This document shows, one piece after another, positions 1 through 64,000 of a stretch of 64,000 nucleotides of DNA. The notes below the pieces were generated by a model. It made no database searches, had not been told where the DNA came from, and saw only the letters and a program-made list of their open reading frames with translations. Both the position numbers and the translations under genes were made by a program. Position 1 is the first letter of the stretch. The number at the start of each line of letters is the position of its first letter. The DNA comes from Verrucomicrobium sp. GAS474 (GTDB taxonomy: Bacteria; Verrucomicrobiota; Verrucomicrobiia; Methylacidiphilales; GAS474). The stretch spans positions 310,001 to 374,000 of the forward strand of contig NZ_LT629781.1 in NCBI RefSeq assembly GCF_900105685.1. The letters are read 5' to 3'.

Positions 1-2012
1 ACGTAACCGAAGAAGCCGAGGTAGTTGCTTCCGTTGCCGCCGCTCACGACGATGTTGCTGATCGTCTTGGAATTGCCGTCGAAGATGCCGGTGAAGGGCG
101 TCGTGCTGCTCCCGATGGGAGTCCACGAGGCCGAGGCGAGGTCGATCGACTGGTTGAGGGAGTAATTCGCGGCGGCCGCGCCGCTGGCGTTCGCGTTGAT
201 CGCGGTGGCGGCGGCGGTGAGGTCGGACGCCGTGTTCACCAGCATGTAGGCGGTGAGGCTTCCGGCGCCGGCGTTTGAATAGCTGGTGATCGGAGAGGCG
301 TAGCTGACAGGGTCGTAGTAGATCGTGACTTTTCCCGCCCAGTTGATCGTCCCGTTGTTCGTCACCGTGCCGCCGCCGCCGAGGGCGTTGCCGACGGCGA
401 GGGTCGAGGCGGAAGTCGAGGTGGCCGGGGACGGGAGGTTCGCGCCATAGGCCATGCTGTCGGCCCGGAGGGTGAGCGTGCCGGAGCCCGTGTTCGCGAT
501 AGTGATGCCGGTGTTGATCGTGATCGCCCCCTGCGCGGCGAAGATGAGATTGGCCCCTGTGTTGAGGGTGAAGCTGTCCGCAATGACGATGCCGCCGAAG
601 TCGTTCGCGTTCAACTGGTAGTCCTTCGTCTGGACAGTGAGAGTTCCATTCGTTCCCAGGGAGTTCTGGATCGTCTCCCAGGAGAGGACCGTCTTGCCCG
701 AGGTGCTGGCGCTGCCGGAGGTGCTGTAGATCGTGAGATCGGACGGATCGAGGAGGAGCGAACCGGCCACGCCCTTCGGGGCGAGGGTGTTCACGGTGCC
801 CTCGAAGTCGAAGCCGGTGACGCCGGAGACCTCGACCGCGCCGCCGTTGCCGCCGTTCGGGCCGCCCCGCGCCGTGATGGCCCCCGAGAAAGCCGTCCTT
901 CCGTCGGCCCAGACGACGACGGTGCCGCCGTCGCCGCTGTCGGTCGCGTCGGCATGGATCACCGCCCCGGCGTCGATCGTCGTGTTCGTCGCGTTCTCGA
1001 GGGTGGCGTCCTCGCCCTGCGCACCGCCGCCGATCTTCGCCGTCCCGCCGCCGTTCGCGCCGCTGACGTCGACGACCGAGGTCGAGGCGAGGTGGACGTC
1101 GTGGCCGGTGATCGAGACCTCGCCGCCCTTCGTCCCGTTCGTCGCGATGATCGTCCCGCTGTTCTGCGCCGTCCCGCCCGAGGCGGTGATGCGGACCCGG
1201 CCGCCGACGCTCGAAACGCCGGTGGCGCGGATGAGGCCGGTGTTGTTCACCGCGAGGCTGTAGATGTTCCCATTGGCGACGAGTTCGGCCTTCAGGGCCG
1301 CGATCGTCCCGGTGTTCTCGACGCCGATGCCGTCCCGGGCGCCGGTGTCGTAGCGGACCGAGACGCGGTTGTCGCCGCCCTCGGCGAGGGTCACCTGGGT
1401 CCCGGCGGCGAGGCCGACGGTCCCGTTCGGTGCCTTGAGGACGCCGCCGTTCGAGACATGCTTCGCGATGAGGAAGATATCGCCGCCGTTGGCGGTGATG
1501 GTGCCGAGGTTGACGATGGTTGCGTTCGAGTTCCCGGCGTAGGTGCCCGCCGAGGGGGAACCGCTGACGAGATCGAGGGTCGACGCGGTGAAGCTCTGCG
1601 TGTTGACGACGCCGCCCGGCCCGATGAGGACGCCGTTCGGGTTGATGAGGATGATGTTGCCGTTCGAGCTGAGGGTCCCGTAGATGTTCGAGACGTTGCC
1701 GCCGGTCACCTTGTTCAACACCGTGCTGCTGCTATTGGGCTGGTTGAAATTCGTCGTGAACCCGGCGCCGATCGAGAAATCGGTCCACCCCATCACCGTC
1801 TGGGCGGTCGTCGTCGTGACGTTCATCGTGTTGCCGCTGGTGCTGATCGTCCCCGCGCCCGCCTGAAAGGTCCCGCCCGTCGGCAGATCGGTGGCATGGG
1901 AGGAACTGGGAGCCGCGAGGACCCCGACCAGCGCGAGCTGGAGCATCGCCGCGTAGCGGCGGAAACCGGCGTGCGAGAAGACCCGAACCGATGAAGCGTC
2001 CCTTTTCGTCAT
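1..2012 (-). CDS. Filamentous-haemagglutinin-type TPS exoprotein (5' part)
   Basis: Large secreted adhesin-like protein, start at 2012, open through the left edge (about 670 residues visible, no stop). Residues 1-40 look like a long signal peptide ending in SSHA. Residues about 42-160 match the haemagglutination-activity (TPS) domain, with the diagnostic INPNG motif near residues 123-127 followed by GVLIGPGG. After that come repetitive Gly/Asn/Thr-rich beta-helix stretches such as NTGTI and NGGTAKIGGG. The visible end reads GIFDGNSKTISNIVVS then YLGFFGY, a GLUG-type repeat. Such proteins cross the outer membrane through a TpsB/FhaC partner, which is not in the window. An AAGGGA-like Shine-Dalgarno lies just upstream of the start. 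Substrate and target are unknown; the family call is secure from motifs. Confidence 0.85.
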   Translation of the reverse strand, partial: MTKRDASSVRVFSHAGFRRYAAMLQLALVGVLAAPSSSHATDLPTGGTFQAGAGTISTSGNTMNVTTTTAQTVMGWTDFSIGAGFTTNFNQPNSSSTVLNKVTGGNVSNIYGTLSSNGNIILINPNGVLIGPGGVVNTQSFTASTLDLVSGSPSAGTYAGNSNATIVNLGTITANGGDIFLIAKHVSNGGVLKAPNGTVGLAAGTQVTLAEGGDNRVSVRYDTGARDGIGVENTGTIAALKAELVANGNIYSLAVNNTGLIRATGVSSVGGRVRITASGGTAQNSGTIIATNGTKGGEVSITGHDVHLASTSVVDVSGANGGGTAKIGGGAQGEDATLENATNTTIDAGAVIHADATDSGDGGTVVVWADGRTAFSGAITARGGPNGGNGGAVEVSGVTGFDFEGTVNTLAPKGVAGSLLLDPSDLTIYSTSGSASTSGKTVLSWETIQNSLGTNGTLTVQTKDYQLNANDFGGIVIADSFTLNTGANLIFAAQGAITINTGITIANTGSGTLTLRADSMAYGANLPSPATSTSASTLAVGNALGGGGTVTNNGTINWAGKVTIYYDPVSYASPITSYSNAGAGSLTAYMLVNTASDLTAAATAINANASGAAAANYSLNQSIDLASASWTPIGSSTTPFTGIFDGNSKTISNIVVSGGNGSNYLGFFGY

Positions 2013-2133
2013 AATATCCCTTTTATCAATTAGATGAGCTGCGATACGACCTGCGTATTTGTACTTATTGAGCCCAGATTCCCAGAGTACAGTCAAAGAA
2101 TGCTATTCCAGTAAACAACCCGATTCATCCAAT

Positions 2134-2163
2134 TTGAAAAACAAAATCACGCATTAGGATACT
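2134..2163 (+). promoter_or_regulatory. Candidate sigma70-type promoter for cysTWA
   Basis: In the 224-bp AT-richer gap between the divergent exoprotein and cysT there is TTGAAA (2134-2139), an 18-nt spacer and GATACT (2158-2163), 73 nt before the cysT start. Only a pattern match; no sulfur-responsive operator or riboswitch is recognisable. Confidence 0.3.
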
Positions 2164-2236
2164 AAATCTATCTATTTGTATTGATATGGCTCCCACCTCT
2201 CTTTAATTCTATCGTTTCCCGACGCCTTTCATCCGA

Positions 2237-3166
2237 ATGACGACGACGCCTCCCCTCCCGATCGCCCCCCTCCCTGCGCCGCTCCCCCGCTGGCGGCGGA
2301 TGCGGAAGCATATCCTGCCCGGCTTCGGCATCTCCCTCGGCTACACCGTCTTCGGGCTCAGCCTCATCGTCCTCTTCCCCATCGCGGCCCTCTTCCACCG
2401 CTCCCTCGTCCCGCCCCAGGAGGCAGTCGAGGCGGGGCAGAGCGCCCTCCAGTTCTTCTGGGCGACGATCACCGAGCCCGAGGTCGTCGACTCCTTCCGC
2501 GTCAGCCTCCAGTCGTCAGCCCTCGCCGCCCTGGTCAACGGCGCCGTCGGCTTCGTCATCGCCTGGGTCCTCTCCCGCTACGATTTCCCGGGCCGCCGCC
2601 TCTTCGACTCCCTCGTCGACCTTCCCTTCGCCCTCCCCACGGCCGTCGCCGGCCTCGCCCTCACCCAGCTCTACTCCGCCAACGGCTGGATCGGCTCCCT
2701 CCTCGCCCCCTACGGCATCCGCGTCGCCTTCACCCAGACGGGGATCACCCTGGCCCTCATCTTCATCGGCCTCCCCTTCGTCGTCCGCACCGTCCAGCCC
2801 GTCATCCAGAGCCTCCACGCCGACGTCGAGGAAGCCGCCGCCTGCCTCGGCGCGAACCGCTGGCAGACCTTCCGCCGCGTCATCCTCCCCGCCCTCGTCC
2901 CCGCCTGGATCACCGGCATCACCCTCGCCTTCGGCCGGGCCGTCGGGGAATACGGCTCCATCGTCTTCATCGCGGCGAACATCCCCTTCAAGACCGAGAT
3001 CGCCCCGATCCTCATCATCCACAAGCTGGAGCAGTACAACTACGCCGGGGCCGCCGCCATCGGGGCGACGATGGTCCTCTTCTCCGTCGTCATCCTCGCC
3101 ACCGTCACGCTCCTCCAACGCTGGCACGCCCGCCACACCTCGGGCCACGGGGGGGACGAATCGTGA
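2237..3166 (+). CDS. cysT: Sulfate ABC transporter permease CysT/CysU
   Basis: 309-residue inner-membrane permease, one half of the CysT-CysW channel importing sulfate or thiosulfate for cysteine synthesis. After a short Pro-rich cytoplasmic start there are about six hydrophobic segments. The permease EAA loop, which docks on the ATPase, is seen as [17 protein letters not shown] at about residues 197-213. The C-terminal [22 protein letters not shown] stretch is characteristic of CysT. It overlaps cysW by 4 bp (GTGA), so the two are translationally coupled. No periplasmic sulfate-binding protein (Sbp/CysP) is adjacent, so the binding partner must be encoded elsewhere. Molybdate or tungstate is a less likely substrate because those importers usually use a single permease type. 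Confidence 0.9.
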
Positions 3167-4115
3167 GCCCCGCCTCCGCCGCGCCCTCCCTGACGAAGGC
3201 GAACACCCTCGTCGCCCGCTCCTCCCGGTCGGCCAGCGCCCAGGCCGCCGCCTCGCGGACCGAGCCCGCCCCCGTCCGGTGGATCCTCATCGGCCTCGCC
3301 GTCCTCTCCATCGTCCTGATCCTCATCCTCCCCCTCGTCATCGTCTTCCACGAGGCCCTCTCCAAGGGCTGGGCCGGATTGACCGCCGCCTACGACGATC
3401 CCGGCACCGCCGAGTCGATCCGCCTCACCCTCACCGTCGCCTCGATCGCCGTCCCCTTCAACGTCCTCTTCGGCCTCGCCGCCGCATGGCTCATCTCCCA
3501 GTTCGATTTCAAGGGGAAGCGCCTCCTCGAGATCCTGATCGACCTTCCCATCTGGGTCTCCCCCGTCGTCGGCGGCCTCGTCTTCCTCCTCCTCTTCGGG
3601 CGGCAGGGCCTCTTCGGCCCGTGGCTCATCTCCCACGGCTTCCAGATCGCCTACGCCCTGCCCGGCCTCGTCCTCGGCACCGTCTTCGTCACCTTCCCCT
3701 ACGTCGCCCGGAACCTCATCCCCCTCATGGAAAGCCTCGGCCGCGCCGAGGAGGAAGCCGCCCTCTCCCTCGGCGCGCGCGGCTGGCAGATCTTCTTCCG
3801 CATCACCATCCCCAAGGTGAAATGGGCCCTCCTCTACGGCCTCGTCCTCTGCAACGCCCGGGCCATGGGGGAATTCGGCGCCGTCGCCGTCCTCTCCGGC
3901 AACATCCGCGGCATCACCAGCACCATGCCCCTCCAGGTGGAGAACCTCTACAACGACTACCACCTCTCCTCCGCCTTCGCCCTCGCCGCCGTCCTCTCCC
4001 TCCTCGGCCTCGTCACCCTCGTCCTGAAGACCCTCATCGAATGGCGCTCGCAGCACCACCTCACCGCCGCCTCGTCCGCCGCCGCCGACACCGCCGAACC
4101 CCCCGCCCCCGCCAA

Positions 4116-4119
<4 letters not shown>
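3163..4119 (+). CDS. cysW: Sulfate ABC transporter permease CysW
   Basis: 318-residue second permease of the sulfate importer. It starts at GTG 3163, inside the cysT stop region. A poorly conserved polar N-terminus of about 40 residues precedes six membrane segments. The EAA loop appears as [18 protein letters not shown], followed by the CysW-like [20 protein letters not shown] stretch. The end overlaps the cysA start by 4 bp (ATGA). The C-terminal tail is Ala/Pro-rich and probably disordered. Three overlapping genes in the order T-W-A are the standard layout of the cys importer, which supports sulfate over other oxyanions. Confidence 0.9.
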
Positions 4120-4871
<752 letters not shown>

Positions 4872-5075
4872 GCGCCGCCAAAACGCGTCCGCCAAGTTCA
4901 GGCCCTCCGAAGGGGACTGCCTACGCGATAGCGCAATACCTCGTAAAGGGGAAACTAACTTGCAGGGTCGGGAGACAAGTTCCAGGAGGGGCAAAGCCCC
5001 TCTTGGGCTATAAAGCGGGTCGCCTCCAGCTGTACAGGGTCGCCCCCGCCAGCCCCGAAGGGCGCTCCCCGTCCC
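4872..5075 (+). repeat. Interspersed repeat copy A (long-module form, 5'-truncated)
   Basis: About 200 bp in the cysA-lemA gap. It starts at GGCGCCGCC right after the cysA stop and lacks the 5' third seen in other copies. It carries the long internal module (4917-4981, including GGGGAAACTAACTTGCAGGG), then the hairpin GAGGGGC-AAA-GCCCCTC (4988-5004) with outer CCA/TGG pairs, then the shared tail CTCCAGCTGTACAGGG (5026-5041) and CCCGAAGGGC (5056-5065). Orientation plus. Boundaries come from comparison with the other copies. Confidence 0.85.
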
Positions 5076-5151
5076 GCGCCCCCTTTCCCCCACCCCCCCC
5101 AACACCCTTTTACATCCCCGCCATCCATGCTACTCTTCCCCACCCCATCCT

Positions 5152-5796
5152 ATGACCACCCCTCTCAAAATCATCCTCGGCGTCGTCGCCGTCGGTTTCC
5201 TCTTCCTCGCCGGCCTCGCGATCGCCCTGATCGGCTCCTATAACGGCCTCGTCGCCCTCGACCAGGGGGTCTCCTCCTCCTGGGCCAACGTCGAGACCAG
5301 CTACCAGCGCCGCGCCGACCTCATCCCGAACCTCGTCGCCACCGTCTCCGGCGCGGCGAACTTCGAGAAATCGACCCTCACCGACATCACCGAGGCCCGC
5401 GCCAAGGTCGGCCAGGTGACCCTCCCCGCCGGGACCGCGCCGACGCAGGCCCAGCTCGCCGCCTTCCAGCAGGCCCAGGCCGGGCTCGGCGGCGCCCTCT
5501 CCCGCCTCCTCGTCGTCGCCGAGAAATATCCCGACCTGAAGGCCTCCGAGAACTTCCGCGACCTCCAGGCCCAGATCGAGGGGACCGAGAACCGGATCGC
5601 CGTCGCCCGGAACAACTTCAACGTCGTCGCGCAGCAGTACAACACCGCCATCCGCCGCTTCCCCGCCGTCCTCTACGCCCCCCTCCTCGGCTTCAAGGAA
5701 CGGGCCTACTTCGCCGCCGCCGCCGGGGCGGAGACGGCCCCGAAGGTCCAGTTCGACTTCAACAGCAACAGCAACCCGCCGACCCCCGTCAAGTAA
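5152..5796 (+). CDS. LemA family protein
   Basis: 214-residue membrane-anchored protein of the LemA family. One N-terminal hydrophobic helix (about residues 5-28) is followed by an alpha-helical domain. The family core is visible as QGVSSSWANVETSYQRRADLIPNLV near residues 43-67 and later ENFRDLQAQIEGTENRIAVARNNFN. Biochemical function is not established for the family. LemA genes very often sit next to TPM-domain genes, as here (10 bp to the next gene), suggesting a joint envelope role. The tail ends in an Asn/Ser/Pro stretch, as in many homologues. Confidence 0.9.
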   Translation: MTTPLKIILGVVAVGFLFLAGLAIALIGSYNGLVALDQGVSSSWANVETSYQRRADLIPNLVATVSGAANFEKSTLTDITEARAKVGQVTLPAGTAPTQAQLAAFQQAQAGLGGALSRLLVVAEKYPDLKASENFRDLQAQIEGTENRIAVARNNFNVVAQQYNTAIRRFPAVLYAPLLGFKERAYFAAAAGAETAPKVQFDFNSNSNPPTPVK

Positions 5797-5806
5797 AGGG
5801 CATCCG

Positions 5807-6592
5807 GTGAAGGCCGCGTCGCTCCTCCTCCTGCTCGGGCTCTTCCTCCTCCCGTGCGGGAAGGGCGGGGCCGCCGACGCCGTTCCGCCCGCGCCCGCCG
5901 CGTGGTGCAACGACTACGCCGGGCTCCTCTCCCCCGCCGCGAAGGCGCGGATCGACGGGAAGCTCCGCGCCTTCGAGCGGGAGACCTCGACCCAGATCGT
6001 CGTCGCCCTCTTCCCCGCCCTCCCCGACGGCGGCGCCGTCGAGGACGCCACCTACCGGATGGCCCAGGCCTGGGGCATCGGCCGGAAAGGGCGGAACAAC
6101 GGCGTCGTCCTCTTCCTCTTCGCCAAGGAACACCGCCTCCGCATCGAGGTCGGCACCGGCCTCGAAGGGGTGATCCCCGACGTCACCGCGAAGCGGATCA
6201 TCTCCGAGCGGATCACCCCGCGCCTCCGCGCCGGGGACTTCGACGGCGGCATCGAGGCCGGGGCCGACGCCCTGATCTCCGCCGCCAAGGGAGAGCCCTT
6301 CGTCGGCAACGGAAAGACCGTCGGCGACGAGCGGGCCGCCCAATCGGGGAAGCGCCTCGGCATCGGCTTCCTGATCGGCGTCTTCCTCATTTTCTGGGTC
6401 CTCAGCCGGATGAAAGTCGGCGGCGGGCGTCACTATACTTCGAGCGGCATCGTTCCCTTCGGCATCGGAAGCGGTCTCGGCTCCAGCCTCGGCGGCGGAT
6501 GGAGTCGAGGCGATGGAGGGGGTGGCGGGGGAGGCGGTTTCAGCGGGGGCGGCGGCAGCTTCGGCGGCGGCGGCGCGGGAGGGAGCTGGTAA
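5807..6592 (+). CDS. TPM-domain (YgcG-type) membrane protein with Gly-rich tail
   Basis: 261 residues from a GTG start 10 bp after lemA. A signal peptide (about residues 1-22) precedes a TPM domain at about 30-165, recognisable by YAGLLSPAAKARIDGKL, TSTQIVVALFPAL, RKGRNNGVVLFLFAKEHRLRIEVGTGLEGVIPD and the I-x-P-R-LR-AGDFDGGI motif. A single transmembrane helix lies near 180-198. The C-terminus is Ser/Gly-rich and ends in GGAGGSW, the typical low-complexity tail of YgcG-like proteins. TPM domains face the periplasm; roles in photosystem repair (plants) and envelope stress have been proposed. It forms a likely operon with lemA and the next TPM gene. Confidence 0.88.
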   Translation: MKAASLLLLLGLFLLPCGKGGAADAVPPAPAAWCNDYAGLLSPAAKARIDGKLRAFERETSTQIVVALFPALPDGGAVEDATYRMAQAWGIGRKGRNNGVVLFLFAKEHRLRIEVGTGLEGVIPDVTAKRIISERITPRLRAGDFDGGIEAGADALISAAKGEPFVGNGKTVGDERAAQSGKRLGIGFLIGVFLIFWVLSRMKVGGGRHYTSSGIVPFGIGSGLGSSLGGGWSRGDGGGGGGGGFSGGGGSFGGGGAGGSW

Positions 6593-6593
6593 C

Positions 6594-7052
6594 ATGAACT
6601 TCTCCTGGCTCTTCCCTTTCCGCCACCGGAAATTCCTCTCCGCCCTCGACCACGACGCCCTCGTCCACGCCATCGCCGGGGCCGAGGCCCGCACCTCCGG
6701 GGAAATCCGCCTCTTCGTCACCCGCCACCGCGTCGGCGATCCCGTCGCCGCCGCGCAGGCCCAGTTCCTCCGCCTCGGCATGGAGAAGACCGCCCTCCGC
6801 AACGGCGTCCTCCTCCTCGTCGCCCCGGCCTCGCGGAACTTCGCCCTCGTCGGCGATACCGGCATCCACGCGAAGATCGGGACCGCCGCCTGGGAGGAGA
6901 TCACCGCGCAGATCGCGGCGTGCTTCCGTGAGGGCGATTTCCATGCGGGCCTTGTGAGCGCCGTCGCCCGGATCGGGGATCATCTCGCCGCTCACTTCCC
7001 CCGAGGGGAGGCGGATCGCAATGAGCTTTCTGATGCGGTTACGGAGGATTAG
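6594..7052 (+). CDS. Second TPM-domain protein
   Basis: 152 residues; ATG at 6594, one base after the upstream stop. It lacks a signal peptide or obvious membrane helix and consists of one TPM-like domain: AIAGAEARTSGEIRLFVTRHR, EKTALRNGVLLLVAPASRNFALVGDTGIHAKIG and CFREGDFHAGLVSAVARIGDHLAAHFP. The same domain is present in the preceding gene, so lemA-TPM-TPM is a three-gene unit. Without a signal sequence it may act at the cytoplasmic face or be exported by other means. Precise function unknown. Confidence 0.82.
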   Translation: MNFSWLFPFRHRKFLSALDHDALVHAIAGAEARTSGEIRLFVTRHRVGDPVAAAQAQFLRLGMEKTALRNGVLLLVAPASRNFALVGDTGIHAKIGTAAWEEITAQIAACFREGDFHAGLVSAVARIGDHLAAHFPRGEADRNELSDAVTED

Positions 7053-7054
7053 GG

Positions 7055-7410
7055 GGGTGGGGCGGCCCTTCGGGGCTTGCGGGGTCGACCCTGTACAGTT
7101 GGAGGCGATCCGCTTTATAGCCCAAGAGGGGCTTCGCCCCTCCTCGAACTTGTCTCCCGACCCTGCAAGTTAGTTTCCCCTTTACGAGGTATTGCGCTAT
7201 CGCGCAGGCAGTCCCCTTCGGAGGGCCTGAACTAGGCGGACGCGCTTGGGCGGCGCCTCGTCTCCAAACTGTTTTAAAATCCGCTGCTTCCCTGAGCGTC
7301 CGAGGGTACGTACTGAAGGAGTAGCGGTACCAATACGCCTAGACTCCTATTGGGAGAGGGCGTGCTTGGGAGGAATCATGCGTCCGAGTGCTGCGGGAAC
7401 GGGAAGATAG
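7055..7410 (-). repeat. Interspersed repeat copy B (full, long-module form)
   Basis: Fills most of the 398-bp gap between the second TPM gene and aat. In minus orientation it has every module: a CCAATA/TATTGG hairpin (7331-7354), GGATTTT (near 7276), CCCTCCGAAGGG (7213-7224), the long CTAACTTGCAGGG module, GAGGGGC-GAA-GCCCCTC (7126-7142) and the CAGC/ACTGTACAGGG tail (7090-7105). About 50 bp beyond the 5' hairpin (to about 7410) is also shared with copy H, which argues that the start of aat lies downstream of it. Element lies antisense to both neighbours. Confidence 0.85.
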
Positions 7411-7450
7411 CCGCTTTGACACCGCGCCGCGCTCCGACGATAATGGACCG

Positions 7451-8110
7451 GTGAAGGTCTCCCTTCTCCATCCCCGCGAGTTGGCCTTCCCTCCGGTCGA
7501 CCAGGCCCAGCGGGACGGCCTCCTTGCCGTCGGCGGCGATCTCTCCATCCCCCGCCTCCTGGAGGCCTACCGCCACGGCGTCTTCCCCTGGACCGAGGAC
7601 CCCGTCACCTGGTGGTCCCCCGATCCCCGCGCCGTCTTCGACCTCGCCGCCTTCCACACCCCGAAGCGCCTCGTCCAGAAATTCCGCCAGGGCCGCTTCC
7701 GCATCACCCGGGACGCCGCCTTCCCCGCCGTCATCGCGGGCTGCGCCGAACCCGCGCCGGGCCGGGAGGAAACGTGGATCACCCCCGGCTTCGTCGCCGC
7801 CTACACCGCCCTCCACCGGGAAGGCCACGCCCACAGCGTCGAGGTCTGGGAAGGGGAGACCCTCGTCGGAGGCATCTACGGCGTCGCCCTCGGCGGGTTC
7901 TTCGCCGGGGAGTCGATGTTCCACCGCGTGACCGACGCCTCGAAGCTCGCCCTCTGCGCCCTCGCCGCCCACCTGCGCGGGGCCGGATTCACCCTCTTCG
8001 ACACCCAGGTCGCCACCCCCATCACCCGCACCTTCGGCGCCGTCGACATCCCCCGGAAGGAATACCTCCGGCGGCTCGAGGCCGCGGTGGCCCTCCCGGC
8101 GAGATTCTAA
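7451..8110 (+). CDS. aat: Leucyl/phenylalanyl-tRNA--protein transferase
   Basis: 219-residue cytosolic enzyme of the N-degron pathway. It transfers Leu or Phe from aminoacyl-tRNA to proteins with N-terminal Arg or Lys, marking them for ClpS/ClpAP. Diagnostic stretches are GLLAVGGDLSIPRLLEAYRHG, VFPW...WWSPDPRAVF, ITPGFVAAYTALHREGHAHSVEVW, VGGIYGVALGGFFAGESMF and LFDTQVATPITRTFGAVDIPR. An in-frame upstream extension exists but it is encoded by repeat B; GTG 7451 gives the usual family start (VKVSLLHPRELAFPPV). No clpS/clpA neighbours are visible. Confidence 0.93.
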   Translation: MKVSLLHPRELAFPPVDQAQRDGLLAVGGDLSIPRLLEAYRHGVFPWTEDPVTWWSPDPRAVFDLAAFHTPKRLVQKFRQGRFRITRDAAFPAVIAGCAEPAPGREETWITPGFVAAYTALHREGHAHSVEVWEGETLVGGIYGVALGGFFAGESMFHRVTDASKLALCALAAHLRGAGFTLFDTQVATPITRTFGAVDIPRKEYLRRLEAAVALPARF

Positions 8111-8136
8111 GGCCTCCTTTGCCGCAATCCCGACGC

Positions 8137-8165
8137 GCCCCTTCCCCCGCCGGGGCCTTTTTGGT
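8137..8165 (+). terminator. Weak candidate terminator after aat
   Basis: GCCCC (8137-8141) and GGGGC (8152-8156) form a short stem followed by CTTTTT, 27 bp after the aat stop. The stem is only 5 bp, so this is tentative. Confidence 0.35.
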
Positions 8166-8201
8166 TGCGGCAGCGCCGATCCTCGGCGAAAGTCTCCCCG
8201 C

Positions 8202-9131
8202 ATGAGCGAAGGGTTAGACATACCGGGGGCCGCATCGGCAGGGAAGGAATCGAAGCCGCAAACGCCGCCGCAGCCGACGGAGCCGTCACCGACATCCTCG
8301 ACCCCTTACCCCGCTCCCCCGGTTTCCCCCCTCGCCCGCCTCCAGCCCCTCGCCCCTCCCGGCGGCCGGGGCGGCCTCTTCTTCTGGAGCGGCCTCTGCT
8401 TCTTCCTCGCCGTCGCCGCCTTCCTCTTCCACACCCGCCTCTCCAAATCGGAGCAGAGCAACCGCGAGGCGCAGGAACAGCTCCAGCTCTTCGTCTCCGA
8501 CAACCAGAAACTCCGCTCCGAGGTCGACCGCCTTCAGACCGAGCTCTCCCGCGAGGGCTCCCTCCTGCGGAACCGCGAACAGATCCTCCGGGAGACGACC
8601 GAATCGCTCCAGGACGTCCAGGCCCGCGCCGACCAGGCGGGCAAGGCCGCCGAGGCCCGCCGCCTCGGCGCCGAGGCCCTCCGCGCCGCCCTCGACAAGG
8701 CGATCCCGAACGATCCCGACATCCAGGTCGTCACCGCCCCCGGCGATGCCGCCACCGCGCCCCGCGTCATCATCCGCATCGGCACCGGCCTCCTCTTCGA
8801 TCCGGGCGAAACCGTCCCGAACGCCAAGGGCGCGCCCCTCCTGAAGACCGTCGCCGCCGCCATCTCGACCCAGGCCGCCCAGAAACTCCCCGCCGCCGTC
8901 GCCGTCGAGGCCCACTTCGACAGCACCCCCCTGAAATCGACCAACGCCTGGGACCTCACCAGCACCCGCGCCGGGGCCGTCGTGAAGGCGCTGACCGACA
9001 GCGTCCCCTCCCTCGCCACGATGAAGATCGCCGCGCAGGGATTCGCCGACACCCGCCCCCTGGTCCCGAACGACAGCCCCGACCACACGAAGAACCGCCG
9101 GGTGGAAATTGTTCTGACGGTGGGGGATTAA
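8202..9131 (+). CDS. OmpA/MotB-like peptidoglycan-binding membrane protein
   Basis: 309 residues. The N-terminal 60 are Pro/Ser-rich and cytoplasmic, then comes one membrane helix (LFFWSGLCFFLAVAAFLF, about 64-81). A long charged coiled coil follows (about 85-165, heptad-like LQLFVSDNQKLRSEVDRLQTELS). The C-terminal OmpA-like domain (about 185-305) shows RIGTGLLFDPGETVPN, VAVEAHFDSTPLK, NAWDLTSTRAGAVVKAL and the end KNRRVEIVL. This is a MotB/ZapA-less stator-like architecture found in many envelope proteins. Likely anchors the inner membrane to peptidoglycan. No motA-like partner is adjacent, so a flagellar role is unsupported. Confidence 0.85.
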   Translation: MSEGLDIPGAASAGKESKPQTPPQPTEPSPTSSTPYPAPPVSPLARLQPLAPPGGRGGLFFWSGLCFFLAVAAFLFHTRLSKSEQSNREAQEQLQLFVSDNQKLRSEVDRLQTELSREGSLLRNREQILRETTESLQDVQARADQAGKAAEARRLGAEALRAALDKAIPNDPDIQVVTAPGDAATAPRVIIRIGTGLLFDPGETVPNAKGAPLLKTVAAAISTQAAQKLPAAVAVEAHFDSTPLKSTNAWDLTSTRAGAVVKALTDSVPSLATMKIAAQGFADTRPLVPNDSPDHTKNRRVEIVLTVGD

Positions 9132-9269
9132 AGAACCAGGAGGATAGGCCTGCCTCCGGATGCTCCTTCCCGCGGCTCGGCCCTCAAGGAGGTTGGATCC
9201 AGCGGAGTAAAGTGAGCGGATGGGAGAACAGCCTTTAGGATCGCGCGCTCTCCACACCCAGGCCTGTCA

Positions 9270-9385
9270 GACGGGGAGATGCAGGAGGGGCGAAGCCCCT
9301 CTTGCATCTTTAAACGCGCGGGTTACATCCAGCTGCACAGGGAGATGTACCCCGTCCCGAAGGGCTGCCCCTCCCCTGCGATCCC
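9270..9385 (+). repeat. Interspersed repeat copy C (minimal form)
   Basis: Only the hairpin and tail are present. The stem is longest here: GATGCA-G-GAGGGGC-GAA-GCCCCTC-T-TGCATC, 9281-9311, giving 14 paired positions including one G/T. It is followed by GGTTACATCCAGCTGCACAGG and CCCGAAGGGC. Sits between the 3' ends of the OmpA-like gene and the thioesterase. The outer stem bases differ from those of other copies yet still pair. Confidence 0.75.
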
Positions 9386-9392
9386 CTTCCCC

Positions 9393-9836
9393 CTACCCCC
9401 GCGTCGCCACGTAATCCCCCTCGAAGCGTCCCGCCACCTCTCCGGCGTACCGCACCTCTGCCGTCAGCGCCAACCGACCGACTCCTTTCCTCCCGAAAAC
9501 GGCGAGGAAACGTTCCCACTTTTCAGCCGCGGGCCCGGGGCAGAATGCCGAGAACTCCCCCTCGATCGGCTTGAGATAGGAAAACTCGCTCCGCTGGATC
9601 ACGAGCTGGGAGCTCGCCACCACCCCGCGCAGGCGGACGTGGAACAAGGTCCACGCGCTGAGGATCGCCAGCGAAGCGATGCTGCCGCCGAAGGCGGTCC
9701 GGTGATGATTGAGATTCGGCCCGAGGGGCGCGGCCAGCTCGACGCCCTCTCCGTCCCCCCGGATGACCCGCACCCCCATCGCATGGGAAAGCGGAATGAA
9801 TTCGTGCAGGTACCGTTCCAGGTCGGCGGAGGTCAT
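9393..9836 (-). CDS. YiiD_C-type hot-dog thioesterase
   Basis: 147-residue single-domain hot-dog fold protein, like the C-terminal thioesterase domain of E. coli YiiD. Visible family motifs: FIPLSHAMGVRV at the start, APLGPNLNHHRTAFGGSIASLAILSAWTLFHVRL in the middle (the hot-dog helix with N-H-x-T-A-F-GGS), then LVIQRSEFSYLKPIEGEF and LTAEVRYAGEVAGRFEGDYVA. Probable acyl-thioester hydrolase, substrate unknown. Convergent with the OmpA-like gene and divergent from the MFS gene (95 bp shared upstream region). Confidence 0.8.
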   Translation of the reverse strand: MTSADLERYLHEFIPLSHAMGVRVIRGDGEGVELAAPLGPNLNHHRTAFGGSIASLAILSAWTLFHVRLRGVVASSQLVIQRSEFSYLKPIEGEFSAFCPGPAAEKWERFLAVFGRKGVGRLALTAEVRYAGEVAGRFEGDYVATRG

Positions 9837-9930
9837 GACCCCGCCATCCTCCCACAGGCGGCCCGGAAAAGATAGCGGCGGGTTCCTTGGAAAACCGCGG
9901 CCCGCGTGCTATCGTCCCCCTCCTTTCCCG

Positions 9931-11121
9931 ATGTCCCATCGCCCCGCCCATCTCCATTTCTCCCAAGGCACCCTCTGGCTGATGAGCCTCGCATCGGGGG
10001 CCTCGGTCGCGAACATCGCCTACAATCAGCCCCTCCTCGGGAGCCTCGCCGCCTACTTCCACGCCTCCCCGGCCCAGGTCGGCCATGTCTCCGTCGCCTC
10101 GCAGGTCGGCTACGGCGTCGGCCTCCTCTTCTTCCTGCCGCTCGGCGATCTGCTGGAGCGGCGGCGGCTCGTCGTCGGCCTGATGGGGGCCTGCATCCTC
10201 TTCCTCGTGGCGATGGCCTGCGCCCCCTCCCTTCCCCTCCTCGTCGCCCTCCAGTTCTGCGTGGCGGCGACGGCGATGAGCGCCCAGATCCTGATCCCGA
10301 TGGCGGTCGAGTTCTCCCCGCCGGAGGACGGGGGCCGGGTCGTCGGGACATTGATGACGGGGGTCCTCGGCGGCCTGCTATTGGGACGGACGATCGGCGG
10401 CGCCGTCTCGGACGCCTTCGGCTGGCGCGCGGTCTTCGCGATGGCGGCGGCCTTCATGGCGGCGGTCGCCGTCGCGATCGAGTTCCGCCTCCCCCGCCAC
10501 GCCCCGTCGCGGGAGATGGCGGCGATGTCCTACGGCAGGCTGATGTCGTCCCTCTGGGAGGTCGCCCGGGGCCGTCCCAAGCTTTGGACCTCGTCCCTCG
10601 TCAGCGCCCTCTCCTTCGGCAGCTTCACCGCCTTCTGGACGACGCTCTCCTTCCTGATGGCCGACCGCTTCCACCGGGGCGCGGCCGAGGCCGGCCTCTT
10701 CGGCCTCGTCGGGCTGGCCGGGGCCCTCGCCGCGCCGTTCTTCGGACGCCTCGCGGACCGGATCGGGAGCGGCCGCGCCGTCAGCCTCGCCCTCGTCCTG
10801 GGAGGCGTCTCCTTTGTCCTGATGGGAGCCTGGGTGACGGTCCCGGGACTCATCGTCGGCGTCCTCCTCATGGACCTCGGCGTCCAGGCGGTCCAGGTGG
10901 CGGAACAGGCGAAGATCGTCGCCCTCCTCCCCTCGGCCCGGAGCCGCCTCAACACGATCTACATGGTCATGCGCTTCGGCGGCGGCGCGGCGGGCTCCCT
11001 CGTCGGGGCCGTCGCCTGGTCCCTCTGGCAATGGCCCGGCGTCTGCGCCGTCGGGATCGCCCTCAATACCCTCGCGATGGCCGTCCACGCGGCGGGACGA
11101 GAGAAACGCCAGGCCGGTTAA
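9931..11121 (+). CDS. MFS transporter
   Basis: 396-residue, about 12-helix major facilitator. The start is set at ATG 9931, where a membrane protein with the N-terminus LWLMSLASGASVANIAYNQPLLGSLAAYF begins; longer in-frame extensions run into the divergent thioesterase gene. The MFS loop 2-3 signature is seen as LGDLLERRRLVV (G-x-x-x-[D/E]-R-R) and repeated in the second half as FGRLADRIGSGRAV. The early NIAYNQPLL motif resembles the YgaY/arabinose-efflux type of MFS exporters. Substrate not predictable. Confidence 0.85.
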   Translation: MSHRPAHLHFSQGTLWLMSLASGASVANIAYNQPLLGSLAAYFHASPAQVGHVSVASQVGYGVGLLFFLPLGDLLERRRLVVGLMGACILFLVAMACAPSLPLLVALQFCVAATAMSAQILIPMAVEFSPPEDGGRVVGTLMTGVLGGLLLGRTIGGAVSDAFGWRAVFAMAAAFMAAVAVAIEFRLPRHAPSREMAAMSYGRLMSSLWEVARGRPKLWTSSLVSALSFGSFTAFWTTLSFLMADRFHRGAAEAGLFGLVGLAGALAAPFFGRLADRIGSGRAVSLALVLGGVSFVLMGAWVTVPGLIVGVLLMDLGVQAVQVAEQAKIVALLPSARSRLNTIYMVMRFGGGAAGSLVGAVAWSLWQWPGVCAVGIALNTLAMAVHAAGREKRQAG

Positions 11122-11232
11122 CGGCGACACCCTTTCCGCATCCCGTCCCACCGGCTTGCGGCTTGCCTTGACCGGGGAAGGCCCGCTAAATTCGGGCAGG
11201 GATTCCGCCCTATCCTGCCGCCCTCATTTTTC

Positions 11233-11242
11233 CGGGAATAAA
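11233..11242 (+). promoter_or_regulatory. Candidate ECF-type promoter -35 motif upstream of sigma factor
   Basis: CGGGAATAAA, 32 nt before the sigma-factor start. The identical 10-mer occurs at 13137-13146 before the Cys-rich precursor gene. In both cases a TCYCAC-like element follows after 16-17 nt from GGGAATAA. The shared word suggests autoregulation by the sigma factor and direct control of the peptide gene. Confidence 0.5.
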
Positions 11243-11274
11243 GTCGTTCCCCCGAGCCTCCCACTCCACAGACC

Positions 11275-11814
11275 ATGGCCGCCGTCGATTTTGAAGAGAT
11301 GGTGGAGCGTTATTACGGACCGCTCCACCGCTTTGCCCTGAGTCTCGCCCGGGACAGCCATGAAGCGGGCGACCTCACGCAGCAGACCTTCGTCGCCTGG
11401 GCTGAAAAAGGACATCAATTGCGCGACCCCTCGAAAGTGAAAAGCTGGCTCTTCAGCACCCTCTACCGGCAGTTCCTCGGGGCGCGGCGGCGGGAAAACC
11501 GTTTCCCCGAACGGGAACTCGAAGCCTGCGCCCTCACCGGCGATCTCCCCGTCATCCCCCCCGCCATGGAGGCGAGCCTCGACGGGGCGACCGTCCTGAA
11601 CGCCCTCCGCCACGTCGATGAGGTCTTCCGCGCGCCCCTCTCCCTTTTCTACCTCCACGATCACTCCTACAAGGAAATCGCCGCGATCCTCGACATCCCC
11701 ATCGGCACCGTCATGTCCCGGATCGCGCGCGGGAAGGAAGCCCTCCGCGCCCGCCTCCTCCCCGCCGCCCAATCGCCGTCGCCATCGCCATCGCAATCGG
11801 AGGCCCTTTCATGA
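11275..11814 (+). CDS. ECF-family RNA polymerase sigma factor
   Basis: 179 residues with the two-domain ECF layout. Region 2 (about 8-75) reads FEEMVERYYGPLHRFALSLARDSHEAGDLTQQTFVAWAEKGHQ...SWLFSTLYRQFLGARRREN. Region 4 (about 112-165) reads ALRHVDEVFRAPLSLFYLHDHSYKEIAAILDIPIGTVMSRIARGKEALRARL, with the helix-turn-helix at SYKEIAAILDIPIGTVMSRI. It overlaps the next gene, its probable anti-sigma factor, by 4 bp. The presence of DoxX, MNIO and DUF2063 genes downstream matches sigma/anti-sigma-controlled bufferin operons known from other bacteria, so it likely responds to metal or oxidative stress. Confidence 0.9.
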   Translation: MAAVDFEEMVERYYGPLHRFALSLARDSHEAGDLTQQTFVAWAEKGHQLRDPSKVKSWLFSTLYRQFLGARRRENRFPERELEACALTGDLPVIPPAMEASLDGATVLNALRHVDEVFRAPLSLFYLHDHSYKEIAAILDIPIGTVMSRIARGKEALRARLLPAAQSPSPSPSQSEALS

Positions 11815-12605
11815 GCCGGCCTTCCTCCCTGACTCCCGAGGAAGCCCGCCGCCTGCTGCGCGCCGCCCGCGCGAACGGGGCCGACGACGCCGATCCCGCC
11901 TTCGCCGAGGCCCTCGCCCTCGCCCGCCGCGATCCCGAGCTCGCCCGCTGGCTGGCCGAGGAACGCCGCGTCGACCTCCACGTCACGGGGAGGCTTGCCG
12001 AGACGTTCCCCACCGCCGCGCCCGACCCCGACGCGAAGGCCGCCCTCCTCGCGCGGATGCGGTCGGCGGAGCCCCGGCCCGTCGCCATTCCCGTTCCCCT
12101 TCTGCGCCGTCCCCGCGCCTACGCCCTCCTCGCGCTGGCCGCCGTCGCCATCGCGGCGGCCGCGCTCCTGCCCCTCCTCCGTCCCTCCTACGCCAGCTAC
12201 GAGGGGGAACTCGCCGAACAGATCGCGTGCGGCGAGGTCACCCAACTCGCGCACGAATCCCCCGACGTCGCCACGCTCGAGCATTGGCTCGCCGCCAACC
12301 ACGCCCCCTCGCCGATCGTCCTCCCCGGCAGCCTCCAGGCGGTCCCCAGCCTCGGCTGCCGGACCTTCAACTGGAAGGGGCGGCAGGTCGGCCAGGTCTG
12401 CTTCACGCTGGAGAACGGGAAGATCGTCCATCTCTTCGTCATCCGCGACGCCGGATGGCGGCCCGCCACCGCGCCGCCCCAGGGCCAGGGCCATTCCCAA
12501 TTCAACCGCCACGGCGATTGGACCCTCGCCAGCTGGCGGGACGGCGCCACCACCTACGTCCTCGCCGGAGAGGGCGACCTGGAGACGGTGAAAAAGCTCC
12601 TCTGA
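11811..12605 (+). CDS. Probable membrane anti-sigma factor
   Basis: 264 residues, start overlapping the sigma-factor stop. About 100 cytoplasmic residues (Ala/Arg-rich helices with LARWLAEERRVDLHVTGRL) precede one membrane helix (about 103-125, AYALLALAAVAIAAAALLPLL) and a periplasmic domain of about 135 residues. That domain has three cysteines (IACGE, SLGCRTF, GQVCF) and ends in a compact beta-rich part (DWTLASWRDGATTYVLAGEGD). Position and topology indicate a single-pass anti-sigma factor. The periplasmic cysteines could sense copper or redox state, which is inference; I see no named anti-sigma domain. Confidence 0.65.
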   Translation: MSRPSSLTPEEARRLLRAARANGADDADPAFAEALALARRDPELARWLAEERRVDLHVTGRLAETFPTAAPDPDAKAALLARMRSAEPRPVAIPVPLLRRPRAYALLALAAVAIAAAALLPLLRPSYASYEGELAEQIACGEVTQLAHESPDVATLEHWLAANHAPSPIVLPGSLQAVPSLGCRTFNWKGRQVGQVCFTLENGKIVHLFVIRDAGWRPATAPPQGQGHSQFNRHGDWTLASWRDGATTYVLAGEGDLETVKKLL

Positions 12606-12641
12606 TTTCCCCAACCCCACGCCGAAAGAACCCGCCCCCCC

Positions 12642-13109
12642 ATGAGCCATCCTCTCAAACGCATCTACGAAGGCTGGACCGCCTTCCTCGAACTCCTCCA
12701 GTCGCCCTTCCTCCTCGCCATCCGGCTGTACTGGGGCATCAACATGATGCTCGCGGGCTGGGGGAAAGTGACCCACCTCAAGGACGTCTCCGGCTTCTTC
12801 GACCACCTCGGCATCCCCTTCCCCTACGCGAATGCCGTGATGGCCGCTGGGACCGAGACCCTCGGCGGGCTCCTCTTCGCCGTCGGCTTCGCCAGCCGGA
12901 TCGTCCCCGTGCCGCTCCTCTTCGTCATGGGCGTCGCCTATGCCACGGCCGAAAAGGAGTCCCTCCAGGCGATCTGGACCGCGCCCGACAAGTTCGTCTC
13001 CGCCGCCCCCTTCCTCTTCGCCTTCGCCTTCCTCATCGTCCTCCTCTTCGGCCCGGGCAAACTCTCCGTCGACGCCCTCCTCTGCCGGAACAAAGGCACC
13101 CACCCCTAA
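12642..13109 (+). CDS. DoxX family membrane protein
   Basis: 155-residue, four-helix DoxX-type protein. Recognisable stretches: FLLAIRLYWGINMMLAGWGKVTHLKDVSGFFDHLGIPFPYANAVMAAGTETLGGLLFAVGFASRI (split over helices 1-3) and a final helix FLFAFAFLIVLLFGPGKLSVDALL. DoxX proteins are quinone-linked or redox-associated membrane proteins and recur in MNIO/bufferin operons. Part of the operon running from the sigma factor to the DUF2063 gene. Confidence 0.88.
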   Translation: MSHPLKRIYEGWTAFLELLQSPFLLAIRLYWGINMMLAGWGKVTHLKDVSGFFDHLGIPFPYANAVMAAGTETLGGLLFAVGFASRIVPVPLLFVMGVAYATAEKESLQAIWTAPDKFVSAAPFLFAFAFLIVLLFGPGKLSVDALLCRNKGTHP

Positions 13110-13136
13110 ATTTTTCCCCATCTTTTTCGTCCCCCA

Positions 13137-13146
13137 CGGGAATAAA
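13137..13146 (+). promoter_or_regulatory. Second copy of the ECF-type promoter motif, before the peptide gene
   Basis: CGGGAATAAA, identical to 11233-11242, followed 17 nt on by TCTCACG. Lies in the DoxX-precursor gap, 104 nt before the precursor start, suggesting an internal sigma-dependent promoter and a 5' leader of roughly 75 nt. Confidence 0.5.
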
Positions 13147-13250
13147 TCCCGACGCCCCGCCTCTCACGTTCCATGCCGCCGCCGATCCCGCCAGGGAAGA
13201 CGGCGGCCCGAAACTCAACGTCGAACATCCAACCCAAGGAAAACCTCATC

Positions 13251-13511
13251 ATGAACCGCACCACTCACGCCCTCCTCCTCGGCCTCGCCGTCGCCGGCCT
13301 CACCGCCGGAACCTCGGCCCGCGTCCACGCCTCCGCCTCGTCCGCTCCCGGCTCCCTCCTCCAGGCCTCGATCAACACCGCCGACACGAACTCCTGCAAG
13401 GGCCAGAATTCGTGCAAGGGCAAGGGCGGCTGCAAGAGCGGCGACAACAGCTGCAAGGGCAAGAACTCCTGCAAGGGCAAGGGCGGCTGCAAGACCAACA
13501 GCGTCCTCTAG
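13251..13511 (+). CDS. Cys/Lys/Gly-repeat secreted peptide, putative MNIO (bufferin-like) RiPP precursor
   Basis: 86 residues from ATG 13251, with AAGGAAAA as Shine-Dalgarno. The N-terminal half is a Sec-type signal peptide (TTHALLLGLAVAGLTAGTSA, cleavage near VHA-SA). The C-terminal core has six cysteines in a near-perfect duplication of NSCKG-x-NSCKGKGGCK, separated by SGD. There is no other cysteine, and no acidic residue in the core apart from the linker Asp. Followed by an MNIO (DUF692) gene and a DUF2063 gene, this is the layout of bufferin precursors, whose cysteines are modified by the MNIO enzyme to bind copper. The core differs from the EGKCG-type motif I associate with classical BufA1/DUF2282. 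Alternative: an unmodified metallothionein-like peptide. Confidence 0.75.
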   Translation: MNRTTHALLLGLAVAGLTAGTSARVHASASSAPGSLLQASINTADTNSCKGQNSCKGKGGCKSGDNSCKGKNSCKGKGGCKTNSVL

Positions 13512-13520
13512 CCCGCTCCC

Positions 13521-13561
13521 GCGCCGGGCGCGGTCCGATCCCCGCCCGGCGCTCCTTTTTC
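13521..13561 (+). terminator. Strong hairpin between precursor and MNIO gene (terminator/attenuator)
   Basis: GCGCCGGGCG (13521-13530) pairs perfectly with CGCCCGGCGC (13543-13552), with a 12-nt loop, followed by TCCTTTTT. It sits 10 bp after the precursor stop and 24 bp before the MNIO start. Partial termination here would give much more precursor than enzyme, as expected for a RiPP operon. Confidence 0.7.
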
Positions 13562-13575
13562 TTTCCTTTTCCCCC

Positions 13576-14436
13576 ATGCCCGCCAACGCCTTCAACGGCT
13601 TCACCGATTACGGCATCGGCATCGGGCTCCGCGTCCCCCACTACCAGCACATCCTCAGCCGGAAGCCGACCGTCGACTGGTTCGAGATCATCTCCGAGAA
13701 CTTCATGGTCGACGGAGGCCGCCCCCTCCACGTCCTCGACCAGATCCTCGAGCAATACCGCGTCGTCCAGCACGGCGTCTCGATGTACTTCGGCTCCGCC
13801 GACAAGACCGACCGCGCCCACCTGAAGCGGCTGAAGGCCCTCGTGAAGCGGACGAAGACCCCGTGGCTCTCCGACCACCTCTGCTGGGGGAGCGTCGACG
13901 GCACCTACACCCACGACCTCATCCCGATGCCCTACACCTTCGCCGCCGCGAAGCGGACGGCGCAGAAGATTCGCGAGGTCCGCGACTTCCTCGAAGTCCC
14001 CATCGCCGTCGAGAACGTCAGCAGCTACGTCGAGTTCCACGCCTCGGAGATGACCGAATGGGAATTCCTCAACGAAGTCGTCGAGAAAGCCGACTGCGGC
14101 GTCCTCCTCGACGTGAACAACATCTACGTCTCCTCGAGGAACCACGGCTTCGACCCGCGCGTCTACGTCGACTCTGTCGATCCCCGGCGCGTCGCCCAGA
14201 TCCACATCGCGGGCCACTCGAAGTACGAACGCTTCCTCCTCGACACCCACGACCATCCCGTCCTCGACCCCGTCTGGAAACTCTACGCCCGCGTCCTCGC
14301 GCGGACCGGGGCGACGGCGACCCTCCTCGAATGGGACGACCGCATTCCCTCCTTCGACGAAGTCCACGCCGAGGCGAAGAAATCGTCCCGCTACCTCGAC
14401 GCCCACCGCTCCTCCCATGGCCAAGCCCAAGCCTGA
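13576..14436 (+). CDS. MNIO (DUF692) multinuclear iron oxidase, BufB-like
   Basis: 286-residue TIM-barrel enzyme of the DUF692/MNIO family (relatives: MbnB of methanobactin synthesis and BufB). These use two or three irons and O2 to modify cysteines of a peptide. Visible metal-binding and core stretches: GIGLRVPHYQHIL, DWFEIISENFM, VQHGVSMYFGS, WLSDHLCWGS, VENVSSYVEF, CGVLLDVNNIYVS, QIHIAGHSKYE, DTHDHPV and LLEWDDRIPSFDEV. The set of His, Asp, Glu and Asn ligands looks complete. Expected substrate is the Cys-rich peptide just upstream. The 3' end overlaps the DUF2063 gene by 20 bp, indicating tight coupling with its recognition partner. Confidence 0.9.
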   Translation: MPANAFNGFTDYGIGIGLRVPHYQHILSRKPTVDWFEIISENFMVDGGRPLHVLDQILEQYRVVQHGVSMYFGSADKTDRAHLKRLKALVKRTKTPWLSDHLCWGSVDGTYTHDLIPMPYTFAAAKRTAQKIREVRDFLEVPIAVENVSSYVEFHASEMTEWEFLNEVVEKADCGVLLDVNNIYVSSRNHGFDPRVYVDSVDPRRVAQIHIAGHSKYERFLLDTHDHPVLDPVWKLYARVLARTGATATLLEWDDRIPSFDEVHAEAKKSSRYLDAHRSSHGQAQA

Positions 14437-15334
14437 CGCCCGCTCCCGCGCCGGATTGAAGGCGTTCCAGAAAACCGTCGCCGCCGCGATCATGGCCCCG
14501 CCCGGCGCGAAGAAGGAGCGCACGGCCCTCGCCCTCGTCAAGCCGAACGACCGCCTCACCGCCGCCGAACGGCTCGACATCTACCACGTCCAATACTGGC
14601 TCCGCGTCACGGAGGCCCTGCGCGAGGACTTTCCCGCCCTGGAGGCCGCCCTCGGAGCGAGGCGTTTCGCCGCCCTCTCCCGCGCCTACCTGACGGCCCA
14701 CCCCTCCCGCAGCCACACTCTCCGCAACCTCGGCAGCCTTCTCCCCGCCTTCCTCGCGCAACCGGCAAACCGGAAATGGAGCTCTCCCCGGCCGGGACAG
14801 GCCCTCGCCGTCGACCTCGCCCGCTTCGAGTGGGCCCAGGTCGTCGCCTTCGACGAGGCCGAGCTCCCCCCCCTCCCCGCCGAGGTTCTGTCCGGGGGCG
14901 ATCCGGGCCAGCTCCGCTTCCGCCTCCAGCCCCACCTCACCCTCCTCGAACTCCGCCACCCCGTCGACGCCTTCGTCCTCGCCCTCCAGCACGACACCCG
15001 CCTCCGCTCCGAGGCGAGCAACGTCCTCACGCGGAGGAAAAAGAAGGGAAAAGAGAAAAAGCGCCCGCCGCTTCCGAAGCCCGAAAAAACCTGGCTCGCC
15101 GTCCATCGCTCCGACCAGCTCCTCTACTCGAAGCGGCTCGGCCCCGAGGCCTTCCGCCTCCTCGCCGCCCTCGGCGCGGGCCGCCCCCTCGCCAAGGCCT
15201 GCCAGGACGCCTTCCCCCAACCGCTGCCGAAACGGAATCCCGAAGCCGAACTCGAACGCCGCAGCCGGATCATCCAGGACGGCTTCCGCCTCTGGGCCCA
15301 GCTCGGCTGGCTGGCGGCGTTCAAGGGATGCTGA
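14417..15334 (+). CDS. DUF2063 (BufC/MbnC-like) partner protein
   Basis: 305 residues. The N-terminal DUF2063 domain (about 12-110) shows LKAFQKTVAAAIM, ERLDIYHVQYWLRVTEALREDFPALEAALGARRFAALSRAYLTAHPSRSHTLRNLGSLLPAFL. A second half follows (about 120-300) with DLARFEWAQVVAFDEAE and LHLTLLELRHPVDAFVLAL-like segments. A basic linker, RRKKKGKEKKR, lies near residues 207-217. Although annotated as putative DNA-binding, family members next to MNIO enzymes act as the peptide-recognition subunit of the MNIO complex. Last gene of the operon; a short GAGG/CCTC stem with T-run (15331-15350) may terminate it. Confidence 0.85.
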   Translation: MAKPKPDARSRAGLKAFQKTVAAAIMAPPGAKKERTALALVKPNDRLTAAERLDIYHVQYWLRVTEALREDFPALEAALGARRFAALSRAYLTAHPSRSHTLRNLGSLLPAFLAQPANRKWSSPRPGQALAVDLARFEWAQVVAFDEAELPPLPAEVLSGGDPGQLRFRLQPHLTLLELRHPVDAFVLALQHDTRLRSEASNVLTRRKKKGKEKKRPPLPKPEKTWLAVHRSDQLLYSKRLGPEAFRLLAALGAGRPLAKACQDAFPQPLPKRNPEAELERRSRIIQDGFRLWAQLGWLAAFKGC

Positions 15335-15363
15335 GGCAGCCTCGGATTTTTAAGCCTCTTGCC

Positions 15364-16398
15364 TCAAGCCTCTTGCGCCGCCCGCCAGTCGCCGGGCGTC
15401 CGCCCCTCCCAACGGCTGAAGGCGCGAAAGAACGAATTGGGGTCCTCGTAGCCGAGGAGGAAGGCGGCCTCTCCCAGGGCCAGCGACGGCTGGCCCAGGT
15501 AGCGCCGGGCCAGCTCCCGCCGCGTCTCGTCGACCAGGCGGCGGAACGTCGTCCCCTCCTCCGCGATCCGGCGCTGGAGCGTCCGGCTGCCGAGGCCGAT
15601 CTCCCGGGCGATGTCGGCCATGTCGACGCGCCCCTTTTCCAGGGACCGGGCGACGACCCATTTCACCTTCTCGGAAACCGTCCGCACCGACTTCCGCCGG
15701 GCCAGTTCGGCCTCCAGCTGGGGACCGAGCATCGCGAGCAGCTCGGCGTTGTAGGTGGCGAACGGGAGGTCGAGGTCGGCGGCGCGGAAGACGAGGAGGT
15801 TCCGGCGCGCCCCCCAGCGGACGGGGCAGCCGTAGTGGGCCTCGTGGCCGCCTCCGGGGAGACGCCGCCGGGCCAGCTCGACCCGCAGCGGACGGAGGTC
15901 GCGCCGGGTGCCGCGCCGTCCCAGTTCGAGGGTCGAGGAAAACACCACGTCGACGAAGAACGGCGGGAGCGGCCCCGGAATCTGCGGCCAATCGAAGGAG
16001 ACGAGGCATTCCCCCCTGCGCACCTCGACCCCGATCTCCTCGCCGCAGCAGAGCAGCTTGTAGCGGGCGAACCGGGCCAGCCCGTCGCGGAAATCGCGGG
16101 CGTGCTGGGCGGCGATGCTCGCGGGGTGATGCTTCTCGGGCGGGATCATCAGCGGCAGCCGCAGGGCGAAGGCCGGATCGGGAGCCATCCCCTCGATCAC
16201 GGCCCAGAGCCGGACGACCTGCTCCGGGGTCGCCATCCCCTCTCCGTCGGCCAGGAAAGCCGGAGAAAAGCCCGCCCGGCGCAGCACGACGACGGGATCG
16301 ATCCCCGCCTTGCGCAGGGCGGGCGAGAGGATGGCCGGGATCTTGATCTGCTCCATGGCGACGACCAGTCTAGGCGCGATACCGGGAAGGGGCGACAT
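15364..16398 (-). CDS. AraC-family transcriptional regulator (arabinose-binding-like N-domain)
   Basis: 344 residues. The N-terminal half is of the Arabinose_bd type found in OruR/ArgR-like AraC regulators (ALRKAGIDPVVVLRRAGFSP...VRLWAVIEGMAPDPAFALRLP). The C-terminal AraC helix-turn-helix pair spans about 240-335: GRVDMADIAREIGLGSRTLQRRIAEEGTTFRRLVDETRRELARRYL and LALGEAAFLLGYEDPNSFFRAFSRWEGRTPGDWR. ATG 16398 has a GGGG tract 4-5 nt upstream; ATG 16356 (MEQIKIPAIL) is an alternative. It lies 19 bp downstream of the SDR gene on the same strand, so may be co-transcribed with it. Confidence 0.88.
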   Translation of the reverse strand: MSPLPGIAPRLVVAMEQIKIPAILSPALRKAGIDPVVVLRRAGFSPAFLADGEGMATPEQVVRLWAVIEGMAPDPAFALRLPLMIPPEKHHPASIAAQHARDFRDGLARFARYKLLCCGEEIGVEVRRGECLVSFDWPQIPGPLPPFFVDVVFSSTLELGRRGTRRDLRPLRVELARRRLPGGGHEAHYGCPVRWGARRNLLVFRAADLDLPFATYNAELLAMLGPQLEAELARRKSVRTVSEKVKWVVARSLEKGRVDMADIAREIGLGSRTLQRRIAEEGTTFRRLVDETRRELARRYLGQPSLALGEAAFLLGYEDPNSFFRAFSRWEGRTPGDWRAAQEA

Positions 16399-16416
16399 CA
16401 ATCCCCGCCCGACCGC

Positions 16417-17418
16417 TCACGCCGGAAAGACCACCCCGGTCAGCTCCTCGCTGCGGCTCCAGAGCCGCGCCGCCACCCCGGGATCGACGGCCCACGGATG
16501 AACGCCGTCCCGCATCCCTTCCAAGCCTTCGCCGGAAGAAGGCGCGGCGATCTCGCAATCCTGGCAGTAGACGCCGCCCAGGCCGTTCAGGCGGGGGCTC
16601 GTCGCGCACCAGACCGTCGTCGCGGCTCCCTGGGGGATCGTCTTGAGTTTGAACGGGCTGTCGGGTGCCAGGATCCACGAGCCGTCCGCGCCCAGGGTGA
16701 CGCCGAACGCCTTGAGGTCGTCGGCGACGAGGTGGCGGCCCAGGTCGGTCACGATCGCCCCCGGATGGAGGGAAAAGGCGCGGATGCCCGATTCCCGCCC
16801 GCGCCGGTCGAGCTCCAGGGCGAAGAGGGCGTTCGCGGTCTTCGACTGGCCGTAGGCCTGCCACTTGTCATAGGGGCGACGCTCGAAGTTCGGATCGTCG
16901 AGGTCGACGCCGGAGAAGCGATGCCCGGCGGAGGAGACCGCGACCACCCGCGCTCCCTCGGCTTTCACGAGGGCGGGCCAGAGCCGCGCCGTGAGGTGGA
17001 AGTGGCCGAGGTGGTTGGTGGCGAACTGGATTTCGTAGCCGCGCGCGTCGCGGGTCAGCGGCGGAGCCATGACGCCGGCGTTGTCGATCAGGAGATGGAG
17101 CGGCTTTCCCGACGCGAGGAACGACGCGGCGAAGGCGTCGATCGAGTCGGGGTCGAGCAGGTCGAGGAAGGCGGTCTCGATGCCGGGGAAACCGCGCAGG
17201 TTGGCCTTGGCCTTTTCGAGGTCGCGGGCGGGGACGATCACCGAGGCACCCGCCCCGGCCAGGGTCCGCGCCGTCTCCAGGCCGATCCCGGCGTAGCCGC
17301 CGGTGACGATCGCCGTCTTGCCGGTCAGGTCGAGGCCGCGGATGACTTCGGCGGAGGTGGTTTCGACATGGAATCCCGAGCCGATCGGGGATTGCGGGGT
17401 CAGGGAGAGGAGGGTCAT
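16417..17418 (-). CDS. SDR-family oxidoreductase
   Basis: 333 residues, short-chain dehydrogenase/reductase of the retinol-dehydrogenase/WWOX-like type. Rossmann motif TGGYAGIGLETARTL at about residues 39-53, the NAG motif in LLIDNAGVMAPP, the catalytic Ser in VAVSSAGHRFSG, and the catalytic Y-x-x-x-K in YGQSKTANALFALEL. A Cys pair in VYCQDCEIA near the C-terminus is unusual for the fold but common in this subfamily. Substrate unknown. Probably transcribed with the AraC regulator behind it. Confidence 0.9.
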   Translation of the reverse strand: MTLLSLTPQSPIGSGFHVETTSAEVIRGLDLTGKTAIVTGGYAGIGLETARTLAGAGASVIVPARDLEKAKANLRGFPGIETAFLDLLDPDSIDAFAASFLASGKPLHLLIDNAGVMAPPLTRDARGYEIQFATNHLGHFHLTARLWPALVKAEGARVVAVSSAGHRFSGVDLDDPNFERRPYDKWQAYGQSKTANALFALELDRRGRESGIRAFSLHPGAIVTDLGRHLVADDLKAFGVTLGADGSWILAPDSPFKLKTIPQGAATTVWCATSPRLNGLGGVYCQDCEIAAPSSGEGLEGMRDGVHPWAVDPGVAARLWSRSEELTGVVFPA

Positions 17419-17519
17419 GCCGTCGATCCTACCGCCTCGACCCGCCTTCCGTCATCGGCACGACGCGCCAAAGCACTTGCACGACGTGCCACGATCGATC
17501 TGGCTGGATCCGACCCGCG

Positions 17520-18164
17520 TTACTGCGCGCTGCCCTGGATCACCCGGGTCTTGCCCGAGGTGCCGGGGAAATCGCGGACCATCGCGTCGATCATCCCGGG
17601 GAGGACGGCGCTGATCTCGCCCTCGGGGCCGGTGCTCCGGTTGCGTCCTTCCCAGACCGTCGCCCCCGATTTCGCGCGGACCAGCTTCAGCGTCGCGGTG
17701 CGGGTGTAGGCGATCCCGGTTCCCTGCTGGTAGCCGACGACGTCGTAGACCGGCTCGGGATAGAAATCGTTCACGTAGACGTAGCCGTGCCGGGTCGGGA
17801 TCAGCCGGGGATGGTAGGTCGGCTCCCAGACGGGCGCATAGATCGGCTGGCTGAAGGTGAACTTCTTCCCCTCGTCGATCGAATAGCTGAGAACGGCGCT
17901 GTAATCGGCCCCCTTCGCATTCTCGGTCCTCGCGAGGCCGATCCGGCCCAGCGCCGCATAGACCCGCGTCCGGTAGCTCTCCGTCTCCAGGTCGCTCCCG
18001 CCCCCGCTCGTCCTCACATAGACCGATCCCGAGAGGGCGGCGTGCTCGGGAAGATTGTGGAACGTGGTGACGTTGGAGACGAGCGTGCCGCAGCCTCCCA
18101 GGAGGAGGGAGGCCGCAGCCACCGTCACGGCGACCAAAAGAGGGGAAAGACGGGGGATATTCAT
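17520..18164 (-). CDS. DUF4136 lipoprotein
   Basis: 214 residues with a lipoprotein signal peptide; the lipobox LLLGGC ends at Cys25. The mature part matches DUF4136-like lipoproteins: a Tyr-rich central stretch (PIYAPVWEPTYHPRLIPTRHGYVYVNDFYPEPVYDVVGYQQG) and the closing ATLKLVRAKSGATVWEGRNRSTG...LPGMIDAMVRDFP. Such proteins sit in the outer or inner membrane with unknown role. Downstream of uvrA on the same strand, 49 bp away. Confidence 0.78.
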   Translation of the reverse strand: MNIPRLSPLLVAVTVAAASLLLGGCGTLVSNVTTFHNLPEHAALSGSVYVRTSGGGSDLETESYRTRVYAALGRIGLARTENAKGADYSAVLSYSIDEGKKFTFSQPIYAPVWEPTYHPRLIPTRHGYVYVNDFYPEPVYDVVGYQQGTGIAYTRTATLKLVRAKSGATVWEGRNRSTGPEGEISAVLPGMIDAMVRDFPGTSGKTRVIQGSAQ

Positions 18165-18213
18165 GAAGGGGGGAAGAGGGTTCTCCCCTAATGTAATCCA
18201 CCGCGGCGGGAAC

Positions 18214-21200
18214 TCAAACCGCCCCGCGCTTCTTCGCCGCCCCCGCCTTGGCCTTCGCCTTCCATCCGGCCTCCAGCTCCGACTTCACGAACGGCCCGGT
18301 CACCGATTTCGCCTCGGGGAGCTTCGCCAGCTCCTCGGGCGTCCCGGTGAAGATGATCTTCCCGCCCGCCGCGCCCGCGCCCGGCCCGAGCTCGAGGACG
18401 TGGTCGGCCTCGGCGATGACGCCGAGGTGATGCTCGATGACGACGACCGTGTGGCCCGCGTCGACGAGGCTCTGGAGGAGATCGAGGAGGCGCCCGACGT
18501 CGGCGGGATGGAGGCCGATCGTCGGCTCCTCCAGGAGGAAGAGCTGCCGCGCGGCGACCGGCGACCGGCTCCGCAGCCGCGTCTGGAGCGCCCCCTCCAG
18601 CGAGGCCGCCAGCTGCGCGATCAGCTTCAGCCGCTGCGCCTCCCCGCCGGAGAGGGTCGGGCTCGGCTGCCCGAGGGTCAGGTAGCCGAGGCCGGTCTGC
18701 CGCAGGAGGTCGAGGGGCCGCTTCAGGCGGGGCACCCCTTCGAGGAAGGACGAGGCCTCGTCGATCCCCATGTTCAGGACCTCGGAGATGTTCTTCCCGT
18801 TGAAGAGGACGTCGAGCGTCTCGGCCTTGTACCGCTTCCCGCCGCACGCCTCGCACGGGATGTGGACCGTGGGCAGGAACGGCATCTCGACCTTCACGCT
18901 GCCCTGTCCCTGGCAGGTCTCGCACCGGCCATTGCCGCTATTGAAGGAGAAGCGGGCCGCCGTGTAGCCGCGCTGCCGGGAGAGCGGCGTCGCGGCGAAG
19001 AGATTCCGGAGCCCGTCCATGAGGCCGAGGTAGGTCGCCGGGGTCGAGCGGGGCGTCTTCCCGATCGGCGAGGCGTCGATCTCGCAGAGGGAGGAAATCG
19101 CCTCGGCCCCGACGAGCTTCTTCCAGCGCGGATCAGCGACGGCCTTCCCCTTCTTGGCCCCCTTTTGCGCCAACGCCGCCTGCAACGCGGGCTTCACCAC
19201 CTCGTGCAGGAGCGTGCTCTTGCCCGCGCCGCTCGGCCCGCAGAGGACGATGAGGCGGCCGAGCGGGAGCGCGGCGTCGATCCCCTTCAGGTTGTTCGCC
19301 TTCGCGCCGACGACCTGCAGCCAGCCCGTCTCCTTCCTCCCGCACGGCCGACGGGAACCCCGGATCGGATGCTGCGGCGGATGGGCGAGGGCCATCCCGG
19401 TGACCGACTTCGGATCGGCGGCCAGCTGCTTCCACGTCCCCTCGGCGACGATCTTCCCGCCTTCGCGCCCCGCGCCGGGGCCGAGGTCGAGGATCCGGTC
19501 GGCGCGGCGCATCGTCTCCTCGTCGTGCTCGACGACGACGAGGGTGTTCCCCTTCGCCTTCAGCGCGTCGAGGGAATCGAGGAGCCGCTCATTGTCCTTC
19601 GGATGGAGGCCGATCGTCGGCTCGTCGAGGACGTAGAGGACCCCCTGCAAATTGGAGCCGAGCTGCGCCGCGAGGCGGATCCGCTGCGATTCGCCGCCGG
19701 AAAGCGTCGTCGCCGAGCGGTCGAGCGTCAGGTAGCCGAGGCCGACCTCCTCCAGGAAGAGGAGCCGCTGGGCGATCTCGGGGACGATGTCCCGCCCGAT
19801 CGCCGCCGCCCGTCCCTTCAGCTTCGTGCGGAGCACGGCGAACCACGCCGCCGCCGCGCCGACGGTGAGCCGCCCGAGGTCGGGGAGCGTCGGATCGACC
19901 TTCGCCCCGTCGACGGCGAGCTTCCCGAGCGGGAGCCGCACCGCGCGGGCGAGCGGGTTCAACCGCCCGCCGTCGCACGCCGGACAGGGCCGCGTCGTCG
20001 ATTCCTCCGCGCCGTCGGCCTCCTCCTCGGCCCGGTCGCGGGCCGCCTCGATGGCGAGTTCCCGCGCCAGCTCCCCGGCCTCGTCGTCGAGCGCCGAGGC
20101 GGGGAGATCGGCCAGCGTCCCATACCCCTGGCACGCCACGCACCAGCCGTGGGGGGAATTGAACGAGAAGAGCCGGGGATCGGGCTCCTCGAAGGCGCGG
20201 CCCGTCCCGGGGCAGTAGAGGGCGGTGCTGTGGACCGTCTGGCGGCTCCGGTTGTCGATGACGTAGAAGGTCTCGCGCCCCAGGAGGAGCGCCGTCTCGA
20301 CGAGGCGGCGGCGTTCCGCTTCGGGCTGCTTCCGCGAGAGGTTGCCGAGGACGGCGTCGATGGTGTGCTCGGTGAAGCGGTCGAGGGCCTTGAACTTCGC
20401 CGGCTCGATCCACTTCCCGTCGACGCGGAGATAGGGGTAGCCCTTTTTCTCGGCCCACTTCGCGATCTCGGTGTGGATCCCTTTCCGCGCCTTGATCAGC
20501 GGCGCGAGGACCGTCAGCTCGCCCGACTTCGCGAGCTGCGCGTCGAGGCGGGCGAGCAGTTCGCCGGGGCTCTGCCGGACGGCGGCCTCGCCGGTCTCGG
20601 GATCGTGGACGACGCCGAGCTTCGCGTAGAGGAGCCGGAGGAACTGGTGGATCTCGGTGATCGTCGCCACGGTACTCTTGCCGCCGCCCCGCGTCAGCCG
20701 CTGCTCGATGGCGACGGCCGGCGGGAGGCCGCGGACGGCGTCGACGGCCGGTTTCTCCATCTGGTCGACGAACTGCCGCGCGTAGGCGTTGAGGCTGTCG
20801 AGGTAGCGCCGCTGCCCCTCGGCGAAGAGGAGGTCGAAGGCGAGGGTCGACTTGCCCGACCCCGAGAGGCCGGTGACGACGGTCATCTTCCCCCGCTCGA
20901 TCGTCGTCGAGACGTTGCGCAGGTTGTGGTGCCGGGCGTTCTCGATGACGATGTCGCCCGTCGCGCCCGATTCCCGCCTCGCCTTTTTCGCCCCCTGCGG
21001 CGCGGCGAGCTTCGTCCGCCGTCCCGCCAGCCGGTCGGCCAGGTAGGGCGCGGTCGCGCTCGTCCCCCGGGCCACCGCCTCGGGCGTCCCCTCGGCGACG
21101 AGCTTCCCGCCGCCCGCTCCCGCCTCGGGGCCGAGCTCGACGACCCAGTCGGCGGTCGCGATAACGTCGAGGTTGTGCTCGATGACGAAGACCGAGTCGC

Positions 21201-23934
21201 CCCGGTCGACGATCCGCTGGAGGAGCGCGAGGAGGAGCCGGACGTCGTCGAAGTGGAGGCCGGTCGTCGGCTCGTCGAGGATGAAGAGGCGGCTGCCGGC
21301 CTTCTCCTTTTCCTTTCCTTTCTTCGGCTTCGTCTCTTCTTCCTCCTCGCCGCCCGCGCCGGAGAGGTGGGAGACGAGCTTGATCCGCTGCGCCTCGCCG
21401 CCCGAGAGATGGCTCAGCGGCTGGCCGAGGCGAAGGTAGCCGAGGCCGACGTCGGCGAGGAGCGAGAGGATCGGGATGATCGCCTCGTGCCGCGAGCGGT
21501 GGAAGGCGTCGAGGTCGTCGGTCGTCCGGAAGAAATCGCGGGCGTCGAGCGCCGTCATCGCGAGGATCTGGTCGACGTTCCGGCCCCGGTAGGAAATCTT
21601 CAGGACGTGGGGCTGGAACCGCTTCCCGTCGCAGACGGGGCAGGTGATGAAGACGTCGGCGAGGAACTGCATCTCGACCTTCTCCGAGCCGGAGCCGCCG
21701 CACCGGAGGCACCGCCCCATCCCGCCGTTGAAGGAGAACGCCCCCGCCGTCAGCCCCTGCGCCGCGGCCTCCTCGGTCTGGCCGAGGAGCTCCCGGATCG
21801 GACCCCAGATGCCGAGGTAGAGCGCCGGATTGGAGCGGGAGGTCCGGGTGAGCGGCGATTGATCGACGCGGAGGATCTCGCCGAGCGCGGTATGGCCGGT
21901 CAGCTTCCGCAGCGTCGGCGACGAGGCCTCCTCCGGCGTCTCTCCCTGCTCCCGCGCCGTCCGCTCCGCGAGGGCGAGGGTATCGTGGAGGACTTCGTGG
22001 ACGAGGGTGCTTTTCCCCGAGCCGCTGACGCCGGTGATCGCGACGAGGAGGCCGAGCGGGAGATCGAGGTCGAGGCCGTCGAGGTTGTTCGCCCGCGCCC
22101 CTTCGAGGCGGAGGGCCTGGCCCGGCTTCGGCTTCCGCCGCTCCTTCGGGAGCGGGACCGAGGTCTTGCCGTGAAGGTACTTCCCCGTGAGGGAGGCGCC
22201 GTCCCCCTTCAGGTCGCCGAGCGGGCCGGAGTGGAGAACCGTGCCGCCCTGCTCGCCGCGCCCGGGGCCGAGGTCGACGAGCCAGTCGGCCCGCCGCATC
22301 ACCGCCTCGTCGTGCTCGACGAGGAGGACGGTGTTCCCCCGGTCGCGGAGCCGTTCGACGATGCCGAGGAGCTTCCCTGTGTCGCGCGGGTGGAGGCCGA
22401 TCGTCGGTTCGTCGAGGACGAAGAGGGTGTTCACCAGGTCGTTGCCGAGGCACGAGGTGAGGTTGACCCGGGCGATCTCGCCGCCCGAGAGGGTCCGGGT
22501 CGCGCGGTCGAGGGTGAGGTAGCCGAGGCCGACGTCGCGGAGGTAGCCGAGGCGGAGGACGATCTCGCGCCGGAGCCGCTCGGTCGGCTCGTCGGCATCG
22601 GCAATGGCGAGGGTGCTGAAGAGGGTGAACGAGGCGTCGAGCGGGAGGAGGTTGATCTCGGCGACATTCCGCCGGACCCCGTCGGGGCACGGCATCCGAT
22701 AGAGGAGCGCCTCGGGCCGGAGCCGCGCGCCGTGGCACGCCGGGCAGGTCCGGTAATCCCGGTAGCGGGAGAGGAGAACGCGGACGTGCATCTTGTAGCT
22801 CTTCGATTCGAGCCAGCGGAAGAACCCCTTCACGCCGTACCAGAGCCCCTGCCCGTACGATTCCTCGGGATCGGCGTCGGCCGGGATCTCGCCGTCGAGG
22901 ACGAAGCGGCGGTCCTTCTCGGAGAGGCGGGCGAAGGGGACGTCGATCGGGATGTCGTTCTTTTTGCAGGCGCGGAGGAGATCGCGCTGGCTCTCGGCCA
23001 TCGTGTCGCCCTGGAAGGCGCGGACGACGCCCTGGCGGATCGTGAGGGAACGGTCGGGGAGCGCCCGCTCGTAATCGATCTCGACGGTCCGCCCGAAGCC
23101 GCGACAGAGGGGACAGGCCCCGGTCGGGTGGTTGAAGGAAAAGAGGGCCGGAGTCGCGTCGGGGACCGTCGCCCCGTCGTGCGGGCAGACGGCCTTGCGG
23201 TTGTAGCGATGCTCTTCCCCGCCCGAGGGCGAGCGGAGGCGGACCTCCTCCTTGCCGTAGCGGAGGGCGTTCTCGACCGCCTCGGCGAGGCGGGCCGTCT
23301 CCTTCGTCCTCACCCGGTCCTGGACGACGAGGAGTTCCTCCGGCACGGCGGCCTTCGGGTCGCCCTCGTCGAGGCGGACGACCTCGCCCTTCTCCCAGGT
23401 CCGCAGGAAGCCCTGCGCGCCGAGGAAGGCGGCGGCCTCGCCCCGGGGCGTCCCCTTCGGGAAGGCGATGGGAAAGAGGACGAGGCACTCCCCGTCGGGG
23501 AAGACCCCCGCCGCGTCGGCGACGATCTCCCGCGCCGTCCACGCCCGGATCGGGCGGCCGCAGGTCGGGCAATCGGGCCGGGCGAGGCGGGGAAAGAGGA
23601 GCTTCAGGTGGTCGGCGACCTCGGTCATCGTCCCGACGGTGCTCCGCGAGGTGCGGACGGCGTTCGCCTGCTCGATCGCGATGGCGGGCGGGATCCCCTC
23701 GATCGAATCGGCCTGGGGCTTGTCGATCCGGTCGAGGAACTGGCGCGTGTAGGGAGAGAAGGTCTCGACATACCGGCGCTGCCCCTCGGCATAGAGCGTG
23801 TCGAAGGCGAGCGACGACTTGCCCGAGCCGGAGAGCCCGGTGACGACCGTCAGCGTGCCGTGGGGGATGTCGACATCGATGCCTTTGAGATTGTGGACCC
23901 GCGCGCCGCGGACCGAGATGCACGAATAAGCCAT
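18214..23934 (-). CDS. uvrA: Double-length excinuclease ABC subunit A (tandem UvrA fusion)
   Basis: 1906 residues from ATG 23934, about twice normal UvrA (around 940). Two complete UvrA units are fused, giving four ABC modules. Walker A copies fall near residues 34, 635, 1020 and 1568. Signature sequences are [33 protein letters not shown] and [11 protein letters not shown]. CxxC zinc motifs such as [21 protein letters not shown] and [14 protein letters not shown] are present. The first three Walker B motifs read LDEPT; the fourth reads LLEEPT (near 1800), losing the usual Asp. UvrA recognises bulky DNA lesions and loads UvrB. In one fused chain the intramolecular pair would replace the homodimer; Chlamydia has the same arrangement. 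An in-frame extension to 24081 would overlap the divergent metal transporter and is unlikely. Confidence 0.95.
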
Positions 23935-24029
23935 GGGAAGGGAGGTGAAGATAGCACGCCTTTTCGGCTTCGCGAACAGGGGGATTTTCATCCCTCTCTT
24001 CTTTTTTGATTGCGATGAGGAACAAAATA

Positions 24030-24046
24030 ATGCAAGTTGCTTGCAT
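24030..24046. promoter_or_regulatory. Perfect palindrome, possible metal-regulator operator
   Basis: ATGCAAG-TTG-CTTGCAT, a 7-bp perfect inverted repeat with a 3-nt spacer, in the divergent uvrA/znuA start region. It is AT-richer than its surroundings. It coincides with the likely znuA start codon, so it could be a Zur/MntR-type operator or a translational hairpin; neither is proven. Confidence 0.35.
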
Positions 24047-24965
24047 GAATAAATGCGCGATCGCGCTCCTCCTTTCGCCATTCTTTTTGTCCCTCCCTTC
24101 CCTCGGCGACGCCGGGCCCGTCGTCGCCGCCTCGTTCCTTCCCATCGCCGCCCACGTCGCCGCCGTCTCCGGCAACCGGATCGATGCGCGGACCCTCTGC
24201 CCCGCCGGGGGGGATCCCCACGACTTCGCGCCGACCCCCACCGACTACAAGACCCTCTCCCAGGCCGACCTCCTCGTCGTGAACGGCTTCGGCGTCGAGG
24301 AGTGGCTGACGACGGCGGCGGGAAATCTCGCGGGAAAGAAAACGCGGATCCTCGATCTGTCCAAGGCCCCCGGCCTCCTCGCCGCGATGACGCCCGGGGA
24401 GCGGGACGCCGCCAAGGAGGGCAACCCCCACGCCTGGCTCGATCCCGTCCTGGCGAAGGAACAGGCGAAGGCGATCCGCGACGCGCTGAAGGAACTCGAC
24501 CCCGCGCACGCCGCCGACTACGACGCGAACACCGCGGCCTACCTCGCGAAGCTCGACGCCCTCGACGCCGACTTCCGCGCCCTCTTCGCCTCCCTCCCCG
24601 CCCCGCGGAAGGAGCTCTTCACCCTCCACGACGCCTTCCCCTGGTTCGCCTCCCGCTACGGCCTCCACTACCTCGGCAGCGTCGAGGACTTCCCCGAGAA
24701 GGAACCGGGCCCGCAGAAAATCGCCGCCCTCATCACGAAGCTGAAAGCCGCCCATGTCGGCACCGTCTTCGCCGAGGAAGGCTACTCGCCGAAGCTCCTC
24801 AAACGGATCGCGACCGAGAGCGGCGCCGCCGTCGCCGAGCTCGACACGCTGGAGGTCGCCCCCGCGGCGGTGGCCGCCAGCCTGCCCCGGTCCGAGGACT
24901 ACCTCCTCCGCATGCGCCGCAACCTTGAAACCTTGCGCGAAGCGTGGACAATGGCCCGACCGTGA
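24030..24965 (+). CDS. Zn/Mn ABC transporter substrate-binding protein (ZnuA-like)
   Basis: 311 residues from ATG 24030, chosen because GAGGA lies 8 nt upstream; ATG 24045 is possible. A signal peptide (CAIALLLSPFFLSLPSLGDA) precedes a cluster 9 (SBP_bac_9) fold. Candidate metal ligands are seen in PAGGDPHDFAPTPTDYKTL (first His), EGNPHAWLDP (second His), TLHDAFPWFASRYG (third His) and FAEEGYSPKLLKRIA (acidic ligand region). The His-rich loop typical of ZnuA is absent, so Mn versus Zn cannot be decided. Overlaps the ATPase gene by 4 bp; together with the permease it forms a complete importer. Confidence 0.88.
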   Translation: MQVACMNKCAIALLLSPFFLSLPSLGDAGPVVAASFLPIAAHVAAVSGNRIDARTLCPAGGDPHDFAPTPTDYKTLSQADLLVVNGFGVEEWLTTAAGNLAGKKTRILDLSKAPGLLAAMTPGERDAAKEGNPHAWLDPVLAKEQAKAIRDALKELDPAHAADYDANTAAYLAKLDALDADFRALFASLPAPRKELFTLHDAFPWFASRYGLHYLGSVEDFPEKEPGPQKIAALITKLKAAHVGTVFAEEGYSPKLLKRIATESGAAVAELDTLEVAPAAVAASLPRSEDYLLRMRRNLETLREAWTMARP

Positions 24966-25831
24966 AAACGCCCCCCGCCTCCTCCGCCTGCGGCTGCTCC
25001 TCCTGCGGGGAACCCTCCCCCGCGGTGAACCATCCGCTCCGCGCCCCCCTCGCGCCGGGCCGCGCCCTGCTGCGGCTGGAGAACGCGGGCGTCCGCTACC
25101 CCGGCGCGACGAAGGCGCGGAGCGAATGGGCCGTCCACGGCGTCACCCTCGAAATCGGCGCGGGCGAGATCATCGCCCTCATCGGCCCGAACGGCGCGGG
25201 GAAGACCTCCCTCCTCCGCGCCATCGCCGGATTGCAGCCCCTCGCCGAGGGAAGCCTCTCCCGCCTCCGCCCCGAGGCGAAGGCCATCGGCTACGTCCCG
25301 CAATACCAGGCCTTCGACCGGGGCCTCCCCGTCTCGGTCCTCGAATTCCTCGCCCTCAAATTCCAGAAACAGGAAACCGGCCTCGCCCGCTTCCTCCCCT
25401 TCGGCAAGGGGAAGAACGAGGAGAAGGCCCTCGCCCTCCTCGACGAACTCGGCGTCTCCTCTCTCGCGCGGCGGCCCCTCGGCTCCCTCTCCGGCGGCGA
25501 GATGCAGCGCGTCTTCATCGCCTACAGCCTCCTCGGCGATCCTTCCCTCCTCCTCCTCGACGAGCCGATGACCGGCGTCGACATCAAGGGCGGCACCCTC
25601 TTCCGCGACCTCCTTCTCGACCTCCGCCAGCGGCGCAACCTCGCCATCGTCATGGTCTCCCACGACCTCCACATGGCGGGCGGCGTCGCCGACGTCGTCG
25701 TCTGCCTGAACCGCCACGTCTGCGCCGTCGGCACCCCCGCCGAGGTCCTCCAGGAGCACGTCCTCGCCGGAGTCTACGGCGATCAGAAGCAGAAAGTGGA
25801 GACGCCACCCGCCAGCGCGCCAGCGCGATGA
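24962..25831 (+). CDS. Zn/Mn ABC transporter ATP-binding protein (ZnuC-like)
   Basis: 289 residues from GTG 24962, overlapping the binding-protein stop. Walker A GPNGAGKTS (about 71-79), signature LSGGEMQRVFIA, Walker B LLLLDEPMTGVD and switch His in VMVSHDLHMAGG. The N-terminal extension carries three clustered cysteines (SACGCSSCGEP, about residues 8-18), unlike typical ZnuC and possibly metal-binding. The PQYQAFDRGLPVSVLEFLAL Q-loop and the MTGVD variation agree with the Zn/Mn transporter subfamily. Seven bases separate it from the permease gene. Confidence 0.88.
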   Translation: MKTPPASSACGCSSCGEPSPAVNHPLRAPLAPGRALLRLENAGVRYPGATKARSEWAVHGVTLEIGAGEIIALIGPNGAGKTSLLRAIAGLQPLAEGSLSRLRPEAKAIGYVPQYQAFDRGLPVSVLEFLALKFQKQETGLARFLPFGKGKNEEKALALLDELGVSSLARRPLGSLSGGEMQRVFIAYSLLGDPSLLLLDEPMTGVDIKGGTLFRDLLLDLRQRRNLAIVMVSHDLHMAGGVADVVVCLNRHVCAVGTPAEVLQEHVLAGVYGDQKQKVETPPASAPAR

Positions 25832-25838
25832 GCCAAAC

Positions 25839-26657
25839 ATGAGTCTCTTGGACCTCTGGCACTTTCCCTTCGTCCGGAACGCCCTCCTCTCCGCCCTCCT
25901 CCTCGGCCCCGTCTGCGCCTACCTCGGCGTCTTCATCACGCTGCGCGGCATGTCGTTCTTCAGCGACGCCCTCGCCCACGCCGCCCTCACCGGCATCGCC
26001 CTCGGCTTCGTCGTCCAGGCCGTCTGGCCTTGGATGCCGCTCCTGCCCGTCGTCCTCCTCTTCAGCCTCCTGCTGGCCGCCGGGATGGCCCAGATCGCCG
26101 AGCAAACGACGCTCCGCCCCGACGCCATCATCGCCTTCTCCTTCACCGGGAGCGTCGCCCTCGGCGTCGCCGTCCTGAGCAAGCTGGGGAAATACCGGCT
26201 GATCGACAGCCTCCTCTTCGGTGACATCTACGCCTCGGGCAAGGCCGACCTCTTGGCCCAGGCCGCCCTCGCCCTCGTCCTCTTTGCCTTCCTCGGCTGG
26301 AACCGGAGGGCCTTCCTCCTCGGCATCGTCCAGCCCGACCTCGCCCGCGTCGAAGGGCTGCCCGTCGCCCGCCTGAACCTCCTCTTCGCCCTCGTCGTCG
26401 CCGCGACGGTGACGGTCTGCATCCAGATGCTCGGAACCCTCCTCCTCAGCGGCCTCATCGTCATCCCGGCGACGGCGGCGCGGCTGGTGGCGAGGGACTT
26501 CGCCGGAATGACCCGCGCCGCCCTCCTATTGGGCGGAGCCGGAGCCGTCGGCGGAATCATCGTCTCGTGCCTGTTCGACCTCCCGGCGGGGCCGTCGATC
26601 ATTCTGCTCGATATCGCGATCTTGCTGGGATGCCGGGCGGTTGCGGGGCGGAGGTAA
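25839..26657 (+). CDS. Zn/Mn ABC transporter permease (ZnuB-like)
   Basis: 272-residue ABC-3 family permease with about eight hydrophobic helices. Typical stretches: ALLSALLLGPVCAYLGVFITLRGMSFFSDALAHAALTGIALGF (early helices and the conserved SDALAHAA), FGDIYASGKADLL, VEGLPVARLNLLFALVVAATVTVCIQMLGTLLLSGLIVIPATAARLVA. Completes the znuA-znuC-znuB-like operon. Followed by a pair of inverted repeat elements rather than a gene. Confidence 0.9.
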   Translation: MSLLDLWHFPFVRNALLSALLLGPVCAYLGVFITLRGMSFFSDALAHAALTGIALGFVVQAVWPWMPLLPVVLLFSLLLAAGMAQIAEQTTLRPDAIIAFSFTGSVALGVAVLSKLGKYRLIDSLLFGDIYASGKADLLAQAALALVLFAFLGWNRRAFLLGIVQPDLARVEGLPVARLNLLFALVVAATVTVCIQMLGTLLLSGLIVIPATAARLVARDFAGMTRAALLLGGAGAVGGIIVSCLFDLPAGPSIILLDIAILLGCRAVAGRR

Positions 26658-26662
26658 AGGGT

Positions 26663-26993
26663 AACGCCAAGCGTTCCTCTCCCGATGGGAGTCTGGGCGT
26701 ATGGGTACTGCTACCCCTTTAGTACGTACCCTCGGGCGTACTGGAACCATCCGATTTTAATCCAGTGAGGAGACGAGGCGCAGGGGGAAACGCGTCCGCC
26801 TAGTTCAGGCCCTCAGAACAGGAGGTCACGGAGGGGCAGAATGCCGTCGCGGTAGCGACCTCGTTCCTCAGGGGAAACTAACTGGCATGGCCGGGAGGCA
26901 AGCCCCTCTGTGGCGTTAAAGCGGGTTACATCCAGCTGTACCGGGTTGACCGTGCAGGTCCCGAAGGGCTGCCCCGCTCCGTGGCGTTAACTC
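26663..26993 (+). repeat. Interspersed repeat copy D (variant long form)
   Basis: Directly after the importer operon, plus orientation. The 5' hairpin region CTCTCCCGATGGGAGTC (26680-26696), GATTTTAATCC (26754-26764), CGTCCGCCTAGTTCAGGCCC and tail CCAGCTGTACCGGG are present. The central stem differs: GAGGGGC (26834-26840) and GCCCCTC (26905-26911), still flanked by CAC/GTG, are separated by about 64 nt holding a variant of the long module (GGGGAAACTAACTGGCATGG). So the loop has been expanded. Confidence 0.8.
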
Positions 26994-27004
26994 AGCGTGG
27001 GCCT

Positions 27005-27340
27005 CCTAGGCGCTCCGTCTGCCAAGCGCATAAGAGAGGAGCGCTTGGGAGACAAGGCGCACGGGGAAAGGGATCGCGGAACGGGAACCGCCTTTCGGGA
27101 CTTGCGCGGTCAACCCTGTACAGCTGGATGTAACACGCTTTATAGCCCAAGAGGGGCTTCGCCCCTCCTCGAACCTCCCCTTCGGAGGGCCTCAACTAGG
27201 CGGACGCGCTTTGGCGGCGCCTCGTCTCCTAACTGGATAAAAATCCGCTGCTTCCTGGAGCGCCCGAGGGTACGAGCGATAGGGAGAGACGGGGCCAATA
27301 CGCCCTGACTCCTATCGGGAGAGAAACGCCCGGTCGCCGG
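27005..27340 (-). repeat. Interspersed repeat copy E, inverted partner of D
   Basis: Minus orientation, short-module form, with its 5' end just beyond the alcohol dehydrogenase stop and its 3' end facing the 3' end of copy D. Contains CCGATAGG (27309-27316), GGATTTTTATCC (27237-27248 region), CCCTCCGAAGGGG, GAGGGGC-GAA-GCCCCTC (27156-27172) and ACATCCAGCTGTACAGGG (27115-27132). A GCGCTTGGGAGAC sequence at its outer end recurs at the ends of copies B, F and G. With D it fills the 685-bp gap; no gene is seen there. Confidence 0.82.
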
Positions 27341-27342
27341 CA

Positions 27343-28422
27343 CTAGCTGTTCTTCAGCGACGCCATGTCGATCACGAAGCGATACTTCACGTCGCTCTTC
27401 AGCATCCGCTCGTACGCCTCGTTGATCTTATCGATGGGGATCAGCTCGATGTCGCTGACGATGCCCTTCTCGGCGCAGAAATCGAGCATCTCCTGGGTCT
27501 CGGCGATGCCGCCGATGCACGAGCCGGCGAAGTTCTTCCGCTTCGCGACGACGCTGAACGGATGGATCGAGAGCGGCTTCTCGGGGACGCCGACGAGGAC
27601 GAGGGTGCCGTCCCGCTTGATCAGATTGAGGTAGGCGTTCATGTCGTGCTCGGCCGAGACGGCGTCGACGATGAGGTCGAAGCTGTTCGCGTGCTTCGCC
27701 ATCGCGTCGGCGTCCTTCGAGATGACGACCTCGTCGGCTCCGAGGCGCTTTCCGTCCTCGACCTTGCCCGGCGAGGTGGTGAAGAGGACGACGTGGGCGC
27801 CGAAAGCGTGGGCGAATTTCACCCCCATATGGCCGAGGCCGCCGAGGCCGACGATGCCGACCTTCTTCCCCGGGCCGGCCTTCCAGTGGCGGAGGGGGGA
27901 GTAGAGCGTGATCCCCGCGCAGAGGAGGGGCGCGGTGGCGGCGAGGTCGAGCTTCTCCGAGACGCGGAGGGAGTAGGCCTCGTCGACGACGAGCCGTTCC
28001 GAATAGCCGCCGAAGGTCGGCGCGCCGCTCCGGTCGATGCCGTTGTAGGTCACCGTCATCCCGTTCTCGCAATACTGCTCCAGCCCCTCGCCGCAGCTGC
28101 CGCAGGTGCGGCACGAGTCGACGAAGCAGCCGACGGCGGCGAGGTCGCCGACCTTGAACTTCGTCACCTTGTCGCCGACGCCGATGACGCGGCCCGCGAT
28201 CTCGTGGCCGGGGACCATCGGGAAGAGGCTGCCGCCCCATTCGTCGCGGGCCTGGTGGATGTCCGAGTGGCAGACGCCGCAGAAGAGGACGTCGATCACG
28301 ATGTCGTGCGGGAGCGGATCGCGCCGGTCGAAGGTGAAGGGGGCGAGGGGCTCGCGGGCGGCGCGGGCGGCATACGACTTCGTCGCCTTGGGGGCGCCCG
28401 ACTTGGAAAGGGTGATCGACAT
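27343..28422 (-). CDS. Zinc-dependent NAD(P) alcohol dehydrogenase (YahK/CAD-like)
   Basis: 359-residue medium-chain dehydrogenase that interconverts aldehydes and alcohols. Catalytic zinc ligands: Cys in DVLFCGVCHSDIHQ (about 51), the GHE of PMVPGHEIAGRVIGVGD and a later Cys in PLLCAGITLYSPL. The structural zinc cluster of four Cys lies at CFVDSCRTCGSCGEGLEQYC (about 98-117). NAD(P)-binding GLGGLGHMGVKFAHAFGAHV near 186-205. The domain order matches the cinnamyl-alcohol-dehydrogenase/YahK family that reduces many aldehydes. Monocistronic, transcribed toward repeat E. Substrate unknown. Confidence 0.93.
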   Translation of the reverse strand: MSITLSKSGAPKATKSYAARAAREPLAPFTFDRRDPLPHDIVIDVLFCGVCHSDIHQARDEWGGSLFPMVPGHEIAGRVIGVGDKVTKFKVGDLAAVGCFVDSCRTCGSCGEGLEQYCENGMTVTYNGIDRSGAPTFGGYSERLVVDEAYSLRVSEKLDLAATAPLLCAGITLYSPLRHWKAGPGKKVGIVGLGGLGHMGVKFAHAFGAHVVLFTTSPGKVEDGKRLGADEVVISKDADAMAKHANSFDLIVDAVSAEHDMNAYLNLIKRDGTLVLVGVPEKPLSIHPFSVVAKRKNFAGSCIGGIAETQEMLDFCAEKGIVSDIELIPIDKINEAYERMLKSDVKYRFVIDMASLKNS

Positions 28423-28582
28423 CAGACCACTCTAGCCGAGAAAACGCCGTTCGGATAGCCCCCCCTTAAAGAGAGCCGCCCTCCTTTCCCTCCCCCTTCC
28501 ACCAGATGAAAGCGCAACTTCCCAACGGGGGAGCGCAACGGGGAGGAAGCGGGGCGCGCCGAAATCGGGGATGCTCCCCGCC

Positions 28583-29560
28583 ATGTCCTTTCGCTTTAAC
28601 CGGCCTTCCGACTCCCCCTTACCCGGGCTTCCCTCGGGCTTCTCGAGCCCGCTCCTCCGGCCCGACCTCAAGCGCAACCTCTGGTTCCCCGCCAACGGCG
28701 GCATCGCGCTCCACCTCTCCCGCCAGTGGAAGCCGATGCTCTCCGGCCTCCGCCGCCTCGGCCCGCTCCTCATCGCCTCGCGCAACCAGGCGGCGATCCT
28801 CGGCCACTACGGCCTCTACCCCGAGCTCCCCGAGGGCGACGGCGACCGGTTCCTTTCCGAGAACGGCGACCATTTCTTCGAGCTCCTCCACTGGCATCAC
28901 GCGCGGGTCTGGGAGCAGCCGATGCCGGGCGGCGTCAGCTACGCCGTCGAATTCCGCAACCTGGAGGGCAACCTCTTCCACAAGATCTGCCTGACCCCCG
29001 AGGCCGACTTCCCCGCCTTCCTCGATTGGGTGCGGGAATACCAGGCCATCGGCATCGAGGGCTTTCCACCCCCCTCCCCCGTCCACGCCCGGATGGAGGC
29101 GAACGACCTGGCCCACCTCCTCTCCGACGGGGACGAGGCCGACGGCCAGGGCGCTTGCGATTGCCAGGCCTCCTCCGCCTTCCCCGAGGGCAGCCCGGTC
29201 GAGATCACCGAACTTTTCCTCGCCTTCCGCCACCTCATGCACGCGGGGCTCTCCGTCACCGCGACCCTCGGCGGGAGCGGCGGGGAGACGGGGCTGAGCC
29301 ACTCCCATTCCTTCCGCTTCCGCAAGGTCGGCCTCTCCGACGGCTGGGCCTACTGCACCGACGACCACTCCGTCCTCCACGTCCGCATGGACGCCATCGA
29401 GTCGCTCGCCGTCGAGCCCCGCTGGTGGGAGCCGGGAGAGCCGCTCCAGGTCAGCGGCCTCGACCGCGACGGCCGGGCCTTCTTCACCCTCGCCTCCGGC
29501 AAGGGACAGGCGCCCGACAAGTGGAACCGCCTCATCCGCGCCTCCTTTCACCTCGCCTGA
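28583..29560 (+). CDS. HemS/ChuX-like haem-utilisation protein
   Basis: 325 residues, cytosolic. Two half-domains resemble the HemS/ChuS fold. The first has LSRQWKPMLSGLRRLGPLLIASRNQAAILGHYGLYPEL and AVEFRNLEGNLFHKICLTPEADFPAFLDWVREYQ. The second (about 205-320) is more divergent, with GWAYCTDDHSVLHVRMDAIESLAVEPRWW and DRDGRAFFTLASGKGQAPDKWNRLI. HemS proteins bind or degrade haem, and the next gene is a flavodoxin, a plausible electron donor. No haem receptor is nearby. ATG 28571 is an alternative start; a GGGG tract precedes both. The family call is from sequence resemblance only. Confidence 0.6.
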   Translation: MSFRFNRPSDSPLPGLPSGFSSPLLRPDLKRNLWFPANGGIALHLSRQWKPMLSGLRRLGPLLIASRNQAAILGHYGLYPELPEGDGDRFLSENGDHFFELLHWHHARVWEQPMPGGVSYAVEFRNLEGNLFHKICLTPEADFPAFLDWVREYQAIGIEGFPPPSPVHARMEANDLAHLLSDGDEADGQGACDCQASSAFPEGSPVEITELFLAFRHLMHAGLSVTATLGGSGGETGLSHSHSFRFRKVGLSDGWAYCTDDHSVLHVRMDAIESLAVEPRWWEPGEPLQVSGLDRDGRAFFTLASGKGQAPDKWNRLIRASFHLA

Positions 29561-29605
29561 TTTTTTCACCCCCCCCACCGAACGCAACCCACCTCATCCA
29601 TCCGC

Positions 29606-30064
29606 ATGAGCAAAGAAGTCACGATCCTCTTCGGCACCACGACCGGCAACGCCGAGGACTGCGCCAAGAAAACCGCCGAGAAGGCCGCCTCCCTCGGCTT
29701 CCTCCCGCGCCTGGAGAACATGGCCGGTTTCACCCCCGAAAAGCTGAAGGCCGCGGGCCTCGTCCTCATCGTCACCAGCACCTGGGGCGACGGCGAGCCG
29801 CCCGACGACGCCATCCCCTTCTGGGACAAGATGGCCTTCCTCACCCCCGGCTCCCTCAACGGCGTCGGCTACGGCGTCCTCGCCCTGGGCGATTCGAGCT
29901 ACGAGCAATTCTGCGGCTTCGGCCGCATCTTCGATGAGAAAATGGAACGCCTCGGAGCGACCCGGCTCTGCGACCGGATCGAGTGCGACGTCGATTACTC
30001 CGAACCCCTCGAAGTCTGGCTGGAACGGCTGCCGTACATCCTGGCCGTCGCCGTCATGCGGTAA
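29606..30064 (+). CDS. Flavodoxin
   Basis: 152-residue FMN electron carrier. FMN-phosphate loop FGTTTGNAEDCAKK (T-x-T-G-N) at about residues 9-22; the 50s loop is TSTWGDGEPPDDAIPFW, and the 90s loop is ALGDSSYEQFCGFGRIFDEKM. It resembles the flavodoxin-like domains of sulfite reductase and MioC as well as free flavodoxins. It lies 45 bp behind the HemS-like gene on the same strand, so it may supply electrons to haem breakdown. A dispersed repeat and a strong terminator follow. Confidence 0.9.
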   Translation: MSKEVTILFGTTTGNAEDCAKKTAEKAASLGFLPRLENMAGFTPEKLKAAGLVLIVTSTWGDGEPPDDAIPFWDKMAFLTPGSLNGVGYGVLALGDSSYEQFCGFGRIFDEKMERLGATRLCDRIECDVDYSEPLEVWLERLPYILAVAVMR

Positions 30065-30065
30065 G

Positions 30066-30352
30066 AACAAAACGCGTAGCTCTCCCAATAGGAGTCTAGG
30101 CGTATTGGTACCGTCTCCCCCCGCAGTCTGTACCCTCGGGCGCTCCAGGAAGCAGCCGATTTTAATCCAGTTCCGAGACGAGGCGCCGCCAAAACGCGTC
30201 CGCCTAATTCAGGCCCTCCGAAGGGGAGGTCACGGAGGGGCGAAGCCCCTCTGTGGCTATAAAGCGGGTTACCTCCAGCTGTACAGGGTGACCGCGCAAG
30301 TCCCGAAGGGCGCTCCGGAAAACAGCGCGAAGGACGCGTCCCTCTCCCAAGC
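30066..30352 (+). repeat. Interspersed repeat copy F (short-module form)
   Basis: Plus orientation, after the flavodoxin. Modules in order: CCAATA/TATTGG hairpin (30084-30108), GATTTTAATCC (30159-30169), CCCTCCGAAGGGG (30213-30225), CAC-G-GAGGGGC-GAA-GCCCCTC-T-GTG (30231-30255), CTATAAAGCGGGTTACCTCCAGCTGTACAGGG (30256-30287 region) and CCCGAAGGGC (30302-30311). Ends near CTCTCCCAAGCGCC, the same word seen at other element ends. Confidence 0.85.
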
Positions 30353-30363
30353 GCCCCAAAACG

Positions 30364-30396
30364 AAAAAAGGCACCGGGAAACCCGGTGCCTTTTTT
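30364..30396. terminator. Bidirectional rho-independent terminator
   Basis: A6, then GGCACCGGG (30370-30378), AAA loop, CCCGGTGCC (30382-30390), T6. A perfect 9-bp stem flanked by A and T runs serves both converging units: the flavodoxin side on plus and the ATP synthase operon on minus. Confidence 0.93.
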
Positions 30397-30413
30397 CATG
30401 TCGCCGAATCGGC

Positions 30414-30848
30414 CTACGCCTTGTGCGTATGGATCAGGTGCAGCTGCGCGGTCGAGCGCGCCAGCGACGCCTCGGTCGCCTCCAGTTCCTCGCCGACGAG
30501 GGTGCGGGAGCGGAGGGCCTCTTCAGCCCGCTTCAGCTCGGCCTCGGCGGCCTCGGCGTTGACGTCCTTGGGGAAGACCGCCATGTCGGTGAGGATCGAG
30601 ACGGTGGTCCCGGTGACCTCGGCGAAGCCGGTGCCGACGGCGAGGAAGACCTCGCGGCCGGGGCCGCCGACGCCGGGCTCCACCGGCAGGTAGCTGAGCT
30701 CGCCGGGCCGCAGGGCGGCCAGGAGCGGGGCGTGCTGGGGGAGGATCCCCAGATCGCCCTCGGCCCCGGGGAGCGTCACCGAGGCGACGTCGCCCGCGAA
30801 GGCGCGGCCGTCCGGGGTGACGATTTCGAGGTGCAGGGTGTCGCTCAT
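30414..30848 (-). CDS. atpC: ATP synthase F1 subunit epsilon
   Basis: 144 residues; central-stalk subunit that couples rotation and can inhibit ATPase activity. The N-terminal beta-sandwich has LHLEIVTPDGRAFAGDVASVTLPGAEGDLGILPQHAPLLAALRPGEL. The C-terminal helical hairpin includes DVNAEAAEAELKRAEEAL. It is the last gene of the operon, 20 bp after atpD, and is followed by a strong terminator. Confidence 0.95.
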   Translation of the reverse strand: MSDTLHLEIVTPDGRAFAGDVASVTLPGAEGDLGILPQHAPLLAALRPGELSYLPVEPGVGGPGREVFLAVGTGFAEVTGTTVSILTDMAVFPKDVNAEAAEAELKRAEEALRSRTLVGEELEATEASLARSTAQLHLIHTHKA

Positions 30849-30868
30849 GGTGGGTTCGGGAATCCCGC

Positions 30869-32344
<1,476 letters not shown>

Positions 32345-33253
32345 CTATGCGATGGCCATCTGGGCCGTCGTGATTTCGAGCAGCTCGGTGGTGATCGAGG
32401 CCTGCCGGACCTTGTTGTATTGCAGCGTGAGGTCCTTGATGAGGCCCTTCGCGTTCTCGGTGGCGTTCTTCATCGCCACCATCCGGGCGCTGTGCTCGGA
32501 GGCCCGCGCGTCGAGGATCGCCTGGTAGACCTGGAAGTGGATCACCGCGGGGAGGAAGTGGCTGAGGAGCTCGCCCGCCTCGGGCTCAGCGAGGTAGACG
32601 GCCTCGACCCCGTCGGCGGCGGCCGCGACCGGCTCCGGCGCCTGCTTCAGCAGGTCGGCGTGGGAGACGGGGACGAGCGGGGCATGGGTCGGCACCTGGA
32701 CGAGGGCGTTGACGAAGCGGGAGTAGACGATCTCGACGGTGTCGAACTCGCCCGCCAGGAACTGGTCGATGAGGAACTGGCTCACGGCCTTGCTCTGGGC
32801 GAGGGTGAAGTTGTCCTTCAGCTCGAAGTCGGCGAGGAGGTTCTTCCCGCCGGTCGGAACGCCGGAGGCCTTCAGGCGCGGAATGAAGTTCTTCGCCTTG
32901 CGGCCGATGGAGACGTAGCGGGTCGTGGCGCTGTCGGCCTTGTGGATCTCGCGGAAGAGATTCGTGTTGAGGCCGCCGCAGAGGCCGCGGTCGGTGCCGA
33001 CGACGAGGATGAGCTTCTTCGGGGCGGCCCCGGCGAGCTCCTTCGCCTCGAGGAGGGGGTGGCCCGCGTCGACGACCTCGGGGCGGATGCGCGAGGCAAC
33101 CTTCCCGATGAGGGCGGCGTAGGGGCGTCCGGCGACGGCGCGGCCCTGGGCGCGGCGCATCTTCGTCGCCGCCACCATCTGCATCGCCTTGGTGATCTGG
33201 GCGGTGTTCTTGACCGACTTGATCCGGCGGCGAATGTCGCGCGTGTTGGCCAT
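32345..33253 (-). CDS. atpG: ATP synthase F1 subunit gamma
   Basis: 302 residues from ATG 33253; longer in-frame extensions run into atpA and are rejected. N-terminal shaft helix DIRRRIKSVKNTAQITKAMQMVAATKMRRAQ, Rossmann-like middle with TDRGLCGGLNTNLFREI, and C-terminal shaft helix ARASEHSARMVAMKNATENAKGLIKDLTLQYNKVRQASITTELLEI. The rotor shaft linking the F1 catalytic sites to the c-ring. Confidence 0.97.
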   Translation of the reverse strand: MANTRDIRRRIKSVKNTAQITKAMQMVAATKMRRAQGRAVAGRPYAALIGKVASRIRPEVVDAGHPLLEAKELAGAAPKKLILVVGTDRGLCGGLNTNLFREIHKADSATTRYVSIGRKAKNFIPRLKASGVPTGGKNLLADFELKDNFTLAQSKAVSQFLIDQFLAGEFDTVEIVYSRFVNALVQVPTHAPLVPVSHADLLKQAPEPVAAAADGVEAVYLAEPEAGELLSHFLPAVIHFQVYQAILDARASEHSARMVAMKNATENAKGLIKDLTLQYNKVRQASITTELLEITTAQMAIA

Positions 33254-33300
33254 GCGTTCCTTGTTCGTTTCTCGGCTTCTGGCTGGAGGAGCGCTTCGAC

Positions 33301-34860
<1,560 letters not shown>

Positions 34861-34922
34861 GATGGTGGGTTCGGTAGGGAACGTTTTGCTTGTTTAAAGA
34901 GGGAGGGATTGCGGACGACGCC

Positions 34923-35342
34923 TTAGCGGACGTCGATGCCGCGGCGGCGGAGCCACGAGGGCGGGGTGATGCTCCGCAGGCGATACTGGAGGGAGCCGTC
35001 CCAGATGCGGCTGCCGACGTAGATGACGACGCCGCCGAGGAGTTCCGGCTTCACCGTGTAGCGGGTGACGAGGGGGGCGCCGAAGCGTTTCGTCAGGTCG
35101 GCGAAGATCGCCGCGCCCTTGTCGGGGAGCTCGACGGCGCTCTCGATGATGTAGGTCCGGCGCTCCTCCTCGATGGCGAGGAGTTCCTTGAAACGCTGGA
35201 GGAGGGGGAGGTAGTTCCGGGGCTTCCCCTCGGCGATCCGCTTCACGACGGTCCGCACCCGGTCGGGCTCGACCCCGGTGGGGGTGAGGCAGGCGGAGAA
35301 GAGCTTGCGGGCGTCGCGGCGGGCTTCGCGGTTGATCTTCAT
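34923..35342 (-). CDS. atpH: ATP synthase F1 subunit delta (short)
   Basis: 139 residues, peripheral-stalk subunit joining F1 to subunit b. It is shorter than the usual 175-180 residues: the N-terminal helical domain is abbreviated (starts MKINREARRDARKLFSACLT). The C-terminal part is typical: ESAVELPDKGAAIFADLTKRFGAPLVTRYTVKPELLGGVVIYVGSRIWDGSLQYRLRSI. The conserved GG...VG.R..DGS signature leaves little doubt. The long, basic last residues (PPSWLRRRGIDVR) are unusual. Confidence 0.9.
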   Translation of the reverse strand: MKINREARRDARKLFSACLTPTGVEPDRVRTVVKRIAEGKPRNYLPLLQRFKELLAIEEERRTYIIESAVELPDKGAAIFADLTKRFGAPLVTRYTVKPELLGGVVIYVGSRIWDGSLQYRLRSITPPSWLRRRGIDVR

Positions 35343-35369
35343 GGGGTGCGGAGGGAGGAGGGGACGAAA

Positions 35370-35945
35370 TTAGTTCTGCGTGATGACGGCGAGCGTCTCG
35401 GACTTCAGGCGCTCCTGGTCCTGCGCGGTGAGGACCTTGCCGGAGACGCGGGTGAGGACGGTCGAGACGAGGCCGAGGACCTCGTTCTTCGTCTCGCGGA
35501 GCATCTGCTGGCGGTCCTGGGCGATCTGTTCCCGGGCGGAGGCGAGCTGGGCCTCGGCGACCTTCGCGGCGTCGGCCTGGGCCTTGGCGATCTGGGCCTC
35601 GGCGGTCTTGCGGGCCTCGGCGATGATGCCGTTGGCCTGGTTGCCCGCCTCGTGGAGGACCTTGGCGGCGTGGGCCTGGGCGTTGGCGAGCTCGGCCTTG
35701 ATCTTCTCGGCGTTCTCGAGGCCCTGGGAGATGAGGGCCCGGCGCTCCTCGAGGACCTTCAGGATCGGGCCGTAGGCGAACTTCTTCAGCGCGAGGGCGA
35801 CGACGAGGAAGACGATGGCCTGCGCGAGGAGGTCGGGGCCGTTGACGCCGTTATGGACGAACGTTTCCTTCAGGTCGCCGACGATGCTGCTGGAGGGCGC
35901 GGCGGTTTCGGCGGCTTGGGCGAGAATGACCGTGGAGAGGAACAT
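35370..35945 (-). CDS. atpF: ATP synthase F0 subunit b
   Basis: 191 residues from ATG 35945: one membrane helix (ALAQ/LLAQAIVFLVVALALKKFAYGPILKVLEERRALI) and a long Ala/Lys/Glu/Gln-rich coiled-coil stalk. An in-frame ATG at 36005 lies in the loop of a strong hairpin and would add 20 atypical residues, so 35945 is preferred. An extra short hydrophobic leader (FLSTVILAQAAET) precedes the usual start, as in some PVC and cyanobacterial b subunits. Forms the stator with delta and subunit a. Confidence 0.9.
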   Translation of the reverse strand: MFLSTVILAQAAETAAPSSSIVGDLKETFVHNGVNGPDLLAQAIVFLVVALALKKFAYGPILKVLEERRALISQGLENAEKIKAELANAQAHAAKVLHEAGNQANGIIAEARKTAEAQIAKAQADAAKVAEAQLASAREQIAQDRQQMLRETKNEVLGLVSTVLTRVSGKVLTAQDQERLKSETLAVITQN

Positions 35946-35990
35946 AGGAAAGGGGGAAGGTGGGGAGGAAGCGTGTTGGAAAGGGAAGTC

Positions 35991-36020
35991 GGCGTCGCCC
36001 GCCATGCGGCGGGCGACGCC
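35991..36020. terminator. Perfect 13-bp intergenic hairpin between atpE and atpF
   Basis: GGCGTCGCCCGCC, loop ATGC, GGCGGGCGACGCC: 13 uninterrupted pairs, 8 bp after the atpE stop. No T-run follows, so it is more likely an mRNA processing or stabilising element or an attenuator than a full terminator. It would favour the c subunit, needed in many copies per ring. Confidence 0.6.
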
Positions 36021-36027
36021 GAGGGAC

Positions 36028-36237
36028 TTACTTCACCAGGAACAGGGCGTAGAAGAAGATCGACTCGACGAGCGCGATGCAGAGGATCGCCCAGACGAGG
36101 ACCTTGTTCTGCGCGCCGGGGTTGCGGCCGACGGCTTCGACGAACTTCGCGCCGATGAGGCCGATGCCGATGGCGGCGCCGAGGAGGGCGAGGCCGGCGT
36201 GGAGGTTGCCAGTGATTTCAGCGAGGAGGTGATTCAT
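36028..36237 (-). CDS. atpE: ATP synthase F0 subunit c
   Basis: 69-residue rotor-ring proteolipid: two helices joined by the polar RNPGAQ loop (R-x-P motif). The ion-binding carboxylate is Glu in ALVESIFF (second helix). The first-helix Gln of Na+-type rings is replaced (GIGLIGAKFVEAVGRNP), so a proton-driven enzyme is more likely. Start at ATG 36237; an upstream extension (MIPPDCDRRG...) has no hydrophobic or family-like content. Confidence 0.95.
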   Translation of the reverse strand: MNHLLAEITGNLHAGLALLGAAIGIGLIGAKFVEAVGRNPGAQNKVLVWAILCIALVESIFFYALFLVK

Positions 36238-36324
36238 GGAGGGATGCGGTGGTTTGTTTTTTTGGGGGCTGAACCCGCCGCCGCGTCTGTCGCAGTCCGG
36301 CGGGATCAAAGGGTCTGAAAGGGG

Positions 36325-37176
36325 CTAGTGGCTCCCTCCCTCTTCGTCGTGGCGGCACATCATGGCCGTGAAGACGGAGCAGAGGAGGCAGAAGACGAGG
36401 GCCTGGACGAGGCCGACGAGGAGTTCGTAGAAGTAGAAGGGCGTCGGGGCGATCCACTTCAGGAAGGGGCTGTTCGCGAGGTTCATCATCGAGTCGATCA
36501 TGACTTCGCCGCCGTAGACGTTGCCGTAGAGCCGGAAGGAAAGGGCGATGGGGCGGATCAGGATCGAGATCAGCTCGAGGACGCCGACGGCGACGAAGAC
36601 GATCGCCATGAGGAAGCCGACGATGCCGGGGAAATCGGCCTTCGAGCCGAAGATGTGCTTGATGACGCCGACGGGGCCGTTGTAGCGGACGGCCCAGAAG
36701 ATCCAGAGGCCGAAGAAGAGGAGGGAGAGGGCGACGGGGAGGTTGAGGTCGGCATTCGCGCCGCGGAGGAAGGGCTCGGTGATGTGGAGGTCGAGGGCGC
36801 TCTCGCCGACGCCGCGCCCGATGGTGCCGACGCCGGGAAGGAGGCCGAACCAGTTCAACGCGAGGATGAAGAGGAAGAGCGAGGCGAAGAACCAGAACGT
36901 CGCCTTCACGAGCTTCGCGCCGAGGATGTCCCCGAGGAAGTTGTAGAGGGACTCGATCACCCATTCGGCGAAGTTTTGGAGACCGGTGGGGATGAGGGTG
37001 GCGGAGCGGGTGGCGATCTGGGCGAAGGCGATGAGGGCCGCCGCGACGACGACCATGACGATCATCGAGCCGCTGATGCCGACGGGGCCGAGATGGAAGA
37101 GAACGGGGGCCACCGGAGAGGGAACCTGGTGGACCGCCGCGGCCTCAGAAGATGTTAATGCTGCAAAAAACGGCAT
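36325..37176 (-). CDS. atpB: ATP synthase F0 subunit a
   Basis: 283 residues, stator half-channel subunit and first gene of the operon. The essential Arg sits in LSFRLYGNVYGGEVMIDSM (about 225-243). Other typical segments are LQNFAEWVIESLYNFLGDILG and the C-terminal PFYFYELLVGLVQALVFCLLCSVFTAMM helices. About five to six membrane helices. No atpI or atpZ precedes it; upstream lies repeat copy G. Confidence 0.96.
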   Translation of the reverse strand: MPFFAALTSSEAAAVHQVPSPVAPVLFHLGPVGISGSMIVMVVVAAALIAFAQIATRSATLIPTGLQNFAEWVIESLYNFLGDILGAKLVKATFWFFASLFLFILALNWFGLLPGVGTIGRGVGESALDLHITEPFLRGANADLNLPVALSLLFFGLWIFWAVRYNGPVGVIKHIFGSKADFPGIVGFLMAIVFVAVGVLELISILIRPIALSFRLYGNVYGGEVMIDSMMNLANSPFLKWIAPTPFYFYELLVGLVQALVFCLLCSVFTAMMCRHDEEGGSH

Positions 37177-37279
37177 AGGAATATAAAAGGGGAGCTATTC
37201 CTATAGGCGTCCCCCACCTCTTTTGGCAACGCTTTTTTTGTAACCTTTGGGGTACTGCGGCAATCTGCCACACCTCCCT

Positions 37280-37625
37280 TCTTTGCCTGACGGGGGGGGA
37301 GAGGGGCGCTTGGGAAAGCGCGTCCTTGATGCCGTGTTGCGGAGCGGCCCTTCGGGACCTGCGCGGTCAATCCTGTACAGCTGGAGGCGATCCGCTTTAT
37401 AGCCCAAGAGGGGCTTCGCCCCTCCTCGAACCTCCCCTTCGGAGGGCCTTAGCTAGGCGGATGCGCTTGGGCGGCGCCTCGTCTCCTAACTGGATTAAAA
37501 TCGGATGGTTCCGGTACGCCCGAGGGTACGGGTTGCGGGGGGAGATAGGGTCAATACGCCTAGACTCCTATCGGGAGATGGGCGCTTGGGAGAATCACGC
37601 GTCCCTGTGCGGGCGGAGCCGAAAG
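37280..37625 (-). repeat. Interspersed repeat copy G (short-module form)
   Basis: Lies in the 457-bp gap between the atpB start and the ctp stop, minus orientation. All short-form modules are seen: CCGATAGGAGTC (37566-37577), CGATTTTAATCC (37492-37503), CCCTCCGAAGGGG (37435-37447), GAGGGGC-GAA-GCCCCTC (37407-37423) and CCTCCAGCTGTACAGG (37374-37389). Both ends carry GGCGCTTGGGAR near CGCGTCC (37306-37323 and 37580-37603), in direct orientation. The rest of the gap (37177-37279) holds only the unassigned upstream region of atpB. Confidence 0.85.
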
Positions 37626-37633
37626 CGCCCTGC

Positions 37634-39988
37634 CTACTTGAACAAGCCCTTCATCGCGTCCCACAACCCGCGCGGCTTCGCGGGGGCGTCGGTCTCGGCG
37701 GCAGGGGCGGGCGCGGAGGCGGTGGCCGGCGTCCCGGGGGCTTTCCCCAGCGCCTGGATGTAATCGCCGAAGATGTTCACGGTCTCGTCGAGGGAGATGT
37801 CGCGACGGACGGTTCCCTCGTCCTGGGTCGCCGAATCGGCGTCGGCGTCATCGTCGCTCGTCGAGGAGGCGGGGGCCTTCTTTCCCTTGAGCGACTTCGC
37901 CGAGGGGCGGATGTCGGAGACCGGCTTCAGCGGCTGGTTGCTGTCGAGCATGGCGAGGTTCAGGATCCAGACCTTGTGGTCGGAAACCGGCTTGTCGGCG
38001 AGCTTCTTCTCCCGCTCGTCGATCGCCTTGAAGGCGTCGAGCTGCGCCTTGCGGGCGACCTCGTTGAGCGGGATCGTCTTTTCCTTCAGCAGGGCGAGGC
38101 GGTCCTTCAGGCAGGCGAATTCCTCGCTCCCGGCGATGCGGTCCGAGGAAGCCTTCTGGAGCTGCGGGATGAAGGTGAAGGGAGGCTGGACGCGGGTGTA
38201 GTCGGCGACGGGGACCTCGTCGGCGGCCAGCGCGTTCGGCAGCGACGATTCGCCGTAGTCGATGTAGTCGTCGAGGGCCGGGAGGACGACGTCGGAGAGG
38301 ACGCCCCGGTTCTGGGTCGTGCCGCCCGCGATGCGGTAGAACTTCTGGATCGTCAGCTTCAGGCCGCCCGGATCGTTCCCGGTGCGGAAGCCGAGGTTGA
38401 TTTCCTTCAGGTCGAAGAGCTTCTGGACGGTCCCCTTCCCCCACGTGGTCTTCCCGCCGACGATCAGCGCCCGGCCGTAGTCCTGGAGGGCGGCGGCGGT
38501 GATCTCGGAGGCCGAGGCGCTCGGCTTCCCGACGAGGACGATGAGGGGGCCGGTGTAGACGGGGCTGTTCCCGAAGCCCATGCGGAACGACTGGACGGCG
38601 CCGCGCGCGTCCTTCACCTGGACGACGGGGCCGGAGGGGACGAAGAGGGCGGTGAGGTTCACGGCCTCCTCGAGGATGCCGCCGCCGTTCGTGCGGAGGT
38701 CGAGGATGACGCCGTCGATCTTCTCCTTCTGGAGGCGGAGGAGGAGCCGCTTCACGTCGTCGGAGGCGTGGTCGTAGAAGCCGGGGAGGATGATGTCGGC
38801 GTAACGCTGCTTCGTCCCGTCGGCGAGGGTCCGCTCGTAGAGGCGGGCCTGGGCGACCTGCTCGGTCAGCTTCACCACGTCGCGGACGATCGTGATCTCG
38901 CGCTTGCCCTTGCTGTCGGTCGCCGCGCCCTCGGTGGCGATGACGGTCAGCGTGACCTTCGTCTTCTTCGCGCCGCGGATCATCTTCACGACCTTGTTGA
39001 GCTTCATGTCGGCGACGTCGACCGGCTTCTGCCCTTCTTGCGCGACGGAGAGGATCCGGTCGGTCGGCTTCAGCTGGCCGCCGAGGTCGGCGGGGCCGCC
39101 CGGGACGAGGCTGACGACCTTCGGGTAGCCCTCGACGTCGGTCGAGAGGACCGCGCCGATGCCGACGAGCGACATGTTGATCGTGTTGATCCGGAAGTTC
39201 TCCATCTCGTCCTCGGTGAGGTAGTCGGAGTGGGGATCGTAGGCGTGGGTGAGGGCGGAGAGGTAGATGCCGAGGCGGTCCTCGTGCTCGTTTTCCCGCA
39301 TCGTCTTCAGGAGGCGGTTGTAGCGGCGGGAGATATTCTTGATCGTCTCCTCGGGCTTCTCCTTCGTGCCGAGGCGGCCCTGGAGGAGCTCGTACCGGAT
39401 GTTGAGACGCCAGAGGTCGTCGGCCTCGGCGGGGGTCTTCGGCCACGGGGCCTTCGTCCGGTCGATGTTGAAGCTCTCGTCCTTCGTGAAGTCGCCGGTG
39501 ACGGCGGGGTCCTTCAGCAGGCGGTCGACGAGGGCGACGCGCTCGGCGAGGCGGTCGAGGAAACGCTTGTAGATCGCCGCCTCGGGGGAGAGATCGGCGT
39601 TGAGGAGGAGGACCCCCATCGCGGTGCCGTAGGCCTGGGCGAATTCGTCGAGGTCGGTCTGGAGGAAGACCATGTGGCGGAAGTCGAGCGCGTCGACGTA
39701 GCTCTTCAGGAAGAGCTGGGAGACCGAGTCGTCGATCGGCTTCTGGAGGTAGTGGCCGCCGCTGACGATCTTCGCGACGATCTGGCCGATCCGCGCATCC
39801 TGCGCCGCGTTCCCCGTGGCGGCGATGGCGGCGGCGGGATCGTCGCCGAAGGCCGCCGTCGGCGCGGGCGGCGGGAGCTGGGGGATGACGATGCCGTCGG
39901 CCCGAAGGCCCCCCGTGGAGGAGGCGATGGAAAAGACCAGAGCCGCCGTCAGGGCGAGCGTTCTGGAGGGGACCTTCAGGAGAATCAC
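37634..39988 (-). CDS. Carboxy-terminal processing (tail-specific) protease Prc/CtpA
   Basis: 784-residue periplasmic S41 protease of the Prc type. Signal sequence (TLALTAALVFSIASSTGGLRA), N-terminal helical domain with the RYNRLLKTMRENEHEDRLGIYLSALTHAYDPHSDYLTEDEMENF block, PDZ domain (about 245-330, VSLVPGGPADLGGQLKPTDRILSV), then the protease core. The nucleophile Ser is in VGKPSASASEITAAALQDYGRALIVGG and the catalytic Lys in KTTWGKGTVQ. A DUF3340-like C-terminal region follows. Degrades or trims misfolded or envelope proteins from the C-terminus. Length and order match E. coli Prc. Confidence 0.93.
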   Translation of the reverse strand: MILLKVPSRTLALTAALVFSIASSTGGLRADGIVIPQLPPPAPTAAFGDDPAAAIAATGNAAQDARIGQIVAKIVSGGHYLQKPIDDSVSQLFLKSYVDALDFRHMVFLQTDLDEFAQAYGTAMGVLLLNADLSPEAAIYKRFLDRLAERVALVDRLLKDPAVTGDFTKDESFNIDRTKAPWPKTPAEADDLWRLNIRYELLQGRLGTKEKPEETIKNISRRYNRLLKTMRENEHEDRLGIYLSALTHAYDPHSDYLTEDEMENFRINTINMSLVGIGAVLSTDVEGYPKVVSLVPGGPADLGGQLKPTDRILSVAQEGQKPVDVADMKLNKVVKMIRGAKKTKVTLTVIATEGAATDSKGKREITIVRDVVKLTEQVAQARLYERTLADGTKQRYADIILPGFYDHASDDVKRLLLRLQKEKIDGVILDLRTNGGGILEEAVNLTALFVPSGPVVQVKDARGAVQSFRMGFGNSPVYTGPLIVLVGKPSASASEITAAALQDYGRALIVGGKTTWGKGTVQKLFDLKEINLGFRTGNDPGGLKLTIQKFYRIAGGTTQNRGVLSDVVLPALDDYIDYGESSLPNALAADEVPVADYTRVQPPFTFIPQLQKASSDRIAGSEEFACLKDRLALLKEKTIPLNEVARKAQLDAFKAIDEREKKLADKPVSDHKVWILNLAMLDSNQPLKPVSDIRPSAKSLKGKKAPASSTSDDDADADSATQDEGTVRRDISLDETVNIFGDYIQALGKAPGTPATASAPAPAAETDAPAKPRGLWDAMKGLFK

Positions 39989-40015
39989 AAAGGGAGGGGC
40001 TCGTTTTTACCGATT

Positions 40016-41302
40016 TTAAATAAAATCTGCCCCCATGTATGAACGTAATTTCTCAGGAAGCAAGACCCGACCATCGTCTTGTTGGTGCGTTTCCACAAGG
40101 GCGATAAATAACCGGGCCAGGGCGGTCCCGGAACCGTTGAGGGTGTGGCAGAAGCGGTTCTTCCCCTCGGCATCCTTGTATTTGAGCCCCATCCGGCGGG
40201 CCTGGAAGTCCTCGAAATTGCTGCACGAGGAGACCTCCAGCCACGTCCCGAGGCCGGGAGCCCAGACCTCGATGTCGTGGCACTTCGCCGCGCCGAAGCC
40301 CATGTCGCCCGTCGAGAGAGTCAGGACCCGGTAATGGAGGCCGAGGCTCTGGAGGACGGCCTCGACCTGGGCGACGAGGCGGTCGAGGGCGGCGTAGGAG
40401 TCCTCCGGGCGGACGATCTGGACGAGCTCGACCTTGTCGAATTGGTGGACGCGGATCATCCCGCGCGTGTCCTTCCCGGCGCTCCCCGCCTCCTTGCGGA
40501 AGCAGGGGGTGTAGGCGGCGTAGCGGATCGGGAGGGCCTCGGCGGGGACGATCTCCCCGGCGTGGAGGTTCGTCACCGGGACCTCGGCGGTCGGGATGAG
40601 GTAGAGGTCCTCGCCCTCGATCTTGTACATGTCGTCGGCGAATTTCGGGAGCTGGCCGGTCCCCTTCATCGCCTCGCCCCGGACGAGGAAGGGAGGGGAG
40701 ACTTCGACGTAGGCGTCGAGGCCGGGGGCGGCCTTCGCCTCGGTGTGGAAGTCGAGGAGATAGGAGATCAGGGCCCGTTCCAGGCGGGCCCCCTTCCCCT
40801 TGAAGACCAGGAAGCCGCTGCCGGAGATCTTCGCGGCCCGCTCGAAGTCGAGCAGCCCCGAGAGAGCCGCGAGGTCGATATGGTTCTTCGGCGCAAAGGG
40901 GAACGAGGCGGGAGCGCCGTGGGTCCGCTCGGTCCGATTGGCCGCCGCATCGTCGCCGACGGGGACGGTGGCGTGGGGGAAATTCGGGATGGTGAGGAGG
41001 AGGGCCTCCTGCGCGGCCTCGACGGCGGCGACTTCGACGTCGAGCCCCGCGATCTCGTCGGAGACCGTCTTCATGGCGGCCATCAGATCGTCGGTCGGCT
41101 CCTTCTTCGCCTTGCGCGCGCCGATCTCCTTGCTCGCCTTGTTCCGTTCCGCCTTCAGGGACTCGACGCGGACCAGGAGGGCGCGGCGGCTCTCGTCCTG
41201 GGCCAGGAGGGTGTCAACGTGGGCTTCGTCGCCCCGGCCCCGGGTCGCCAGGCGGCGGCGGGCTTCATCGGGGTTGTCGCGGAGGTACTTGATGTCGAGC
41301 AT
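40016..41302 (-). CDS. serS: Seryl-tRNA synthetase
   Basis: 428 residues from ATG 41302 (MLDIKYLRDNPDEARRRLATRG, the standard SerRS start; upstream in-frame codons are non-family). The N-terminal long coiled-coil arm that grips tRNA-Ser is followed by the class II core. Motif 2 includes CFRKEAGSAGKDTRGMIRVHQFDKVELVQ; motif 3 is NGSGTALARLFIALVETHQQDDG. Charges tRNA-Ser (and tRNA-Sec where present). Divergent from the membrane gene at 41406. Confidence 0.97.
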   Translation of the reverse strand: MLDIKYLRDNPDEARRRLATRGRGDEAHVDTLLAQDESRRALLVRVESLKAERNKASKEIGARKAKKEPTDDLMAAMKTVSDEIAGLDVEVAAVEAAQEALLLTIPNFPHATVPVGDDAAANRTERTHGAPASFPFAPKNHIDLAALSGLLDFERAAKISGSGFLVFKGKGARLERALISYLLDFHTEAKAAPGLDAYVEVSPPFLVRGEAMKGTGQLPKFADDMYKIEGEDLYLIPTAEVPVTNLHAGEIVPAEALPIRYAAYTPCFRKEAGSAGKDTRGMIRVHQFDKVELVQIVRPEDSYAALDRLVAQVEAVLQSLGLHYRVLTLSTGDMGFGAAKCHDIEVWAPGLGTWLEVSSCSNFEDFQARRMGLKYKDAEGKNRFCHTLNGSGTALARLFIALVETHQQDDGRVLLPEKLRSYMGADFI

Positions 41303-41405
41303 GGAAACGCTGAGTGAATCAGAACGCGTTCTGAAGGGCAAGACGGGGACTGAGGGGGAAAGATCTATCCTTGAACCCGGGGAGGCTTTTAGCCACGGTT
41401 TTCCG

Positions 41406-43250
41406 ATGCCGCCTCGCTCTCGTTCCGGACTTTCGCGGGTCCTCTCGCTCCTTTTCCTGGCTGCCACCCTTCTTTCGCTCCTCTACGTCTTCCTCGGGGT
41501 GAACCGGACGACGAACTGGCCCCCGGCCCGCTCCGACGGCGAGGGCTACTTCGCCTATCTCCCCCTCGCCTTCGTCTACCACACCACCGACCTCACCGCC
41601 GTCGTCCCCGCGCAGGGGACCGGGACAGTGCCGAGCGGGAGCTTCTTCATCGAGAAAACAGGCCACTGGAACATCAAGTACCCGATCGGTGTCGCCCTCA
41701 CGGCGGCCCCGTTCTACCTCCTCGCCCACTTCCTCTGCACGGCGACCCCGCTTTCCCACCACTACGCCGCCGACGGCTACTCCCTCCCCTACCAGCTCTC
41801 CCTCGTCGTCTCCGGGCTCCTCGCCTTCGCCGTCGCCCTCTGGGCGCTGGCCCGGTGGCTGGCGCGCCGCTTCCCGCCCGGGGCCGTCGCCCCCGCCCTC
41901 GTCTTCATCGCCTTCGGGACGAACCTCGCCCACTACGCGACGTTCGATTCCTTTGCCTCCCACATCTACAGCGTCGCCGCGATCGCCCTCTTCCTGAACC
42001 TCCTCGACGGCTTCGCCGCCGCGCCGACCCCGGGCCGCGCCCTCCTCCTCGGCCTCCTGGCCGGGTACGGCTTCCTGACGCGGAACACCACCGTCCTCTA
42101 CTTCGTCCCCTTCTTCCTGCTTCCCCTCCTCGCCCGGCGGATGCCGCTGTGGGAGTGGCTGCGGGGGGCTTTCCTTGCCACGGTCGCGGGCTTCGTCGTG
42201 ATCGTCCCCCAGCTCCTGATCTGGAAGTACTGCATGGGGACCTTCCTCGCCTATTCCTACGGCGGCGAGGGCTTCTCCAACCTCGGCGACCCGCTCTTCG
42301 CCAACGTCCTCTGGAGCTGGCGCAAGGGGGCCTTCCTCCACTTCCCCTTCCTCCTCCTTCCCGTCGCGGGGCTCTTCCTCGCCCTCTTCCTCGGCCGCCG
42401 CCCGGCGGGACCGGCCGGAAAGACCGGGGCCGACCTCCCTCCCGCCGCCCCCCTCCGCCTGGAAGCCGGGACCACTCTCCTCTGCGCCCTCCTCCAGCTC
42501 TACATCGCGGCGAGCTGGAGCAGCTGGCCCTTCGGCGGCTCGCTGGGGCACCGCGCCTTCGTCGACGCCTACCCCCTCCTCCTCCTCGGCGCGGCGTGGC
42601 TCGCGGCGCGGGGCCTCGACGCGGGCCGGAAGCAGACGGTCTGGATCGTCGTCTGGGCGGCGGTCCTCTACGCGCAGCTCTTCACCCAGCTCTACTGGTT
42701 CCACTTCGTGAAGAGCGACTCGATGACCCGGCACGACTTCGCGAAGCTGCCGAAGGCCGCCCTCACCGAGCTCCCCCTCCGCCTCGGCGGTGCCTTCTAC
42801 GACGCCGCCTTCGACCTCCGCCACCCGCGCAACACCTCGGCCCTCGATTGGTGGAAGGAGACGCGGGCCGTCCTCACGCCGCTCTCCCCGACGGCGAATC
42901 CGATCGTCGTCCGCAGCGGCGAGACGCTCCGCGTCGAGGTCGAGGTCGAGAACCTCGGCAGCCTCACCCTCAAGCATTGGGGACGGCGCGGCAATATCCT
43001 CATCGAGCCGGTGTTGATCGGCATTTCGGAAAAAGGCCCCAACCTCGTCTACCCACTTCACAAAAGCTTCATCCCCGCCCCCATCGATCCCGGACTGAAG
43101 GCGGTCATCCCCCTGACCTACGCGATACCGCAGGGGCTCCCCGCCGGTCCCTACCTCCTCCAGCTCACCCTCTGGCACGGCAGCAAGGACTCGCTCGACG
43201 CCCTCGGCCTCGCGCCCCGCAACGGCTTCCGGATCGACGTCCAGCCATGA
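41406..43250 (+). CDS. Multi-spanning membrane protein (GT-C-like), function unknown
   Basis: 614 residues from ATG 41406. About ten or more hydrophobic helices, with an extracytoplasmic loop near the start (NWPPARSDGEGYFAYLPLAFVYHTTDL) that resembles the acidic first loop of GT-C glycosyltransferases such as the GT39/ArnT group. The C-terminal about 110 residues are soluble and beta-rich (LRVEVEVENLGSLTLKHWGRRGNI...YLLQLTLWHGSKDSLDALGLAPRNGF). It overlaps the next membrane protein gene by 4 bp (ATGA). Probably envelope or polysaccharide assembly, but I cannot assign a specific reaction. Confidence 0.7.
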   Translation: MPPRSRSGLSRVLSLLFLAATLLSLLYVFLGVNRTTNWPPARSDGEGYFAYLPLAFVYHTTDLTAVVPAQGTGTVPSGSFFIEKTGHWNIKYPIGVALTAAPFYLLAHFLCTATPLSHHYAADGYSLPYQLSLVVSGLLAFAVALWALARWLARRFPPGAVAPALVFIAFGTNLAHYATFDSFASHIYSVAAIALFLNLLDGFAAAPTPGRALLLGLLAGYGFLTRNTTVLYFVPFFLLPLLARRMPLWEWLRGAFLATVAGFVVIVPQLLIWKYCMGTFLAYSYGGEGFSNLGDPLFANVLWSWRKGAFLHFPFLLLPVAGLFLALFLGRRPAGPAGKTGADLPPAAPLRLEAGTTLLCALLQLYIAASWSSWPFGGSLGHRAFVDAYPLLLLGAAWLAARGLDAGRKQTVWIVVWAAVLYAQLFTQLYWFHFVKSDSMTRHDFAKLPKAALTELPLRLGGAFYDAAFDLRHPRNTSALDWWKETRAVLTPLSPTANPIVVRSGETLRVEVEVENLGSLTLKHWGRRGNILIEPVLIGISEKGPNLVYPLHKSFIPAPIDPGLKAVIPLTYAIPQGLPAGPYLLQLTLWHGSKDSLDALGLAPRNGFRIDVQP

Positions 43251-44785
43251 TCTCCCCCCGCCTCCTCCGCCCCCTCTTCTGGCTCGCCGCCCTCGGCATG
43301 GCCGTCCTCTTCCCCTTCATGGCGTGGCACGGCTACCCGCAGTCCGACGGCGACACGCTCTGGTTCCTCCCCGCCGCCCTCGCCGAGGCGCGGGGAGAGG
43401 GGCTGGTCAACGCGCTCCACGTCAACGCCGGGTCGTTCGACATCACCCACCGGAACCTCTTCGTCTTCTACCCGCCCGGCTTCCCCTGGTTCCTCGGGAA
43501 GATCGCCGCCCACACCTTCGGCGCGACGGCGCAGGGTATCTACACCGCCTTCGCCGCGCTGAGCTCCCTCACCGTCCTCCTCGCCGCCCTCCCCTTCGCC
43601 CACTGGGCGGGGCGGCGGCCCCCGGAGCAACGGCGGAAGGGCTGGCTCCTCGCCCTCGCCGCCCTCCTCGCCCTCGGCACCTACGGCTCGGCCTTCGCCT
43701 TCGGGCGGCCCGACACGATGGCGACCGTCGTCGTCCTGTTCGGCGCCCTCGCCGTCGCCCTGGCCGACCGAGAGATCTTCCTCCTCTCGCCCGTCCTCGG
43801 CCTCCTCGCCTTCCTCCATCCCGTCGCCGCCCTGTTCGCCACCGCCCTCCTCGGCCTGCGGCTCTCCCTCCGGCTCACCCTCCCGCATGTGGCCACCCTG
43901 TTGATTCCGTTCTGCCTCATCGGCGTCGGCGTCATGCTCCTCCTCTTCGCCGTCAGCCCGAACGGCCTCCAGGCCTCCTTCGACGGCATCCGCTGGCACG
44001 CCGGATCGACGATGGTCTCGGGAACCTGGGACGATCCCCACAAGAACCAGCCGCTGAAATTCCTCTTCCTCCATTCCTACGCCACCGCCTACGGCCTCCT
44101 CGTCCTGGTGGCGGCGGCCCTCCTCGGCGAGGCTGTCGTCCGGCGCTGGAAGGAAGGGAGGGGGACGCGGGTCGGGATCGTCTTCTTCACGGGATGCCTC
44201 GCCGCCTTCTTCTTCCACTTCGTCGCCGAGGCGTGGGACCGGGCCTATAACCTCTGGGTCTTCACCCCCGTCACCCTCTGGGTGATCCTGATCCTCGGCG
44301 GCAGGATGGGCGAACGGATGGGGGGACGGACCGCGCCGCGCCTCGGCTTCGTCCTCCTCCTCGCGGTCTTCCTTGCCTGCGCCTCGGGGTTCCTCCATCG
44401 CGCCCTTCTCTTCCCCTACGCCCTCGCCGACCGGGCGGGGAGCCTCGACGCGGCGAAGGTTCAGGCAGCCCGGCTCCTTGGGGAACGCCCCCCCGGCCTC
44501 ATCGCCGTCTCGAAGTCGCTCTGGCTCCTCTTCGACGACGTCGAGCAGCCGAACCCGGTCCGCGCCTTCGCCCTCGATCCCGCGCAGCGCCGGGACGACC
44601 ATCCGGCCTACATCGTCCTCCAGCAACGGTTCACCGCCTACGAAACCGCGCCGGAGCTCCCCGGATTCCGCAAGGTGTGGGACGACTTCACGGCCGAAAA
44701 ACCGCGCTTCCTCGGCATCGCCCTCAGCGGGACGGCCCCTTCCTACCGCTTCGCCTTCTACGAGCGGATCGAGAGCGCGAACTAG
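43247..44785 (+). CDS. Multi-spanning membrane protein (GT-C-like), function unknown
   Basis: 512 residues, coupled to the preceding gene by an ATGA overlap. The N-terminal helix is followed by HGYPQSDGDTLWFLPAALAEARGEG, an acidic first external loop again reminiscent of GT-C glycosyltransferases. It then has HRNLFVFYPPGFPWFLGKIA and about nine further helices, including AFAFGRPDTMATVVVLFGALAVAL. A soluble C-terminal tail of about 110 residues includes LFDDVEQPNPVRAFALDPAQ. Convergent with the SGNH-like gene that follows (6-bp gap). Likely transfers sugars from lipid-linked donors, by analogy only. Confidence 0.7.
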   Translation: MISPRLLRPLFWLAALGMAVLFPFMAWHGYPQSDGDTLWFLPAALAEARGEGLVNALHVNAGSFDITHRNLFVFYPPGFPWFLGKIAAHTFGATAQGIYTAFAALSSLTVLLAALPFAHWAGRRPPEQRRKGWLLALAALLALGTYGSAFAFGRPDTMATVVVLFGALAVALADREIFLLSPVLGLLAFLHPVAALFATALLGLRLSLRLTLPHVATLLIPFCLIGVGVMLLLFAVSPNGLQASFDGIRWHAGSTMVSGTWDDPHKNQPLKFLFLHSYATAYGLLVLVAAALLGEAVVRRWKEGRGTRVGIVFFTGCLAAFFFHFVAEAWDRAYNLWVFTPVTLWVILILGGRMGERMGGRTAPRLGFVLLLAVFLACASGFLHRALLFPYALADRAGSLDAAKVQAARLLGERPPGLIAVSKSLWLLFDDVEQPNPVRAFALDPAQRRDDHPAYIVLQQRFTAYETAPELPGFRKVWDDFTAEKPRFLGIALSGTAPSYRFAFYERIESAN

Positions 44786-44791
44786 TCCGTG

Positions 44792-45778
44792 TCACCGCCC
44801 CGCGGGCGGCGCGGCGGAGAGCATCTCCCGCACCCGTTCCCGGATTCGCGCCGAGGCCCGTCGGGCGCTCGGCCCTGTGAGGTGGACGCCGTCGGTCGTC
44901 CGGTAGGAGCCGTCGACCGGGAAATCGAGCCACGGCCATTCCGCTTTCGGGAACCGCGCCAGCACCGCCCCGCGGAGGTAGGTCCGGAACTCGCTCCCCT
45001 CGACGCGGGGATCGGGAGGGAGGTAGAGGAAGAGCACCTGCACGCCGCGGCTCCGGAGCTCATCGACCTGGACGGCGAGCCGGTCGAGGTTCTTCGGCAC
45101 CTGCTTCCAGACCGTGGCCTGGAAGGTCTCGTCGGCCCGGTGGGCGAAGGCGATCCCCTCCTCCAGATGGGGCGTCGGCGGCTCGACGTCGGAGCGGGGC
45201 GGATCGAGGGGGCTCCCCGCGATCCGGTGGCCGAGGGTCCGCGCCCCGCTCTGGATGACACGCAGCAGCTGGTACTCGGTGCGCAGCGCGGGACAATGGA
45301 GACGGAGCCACCCCCACGGCGGCCCGAGCATCTCCTGAAGGAACGCCTCGGCGGCGGGCTGCCGCAGATTGTTCACCTCGATGACGACGAGGCGGGGCAG
45401 CGTCTTCCCGTGCAGGAGGAGGGCGTTCCCCGTGAGCGGGCTCCCCCCGAAGAAGCCGAGGTCGTAGATTTCGGGAGCGCCGCTCTCGGCCAACCCCTTT
45501 TCCAGCGCGCGCGACATCGAGCTGCCGACGAGGACCGCCTCGGGCATCGAGGGACGGACCAGGAACCGCTCCGTCACCATCGCATGCCGGGCCTCCATCG
45601 TCGAGAGATTGTCGTAGACCGTCGGACTCACGGCCGCGATCCACGCCGCGTAGAGCCCGAAGAGGAGCGCCGCGCGCCACATCGCCGCCCAAAGGAAAAG
45701 AAACAGCCCCCTCCTCTCCGGTCCATTGGCATCCGGGGAACTGGAGGACGAATCAGAATTGGAAGTAGATGAAGGCAC
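44792..45778 (-). CDS. SGNH-like (AlgJ/AlgX-type) O-acetylation protein
   Basis: 328 residues. A Ser-rich start and one signal-anchor helix (about 28-48) precede an SGNH-like domain: LVGSSMSRALEK near residue 85 (nucleophile Ser block), GFFGGSPLTGNALLL, VVIEVNNLRQP, LFLYLPPDP and the Asp-His pair in DGVHLTGPS near the C-terminus. Its start overlaps the MBOAT gene by 26 bp, the usual partnership in extracellular polysaccharide O-acetylation. The MBOAT moves acetyl across the membrane and the SGNH protein transfers it to sugar. A paralogue lies on the other side of the MBOAT gene (47349-48281). Confidence 0.75.
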   Translation of the reverse strand: MPSSTSNSDSSSSSPDANGPERRGLFLFLWAAMWRAALLFGLYAAWIAAVSPTVYDNLSTMEARHAMVTERFLVRPSMPEAVLVGSSMSRALEKGLAESGAPEIYDLGFFGGSPLTGNALLLHGKTLPRLVVIEVNNLRQPAAEAFLQEMLGPPWGWLRLHCPALRTEYQLLRVIQSGARTLGHRIAGSPLDPPRSDVEPPTPHLEEGIAFAHRADETFQATVWKQVPKNLDRLAVQVDELRSRGVQVLFLYLPPDPRVEGSEFRTYLRGAVLARFPKAEWPWLDFPVDGSYRTTDGVHLTGPSARRASARIRERVREMLSAAPPAGR

Positions 45779-47207
45779 CGGGAACTCCGCTGTTCACGAG
45801 GAGGAGGAAAAGCATCGCCGCCAGCGTCCACGCCTCCAGCCGGGCGGAGAAGCCCTTCGGAAAGAGGAAGGGCGAGGCGTGGTGGAGGAAGACCGGGATC
45901 AGGCAGAGGAGGACCGGCGCGCACTGCTGCAGCAGGATCTTCTTCGGCCAGTTCGCCCCGATCGCATGGAGATAGGCGAAGGCCTGGCCGAGGTTCGGGA
46001 ACTTGAAGAAGAGCCAGCCGAAGGTGACAAGGGAGAAGACAATCGCGATGCGGACCGCCCGCTCGACGCCCGACGATTCCCCCTCCTTCCGTAGGAAGGG
46101 CCGCTCCAGCGCGAGGGCCGCGCCGTGGAAGAGCCCCCAGAAGGCGAAGCCCCACGCCGCCCCGTGCCACAGCCCGCCGAGGAACATCACGATCATGAGG
46201 TTCACCGCCGTCCGGGCCAGGCCGTGCCGCGAGCCGCCGAGCGGGATGAAGAGGTAATCCCGGAGCCATGCGGAGAGCGACATGTGCCACCGCCGCCAGA
46301 ACTCGGAGAAGCTCGCCGCGAGGTAGGGCCGGTCGAAGTTCACCGGGAGCCGGAACCCGAAGAGCCGCCCCAGCCCCAGCGCGATCAGGGAGTAGCCGTA
46401 GAAGTCGGCGAAGATCTGGGCCGAGAAGCCGAAGAGGAGGAGGAGGAGATGGAACCCGGGGAGCCCCTCGTAGGAGCCGGCCCCCATCCACATCGTCTCC
46501 GTCGCGAGGTTGTCGGCGACGACCCGCTTGAAGAAATACCCGGCGATCAGCAGCCGCGCGACGGCGATGAAATCGATCTCCTTCCACCGCTTCACCCCCG
46601 AGGCCGGGGTCTGGATCTGGGGGAAGAAATCGCGCGCCTTCGTGATCGGCCCCGCGATCAGCTGGGGGAAGAAGACCATGTAGAGCGTCGTCCGCCCGAA
46701 GGCCGAGAGCCCGCCCTCCCTCGCCGGGGGCTTCCAGTCCCCGCGCCACGTGTCGACGATCAGGCTGATCCCGTGGAAAATGTAGAAGGAGATCCCGATC
46801 GGGAGCGGCATGCCGAGCAGGAACTGCCGCCACGCCCACCCCGCGCCCTCCCCGTGGAACGCGTGGTAAACCCGGGCCGCCTCGGCGTGGAACGTCCAAT
46901 AGAAGAGCTTCGAGTACTTGAAATAGGCGAGCATCGCCAGGAGCACCGCCACCCCGCCGAAGACGAGCCACCCCGCCCGATGCCGCCCCCCGCCCGCCGC
47001 ATCGACGGCGACCGCCCGGCTCACCCCCGCCGCCACGCCGGTGCAGAACGCGAGGAGGATGAGGAGCAGCGGATTCTCCCACGCGTAGAAAACGAGGCTC
47101 GCCGCCACCAGCACCCCGATCTGCAGCGCCGCCGTCCGCGCCACGACGTAGTAAAGGAAGAGCGTCGCCGTCAGGAGCCAGAAAAAGGAAAGGCTGGTGA
47201 AGAGCAT
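45753..47207 (-). CDS. MBOAT-family O-acyltransferase (AlgI-like)
   Basis: 484-residue polytopic membrane enzyme. Family hallmarks: FYIFHGISLIVDTWRGDW, FFPQLIAGPITKARDFFPQI, FSEFWRRWHMSLSAWLRDYLFIPLGGSRHG and the catalytic His in GGLWHGAAWGFAFWGLFHGAAL (about 330-351). Related to AlgI and DltB, which channel acyl groups to extracellular polymers. Upstream and overlapping its SGNH-like partner; divergent from a second SGNH-like gene. Acceptor polysaccharide unknown, but the GT-C-like and GT9-like genes around it suggest an exopolysaccharide or O-antigen. Confidence 0.93.
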   Translation of the reverse strand: MLFTSLSFFWLLTATLFLYYVVARTAALQIGVLVAASLVFYAWENPLLLILLAFCTGVAAGVSRAVAVDAAGGGRHRAGWLVFGGVAVLLAMLAYFKYSKLFYWTFHAEAARVYHAFHGEGAGWAWRQFLLGMPLPIGISFYIFHGISLIVDTWRGDWKPPAREGGLSAFGRTTLYMVFFPQLIAGPITKARDFFPQIQTPASGVKRWKEIDFIAVARLLIAGYFFKRVVADNLATETMWMGAGSYEGLPGFHLLLLLFGFSAQIFADFYGYSLIALGLGRLFGFRLPVNFDRPYLAASFSEFWRRWHMSLSAWLRDYLFIPLGGSRHGLARTAVNLMIVMFLGGLWHGAAWGFAFWGLFHGAALALERPFLRKEGESSGVERAVRIAIVFSLVTFGWLFFKFPNLGQAFAYLHAIGANWPKKILLQQCAPVLLCLIPVFLHHASPFLFPKGFSARLEAWTLAAMLFLLLVNSGVPGAFIYFQF

Positions 47208-47348
47208 GGTCGAGGAAAAATACCGTGAAAGTCGGCAGTGACGGTAATTAGCCTCCGTCCCCCTGCCGAGAAGAATCTCGGGGCCTTTTCCCGGGGCGTT
47301 GCAGAGACATTGGCAAAAGGGGGCGGGACGCGCTACGATCGGGTCTCC

Positions 47349-48281
47349 GTGGCCTTCCCCCTTTCCCCTCTCCTACCCCTCCCCGCCCTCCGCTTCCTCG
47401 CCGGGATCGGCGGGCGGGCGTTCCTCCTGATCGCGACCTACAGCCTCCTCATCGAGGTCACGCGCCCCACCCCCTACCTCCACAACGCCTTCGATTCCGT
47501 CTGGCACCGCATCGCCGAGGAGCAGCTCGCCTCCCACCGGCCCGAGGCGACGGGGGTGATCGTCGGCAGCTCCTACAGCCGGATGCTGGGCCTCGATTTC
47601 CCCCCGGACTTCCTCGACGGCGGCTTCTTCGGCGGCGGCCCGATGACCGGGAACGCCATCCTGCTGGAGAGCGGCGCCCATCCCCGCGCCGTCCTGATCG
47701 AGATCAACCGGATCGACCGCCCCCTCGACCGGGCGATCGTCGACGACGCGACCGCCGAGCCGATGGCGACCCTCCGCCGCTTCCTCCCCGCCCTCCGCTT
47801 CGAGTATCGCCCCAGCCGCGTCATCCAATCGCTCCTCTGGACCTACGGCCGGGCCTTCGGCGCGATGCGTCACGGGAAAAAGAGCCCGGCGCCCGCCGCT
47901 GCCGCCCGGGAGCCCCTCCCCTCCCACGCCCTCCCCCCGCCCGCCGCGCTCGACGACGCCCTCCGGACCGAGATCCTCCGGAACTTCGCCGTCCTCGAAC
48001 GGCAGGTCGCGGAGCTCGAACGGCGGGGCATCCGTCCCGTCTTCCTCCACCTCCCCCTCGACCCCGCCGCCGAGGCCGCCCCCGTCGAGCACTTCGTCCA
48101 CGCCACCGCGGCGGAGCGGTTCCCGAAGAGCCGCTACCCGTGGATCGACCTCCCCTCGGACGGCACCTTCCGCACCTACGACGGCACCCACATCCCCCCG
48201 GGCGAGGAATCGCGCCGCGTCGCCGGGCTGATCGTCGACCGGACCCGGGCGCTGCTGCAGGAAACCCCTCCGGCCCGCTAG
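47349..48281 (+). CDS. SGNH-like protein, paralogue of the gene at 44792-45778
   Basis: 310 residues if GTG 47349 is used; an ATG at 47238 would add 37 residues without domain content. N-terminal signal-anchor (FLAGIGGRAFLLIATYSLLIEV), then the same block order as its paralogue: VIVGSSYSRMLG, GGFFGGGPMTGNAILL, LIEINRIDRP, PALRFEYRPSRVIQS, FLHLPLDP, FPKSRYPWIDLPSDGTFRTYDGTHI with the Asp-His pair. Divergent from the MBOAT gene. Possibly the second acyl-transfer step or a different acceptor. Confidence 0.72.
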   Translation: MAFPLSPLLPLPALRFLAGIGGRAFLLIATYSLLIEVTRPTPYLHNAFDSVWHRIAEEQLASHRPEATGVIVGSSYSRMLGLDFPPDFLDGGFFGGGPMTGNAILLESGAHPRAVLIEINRIDRPLDRAIVDDATAEPMATLRRFLPALRFEYRPSRVIQSLLWTYGRAFGAMRHGKKSPAPAAAAREPLPSHALPPPAALDDALRTEILRNFAVLERQVAELERRGIRPVFLHLPLDPAAEAAPVEHFVHATAAERFPKSRYPWIDLPSDGTFRTYDGTHIPPGEESRRVAGLIVDRTRALLQETPPAR

Positions 48282-48317
48282 CCATCGGCTAAAGCCCCCC
48301 TCCCGCCGCCCCGCGCC

Positions 48318-50873
48318 ATGTCCACCCCCCTCTCCTCCCTGGCGTCGCTCTCCTCCTTCAACTCCTTCCTCTCCCTCCAGGGGGAGCTCCACCGGGCCGC
48401 CGCCCTCTTCGACGCGGGACGCTACGCCGAGGCCCGCGCCGCGCTGGAGGAGCAGTCCCGCCTCTCCCTCCTCGACACCGCCGGACCGGGCGGCCCCTAC
48501 CCCCCGCAGGCCCGCGTCCGCATCGCCCACGCCCTCGGCGTCCTCGCCCAACGCGAGGGGGACGAGGCCGCCGCCCGCCGCCACTTCGCCGCCGCCCTCG
48601 CCCTCTCGCCGAACGACGCCGAGACCCGCGTCGACCTCGCCATGCTCCGCATCGCCGCCGGGGAGCACGGCCCCGGCTTCGCCGAATACGAATGGCGGCT
48701 CCTCCACCCCCGCGGCTCGGTCCTCCGCCGCCACACCCGCTCCCCCCTGCGGCGCTGGGAAGGGGCGCCCCTTCCGGCTTCCGAGTCCCTCCTCGTCCAC
48801 GCGGAACAGGGCCTCGGCGATACCCTCCTCTTCCTCCGCCATCTCCCCGCCGTCCGCGCCCGGATCGGCCCCGGCGTCCCCCTCTGGATCGCCCTCCCCT
48901 CGCCGCTCCGCCGCCTCGTCGTCGAGGGATTCCTGAAGCTCCATCCCGCGCTCCAGCCCGCCCGCGTCGTCACCTTCCGGGAACCCCTTCCGCTCCCCGC
49001 GGAACAGGGCCTCCGCTGGCAATGCCCCCTCCTTTCCCTCCCCCATGTTCTCGGCCTCGCCGGGGAAACGCTCTTCACCCCCGCCCCGCCCTACCTCGCC
49101 CTTCCCGACACCGGGGCCCCCCGCCCCGAACGGGACGCGGCCCGCCCGCCCCGGATCGGCCTCGTCTGGCGTTCCGGCACCCTCCGCGACGGCAGCCAGA
49201 GCGAGGGGAGCCGCTACCGCTCCCTCCCCCTGGAATCGCTCCTTCCCCTCGCCCCGCTCCCCGCCGAATGGCTCGGCCTCCAGAAAAACCCGACCCCCGC
49301 CGAACTCGACCTCCTCCACACCGCCTTCCACGGACGCGACGCCTCGCCCGCCTGCCGCGATTTCCTCGAGACGGGCCGCCTCCTTTCCGAGCTCGACCTC
49401 CTCGTCACGAACGACACCTCCGCCGCCCACCTCACCGGAGCCCTCGGCCTGCCCGCCTTCGTCCTCCTCCCGAAGGCCGCCAGCTGGCGCTGGCCCCTCT
49501 CGCCGACGACCGCCCACGGGGAGACCTCCCCGTGGCATCCCTCCCTCCGCCTCTTCCGCCAGGCCGACAACGGCGACTGGTCGGCCCCCGTCGCCGCCGT
49601 GCGGGAGGCCCTGGAAATCCGCTTCGCCGGACGGTGGCCGACCCCCGAGGCGCGGGCCGCCGCCCCCCGCATCCCGACCTCCCCCGAGGACCGGGAGATC
49701 GCCCTCCTCGAGGCCCAGTTCCTCCACGAAAAGGGCGACTACCCCGCCCTCCTTTCCGTGCTGGAGCGGTGCGCCGCCCGCCATCCCCGCCACGCCCCCG
49801 TCCTCCGCGCCCTCGGCACCGCGCGGGCCGACAACGGCGACCCCGCCGGCGCCCTCCGCCTCTTCCGCCGCGCGCTGAAACTCGAGCCGACCCATCCCGA
49901 CACCCGCTTCAGCCTCGCCCTCCTCCGCCTGGGCCGGGGCGACTTCCGCAAGGGCCTCCCCGAATACGAATCGCGCTTCGACCGCGACAACTGCATCGAC
50001 CCCCATTGCTCCGAGAACGCCCCGCTGTGGGACGGCCGCCCCCTCGCCGCCGACCAGCCCCTCCTGATCCACTGCGAGCAGGGCATCGGCGACGCCATCC
50101 AATTCATCCGCCTCCTCCCGTGGGCCCGCGCCCGGGCGGAGGCGGTCCACCTCGTCTGCGCCCCCTCCCTCCTGCGGCTCTTCCAGGACTCCCCCGTCGC
50201 CTCCGGCCTCGCCGGATATGTCACCGACGGCGGCACCCTCCCGCGCCACGCCTTCCATTGCCCCCTCCTCTCCCTCCTGCGGCTCTCGGGCCTCCGCGAT
50301 CTGCGCGACATCCCGGACCGGCAGCTCGACGCCGTCCCCTACCTCGCCGCCATTCCCTCTTCCCTTCCGGCCCCGGCCCGCCGCCGGATCGGCCTCGTCT
50401 GGAAATCGCGCCTGCCGGAGACCTCGGGCCGGAGCAAGAGCCTCCCCCTCGCCGCCCTCCTCCCTCTCGCCGCGCTCCCCGGCATCGAGTGGATCACCCT
50501 CCAGAAAGAGCGGACCGCCGAGGAGGCCGCCCTCCTCCACTCCCGCTTCGGCATCGCCCCCGGCGGCCCCGCCGACCTCGGCCCGGCCCTGCCCGATTTC
50601 GCCGCCACCGCGCGGGAAATCGCCGCCCTCGACCTCGTCATCGCCTGCGACACGGCGGCGGCCCACCTCGCCGGGGCGCTCGGGAAACCGGTCTGGGTCC
50701 CCCTCCAGACCGCCCCCGACTGGCGCTGGCTCCGCCCCGGCGTGAACCCCGGCGGCGACGACCGGAGCCCGTGGTATCCGACGATGCGCCTCTTCCGCCA
50801 GACCCGGCACGGCGACTGGAGCGATCCCGTCGCGGAAATGGCCGCGGCGCTGGCGAAGGGACCGCAAAAGTAG
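48318..50873 (+). CDS. Tandem TPR/GT9-like protein (internal duplication)
   Basis: 851 residues in two similar halves. Each half has a short TPR-like helical part (AAALFDAGRYAEARAALEE...GDEAAARRHFAAALALSPNDAETRVDLAML in half 1; HAPVLRALGTARADNGDPAGALRLFRRALKLEPTHPDTRFSLALLRLG in half 2). A glycosyltransferase-9-like part follows each: LLVHAEQGLGDTLLFLRHLPAVRAR / LLIHCEQGIGDAIQFIRLLPWARAR, RIGLVWRSG / RIGLVWKSR, VTNDTSAAHLTGALG / IACDTAAAHLAGALG, and a WRW then P-W-(H/Y)-P-(S/T)-(L/M)-RLFRQ stretch. TPR-plus-GT9 proteins are common in polysaccharide and glycoprotein loci. Donor and acceptor unknown. Confidence 0.82.
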   Translation: MSTPLSSLASLSSFNSFLSLQGELHRAAALFDAGRYAEARAALEEQSRLSLLDTAGPGGPYPPQARVRIAHALGVLAQREGDEAAARRHFAAALALSPNDAETRVDLAMLRIAAGEHGPGFAEYEWRLLHPRGSVLRRHTRSPLRRWEGAPLPASESLLVHAEQGLGDTLLFLRHLPAVRARIGPGVPLWIALPSPLRRLVVEGFLKLHPALQPARVVTFREPLPLPAEQGLRWQCPLLSLPHVLGLAGETLFTPAPPYLALPDTGAPRPERDAARPPRIGLVWRSGTLRDGSQSEGSRYRSLPLESLLPLAPLPAEWLGLQKNPTPAELDLLHTAFHGRDASPACRDFLETGRLLSELDLLVTNDTSAAHLTGALGLPAFVLLPKAASWRWPLSPTTAHGETSPWHPSLRLFRQADNGDWSAPVAAVREALEIRFAGRWPTPEARAAAPRIPTSPEDREIALLEAQFLHEKGDYPALLSVLERCAARHPRHAPVLRALGTARADNGDPAGALRLFRRALKLEPTHPDTRFSLALLRLGRGDFRKGLPEYESRFDRDNCIDPHCSENAPLWDGRPLAADQPLLIHCEQGIGDAIQFIRLLPWARARAEAVHLVCAPSLLRLFQDSPVASGLAGYVTDGGTLPRHAFHCPLLSLLRLSGLRDLRDIPDRQLDAVPYLAAIPSSLPAPARRRIGLVWKSRLPETSGRSKSLPLAALLPLAALPGIEWITLQKERTAEEAALLHSRFGIAPGGPADLGPALPDFAATAREIAALDLVIACDTAAAHLAGALGKPVWVPLQTAPDWRWLRPGVNPGGDDRSPWYPTMRLFRQTRHGDWSDPVAEMAAALAKGPQK

Positions 50874-50972
50874 GGCCTTTCCCCGATTGAAAAAACGGCC
50901 CGACTCCTGCTTCCTTTTGCTTCCCGTCGGAAAGCCCCGACGCTACAAACGTCATCCCCTCCCGTCATCGCC

Positions 50973-51365
50973 ATGAGCCACTGGAAAAAAATCGTCGTGA
51001 TCGGCGGCGACCTCAAGAGCCGCCTCGCCCTCCATGAGGTCATCGACGCCCGCCCCGCCCGCGACTGGCGGCTGGTGAAGCTCCCCGACGGCGAGGAAGC
51101 CCTCTCCCGCCTCCGCGCCGGGATCGACCTCCCCGATCTCTGCATCGTCGACTGCGTGGCAGGAAACCTCGGCGGCCTCGATTTCCTGAAGAAACTCCGC
51201 GCCGAGGAGAATCCGGCCCTCAACCGCCTTCCCGCCATTCTTTGCGCGACTCCGGAGGAGTGGCAGACGGTTCAGGAGCAGACCGGCGGGGCGCAGTTTA
51301 TCTACCTGCCGAAGCCGTTTGATCCGCAGCAGGTGGCGGCGGCGTTGGGGCGGGCGTTGGGGTAG
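50973..51365 (+). CDS. Stand-alone response-regulator receiver protein
   Basis: 130 residues, one CheY-like domain. Phosphoacceptor Asp in CIVDCVAGNLGGLDFLKKLR (about residue 55), Thr in ILCATPEEW and Lys in IYLPKPFDPQQVAAALG. The N-terminal acidic pair is reduced to a single Asp (VVIGGDLKSR), so phosphorylation may be weak. No output domain and no sensor gene alongside. A repeat element follows directly. Confidence 0.8.
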   Translation: MSHWKKIVVIGGDLKSRLALHEVIDARPARDWRLVKLPDGEEALSRLRAGIDLPDLCIVDCVAGNLGGLDFLKKLRAEENPALNRLPAILCATPEEWQTVQEQTGGAQFIYLPKPFDPQQVAAALGRALG

Positions 51366-51375
51366 GGGGGGCGGG

Positions 51376-51681
51376 GGGCGGGGAAGCGGAGCGGCCCTTC
51401 GGGACCTGCGCGGTCAACCCTGTACAGGTGGAGGCGATCCGCTTTATAGCCCAAGAGGGGCTTTGCCCCTCCTCGAACCTCCCCTTCGGAGGGCCTGAAC
51501 TAGGCGGATGCGCTTTGGCGGCGCCTCATCTCCTCACTGTTTTAAAATCCGCTGCTTCCCTGAACGCCCGAGGGTACGAGCGATAGGGAGAGACGGGGCC
51601 AATACGCCCAGACTCCTATCGGGAGAGAAGCGTATGGGGGAGGAATGCTTGTTCGGGTGCTGGCGAAATCGAAGCAGATAG
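51376..51681 (-). repeat. Interspersed repeat copy H (short-module form)
   Basis: Fills most of the 330-bp gap between the receiver gene and the thioredoxin-like gene, minus orientation (antisense to both). Modules: CCGATAGGAGTC (51611-51622), GGATTTTAAAACAGT (51537-51551), CCCTCCGAAGGGG (51480-51492), GAGGGGC-AAA-GCCCCTC (51455-51471) and CCACCTGTACAGGG (51418-51431 region). About 45 bp beyond the 5' hairpin are shared with copy B, including GGTGCTG and AGATAGC. Confidence 0.85.
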
Positions 51682-51695
51682 CTTAGCCTCTCCCC

Positions 51696-52259
51696 ATGGC
51701 CCTCACCCCTTCCACCATGCTCCCCCTCGGCACGCCCGCGCCCGATTTCACGCTTCCCGATACGGTCACCGGCTCGGCGATCACTCTTTCGACTTATGCC
51801 GCCGGGAAGGCGGTCCTCATCCAGTTCCTGTGCGCCCATTGCCCTTACGTGAAGCATATCGAGCCGGAGCTGACCCGCCTCGCGAACGATTACGCGGGGA
51901 AGGGCGTCGCCTTCCTCGCCATCGGCTCCAACGACGCCGCGGCCTATCCCGACGACGCGCCCGCGAAACTCGCCCACCAGGCGCGGACCTTCGGTTGGGA
52001 TTATCCCTATCTCTACGATGAAACGCAGGCCGTCGCCCGCGCCTACAAGGCGGCCTGCACGCCCGACTTCTTCCTCTTCGACCGGGAACACAAGCTCGCC
52101 TACCGGGGCCGCCTCGACGGGAGCCGCCCCCGCGTCGAAAAGCCCGAGCCCCTCACCGGGGCCGACCTCCGCGCCGCCCTCGACTCCGTCCTCGCCGGAA
52201 AGGCCCCCGCCGCCGAACAGCTCCCGAGCCTCGGCTGCAATATCAAGTGGCGGGAGTAA
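51696..52259 (+). CDS. Thioredoxin-family / peroxiredoxin-like redox protein
   Basis: 187 residues with an AhpC/TSA-thioredoxin fold: PLGTPAPDFTLPDTVTG, VLIQFLCAHCPYVKHIEPELTRLA with a CAHC redox pair (about residues 47-50), FLAIGSNDAAAYPDD, and AACTPDFFLFDREHKLAYRGRLD. The closing LPSLGCNIKWRE is characteristic of a widespread cytosolic thioredoxin-like subfamily often annotated as thioredoxin family or peroxiredoxin. No signal peptide. Reduces disulfides or peroxides; partner unknown. Confidence 0.9.
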   Translation: MALTPSTMLPLGTPAPDFTLPDTVTGSAITLSTYAAGKAVLIQFLCAHCPYVKHIEPELTRLANDYAGKGVAFLAIGSNDAAAYPDDAPAKLAHQARTFGWDYPYLYDETQAVARAYKAACTPDFFLFDREHKLAYRGRLDGSRPRVEKPEPLTGADLRAALDSVLAGKAPAAEQLPSLGCNIKWRE

Positions 52260-52271
52260 GCGGAAGCCCGT

Positions 52272-52607
52272 CTAGACCCCCAGCCACCACGCCAGCGGGG
52301 CGAAGGAAAGGGCCGTCGGGATCAGCCACGCCAGCGGGATCGTCCGCACCGTCGTTACGAAGATCACCGCCGTCATCACGACGAAGATCCACGCATTGAC
52401 CCCCGGCATCAGCCCGCCGTGGTAGATCAGCGCGGGATAGGAAAGCGGGTTCCAGAGGGACGGGGTCACCGCCCCGCCGTGCCGCACGGCGCTGACGAGG
52501 AGGAACTCCGCCCAGAACGCGGCGGAGAGGATCGCCGTGCGGATCCAGAACGCCCGGTAGAATGCCTTGCGGGAGGCGATCGCCTCGGGAGTGTGATTGC
52601 GGGCCAT
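52272..52607 (-). CDS. Small membrane protein, unknown
   Basis: 111 residues with three hydrophobic segments: WIRTAILSAAFWAEFLLVSAV, VNAWIFVVMTAVIFVTTV and LAWLIPTALSFAPLAWWLGV. I do not recognise a family. It lies 17 bp after the CAP-domain gene on the same strand and may be co-transcribed with it. Codon use matches the GC-rich neighbours, which supports a real gene. Confidence 0.6.
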   Translation of the reverse strand: MARNHTPEAIASRKAFYRAFWIRTAILSAAFWAEFLLVSAVRHGGAVTPSLWNPLSYPALIYHGGLMPGVNAWIFVVMTAVIFVTTVRTIPLAWLIPTALSFAPLAWWLGV

Positions 52608-52624
52608 AAAATAGGAAATAGGGT

Positions 52625-53098
52625 CTATCCGCCCGCGCCGTTAAAGACGACGAAAAAACCGGCCTTGCCCGCCGCCGTCCCGATGCCGATCCGGGTGATG
52701 TTCCCCTGGAGCAGGTTCCGCCGGTGGCCCGTGCTCTCCTTCCACGCCGCGATCACCTCGGAGGGGGAGGCCGAGGGGGCGCTGCTCATGAACAGATTCT
52801 CGTTCAGCGCCGACCAGCCGTGGGAGGAGAGGAGCGTCCTCATGTTCCCCATGCTCCGGTGCTCCATCTCCCCCTCGTGCGCCAGCTTCGCCGCCCACTC
52901 GGAGGCGAGCGCGTTGAGCGCCGGGTCGAGGGTCACCGGGCCGCGCTTCTCCGAGGCGCGGAAGCCGTTGATCTGGCGGACCGCCTCCTGCTGGAAGACC
53001 TCGTCGTCATTCCCCTTCGCCGCCGCCGGAAGGGGGGCCGCAAGCCACGCCGCCGCCAGGCCGAAGACCGCCGCCATCCAGAGTCGCCGTACTTTCAT
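52625..53098 (-). CDS. CAP-domain (SCP/PR1-like) secreted protein
   Basis: 157 residues from ATG 53098, with a signal peptide ([24 protein letters not shown]). The CAP domain shows INGFRASEKRGPVTLDPALNALASEWAAKLAHEGEMEHRSMG (first His region), NENLFMSS, VIAAWKESTGHRRNLLQGNITRIGIGTA (W-x-x-S-x-GHR-x-N-L) and a final FFVVFNGAG strand. Bacterial members are extracellular, of unclear biochemical role. Divergent from mutL (37 bp). Confidence 0.9.
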   Translation of the reverse strand: MKVRRLWMAAVFGLAAAWLAAPLPAAAKGNDDEVFQQEAVRQINGFRASEKRGPVTLDPALNALASEWAAKLAHEGEMEHRSMGNMRTLLSSHGWSALNENLFMSSAPSASPSEVIAAWKESTGHRRNLLQGNITRIGIGTAAGKAGFFVVFNGAGG

Positions 53099-53135
53099 AT
53101 CGCCAAGATAGGGCACCTTCCCCAAATTTCAAAGC

Positions 53136-55064
53136 GTGGCTTCGTCCCCCGCCCCTTCCCCCTCCCGCATCCGCCTCCTCTCCGAGCACGTCGCCAACCA
53201 GATCGCCGCGGGCGAGGTCATCGAGCGGCCCGCCTCCGTCCTGAAGGAACTCCTCGAAAACGCCCTCGACGCCCGATCCCGCCGCGTCGGCGTCCGCACC
53301 CGGGGCGGCGGCCGCTCCCTCGTCGAAGTCATTGACGACGGCCACGGCATGAACCGGGACGACGCCCTCCTCTGCCTGGAGCGCCACGCCACCAGCAAGC
53401 TCCGCGACACCGACGACCTCCGCCACCTCCTCTCCTACGGCTTCCGCGGCGAGGCCCTCCCCAGCATCGCCTCCGTCTCGAAGTTCCTCCTCCAGACCCA
53501 GGAACCGGGCGCGATCGAGGGGACCGAAATCTCCATCCACGGCGGAAAACTCCTCTCCGTCCGCGAGGCCGGCCTCGCCCACGGCACCCGCGTCGAGGTC
53601 CGTTCCCTCTTCTACAACCTCCCCGCCCGGCGCAAATTCCTCCGCACCGAGAAGACCGAGCTCTCCCACCTCCAGCACATCCTCCTCCTCGCCGGGCTCG
53701 CCCGGCCCGACGTCGGCTTCGACATCGTCCACGACGACGACGCCCCCGTCCGCTGGCCCGCCGGCCAGGACCTCCAGCGCCGCATCGCCTCCATCTTCGG
53801 CCCCGCCTGGGGGGCCGACCTCGTCCCCGTTTCCGGCGAGGACGGCGACCTGAAACTCACCGGCTTCATCGGCCGCCCCGGCGTCAGCCGCGCCACCCGG
53901 CAGGAACAATTCCTCTTCGTCAACAAGCGCCCCGTCGAGAGCCGCACCCTCCACTACGCCCTCCAGGAGGGTTACCACAACGCCCTCATGCGGGGCCGCT
54001 ACCCCGTCACCGTCCTCTTCCTCGACCTCGCCCCCGAAGACCTCGACGTCAACATCCACCCCGCCAAGCGCGAAGTCCGTTTCCACGACGAGGGGCGCAT
54101 CCGGTTCTTCCTGAAAAAAGCCGTCCAGAAAGCCCTCGAAGGCTTCGCCGACGCCCCCCTCTCCGTCTCCCTCGGCGCCGGCCCCGGGTCCGACGTTCCC
54201 GCCCCCTCCGTCCGGGAGATCGCCTCCCCCCGCTACGGCATCGCCAGCCGCCTCGCCCCGCCCCCGGCCAGCCCCGGCAGGGAGGCCGCCCCCATCGCCC
54301 GCACCCCCGACGAGGCCCTGCCGCCCCGCCAATCCGACCTTCCCATTCCCCGGGAAGAAACGCCCCTCGCCCCCCTGCCCCGCCCCGGCCTCGATCCCCT
54401 CCCCTCCGCGCCACTCCGGCCCGAGCCCGAGCCAGAGCCCGATTCTGCCGCAGCCGCTTCCCCCGCCCCCCTCGGCTTCCGCCTCCTCGGCATCCTCGCG
54501 AAGCTCTACCTCGTCGCCGAAAGCCCCGAGGGCCTTGTCCTCATCGACCAGCACGCCGCCCACGAGCGGATCCTCTTCGAGAAACTCCTCGACCGCCTCC
54601 GCCGCCGCGAGGTCGAATCCCAGCGCCTCCTCCTCCCCGTCACCGTCGAGCTCCCCCCGCGCGAGAGCGCCTTCCTCGAATCGGAGATCGCCTCCCTCCA
54701 GGCCATCGGCCTCGGCATCGCCCCCTTCGGCGCGCGGACCTTCGTCGTCGACGCCCTCCCGCCGATGATCGCCAACACCAAGCACGGCGCCAACGTCCCC
54801 GAACTCATCCGCAACCTCCTCGCCGACCTCCAGGAAGAAGGCGGCGAAACCCGCAAAGAACGCCGCCTGAGCGAGGAGACCGTCGCCAAAAAAGCCTGCC
54901 GTTTCGCCGTCAAGGCCAACGACCGCCTCTCCCCCCCCGAAGCCGAGCGCCTCCTGCTCGACCTCATGGCCTGCCACCTCCCCTACACCTGCCCCCACGG
55001 CCGCCCGACGATGATCCAGATCACCAAGCCCGAGCTGGAAAAAAAGTTCGGCCGCATCGTCTGA
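53136..55064 (+). CDS. mutL: DNA mismatch repair protein MutL (endonuclease type)
   Basis: 642 residues from GTG 53136. N-terminal GHKL ATPase: HVANQIAAGEVIERPASVLKELLENALDARS (motif I), VIDDGHGM (motif II), ERHATSKL and SYGFRGEALPSIASV (motif III). A Pro-rich linker spans about 350-440. The C-terminal domain keeps the metal-dependent endonuclease motif DQHAAHERILFE (D-Q-H-A-x2-E-x4-E, about 469-480) and the ACHLPYTCPHGRPT block, so this MutL should nick DNA itself, as in bacteria lacking MutH. Acts with MutS, not in the window. Confidence 0.97.
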   Translation: MASSPAPSPSRIRLLSEHVANQIAAGEVIERPASVLKELLENALDARSRRVGVRTRGGGRSLVEVIDDGHGMNRDDALLCLERHATSKLRDTDDLRHLLSYGFRGEALPSIASVSKFLLQTQEPGAIEGTEISIHGGKLLSVREAGLAHGTRVEVRSLFYNLPARRKFLRTEKTELSHLQHILLLAGLARPDVGFDIVHDDDAPVRWPAGQDLQRRIASIFGPAWGADLVPVSGEDGDLKLTGFIGRPGVSRATRQEQFLFVNKRPVESRTLHYALQEGYHNALMRGRYPVTVLFLDLAPEDLDVNIHPAKREVRFHDEGRIRFFLKKAVQKALEGFADAPLSVSLGAGPGSDVPAPSVREIASPRYGIASRLAPPPASPGREAAPIARTPDEALPPRQSDLPIPREETPLAPLPRPGLDPLPSAPLRPEPEPEPDSAAAASPAPLGFRLLGILAKLYLVAESPEGLVLIDQHAAHERILFEKLLDRLRRREVESQRLLLPVTVELPPRESAFLESEIASLQAIGLGIAPFGARTFVVDALPPMIANTKHGANVPELIRNLLADLQEEGGETRKERRLSEETVAKKACRFAVKANDRLSPPEAERLLLDLMACHLPYTCPHGRPTMIQITKPELEKKFGRIV

Positions 55065-55215
55065 TCAAGAAAAGGAGCTCGGCGGCTATGAACGCTGGAC
55101 TCCCGATTCGACAAAAAAGGCCATTCGCCCTGTTCTGCCTCGCTCTCCCAAAAGCGGAGGTGTCCGCGCACTGGGGGAGATTTGCATTTAGATCGTTAGC
55201 TGCTATCAAAGCCGA

Positions 55216-55452
55216 ATGTGGCCCTTCGCCTCGTCTCGTCGATTGATCGAAACAGAGCGGGAGAGCGTCCTGGCAACCATCGTGTTCTGCGATCTCAAGA
55301 GATTCACGCAGGTTGCAGAGCTGCTTTCGACCAAGCAGCTTGTCGATAAGCTTGACGCCTATCTAAGCGCGATCGCCAACACGCTAAAATCCTACTTCCG
55401 AAAGCTAACTAAGGACGCTCCGATCAATCCCGACAACGCTGCAATGCTCTGA
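55216..55452 (+). pseudogene. Remnant of a class III nucleotide cyclase gene
   Basis: 78 residues; ATIVFCDLKRFTQVAELLSTKQLVDKLDAYLSAIANTL resembles the start of the adenylate/guanylate cyclase catalytic domain (hydrophobic-F-x-D-L-x-x-F-T ... LL/LD-x-Y). It then runs into an unrelated tail and a stop (DAPINPDNAAML). The rest of the cyclase fold (about 120 residues) is missing, and the next 150 bp are open in no sensible frame. GC content is lower than in neighbouring mutL. Likely a decayed gene in the accessory patch. Confidence 0.5.
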
Positions 55453-55604
55453 TCGTCTGCCATCTTCCGCAGTATGCCCAATCAACGGGCTACGTCATGC
55501 TCCAAAAGCGGATGCCGCTTTGACTATGCGAAGTGGCTGCGTATTGGAGCCTTTAGGCTGGTTTCCAGATGTAGCCTCGATACTCTCGGGAGAAGCGCCT
55601 CAGA

Positions 55605-56183
55605 ATGAAAACGGATCAGAAATTCCCATCACGCATGGAACCCGCATGGCGTCGGCTTCTCTTGAAGCATCAAGGAAAGACTTTCTGCGAACTCGATCGC
55701 CCAAAAATCACGGATCGAGTTTCTGGGATCGTGGCCGACTTCTCCGACAGCTTGATCTTACTCCACAGCTTCGAATGGGATACTTTCTCTTTCAATGGCT
55801 TTGGTGTAGTTCGAGACGTCGATGTTCAACGTATTCGTCTTTTTCGTCGCGCTAAGGATTGGAGAAATGCTGCTTTGGAAAAAATGCAAGAACGGCCAAC
55901 TCAGGCTCCGCAAGTGAACCTTTTTGATTGGGCTTCTTGCATCACCTCCGCTGCCGAAAGATTCCCACTCCTTGCCATCAACTGCGAAATCACGAAACCC
56001 GATGTTTGTTACATTGGATTCCCTTTGAAAGTGACAGAGAAGACGCTGATTCTAGACAGTCTCAACACTAATTGTGAGTGGACGAAGCCAGTTCACATCA
56101 AATTGTCGGACATCACTCGAATCAATTTTAACGAGGGATACGAACGCGCCTTGGCAGCTACGGCTCCAGCAAGAAAACGTTAA
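55605..56183 (+). CDS. Unknown protein in low-GC patch
   Basis: 192 residues, soluble, no signal or membrane helix, ATG 55605. Patterns: ADFSDSLILLHSFEWDTFSFNGFGVVRDVDVQRIRLF and, near the end, HIKLSDITRINFNEGYERALAA. These look like an all-beta accessory protein of the kind found among immunity or cassette genes, but I cannot name the family. Lower GC and mixed codon use differ from flanking housekeeping genes, suggesting acquisition. A 26-bp repeat follows 3 bp after the stop. Confidence 0.55.
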   Translation: MKTDQKFPSRMEPAWRRLLLKHQGKTFCELDRPKITDRVSGIVADFSDSLILLHSFEWDTFSFNGFGVVRDVDVQRIRLFRRAKDWRNAALEKMQERPTQAPQVNLFDWASCITSAAERFPLLAINCEITKPDVCYIGFPLKVTEKTLILDSLNTNCEWTKPVHIKLSDITRINFNEGYERALAATAPARKR

Positions 56184-56186
56184 GCC

Positions 56187-56212
56187 ATGCGTCTCAAGTG
56201 ACTTCCCTTTAC
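56187..56212 (+). repeat. 26-bp direct repeat, copy 1
   Basis: Begins ATGCGTCTCAAGTGACT, 3 bp after the stop of the gene at 55605-56183. It matches 22 of 26 bases with 56507-56532; the four differences are all C/T. Confidence 0.6.
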
Positions 56213-56258
56213 GTCATAAAGAGCGTCGACCGTTAACAATACCCAAAAAAGCTTTCCA

Positions 56259-56492
56259 ATGGAAAACAAGGTTTTCGTGGTTCAACACCTGCGCGAATCC
56301 TCCGAAGATGAGGACGTGAAGTTCATCGGCGTGTATTCGTCGGAAGAGCAGGCGCGCAAAGCCATCGAGTCATTGAAAAATTTTCCGGGTTTCATCGATT
56401 ATCAGGATGGATTTTACGTGGATAAATACGAGATAGATAAAACCCATTGGGTCGAGGGTTTTGGAATCTCGGATGATTACTTGGATAGCTAA
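56259..56492 (+). CDS. Small DUF7336-like protein
   Basis: 77 residues, acidic: KVFVVQHLRESSEDEDVKFIGVYSSEEQARKAIESLKNFPGFIDYQDGFYVDKYEIDKTHWVEGF. This closely fits the small DUF7336-type family, beta-alpha-beta proteins of unknown role that usually occur singly in accessory regions, sometimes near toxin-immunity genes. Own ATG at 56259. Followed 15 bp later by the second copy of the 26-bp repeat. Low GC like its neighbours. Confidence 0.7.
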   Translation: MENKVFVVQHLRESSEDEDVKFIGVYSSEEQARKAIESLKNFPGFIDYQDGFYVDKYEIDKTHWVEGFGISDDYLDS

Positions 56493-56506
56493 AATCGAAA
56501 CATAGA

Positions 56507-56532
56507 ATGCGCCTCAAGTGACTCCCCCTCAC
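56507..56532 (+). repeat. 26-bp direct repeat, copy 2
   Basis: Begins ATGCGCCTCAAGTGACT, after the DUF7336-like gene; partner of 56187-56212. The pattern gene-repeat-gene-repeat recalls cassette organisation. Confidence 0.6.
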
Positions 56533-56781
56533 CTTGGCCGGGTCGCACGCAGCTTGGGTTAGCGGTCTCAGCCAGTTCATGCGTCAACCAGCAGGGAATG
56601 ACCAAACCGTCTCGCTGCTTCATCACGAGATGATAATCCACTGTTAGCTTTTCTCCGCGCACCTCGAAGCCGGCATCCGAGACAAACACAAAGAACAGCT
56701 TGCGCTTCCCCATAAAGAACTCGTCTAGTTGCGACCTCCTTTCGGGGTTGCTGCGCCAGTCGATCACAAAAATAGAGAGGT

Positions 56782-57423
56782 TTAGATGGCGAGAGTGTCC
56801 TTCAAATTTCCTGCTTGGCTCTGACTTCCCCAAACGTAGTAGGAGGGAACGCCGCCTTGAAGACCCAAGCGATATAGGCCAACTCCGATCTTCGACTCCC
56901 GAACATACGAGGACTGAATCGTGTGGGCATGCCACAGCAACTCTAGATAGGAAAAGCCAACCTGCTTTTTAGTCTCAACCAAAACGCCACGCTTTGAGCT
57001 GCCTTTAGGGCCAACCGGACAGAGTGCAATCTTGGAAATAGGCAAGTCAGCTTTAGAGACGTTAGAATGGAACATTGGAGCTGCAGACTTCACTGCTTGA
57101 GAGAAATCCTCGAAAGTCTTAAATGCTTGCGAAGACCACTGGAAACGCGCACTCCGGCATAAACGCAAAGGAAGGTCAGCGCGATGAGCTTCCCTCTCAG
57201 CGTCTGTAAACGGCTCAATCCTGAGTGACTTGGAACGAGCCAAAAAGGTCGCCGTCGAAGTGCGATAATAAGAGATTCTTTTCTTTAAGGAAGTGAATCC
57301 CCAAGAGCTTTTGTAAGGCCACCAAGAGTCATAGAAGACCTCTACCTCGTCAAACATTAGAACCCGCATAGGACGGTCGCTCCAATCTCCCTCCAAGACT
57401 TCACCGACCGAAAGAGAGTTCAT
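56782..57423 (-). CDS. Unknown protein, low-GC pair, gene 2
   Basis: 213 residues, soluble, many Ser/Lys/aromatic residues (EVEVFYDSWWPYKSSWGFTSLKKRISYYRTSTATFLARSKSL...RSARFQWSSQAFKTFEDFSQAV). No recognised domain. It starts 8 bp after the stop of the gene at 57432-57974, so the two form a unit. A partly overlapping minus-strand frame at 56489-56935 continues with a plausible protein-like sequence (FVIDWRSNPERRSQLDEFF...), so a third gene or a frameshifted tail is possible. Confidence 0.5.
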   Translation of the reverse strand: MNSLSVGEVLEGDWSDRPMRVLMFDEVEVFYDSWWPYKSSWGFTSLKKRISYYRTSTATFLARSKSLRIEPFTDAEREAHRADLPLRLCRSARFQWSSQAFKTFEDFSQAVKSAAPMFHSNVSKADLPISKIALCPVGPKGSSKRGVLVETKKQVGFSYLELLWHAHTIQSSYVRESKIGVGLYRLGLQGGVPSYYVWGSQSQAGNLKDTLAI

Positions 57424-57431
57424 AAAGTATC

Positions 57432-57974
57432 CTACGCTCTATTATGCAGCAGACCTTGAGCAGCACCCAAAACGCTGCCTTGCCCGACTGTGATGTCATA
57501 TCCTTTTGCCACGCACTCAAACGTCGTGTCGTGGAACGAGAAAATGAAGTGTCGATAATCTTTGAACGCCTCATCGCTGTGATAAGCATGGACGCGATTC
57601 ATCTCTATTAGGTCTCGAATCCAAGTAGAGTCTTTGACCTCATAAGCTCCATACGGCTCTAATCCCTTTTTCGAGAGAGGGTGTCCCGAAAACGCCTCAT
57701 CGTTAGGTGCGCCGTGGTAGTAAGCTTTAAAAGATGAAAAGGAAACAATGGCGTGGGTTTCATCTTCCGAGTCAGGCCCCACAACCTTTACCTCTGCCCC
57801 GTCCCAGCCTTCCGGGGTATTTTGAAGATAGAAAATGACGGATAGATGATGCTCGTCGGCAACCACCATAGGGCAAGGCGCACCGACAGAAGATTGAGGC
57901 ACGCCCGTGAGGGGATGGACACTATCCTTTGCAAACAGTCCCAAAGCGTACATTTCCGTTCCTAGGAGTTTCAA
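57432..57974 (-). CDS. Unknown protein, low-GC pair, gene 1
   Basis: 180 residues, soluble, beta-rich with the stretch DEHHLSVIFYLQNTPEGWDGAEVKVVGPDSEDETHAIVSFSSFKAYYHGAPNDEAF and the end YRHFIFSFHDTTFECVAKGYDI. I do not recognise the family. Start at ATG 57974; a further in-frame ATG at 57954 is possible. First gene of a two-gene minus-strand unit with an unrelated small protein; both have lower GC than the chromosome around them. Confidence 0.5.
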   Translation of the reverse strand: MKLLGTEMYALGLFAKDSVHPLTGVPQSSVGAPCPMVVADEHHLSVIFYLQNTPEGWDGAEVKVVGPDSEDETHAIVSFSSFKAYYHGAPNDEAFSGHPLSKKGLEPYGAYEVKDSTWIRDLIEMNRVHAYHSDEAFKDYRHFIFSFHDTTFECVAKGYDITVGQGSVLGAAQGLLHNRA

Positions 57975-58227
57975 ATTGCAGCGTGTGCTCGACGAATCGG
58001 AAGTTCATATCCATCACGTAGCACGATGATGCTCCGCACACCATCTTCTTTAGCATCTCAGGCTTCCTCGCCGATTCACCTAACCAAAGATAGTGAAACA
58101 AGGCGAACGGAGTAGTCCCCCTCTCTGTACGCGGAGGACACCTTGAGGACACTTCCCGCCCTACTTAGCCTCGTTTTCGGCAAAACCAGCCTTCGGACAC
58201 CCTAACCTACATCAACAAACGAAAAAG

Positions 58228-58262
58228 CCCCCGGAACCTTGTTTTAAGAGGCTCCGAGGGCG
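58228..58262. terminator. Hairpin terminator beside the tRNA fragment
   Basis: GCCC/GGGC, CGGA/TCCG and CCT/AGG pairs (58228-58240 with 58250-58262, two mismatches), with A5 on the left and GTTTT on the right, so it can act on both strands. It lies just downstream of the tRNA fragment in the tRNA direction and was probably that gene's original terminator. Confidence 0.7.
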
Positions 58263-58279
58263 TTTTAAACCGTCGAAAT

Positions 58280-58324
58280 TGGTTGCGGGGCTAGGATTTG
58301 AACCTAGGACCTTCAGGTTATGAG
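58280..58324 (-). tRNA. 3' fragment of initiator tRNA-Met (CAU), partial
   Basis: 45 nt reading CTCATAA (anticodon loop with CAT), CCTGAAGG, a full T arm CCTAGGTTCAAATCCTAG and GCCCCGCAACCA. This matches the 3' half of bacterial tRNA-fMet, including the encoded CCA and the A opposite position 1 typical of initiators. The 5' half is absent: the sequence on the other side (58325 onward) has neither the D arm nor a complementary acceptor strand. The break falls exactly at the anticodon loop, the usual crossover site of tRNA-targeting integrases, so this looks like an attachment-site copy or a disrupted gene. Confidence 0.85.
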
Positions 58325-58340
58325 GACTCCTCATCCCCTC

Positions 58341-59489
58341 TTAAAGCGAAGCGGAAGCCAACCGCCGTCCCGCTTCCTCGACATAGCGCCCCGCGTCGGC
58401 GAGGGCTTTCTTCGGGGTGGGGGCGAGCTCGACCAGCTCGACGATCTTCTCGAAGGGCGATGCTTTTCGCTCCGCCTTCGTGAGGAGGCATTTGCCGCAG
58501 ACGAGCCACGCTTTCTTCCCGGCGCGGAGGGCCATCGTGCCGACGGCGGAGGGGCCCTTGCCGCCCAGCGACGTCCGGTCGAAGCACCCTTCCCCGGTGA
58601 TCACCACGTCGTGCTGCGCAATCGCCTCGCGGAGGCCCGAGGCCTTCGCGAAGACGTCGAAGCCCGAGACGCGGCGCGCGCCCAGGAAGGTCATCAGCCC
58701 GTAGCCGCACCCGCCCGCCGCCCCGGCCCCGGCGCGGCGATGGGCGCTCCTGCCCAGGCACGCCTCGGCGACGCGGGCGAGGCGGCGGAGGTTCGCGTCG
58801 AGCCGGGCGATCGTCTCCTCGCCGACCTCGTCCTTCACCGGGAACTTCTGCGCGGCGAATTGGCGGGCGGCCCCGTGCGGGCCGTAGAGGGGATGGTTCA
58901 CGTCGCACGCCACGATGACCTCGACTTGCGGCAGGCGGGACGGCGGGACGATCTTTTCGAGCTGCGCCAGCCCCTCGCCCGTCAGCGGGATCGGGCGGCC
59001 CCGCGCGTCGAGGAACCGGAACCCGAACGCCGACGCCAGCCCGATGCCGCCGTCGTTCGTCGCGCTCCCGCCGATCCCGACGATGAGGCGGCGGCACCCG
59101 CGCCCCATCCGGCGCACGGCCTCGCGCATCAGCCGCCCGGTGCCGACCGTCGTCGTCGTCCCCGGATCGCGGCGGGGAACCGGGACGCGCCACAGCCCGG
59201 ACGCCTCGGTGAGGCCGACGACGGCGGTACCGTCGGGGAGCACGGCGAAGGCGGCGCGGCAGCGGCGGCCCAGCGGATCGATCGAGTCGATCCGGTGGAG
59301 CGTGCCCCCGCGCGCGCGGCAGAGCGTCTCGACAAAGCCCTCCCCGCCGTCCGAAAGGGGAAGCGCGGCGACGCGGGCCCGGGGATCGGCGCGCCGCAGG
59401 CCGAGGGCGAGGGCGCGGGCCGCCGCCGAGGCCGTCAGCGTTCCCTTGAACTTGTCGGGAACGAGCAGGAAGGCCCGTGGGGAAGGCAT
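58341..59489 (-). CDS. Glycerate kinase (GlxK/GarK type)
   Basis: 382 residues of the glycerate kinase type 1 family, phosphorylating D-glycerate (2- or 3-position depending on subtype). Motifs: PDKFKGTLTASAAARALALGLRRADP at the start, LPLSDGGEGFVETL, VGIGGSATNDGGIGLASAFGFRFLD, ACDVNHPLYGPHGAARQFAAQK, GAAGGCGYGLMTFLGA and VITGEGCFDRTSLGGKGP. All conserved blocks are intact at normal length. Its stop is 17 bp from the tRNA fragment. Transcribed after the two L,D-transpeptidase genes, 36 bp away. Confidence 0.93.
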   Translation of the reverse strand: MPSPRAFLLVPDKFKGTLTASAAARALALGLRRADPRARVAALPLSDGGEGFVETLCRARGGTLHRIDSIDPLGRRCRAAFAVLPDGTAVVGLTEASGLWRVPVPRRDPGTTTTVGTGRLMREAVRRMGRGCRRLIVGIGGSATNDGGIGLASAFGFRFLDARGRPIPLTGEGLAQLEKIVPPSRLPQVEVIVACDVNHPLYGPHGAARQFAAQKFPVKDEVGEETIARLDANLRRLARVAEACLGRSAHRRAGAGAAGGCGYGLMTFLGARRVSGFDVFAKASGLREAIAQHDVVITGEGCFDRTSLGGKGPSAVGTMALRAGKKAWLVCGKCLLTKAERKASPFEKIVELVELAPTPKKALADAGRYVEEAGRRLASASL

Positions 59490-59525
59490 GGAGGGAGCGG
59501 AAGCGGGGGAAGCCCGGGCGGCGGG

Positions 59526-60182
59526 CTAGGGCTTCACCTCGACCTTCGTCCCGACCTGGGCGAGGTTGAAGAGGTCTTCGGCGAAGGTCGGGGGCATCCG
59601 GATGCAGCCGTGGGAGACGGGCGTCCCGGTCACGTACCCGGCGTGGAGGCCGGTCCCGGTGTCGGTGATGCGGAGGAACCAGAGCATCGGCGCGGCGACG
59701 TAGTGGAGCCCGGCGGGAGGTTCCTGCCCGGCCTCGGCCTTGTCGTTCACGATGCCGCCGTTCGCGTTGACGAAGGAGCCGTAGAGGTTCGAGTGGTGGT
59801 CCTTGTCCTTCTGGGTGATCTCGAACTGGCCGGGGCGGGTGTCGTACCCTTCCTTGCCGGGGGAGATCGAGGTCGCGCCGACGACCTTGTCGCCCTGGTA
59901 GACGAAGAGCTTGCATGCGGTCAGCTGCACCTCGATCTTCGTGATCGGCTTCGTCGTGTCGGGCTCCCAGACGATCGGCATGAGGGAGCGGTTGCTGTAG
60001 TAGTAATCGGGTTCGCCGTCGCTGGCGCGGCGCTTGAGGGAGCCTCCCTTCGACGAGACGGTCTGGGAGAAGCCGGGAGCCTTCTTCGTGTCGGAAGGCA
60101 GATCGGCGCGCGCCCCGGCAACCGGTCCACAGGCGACGATCCACGCGACCAGGAGAGAGAGCGAGAGAGGGTAAAGACGCAT
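59526..60182 (-). CDS. L,D-transpeptidase (YkuD domain), copy 1
   Basis: 218 residues with a signal peptide (LYPLSLSLLVAWIVACGPVAGARA). YkuD domain about 75-215: IEVQLTACKLFVYQGDKVVGATSISPGKEGYDTRPGQFEITQKDKDHHSNLYG, and the catalytic block TGTPVSHGCIRMPPTFAEDLF with active Cys and His. Crosslinks peptidoglycan peptides 3-3 or attaches lipoproteins. Near-identical in its second half to the gene at 60281-60907, so they are a tandem duplication. Confidence 0.92.
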   Translation of the reverse strand: MRLYPLSLSLLVAWIVACGPVAGARADLPSDTKKAPGFSQTVSSKGGSLKRRASDGEPDYYYSNRSLMPIVWEPDTTKPITKIEVQLTACKLFVYQGDKVVGATSISPGKEGYDTRPGQFEITQKDKDHHSNLYGSFVNANGGIVNDKAEAGQEPPAGLHYVAAPMLWFLRITDTGTGLHAGYVTGTPVSHGCIRMPPTFAEDLFNLAQVGTKVEVKP

Positions 60183-60225
60183 ACCGGTTTTTTTGAAAAA
60201 TTGGCGGCGAATTACCCTGTCGTCG

Positions 60226-60251
60226 AGGTAAAACGCTACGGGGTTTTACCT
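60226..60251. other. Hairpin between the two L,D-transpeptidase genes
   Basis: AGGTAAAAC (60226-60234) and GTTTTACCT (60243-60251) form a perfect 9-bp stem with an 8-nt loop in the 98-bp gap. No T-run follows on the minus strand, so it may be an operator or an mRNA element rather than a terminator. Confidence 0.5.
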
Positions 60252-60280
60252 AGGCCAGGAAACACGCTAAAGGGAGCCCG

Positions 60281-60907
60281 CTAAGGCTTCACCACCACCT
60301 TCGTCCCGACCTGGGCGAGGCTGAAGAGATCCTCGGCGAAAGGGGGCGGCATCCGGATGCAGCCGTGGGAGACCGGCGTCCCGGTCACATACCCGGCGTG
60401 GAGGCCGGTCCCGGTATCGGTGATGCGGAGGAACCAGAACATCGGCGCCCCCTCGTAATGGGTGCCGGGGGGCGGCGTCTGCCCGGCCTCGGCGCTGTCG
60501 TTCACCGTCTCCCCCTTCGCGTTGACGAAGGAGCCGTAGAGGTTGGAGCGGTGGTCCTTGTCCTTCTGGGTGATTTCAAAGACCCCGGGCCGGGTCTCGT
60601 AGCCCCCTTCCTTGCCGGGGGAAATGGAGGTCGCCCCGACGAGCTTCTCCCCCTGGTAGACGAAGAGCTTGCACGCGCCGAGCTCGACTTCGATCTTCGT
60701 GATCGGCTTCGTCGTGTCGGGATTCCAGAGGAGCGGGATGAGGGCCCGGTTCGTCCAGTAGTCGACGACCCGGCTCTCGGAACGGTGGAGGCTCTCCCGG
60801 GACGAGGAGGGCTGGGCGAAGCCGCGGCTCTCCGCGTCGTCGGAGGCCTCGTCGGCCCGCAGGGGGGCGAGGAGGGCGAGGCACAGGAACGGGAAAAGAA
60901 AGCGCAT
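60281..60907 (-). CDS. L,D-transpeptidase (YkuD domain), copy 2
   Basis: 208 residues with a shorter signal peptide (RFLFPFLCLALLAPLRA). The same YkuD core as its neighbour, IEVELGACKLFVYQGEKLVGATSISPGKEGGYETRPGVFEITQKDKDHRSNLYGSFVNA, and SHGCIRMPPPFAEDLFSLAQVGTKV with catalytic Cys and His. The N-terminal 60 residues before the domain are the most divergent part between copies. Periplasmic peptidoglycan crosslinking. Upstream is ychF, 58 bp away. Confidence 0.92.
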   Translation of the reverse strand: MRFLFPFLCLALLAPLRADEASDDAESRGFAQPSSSRESLHRSESRVVDYWTNRALIPLLWNPDTTKPITKIEVELGACKLFVYQGEKLVGATSISPGKEGGYETRPGVFEITQKDKDHRSNLYGSFVNAKGETVNDSAEAGQTPPPGTHYEGAPMFWFLRITDTGTGLHAGYVTGTPVSHGCIRMPPPFAEDLFSLAQVGTKVVVKP

Positions 60908-60965
60908 ATCCCAATTTAGCCTCTCCCGCCCGAACCGCCAACCGAAGCCCGGCCCCTCGACCGGA

Positions 60966-62069
60966 TCAGACGTTGAAGCGGAATTCGAGGACGTCGCCGT
61001 CGGCGACGACGTATTCCTTCCCTTCGATCCGCCACTTCCCGGCTTCCTTCGCCTTCGCCATGGTGCCGAGGCTCTTGAGGACGTCGTAGGCGACGCACTC
61101 GGCGGCGATGAAGCCGCGCTCGAAGTCGGAATGGATGACGCCCGCCGCCTGGGGGCCGGTCGCCCCTTCGGGGATCGTCCAGGCGCGGGTTTCCTTCTCG
61201 CCCGTCGTGAAGTAGGTGCGGAGGCCGAGGAGGTGGTAGGTGGCGCGGATCAGCCCGCCGACGCCCGACTCGGCGACGCCGAGTTCCTTCAGGTAGTCGG
61301 CCGCCTCGGCGTCGCTCAGCTCGACGAGGTCGGACTCGATCTGGGCCGAGATGACGACGGCCTCGGTGGAGAGGTGTTCCTTCGCGTAGGCCCGGACCTT
61401 CTGGACGAGGGGATGGTCGTCGGCCTTCGCGAGGTCGCCCTCGGCGACGTTGCAGGCGAAGATCGTCGGCTTCGCCGTGAGGAGCTGGAAGTGCTTCAGG
61501 ATCGGCTTCTCCTCGTCGGAGACGGAGAGGAGGAGGGCGGGCTTCCCCGAGTCCAGGTGGGGGGCGAGGCGCTCCAGCAGGGCCAGCTCGGCCTTCGCGA
61601 CCTTGTCGCCGCCGCGCGCGCCCTTCGCCGTCTTCTCGATCCGCTTCTGGACCGCGCCGAGGTCGGCGAGGACCAGCTCGGTGTTGATCACCTCGATGTC
61701 GCCGATCGGGTCGACCGCGCCGCTGACGTGGTGGATGTTCTCATCCTCGAAGCAGCGGACGACCTGGACGATGGCGTCGACCTCGCGGATGTGGGTCAGG
61801 AACTGGTTGCCGAGGCCCTCGCCCTGGCTCGCGCCCTTCACGAGGCCGGCGATGTCGACCATCTCGATCACGGCCGGGATCGTCTTCTGCGTCTTCGACA
61901 TCTCGGAGAGGAAGGCGAGGCGGGCATCGGGCACCGTCACCGCGCCGACGTTCGGGTCGATCGTGCAAAAGGGATAGTTCGCCGCCTGCGCCTTGCGGCT
62001 CCGCGTCATGGCGTTGAAGAGAGTGCTTTTGCCGACATTGGGCAAACCGACGATACCAGCGCGTAGCAT
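60966..62069 (-). CDS. ychF: Redox-regulated ATPase/GTPase YchF (OLA1-like)
   Basis: 367 residues. P-loop GLPNVGKSTLFNAM (about 8-21), DIAGLVKGASQGEGLGNQFLTHIREVDAIVQVVRCFED (G3), then a coiled-coil insertion and the C-terminal TGS domain (LGLRTYFTTGEKETRAWTIPEGATGPQAAGVIHSDFERGFIAAECVAYDVL...YVVADGDVLEFRFNV). Universal P-loop protein that binds ribosomes and prefers ATP. Length and all motifs are standard. Confidence 0.96.
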   Translation of the reverse strand: MLRAGIVGLPNVGKSTLFNAMTRSRKAQAANYPFCTIDPNVGAVTVPDARLAFLSEMSKTQKTIPAVIEMVDIAGLVKGASQGEGLGNQFLTHIREVDAIVQVVRCFEDENIHHVSGAVDPIGDIEVINTELVLADLGAVQKRIEKTAKGARGGDKVAKAELALLERLAPHLDSGKPALLLSVSDEEKPILKHFQLLTAKPTIFACNVAEGDLAKADDHPLVQKVRAYAKEHLSTEAVVISAQIESDLVELSDAEAADYLKELGVAESGVGGLIRATYHLLGLRTYFTTGEKETRAWTIPEGATGPQAAGVIHSDFERGFIAAECVAYDVLKSLGTMAKAKEAGKWRIEGKEYVVADGDVLEFRFNV

Positions 62070-62108
62070 AAGGGGTAGGGTGATACCCGGGAACCCGGGG
62101 AAAGTAAA

Positions 62109-62130
62109 GGGCCGCCCCTCCCCGCGGCCC
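62109..62130. terminator. Hairpin between RHH-like gene and ychF
   Basis: GGGCCGC (62109-62115) and GCGGCCC (62124-62130), 7 bp perfect. On the minus strand it is followed by TTTACTTTCC, a weak T-tract, so it may terminate the small upstream gene. Confidence 0.45.
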
Positions 62131-62145
62131 CTTTCCCAAAAAACC

Positions 62146-62430
62146 CTAGGCGACCAACCCCGTGCGGCGCTCTTCGCGGAGCGCGGCCAGGAGGATCGGG
62201 CGGGCCCAGTCGGAGAAAGCCTTGCCGTTGGAGGCGGCGAAATCCTGGAGCATCTGCTTTTCGAGCGTCGTCACGCGGAGGGCGACGAGGTGGCGGCGGA
62301 CGTGTTCGACCGGCTTCGGGGGGCGGCCCATCCGGCGGCGCAGTTCCATCCCGCCGACGAGGGGGCTCACTTGGCTTTCCACCGCATTCTGACCCAAGAC
62401 CGTTTCGCTGTCGTTTTCGATTCTATTCAT
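62146..62430 (-). CDS. Small ribbon-helix-helix-like protein
   Basis: 94 residues from ATG 62430. A polar start and a basic GRPPKPVEHVRRHLV segment precede VALRVTTLEKQMLQDFAASNGKAFSDWARPILLAAL, a beta-alpha-alpha pattern like RHH/MobC-type DNA-binding proteins. No toxin or relaxase partner adjoins. A DNA-binding regulator is plausible, but the assignment rests on this short pattern. It is divergent from the LytTR gene across a 216-bp AT-rich gap in which I see no further feature. Confidence 0.5.
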   Translation of the reverse strand: MNRIENDSETVLGQNAVESQVSPLVGGMELRRRMGRPPKPVEHVRRHLVALRVTTLEKQMLQDFAASNGKAFSDWARPILLAALREERRTGLVA

Positions 62431-62646
62431 AGTTCCATCTCCTGGTTTTGAACCGGCCAAGGCGGAAGGTCCCCCCATCCGCTCGGCTTGCACAACGAAC
62501 TCAATCCTCTATTCGGAACAATTTGTTAAGCGTATTACGATGAAACAGGCAGAATTTCAGTCAAATCAGCCATTCTCCCTTATTTTCCTGATTTCTCCTC
62601 TTTTCTCTGAAGAAAAAGCACTCTATTGATTCCTCCAGCATTTTGC

Positions 62647-63489
62647 ATGAAAAAGCCTCCTGCCGCTGCCGCGCCGAAAGTGAAGGCCAAGAAGGCTGCA
62701 AAGACCCCTCCGTCCCCGACTCAGACTCCGGCTGACGGAGTCCGCTGGCGCGCCCTCCTCGTCGACGACGACACCATCGCCCGCTCCTGCCTCCGTGCTT
62801 TCCTCGGTCAACATCCCGAGGTCGAGATCGTTGCCGAGGCCGCCGACCTCGCCTCCGCCGCCCGGGCCTCCTTCGCCCACGAGCCGAACCTCATCTTCCT
62901 CGACATCCACCTCGGCGAGGAAGACGGCTTCAGCCTCCTCCCCCACCTCGCCTCCCTTCCCGTCGCCCCGGAGATCGTCTTCGTCACCTCGGAAAAGGAG
63001 CGGGCGCTCCAGGCCTTCGAGGTCGGGGCCGTCGGCTACCTCCTGAAGCCCGTCACCGCGCCCCGCCTCGCGGAGACCCTCATCCGCCTCCGCTCCCCCG
63101 CCAAAGCGGGCCAGGGGCAGGCGCCCGCCACCCCGGGCACCCTCGACCAGAACGACACCCTCCTCCTGCGGGAAGCGGGCCGCCTCCACGCCATCGCCGT
63201 GGAGAAAATCAGCCTCATCCTCGCCGAGGGGAGCTTCACCCACGTCCACCTGCGAAGCGGCGAGAAGCTCTTCCTCTCCCAGACCATCGGCAAATGGGAG
63301 GCGAGCCTCCCCGCCTCCGTCTTCCTCCGCCTCGACCGGAGCACCCTTGTCCATCGCTACCGCATCTCCAAGGCGGAATCCCTCTCGCGCGACCGGACCC
63401 TCCTCCACATCGACCCCCTCACCTGCCCCATCGAACTGGGCCGGATCGGGGCCGCCCGCCTGCGGAAGTTCCTCATGGGGGATAAATAA
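62647..63489 (+). CDS. LytTR-family response regulator
   Basis: 280 residues from ATG 62647. A basic Pro/Ala/Lys N-tail (about 35 residues) is followed by a receiver domain (about 40-155) with the acidic pair in LLVDDDTIARS, phosphoacceptor Asp in LIFLDIHLGEEDGF, Thr in VFVTSEKER and Lys in GYLLKPVTAPRLAETLIRL. The LytTR DNA-binding domain (about 180-278) shows LLLREAGRLHAIAVEKISLILAEGSFTHVHLRSGEKLFLSQTIGKWEASLP and FLRLDRSTLVHRYRISKAESLSRD. It probably pairs with the membrane protein starting at 63604. Confidence 0.93.
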   Translation: MKKPPAAAAPKVKAKKAAKTPPSPTQTPADGVRWRALLVDDDTIARSCLRAFLGQHPEVEIVAEAADLASAARASFAHEPNLIFLDIHLGEEDGFSLLPHLASLPVAPEIVFVTSEKERALQAFEVGAVGYLLKPVTAPRLAETLIRLRSPAKAGQGQAPATPGTLDQNDTLLLREAGRLHAIAVEKISLILAEGSFTHVHLRSGEKLFLSQTIGKWEASLPASVFLRLDRSTLVHRYRISKAESLSRDRTLLHIDPLTCPIELGRIGAARLRKFLMGDK

Positions 63490-63603
63490 TCACCACAAGT
63501 ACCCTTTTCCTTGTTTTTCGTTTGATATAAATATGGGGTGAGATAGAAAGGGGCTGTTTCATTAACGCAGCAGAAGTTGCGACCCGAGAGCCTCCCGCCC
63601 CCT

Positions 63604-64000
63604 ATGCCCCTCGCCTCGTTCCTCACCCGGCCCGCCGGTCCGGCCTCGATGATCCGTTCCCTCTGGCGGTGGCAGCTCGTCTGCTGGCTCGCGTTCCTCC
63701 TTTTCGAGCAGGTCCTCTTCGGCACCTTCTTCCCGATGTGGGGCCAGCGGCTTCCGATCACCGTCGGCTTCGCCCTCGCCCTCGGCCTCTGGACCACGGC
63801 GATCGAGTTTGTCTACCGCGCCATCTGGCCCCCCGCGGGAAACCCGACGAACTTCCTCCGCACCGTCCTCTTCTCCCTCGTCGCCTGCCTTCCGATCTCC
63901 GTCGTCGAGATGGACATCAGCCCCCACCTCTACCGCGCCGTCGGGGCCGATCCCGAACTCATCTACTCCCTCTGCTTCATCGAGAGCGCCCGCATCTCCT
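63604..64000 (+). CDS. Membrane protein start, probable LytS-like sensor kinase (partial)
   Basis: 132 residues visible, open through the right edge. Three hydrophobic segments: WQLVCWLAFLLFEQVLFGTFF, ITVGFALALGLWTTAIEFVYRAIW and LRTVLFSLVACLPISVVEM. It begins 114 bp after a LytTR regulator, so a histidine kinase of the LytS/YehU type is the natural guess. The kinase domain lies outside the window, so this stays unproven. Confidence 0.5.
   Translation, partial: MPLASFLTRPAGPASMIRSLWRWQLVCWLAFLLFEQVLFGTFFPMWGQRLPITVGFALALGLWTTAIEFVYRAIWPPAGNPTNFLRTVLFSLVACLPISVVEMDISPHLYRAVGADPELIYSLCFIESARIS

Follow-up and report, generated by a model that had tools for sequence, protein, structure and literature searches.

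The stretch of the Verrucomicrobium sp. GAS474 genome analyzed here (the window, 64,000 nucleotides) carries six consecutive genes, all on the + strand, encoding an ECF sigma factor, an anti-sigma factor, a DoxX protein, a precursor peptide, an MNIO enzyme and a DUF2063 protein. This order had been proposed in an earlier note on the same DNA and is confirmed, Pfam and NCBIfam models recognizing the sigma70 regions, DoxX, MNIO and DUF2063. The sigma factor (179 aa, 11275..11814, Pfam Sigma70_r2 and r4) and the single-pass anti-sigma factor (264 aa, 11811..12605, defined by homologue alignment and an AF2 model) have reading frames overlapping by ATGA. They are followed by an HvfX-like DoxX family membrane protein (12642..13109; Pfam PF07681, 2.9e-16; NCBIfam HvfX, 5.9e-17, below cut-off), an 86-aa precursor with a signal peptide and a six-Cys core (13251..13511; NCBIfam BufA2, 5.2e-13, below cut-off), the MNIO enzyme (286 aa, 13576..14436; PF05114, 2.7e-107; NCBIfam MNIO_BufB), which is the only one in the whole genome, and a DUF2063 partner protein of PME type 1 (14417..15334; Pfam PF09836, 7.1e-19; NCBIfam HvfC, 9e-12, below cut-off). 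The gene of the latter overlaps the MNIO reading frame, and its product gave chance matches only against the PDB.

The start of the feature was moved to ~11234, because two predicted ECF-type promoters at 11234 and 13138 had been missed. P1 (GGGAATAA-N16-CTCCCAC, 11234..11264, + strand) lies 5' of the sigma gene and P2 (GGGAATAA-N15-CTCTCAC, 13138..13167, + strand) 5' of the precursor-MNIO-DUF2063 operon. The two-part element GGGAATAA-N15/16-CTCNNAY has exactly these two matches in the 3.76-Mb genome and 0 control matches, and this pair supports the control by the sigma factor that had been suggested previously. The -10 element of P1 is 10 nt from the sigma ATG, and P1 would thus yield a nearly leaderless sigma mRNA; the sigma genes of 12 other loci carry the same or a one-base-weaker element, with -10 to ATG distances of -2 to +7 nt. 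A P2-like element is likewise kept before the precursors of related loci. Across 58 Verrucomicrobiota loci we found 18 promoter matches versus an expectation of 0.1, 17 of which lie directly 5' of sigma, precursor or DoxX genes, and one (L105) 5' of an MNIO gene without an annotated precursor. Genome-wide, 17 genomes gave 29 matches versus 3 for reversed-pattern controls. In relatives the element also precedes genes of periplasmic redox repair, including those for exported MsrA (two cases) and MsrB, redoxins such as periplasmic thioredoxin, DUF1223 and DsbD, while the nine matches (of 29) without a clear redox target are probably in part due to chance. A strict match is absent in several relatives that have both sigma and MNIO genes (G018, G060, G188, G269).

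The sigma factor is 45-80% identical to sigmas adjoining MNIO clusters in Verrucomicrobiota. It scores 41 bits against a sigma from the S. meliloti pSymA RpoE6 region (ECF26), a protein unannotated in its record and identified by its adjacent promoters, and 13 bits against the NrsF-linked SigF. The anti-sigma factor consists of a helical N-terminal domain, a transmembrane segment at about 101-123 and a periplasmic domain. Its AF2 model has one transmembrane segment and no NrsF match was obtained, and we set the NrsF/ECF16 system aside. The protein has no Pfam match of its own, DUF3379 being matched by four of eight aligned homologues, and a literature search for DUF3379 together with sigma returned nothing. 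In the model, the periplasmic domain resembles the RseB C-terminal domain: Foldseek gave E 3e-4, and the superposition of 88 residues reached Z 7.7, with the nearest unrelated families at Z ~5-6 and a Z under the level that excludes a merely common fold. C183 and C197 are invariant in this domain in an alignment of 8-9 homologues, C138 is not conserved; the earlier idea of an anti-sigma sensor with three periplasmic cysteines therefore stands as to the sensor, but with two cysteines instead of three. The anti-sigma factor is found in 19 of 24 MNIO-positive versus 37 of 265 MNIO-negative genomes (p=3e-11, not corrected for phylogeny), the sigma/anti-sigma pair being adjacent in only about a quarter of the MNIO-positive ones. 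Since the family also occurs in those 37 MNIO-negative Verrucomicrobiota genomes and in a Photobacterium, we rejected the idea that this anti-sigma factor is dedicated to captophorins.

The precursor starts at an ATG (13251) preceded by the Shine-Dalgarno sequence AAGGA and begins with a Sec-type signal. Its core reads NSCKGQNSCKGKGGCK-SGD-NSCKGKNSCKGKGGCK, in other words two 16-residue units (13389..13436 and 13446..13493, + strand) with 15/16 identical positions, so that the repeat precursor with six cysteines described before is borne out. As to the acidic residues said earlier to be lacking, the core has one Asp, which lies in the linker. Each of the six cysteines (C49, C55, C61, C68, C74, C80) is followed by Lys, and their spacing is 5-5-6-5-5. 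The first four gaps are common to five canonical Pseudomonadota Bufferin 2 (Buf2) precursors, and the profile-profile comparison with Buf2 gave P=2e-14 (hhalign). The last gap is 5 in the window precursor and eight relatives measured, versus 12 in canonical Buf2, and the Buf2 C-terminal segment GW..C..GG is missing, which leaves a core of two near-identical units. With BufA2, the precursor reaches 49 bits, below the curated cut-off of 60; as this cut-off serves annotation rather than defining the chemistry, we treated the peptide as a variant of the family instead of a strict BufA2 equivalog. The BufA2 model had no match in 14 control genomes, and the precursor alone, too short a query, had none among plasmids. 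The Bufferin 1 precursor family DUF2282 has no Pfam match at the locus, and this class was set aside.

The MNIO enzyme was placed by curated family cut-offs, and scores 351 bits with MNIO_BufB (cut-off 310) and 247 bits with HvfB (cut-off 360). Alignment with 3BWW, TglH and MbnB shows a catalytic-type Asp254 followed by Asp255 (EWDD), a motif found in 91 of 105 MNIO frames surveyed (window copies counted in), and this Asp-Asp pair has been tied to Cys-Lys substrates (PMC12668002). In contrast, the HvfB-type MNIO of Oxazolin/HvfA captophorins has a Phe after the catalytic Asp; as the window precursor has none of their EGKCG repeats and HvfB stays below its cut-off, this class was set aside as well. 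The bufferin-like neighbourhood noted earlier is thus upheld by an MNIO over the BufB cut-off and by the same partner genes.

The exact six-Cys register recurs in 66 of 103 related loci from Verrucomicrobiota and Acidobacteriota and CKG variants in 26 more, a CKG peptide being present in 92 of 103. Being kept in dozens of genomes, the core is not a chance pattern. The precursor lies directly 5' of MNIO and DUF2063 throughout the relatives, and of the non-CKG loci that were checked, most encode a different secreted peptide with Cys repeats or lie on a truncated contig. A conserved set of relatives keeping the enzyme pair but lacking the peptide, which would speak against the cluster's Cys-peptide reading, was looked for and not found. 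A "Cys-Lys" group of captophorins, for which NACKG motifs are given, has already been published (PMC12668002). The locus shares with Buf2 (Buf_6-12Cys, NCBIfam BufA2) and with this group a signal peptide, six cysteines in CKG contexts, the 5-5-6-5 gaps, an MNIO (BufB) and DUF2063 after the precursor, DoxX nearby and the MNIO Asp-Asp pair. Given the Buf2 register, the BufB-passing MNIO and the CKG peptides of related loci, its peptide is, by sequence, a Buf2/Cys-Lys captophorin variant, a shortened lineage form of a known family that differs from Buf2 also in its sigma/anti-sigma genes.

The cluster very probably makes a modified Cys-rich peptide mopping up copper outside the inner membrane. 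The analysis establishes the gene content, the enzyme families, the homology of the precursor to Buf2, the conservation of both promoters and of C183 and C197, and the redox-repair genes that the promoter adjoins in relatives; the modification chemistry, copper as the metal, the inducing signal and the mechanism of sigma release are inferred. The likeliest course is that redox or metal stress in the periplasm frees the sigma factor and that a thiooxazole-containing, Cu(I)-binding peptide is then made. In the unstressed cell, the anti-sigma factor would keep the sigma factor at the membrane. Oxidation of, or soft-metal binding to, C183 and C197, on successive strands of the RseB-C-like domain, would free the sigma factor, which would then fire P1 (sigma, anti-sigma and DoxX, hence autoregulation) and P2 (precursor, MNIO and DUF2063). 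The MNIO, guided by its DUF2063/RRE partner, would act on cysteines in (N)SCKG/GCK contexts and convert them to 5-thiooxazoles, and the peptide, exported by Sec, would buffer Cu(I) in the periplasm. We regard such a two-promoter stress module making a Buf2-type (Cys-Lys), Cu(I)-buffering captophorin as a likely description of the locus, and the Cys-modified metallophore proposed at the outset agrees with it.

The exported MsrA/MsrB, redoxins and DsbD that follow the promoter in relatives would also suit a product that, through its thiols, acts as a sacrificial antioxidant or scavenges reactive chlorine, with metal binding being secondary. Hypochlorite induces the captophorin operon of H. influenzae via RpoE2 (PMC7907618), and in Brucella a Met-rich sacrificial peptide is under ECF16 control along with MsrPQ (PMC8315932). 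Yet copper binding, or better growth in copper, is on record for the Buf1, Buf2 and EGKCG products that have been characterised (PMC12452194, PMC12668002), and the only MsrA of the window genome is cytoplasmic and lacks the promoter, so that we consider this reading rather unlikely. A separate RiPP class in which all six cysteines carry some other modification, close to the "possible new class" first envisaged, appears more doubtful still. The precursors of the lineage all stay below the BufA2 cut-off (35-49 bits, one without a match), the GW..C..GG segment is missing, and in the lineage MNIOs the catalytic Asp is preceded by Trp (EWD), a position held by Arg in the Buf2/Buf1 MNIOs of Pseudomonadota; but the Cys register and partner genes are those of Buf2, the MNIO matches the BufB equivalog, intermediate CKG motifs exist, and the Cys-Lys group is published, and the claim of a new class is not maintained. 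An unmodified metallothionein-like Cys/Lys peptide beside an MNIO acting on another substrate, a reading that lone bufferin precursor genes in other genomes (PMC12452194) could favor, is highly improbable and was set aside in view of the strict precursor-MNIO adjacency across relatives and the single MNIO of the genome.

What looks new in the captophorin variant proposed here is its regulation by a sigma/anti-sigma switch that would sense stress, together with the DNA signature of this switch. In Caulobacter, sigma-F drives both bufferin operons via a Cys-dependent anti-sigma factor (PMC3511200). Such Bufferin 1 sigma-F/NrsF operons (ECF16) likewise place an ECF sigma and a Cys-containing membrane anti-sigma over precursor, MNIO, DUF2063 and DoxX, but NrsF spans the membrane six times whereas the window protein is single-pass and DUF3379-type, the window precursor is not a DUF2282 protein, and the sigmas are remote (13 bits). 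In Haemophilus and Neisseria, ECF sigmas also drive Msr together with DoxX/MNIO/DUF2063 clusters (PMC7907618, PMC2893595): the regulons of SigE/MseR and RpoE2/HrsE (ECF group 13, ZAS anti-sigma) join Msr enzymes with the captophorin operon; unlike the window locus, these systems have a soluble zinc anti-sigma and EGKCG precursors. A zinc-type anti-sigma like ZAS adjoins one Acidobacteriota relative. The mapped promoter of S. meliloti RpoE1 (GGGAATAAATCC...GTCTTAT; PMC6180224) nearly matches P1/P2, and the anti-sigmas of ECF26 (RpoE1/RpoE4) share the layout of an N-terminal domain, one transmembrane segment and a periplasmic domain. The window locus has both the ECF26 promoter GGGAATAA-N15/16-TCT and the single-pass anti-sigma; the S. 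meliloti system, however, is sulfite-responsive, and the literature consulted reports no captophorin target for it. A 2025 landscape survey found sigma genes near Buf1 but not near Buf2 clusters (PMC12452194), to which the loci described here and an Asticcacaulis plasmid are exceptions.

We see an even chance that, in Verrucomicrobiota, a DUF3379-type, single-pass, RseB-C-like two-Cys switch, undescribed for captophorins, has been wired to a captophorin, and in relatives to thiol-repair enzymes and exported MsrA/MsrB besides. The link between a copper-binding thiooxazole peptide and periplasmic sulfur repair would then have arisen independently once more, beside NrsF in alphaproteobacteria and ZAS in Neisseria, Haemophilus and perhaps Acidobacteriota. 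As part of the same proposal, all six cysteines may be modified, because the shortened Buf2 core may be without a structural disulfide.

These loci extend the captophorin/bufferin field to Verrucomicrobiota and Acidobacteriota. Their symmetric and compact Buf2 core lends itself to chemical study, and the window locus gives a testable regulon, with two predicted promoters in the whole genome, a sigma factor predicted to be autoregulated and a putative two-cysteine sensor. Captophorins are repeatedly found alongside the repair of methionine sulfoxide, under ECF switches that are unrelated to each other, which points to a single response comprising copper buffering and the oxidative repair of the periplasm.

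All six genes named in the earlier note lie on one strand in the order proposed, and their families are confirmed: ECF sigma factor (11275-11814), anti-sigma factor (11811-12605), DoxX (12642-13109), precursor (13251-13511), MNIO (13576-14436) and DUF2063 (14417-15334). The complete 3.76-Mb genome of this Verrucomicrobiota bacterium encodes one MNIO and one BufA2-like gene, and among the retrieved relatives the uncultured Verrucomicrobium bin L026 is nearest (MNIO 90% identical). The precursor (86 aa, start at 13251 behind an AAGGA ribosome site) indeed carries two near-identical core units (16 residues each, one differing), and a Lys follows every one of its six cysteines. The possible new class suggested from this core is not supported, given its Buf2 Cys register, its profile match and a published Cys-Lys group. 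The NCBIfam BufA2 model matches the precursor at 5.2e-13 (49 bits, under the curated cut-off of 60) and six of seven other precursors of the lineage at 35-49 bits, the seventh lacking a match. Canonical Buf2 peptides carried by plasmids of Pseudomonadota (Thiothrix, P. mandelii, Cupriavidus, Asticcacaulis, Sphingobium) have Cys gaps of 5-5-6-5-12, against 5-5-6-5-5 here and in eight relatives; aligning the two profiles gives P 2e-14 across cysteines one to five. The window peptide is thus a shortened Buf2 variant, in which GGC stands in place of the C-terminal GW..C..GG segment; the core therefore resembles a duplicated unit, which probably explains the impression of novelty. The exact six-Cys register recurs in 66 of 103 related loci, with CKG variants in 26 more. 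A Cys-Lys group with NACKG motifs had already been named in a survey of captophorins (PMC12668002), and six-Cys DUF692/DUF2063 clusters had been noted in Antarctic soil (PMC8692599).

The MNIO scores above the BufB equivalog cut-off and below that of HvfB. In an alignment with 3BWW, its Asp254 takes the position of the catalytic base, and the next residue, Phe in 3BWW, is Asp255; Asp at that second position has been tied to Cys-Lys substrates (PMC12668002). EWDD is found in 91 of 105 surveyed MNIO frames (window copies included). Three Verrucomicrobiota loci (L018, L022, L024), and exactly these, have EWDG instead, and encode upstream of the MNIO secreted acidic-repeat precursors with a DDCPGK motif (Pro after Cys); they may form another subtype of captophorin, in which the active site has changed to match.

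The element GGGAATAA-N15/16-CTCyCAC is shared by the regions upstream of the sigma gene (P1, 11234) and the precursor gene (P2, 13138), and is almost identical to the mapped promoter of Sinorhizobium meliloti RpoE1 (ECF26), GGGAATAAATCC...GTCTTAT (PMC6180224). Whole-genome searches with the relaxed pattern GGGAATAAN{15,16}YTCNNAY and with GGAATAAN{15,16}CTCNNAY both matched only P1 and P2, and a reversed-pattern control across the genome gave 0 matches; since the pattern was derived from P1, P2 and related sites, this count speaks for a narrow regulon and is not proof of the motif, for which relatives are a more independent test. A scan of 58 MNIO loci from Verrucomicrobiota (410 kb) gave 18 matches, versus 0.1 in first-order shuffles; 17 immediately precede, on the same strand, a gene for sigma, precursor or DoxX, and the other (L105) precedes an MNIO with no annotated precursor. 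None was found in Acidobacteriota MNIO loci. Seventeen whole relative genomes yielded 29 matches (control, 3), upstream of sigma genes (5), precursors (3), DoxX (4), exported MsrA (2), exported MsrB (1), periplasmic redoxins (2), DUF1223, DsbD and an NDH2-like gene (1 each), with no clear target for 9. The predicted targets in relatives make up a small periplasmic thiol/methionine repair regulon, which comes down to the captophorin locus alone in the window genome: the sole MsrA there is cytoplasmic and lacks such a promoter. At the sigma genes of 13 loci (window 11234-11277; L026, L033, L119-L121, L125-L128, L130, L138, L140) the -10 element lies -2 to +10 nt from the ATG, which predicts a sigma mRNA with little or no leader.

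The sigma factor is closer to that from the pSymA rpoE6 region than to NrsF-linked SigF. Its anti-sigma combines a helical N-terminal domain, one TM segment and a periplasmic domain, and four of eight homologues match DUF3379. Of the three cysteines noted earlier in this periplasmic domain, the suggested sensor, all nine sequences compared keep C183 and C197, and C138 is not conserved. The AlphaFold2 model (pLDDT 73; 72-89 in the periplasmic beta part) resembles the RseB/MucB C-terminal domain (Foldseek E 3e-4; VIA Z 7.7 across 88 residues, against less than 5 for most unrelated rows), and places C183 and C197 on two successive strands. We infer that the domain would most naturally serve as a switch responding to redox state or soft metals. 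A relative of the pair in the gammaproteobacterium Photobacterium sp. DA100 (L115, 5857-7250) lacks the first conserved Cys and has no MNIO nearby; the anti-sigma family is therefore not dedicated to captophorins.

Across Verrucomicrobiota, 19 of 24 MNIO-positive genomes encode the anti-sigma, versus 37 of 265 MNIO-negative ones (Fisher 3e-11, uncorrected for shared ancestry), and it adjoins the MNIO locus in about a quarter of the former. Within the order to which the window belongs, it is missing from five MNIO-positive genomes, which encode a non-CKG Cys/Lys peptide (L016) or a reduced CKG precursor (L019-L021, L023). These last four, of ~2.3 Mb, retain MNIO and DUF2063 without the sigma/anti-sigma pair, and their precursors have just two CKG motifs.

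Most likely, stress would open the anti-sigma sensor and set the sigma factor free, P1 would amplify the switch, and P2 would yield the peptide and its two-protein maturase, which, by analogy with the chemistry of Buf1, Buf2 and EGKCG (PMC12452194, PMC12668002), would place thiooxazoles on the CKG cysteines; once exported, the peptide would bind Cu(I).

Similar wiring couples captophorin operons with Msr enzymes or heavy-metal response in Caulobacter (sigma-F/NrsF, PMC3511200), Haemophilus (RpoE2, PMC7907618) and Neisseria (SigE/MseR, PMC2893595), through anti-sigmas of other types; we did not find a description of the window-type sigma/anti-sigma and promoter for this peptide family. In Buf2-like clusters of Acidobacteriota (L027, L044, L045, L073, L081, L084), the ECF sigma gene near DoxX is an unrelated one, and in L027 a small anti-sigma of the zinc type (ZAS-like) comes next; sigma control of such clusters thus seems to have more than one origin. 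On the Asticcacaulis excentricus plasmid pASEM-1 (L111), a Buf2-MNIO-DUF2063 operon, adjoined by a divergent Buf1 operon, is directly followed by genes for an ECF sigma and two NrsF proteins; this plasmid is an exception to the published claim that Buf2 clusters are without sigma genes.
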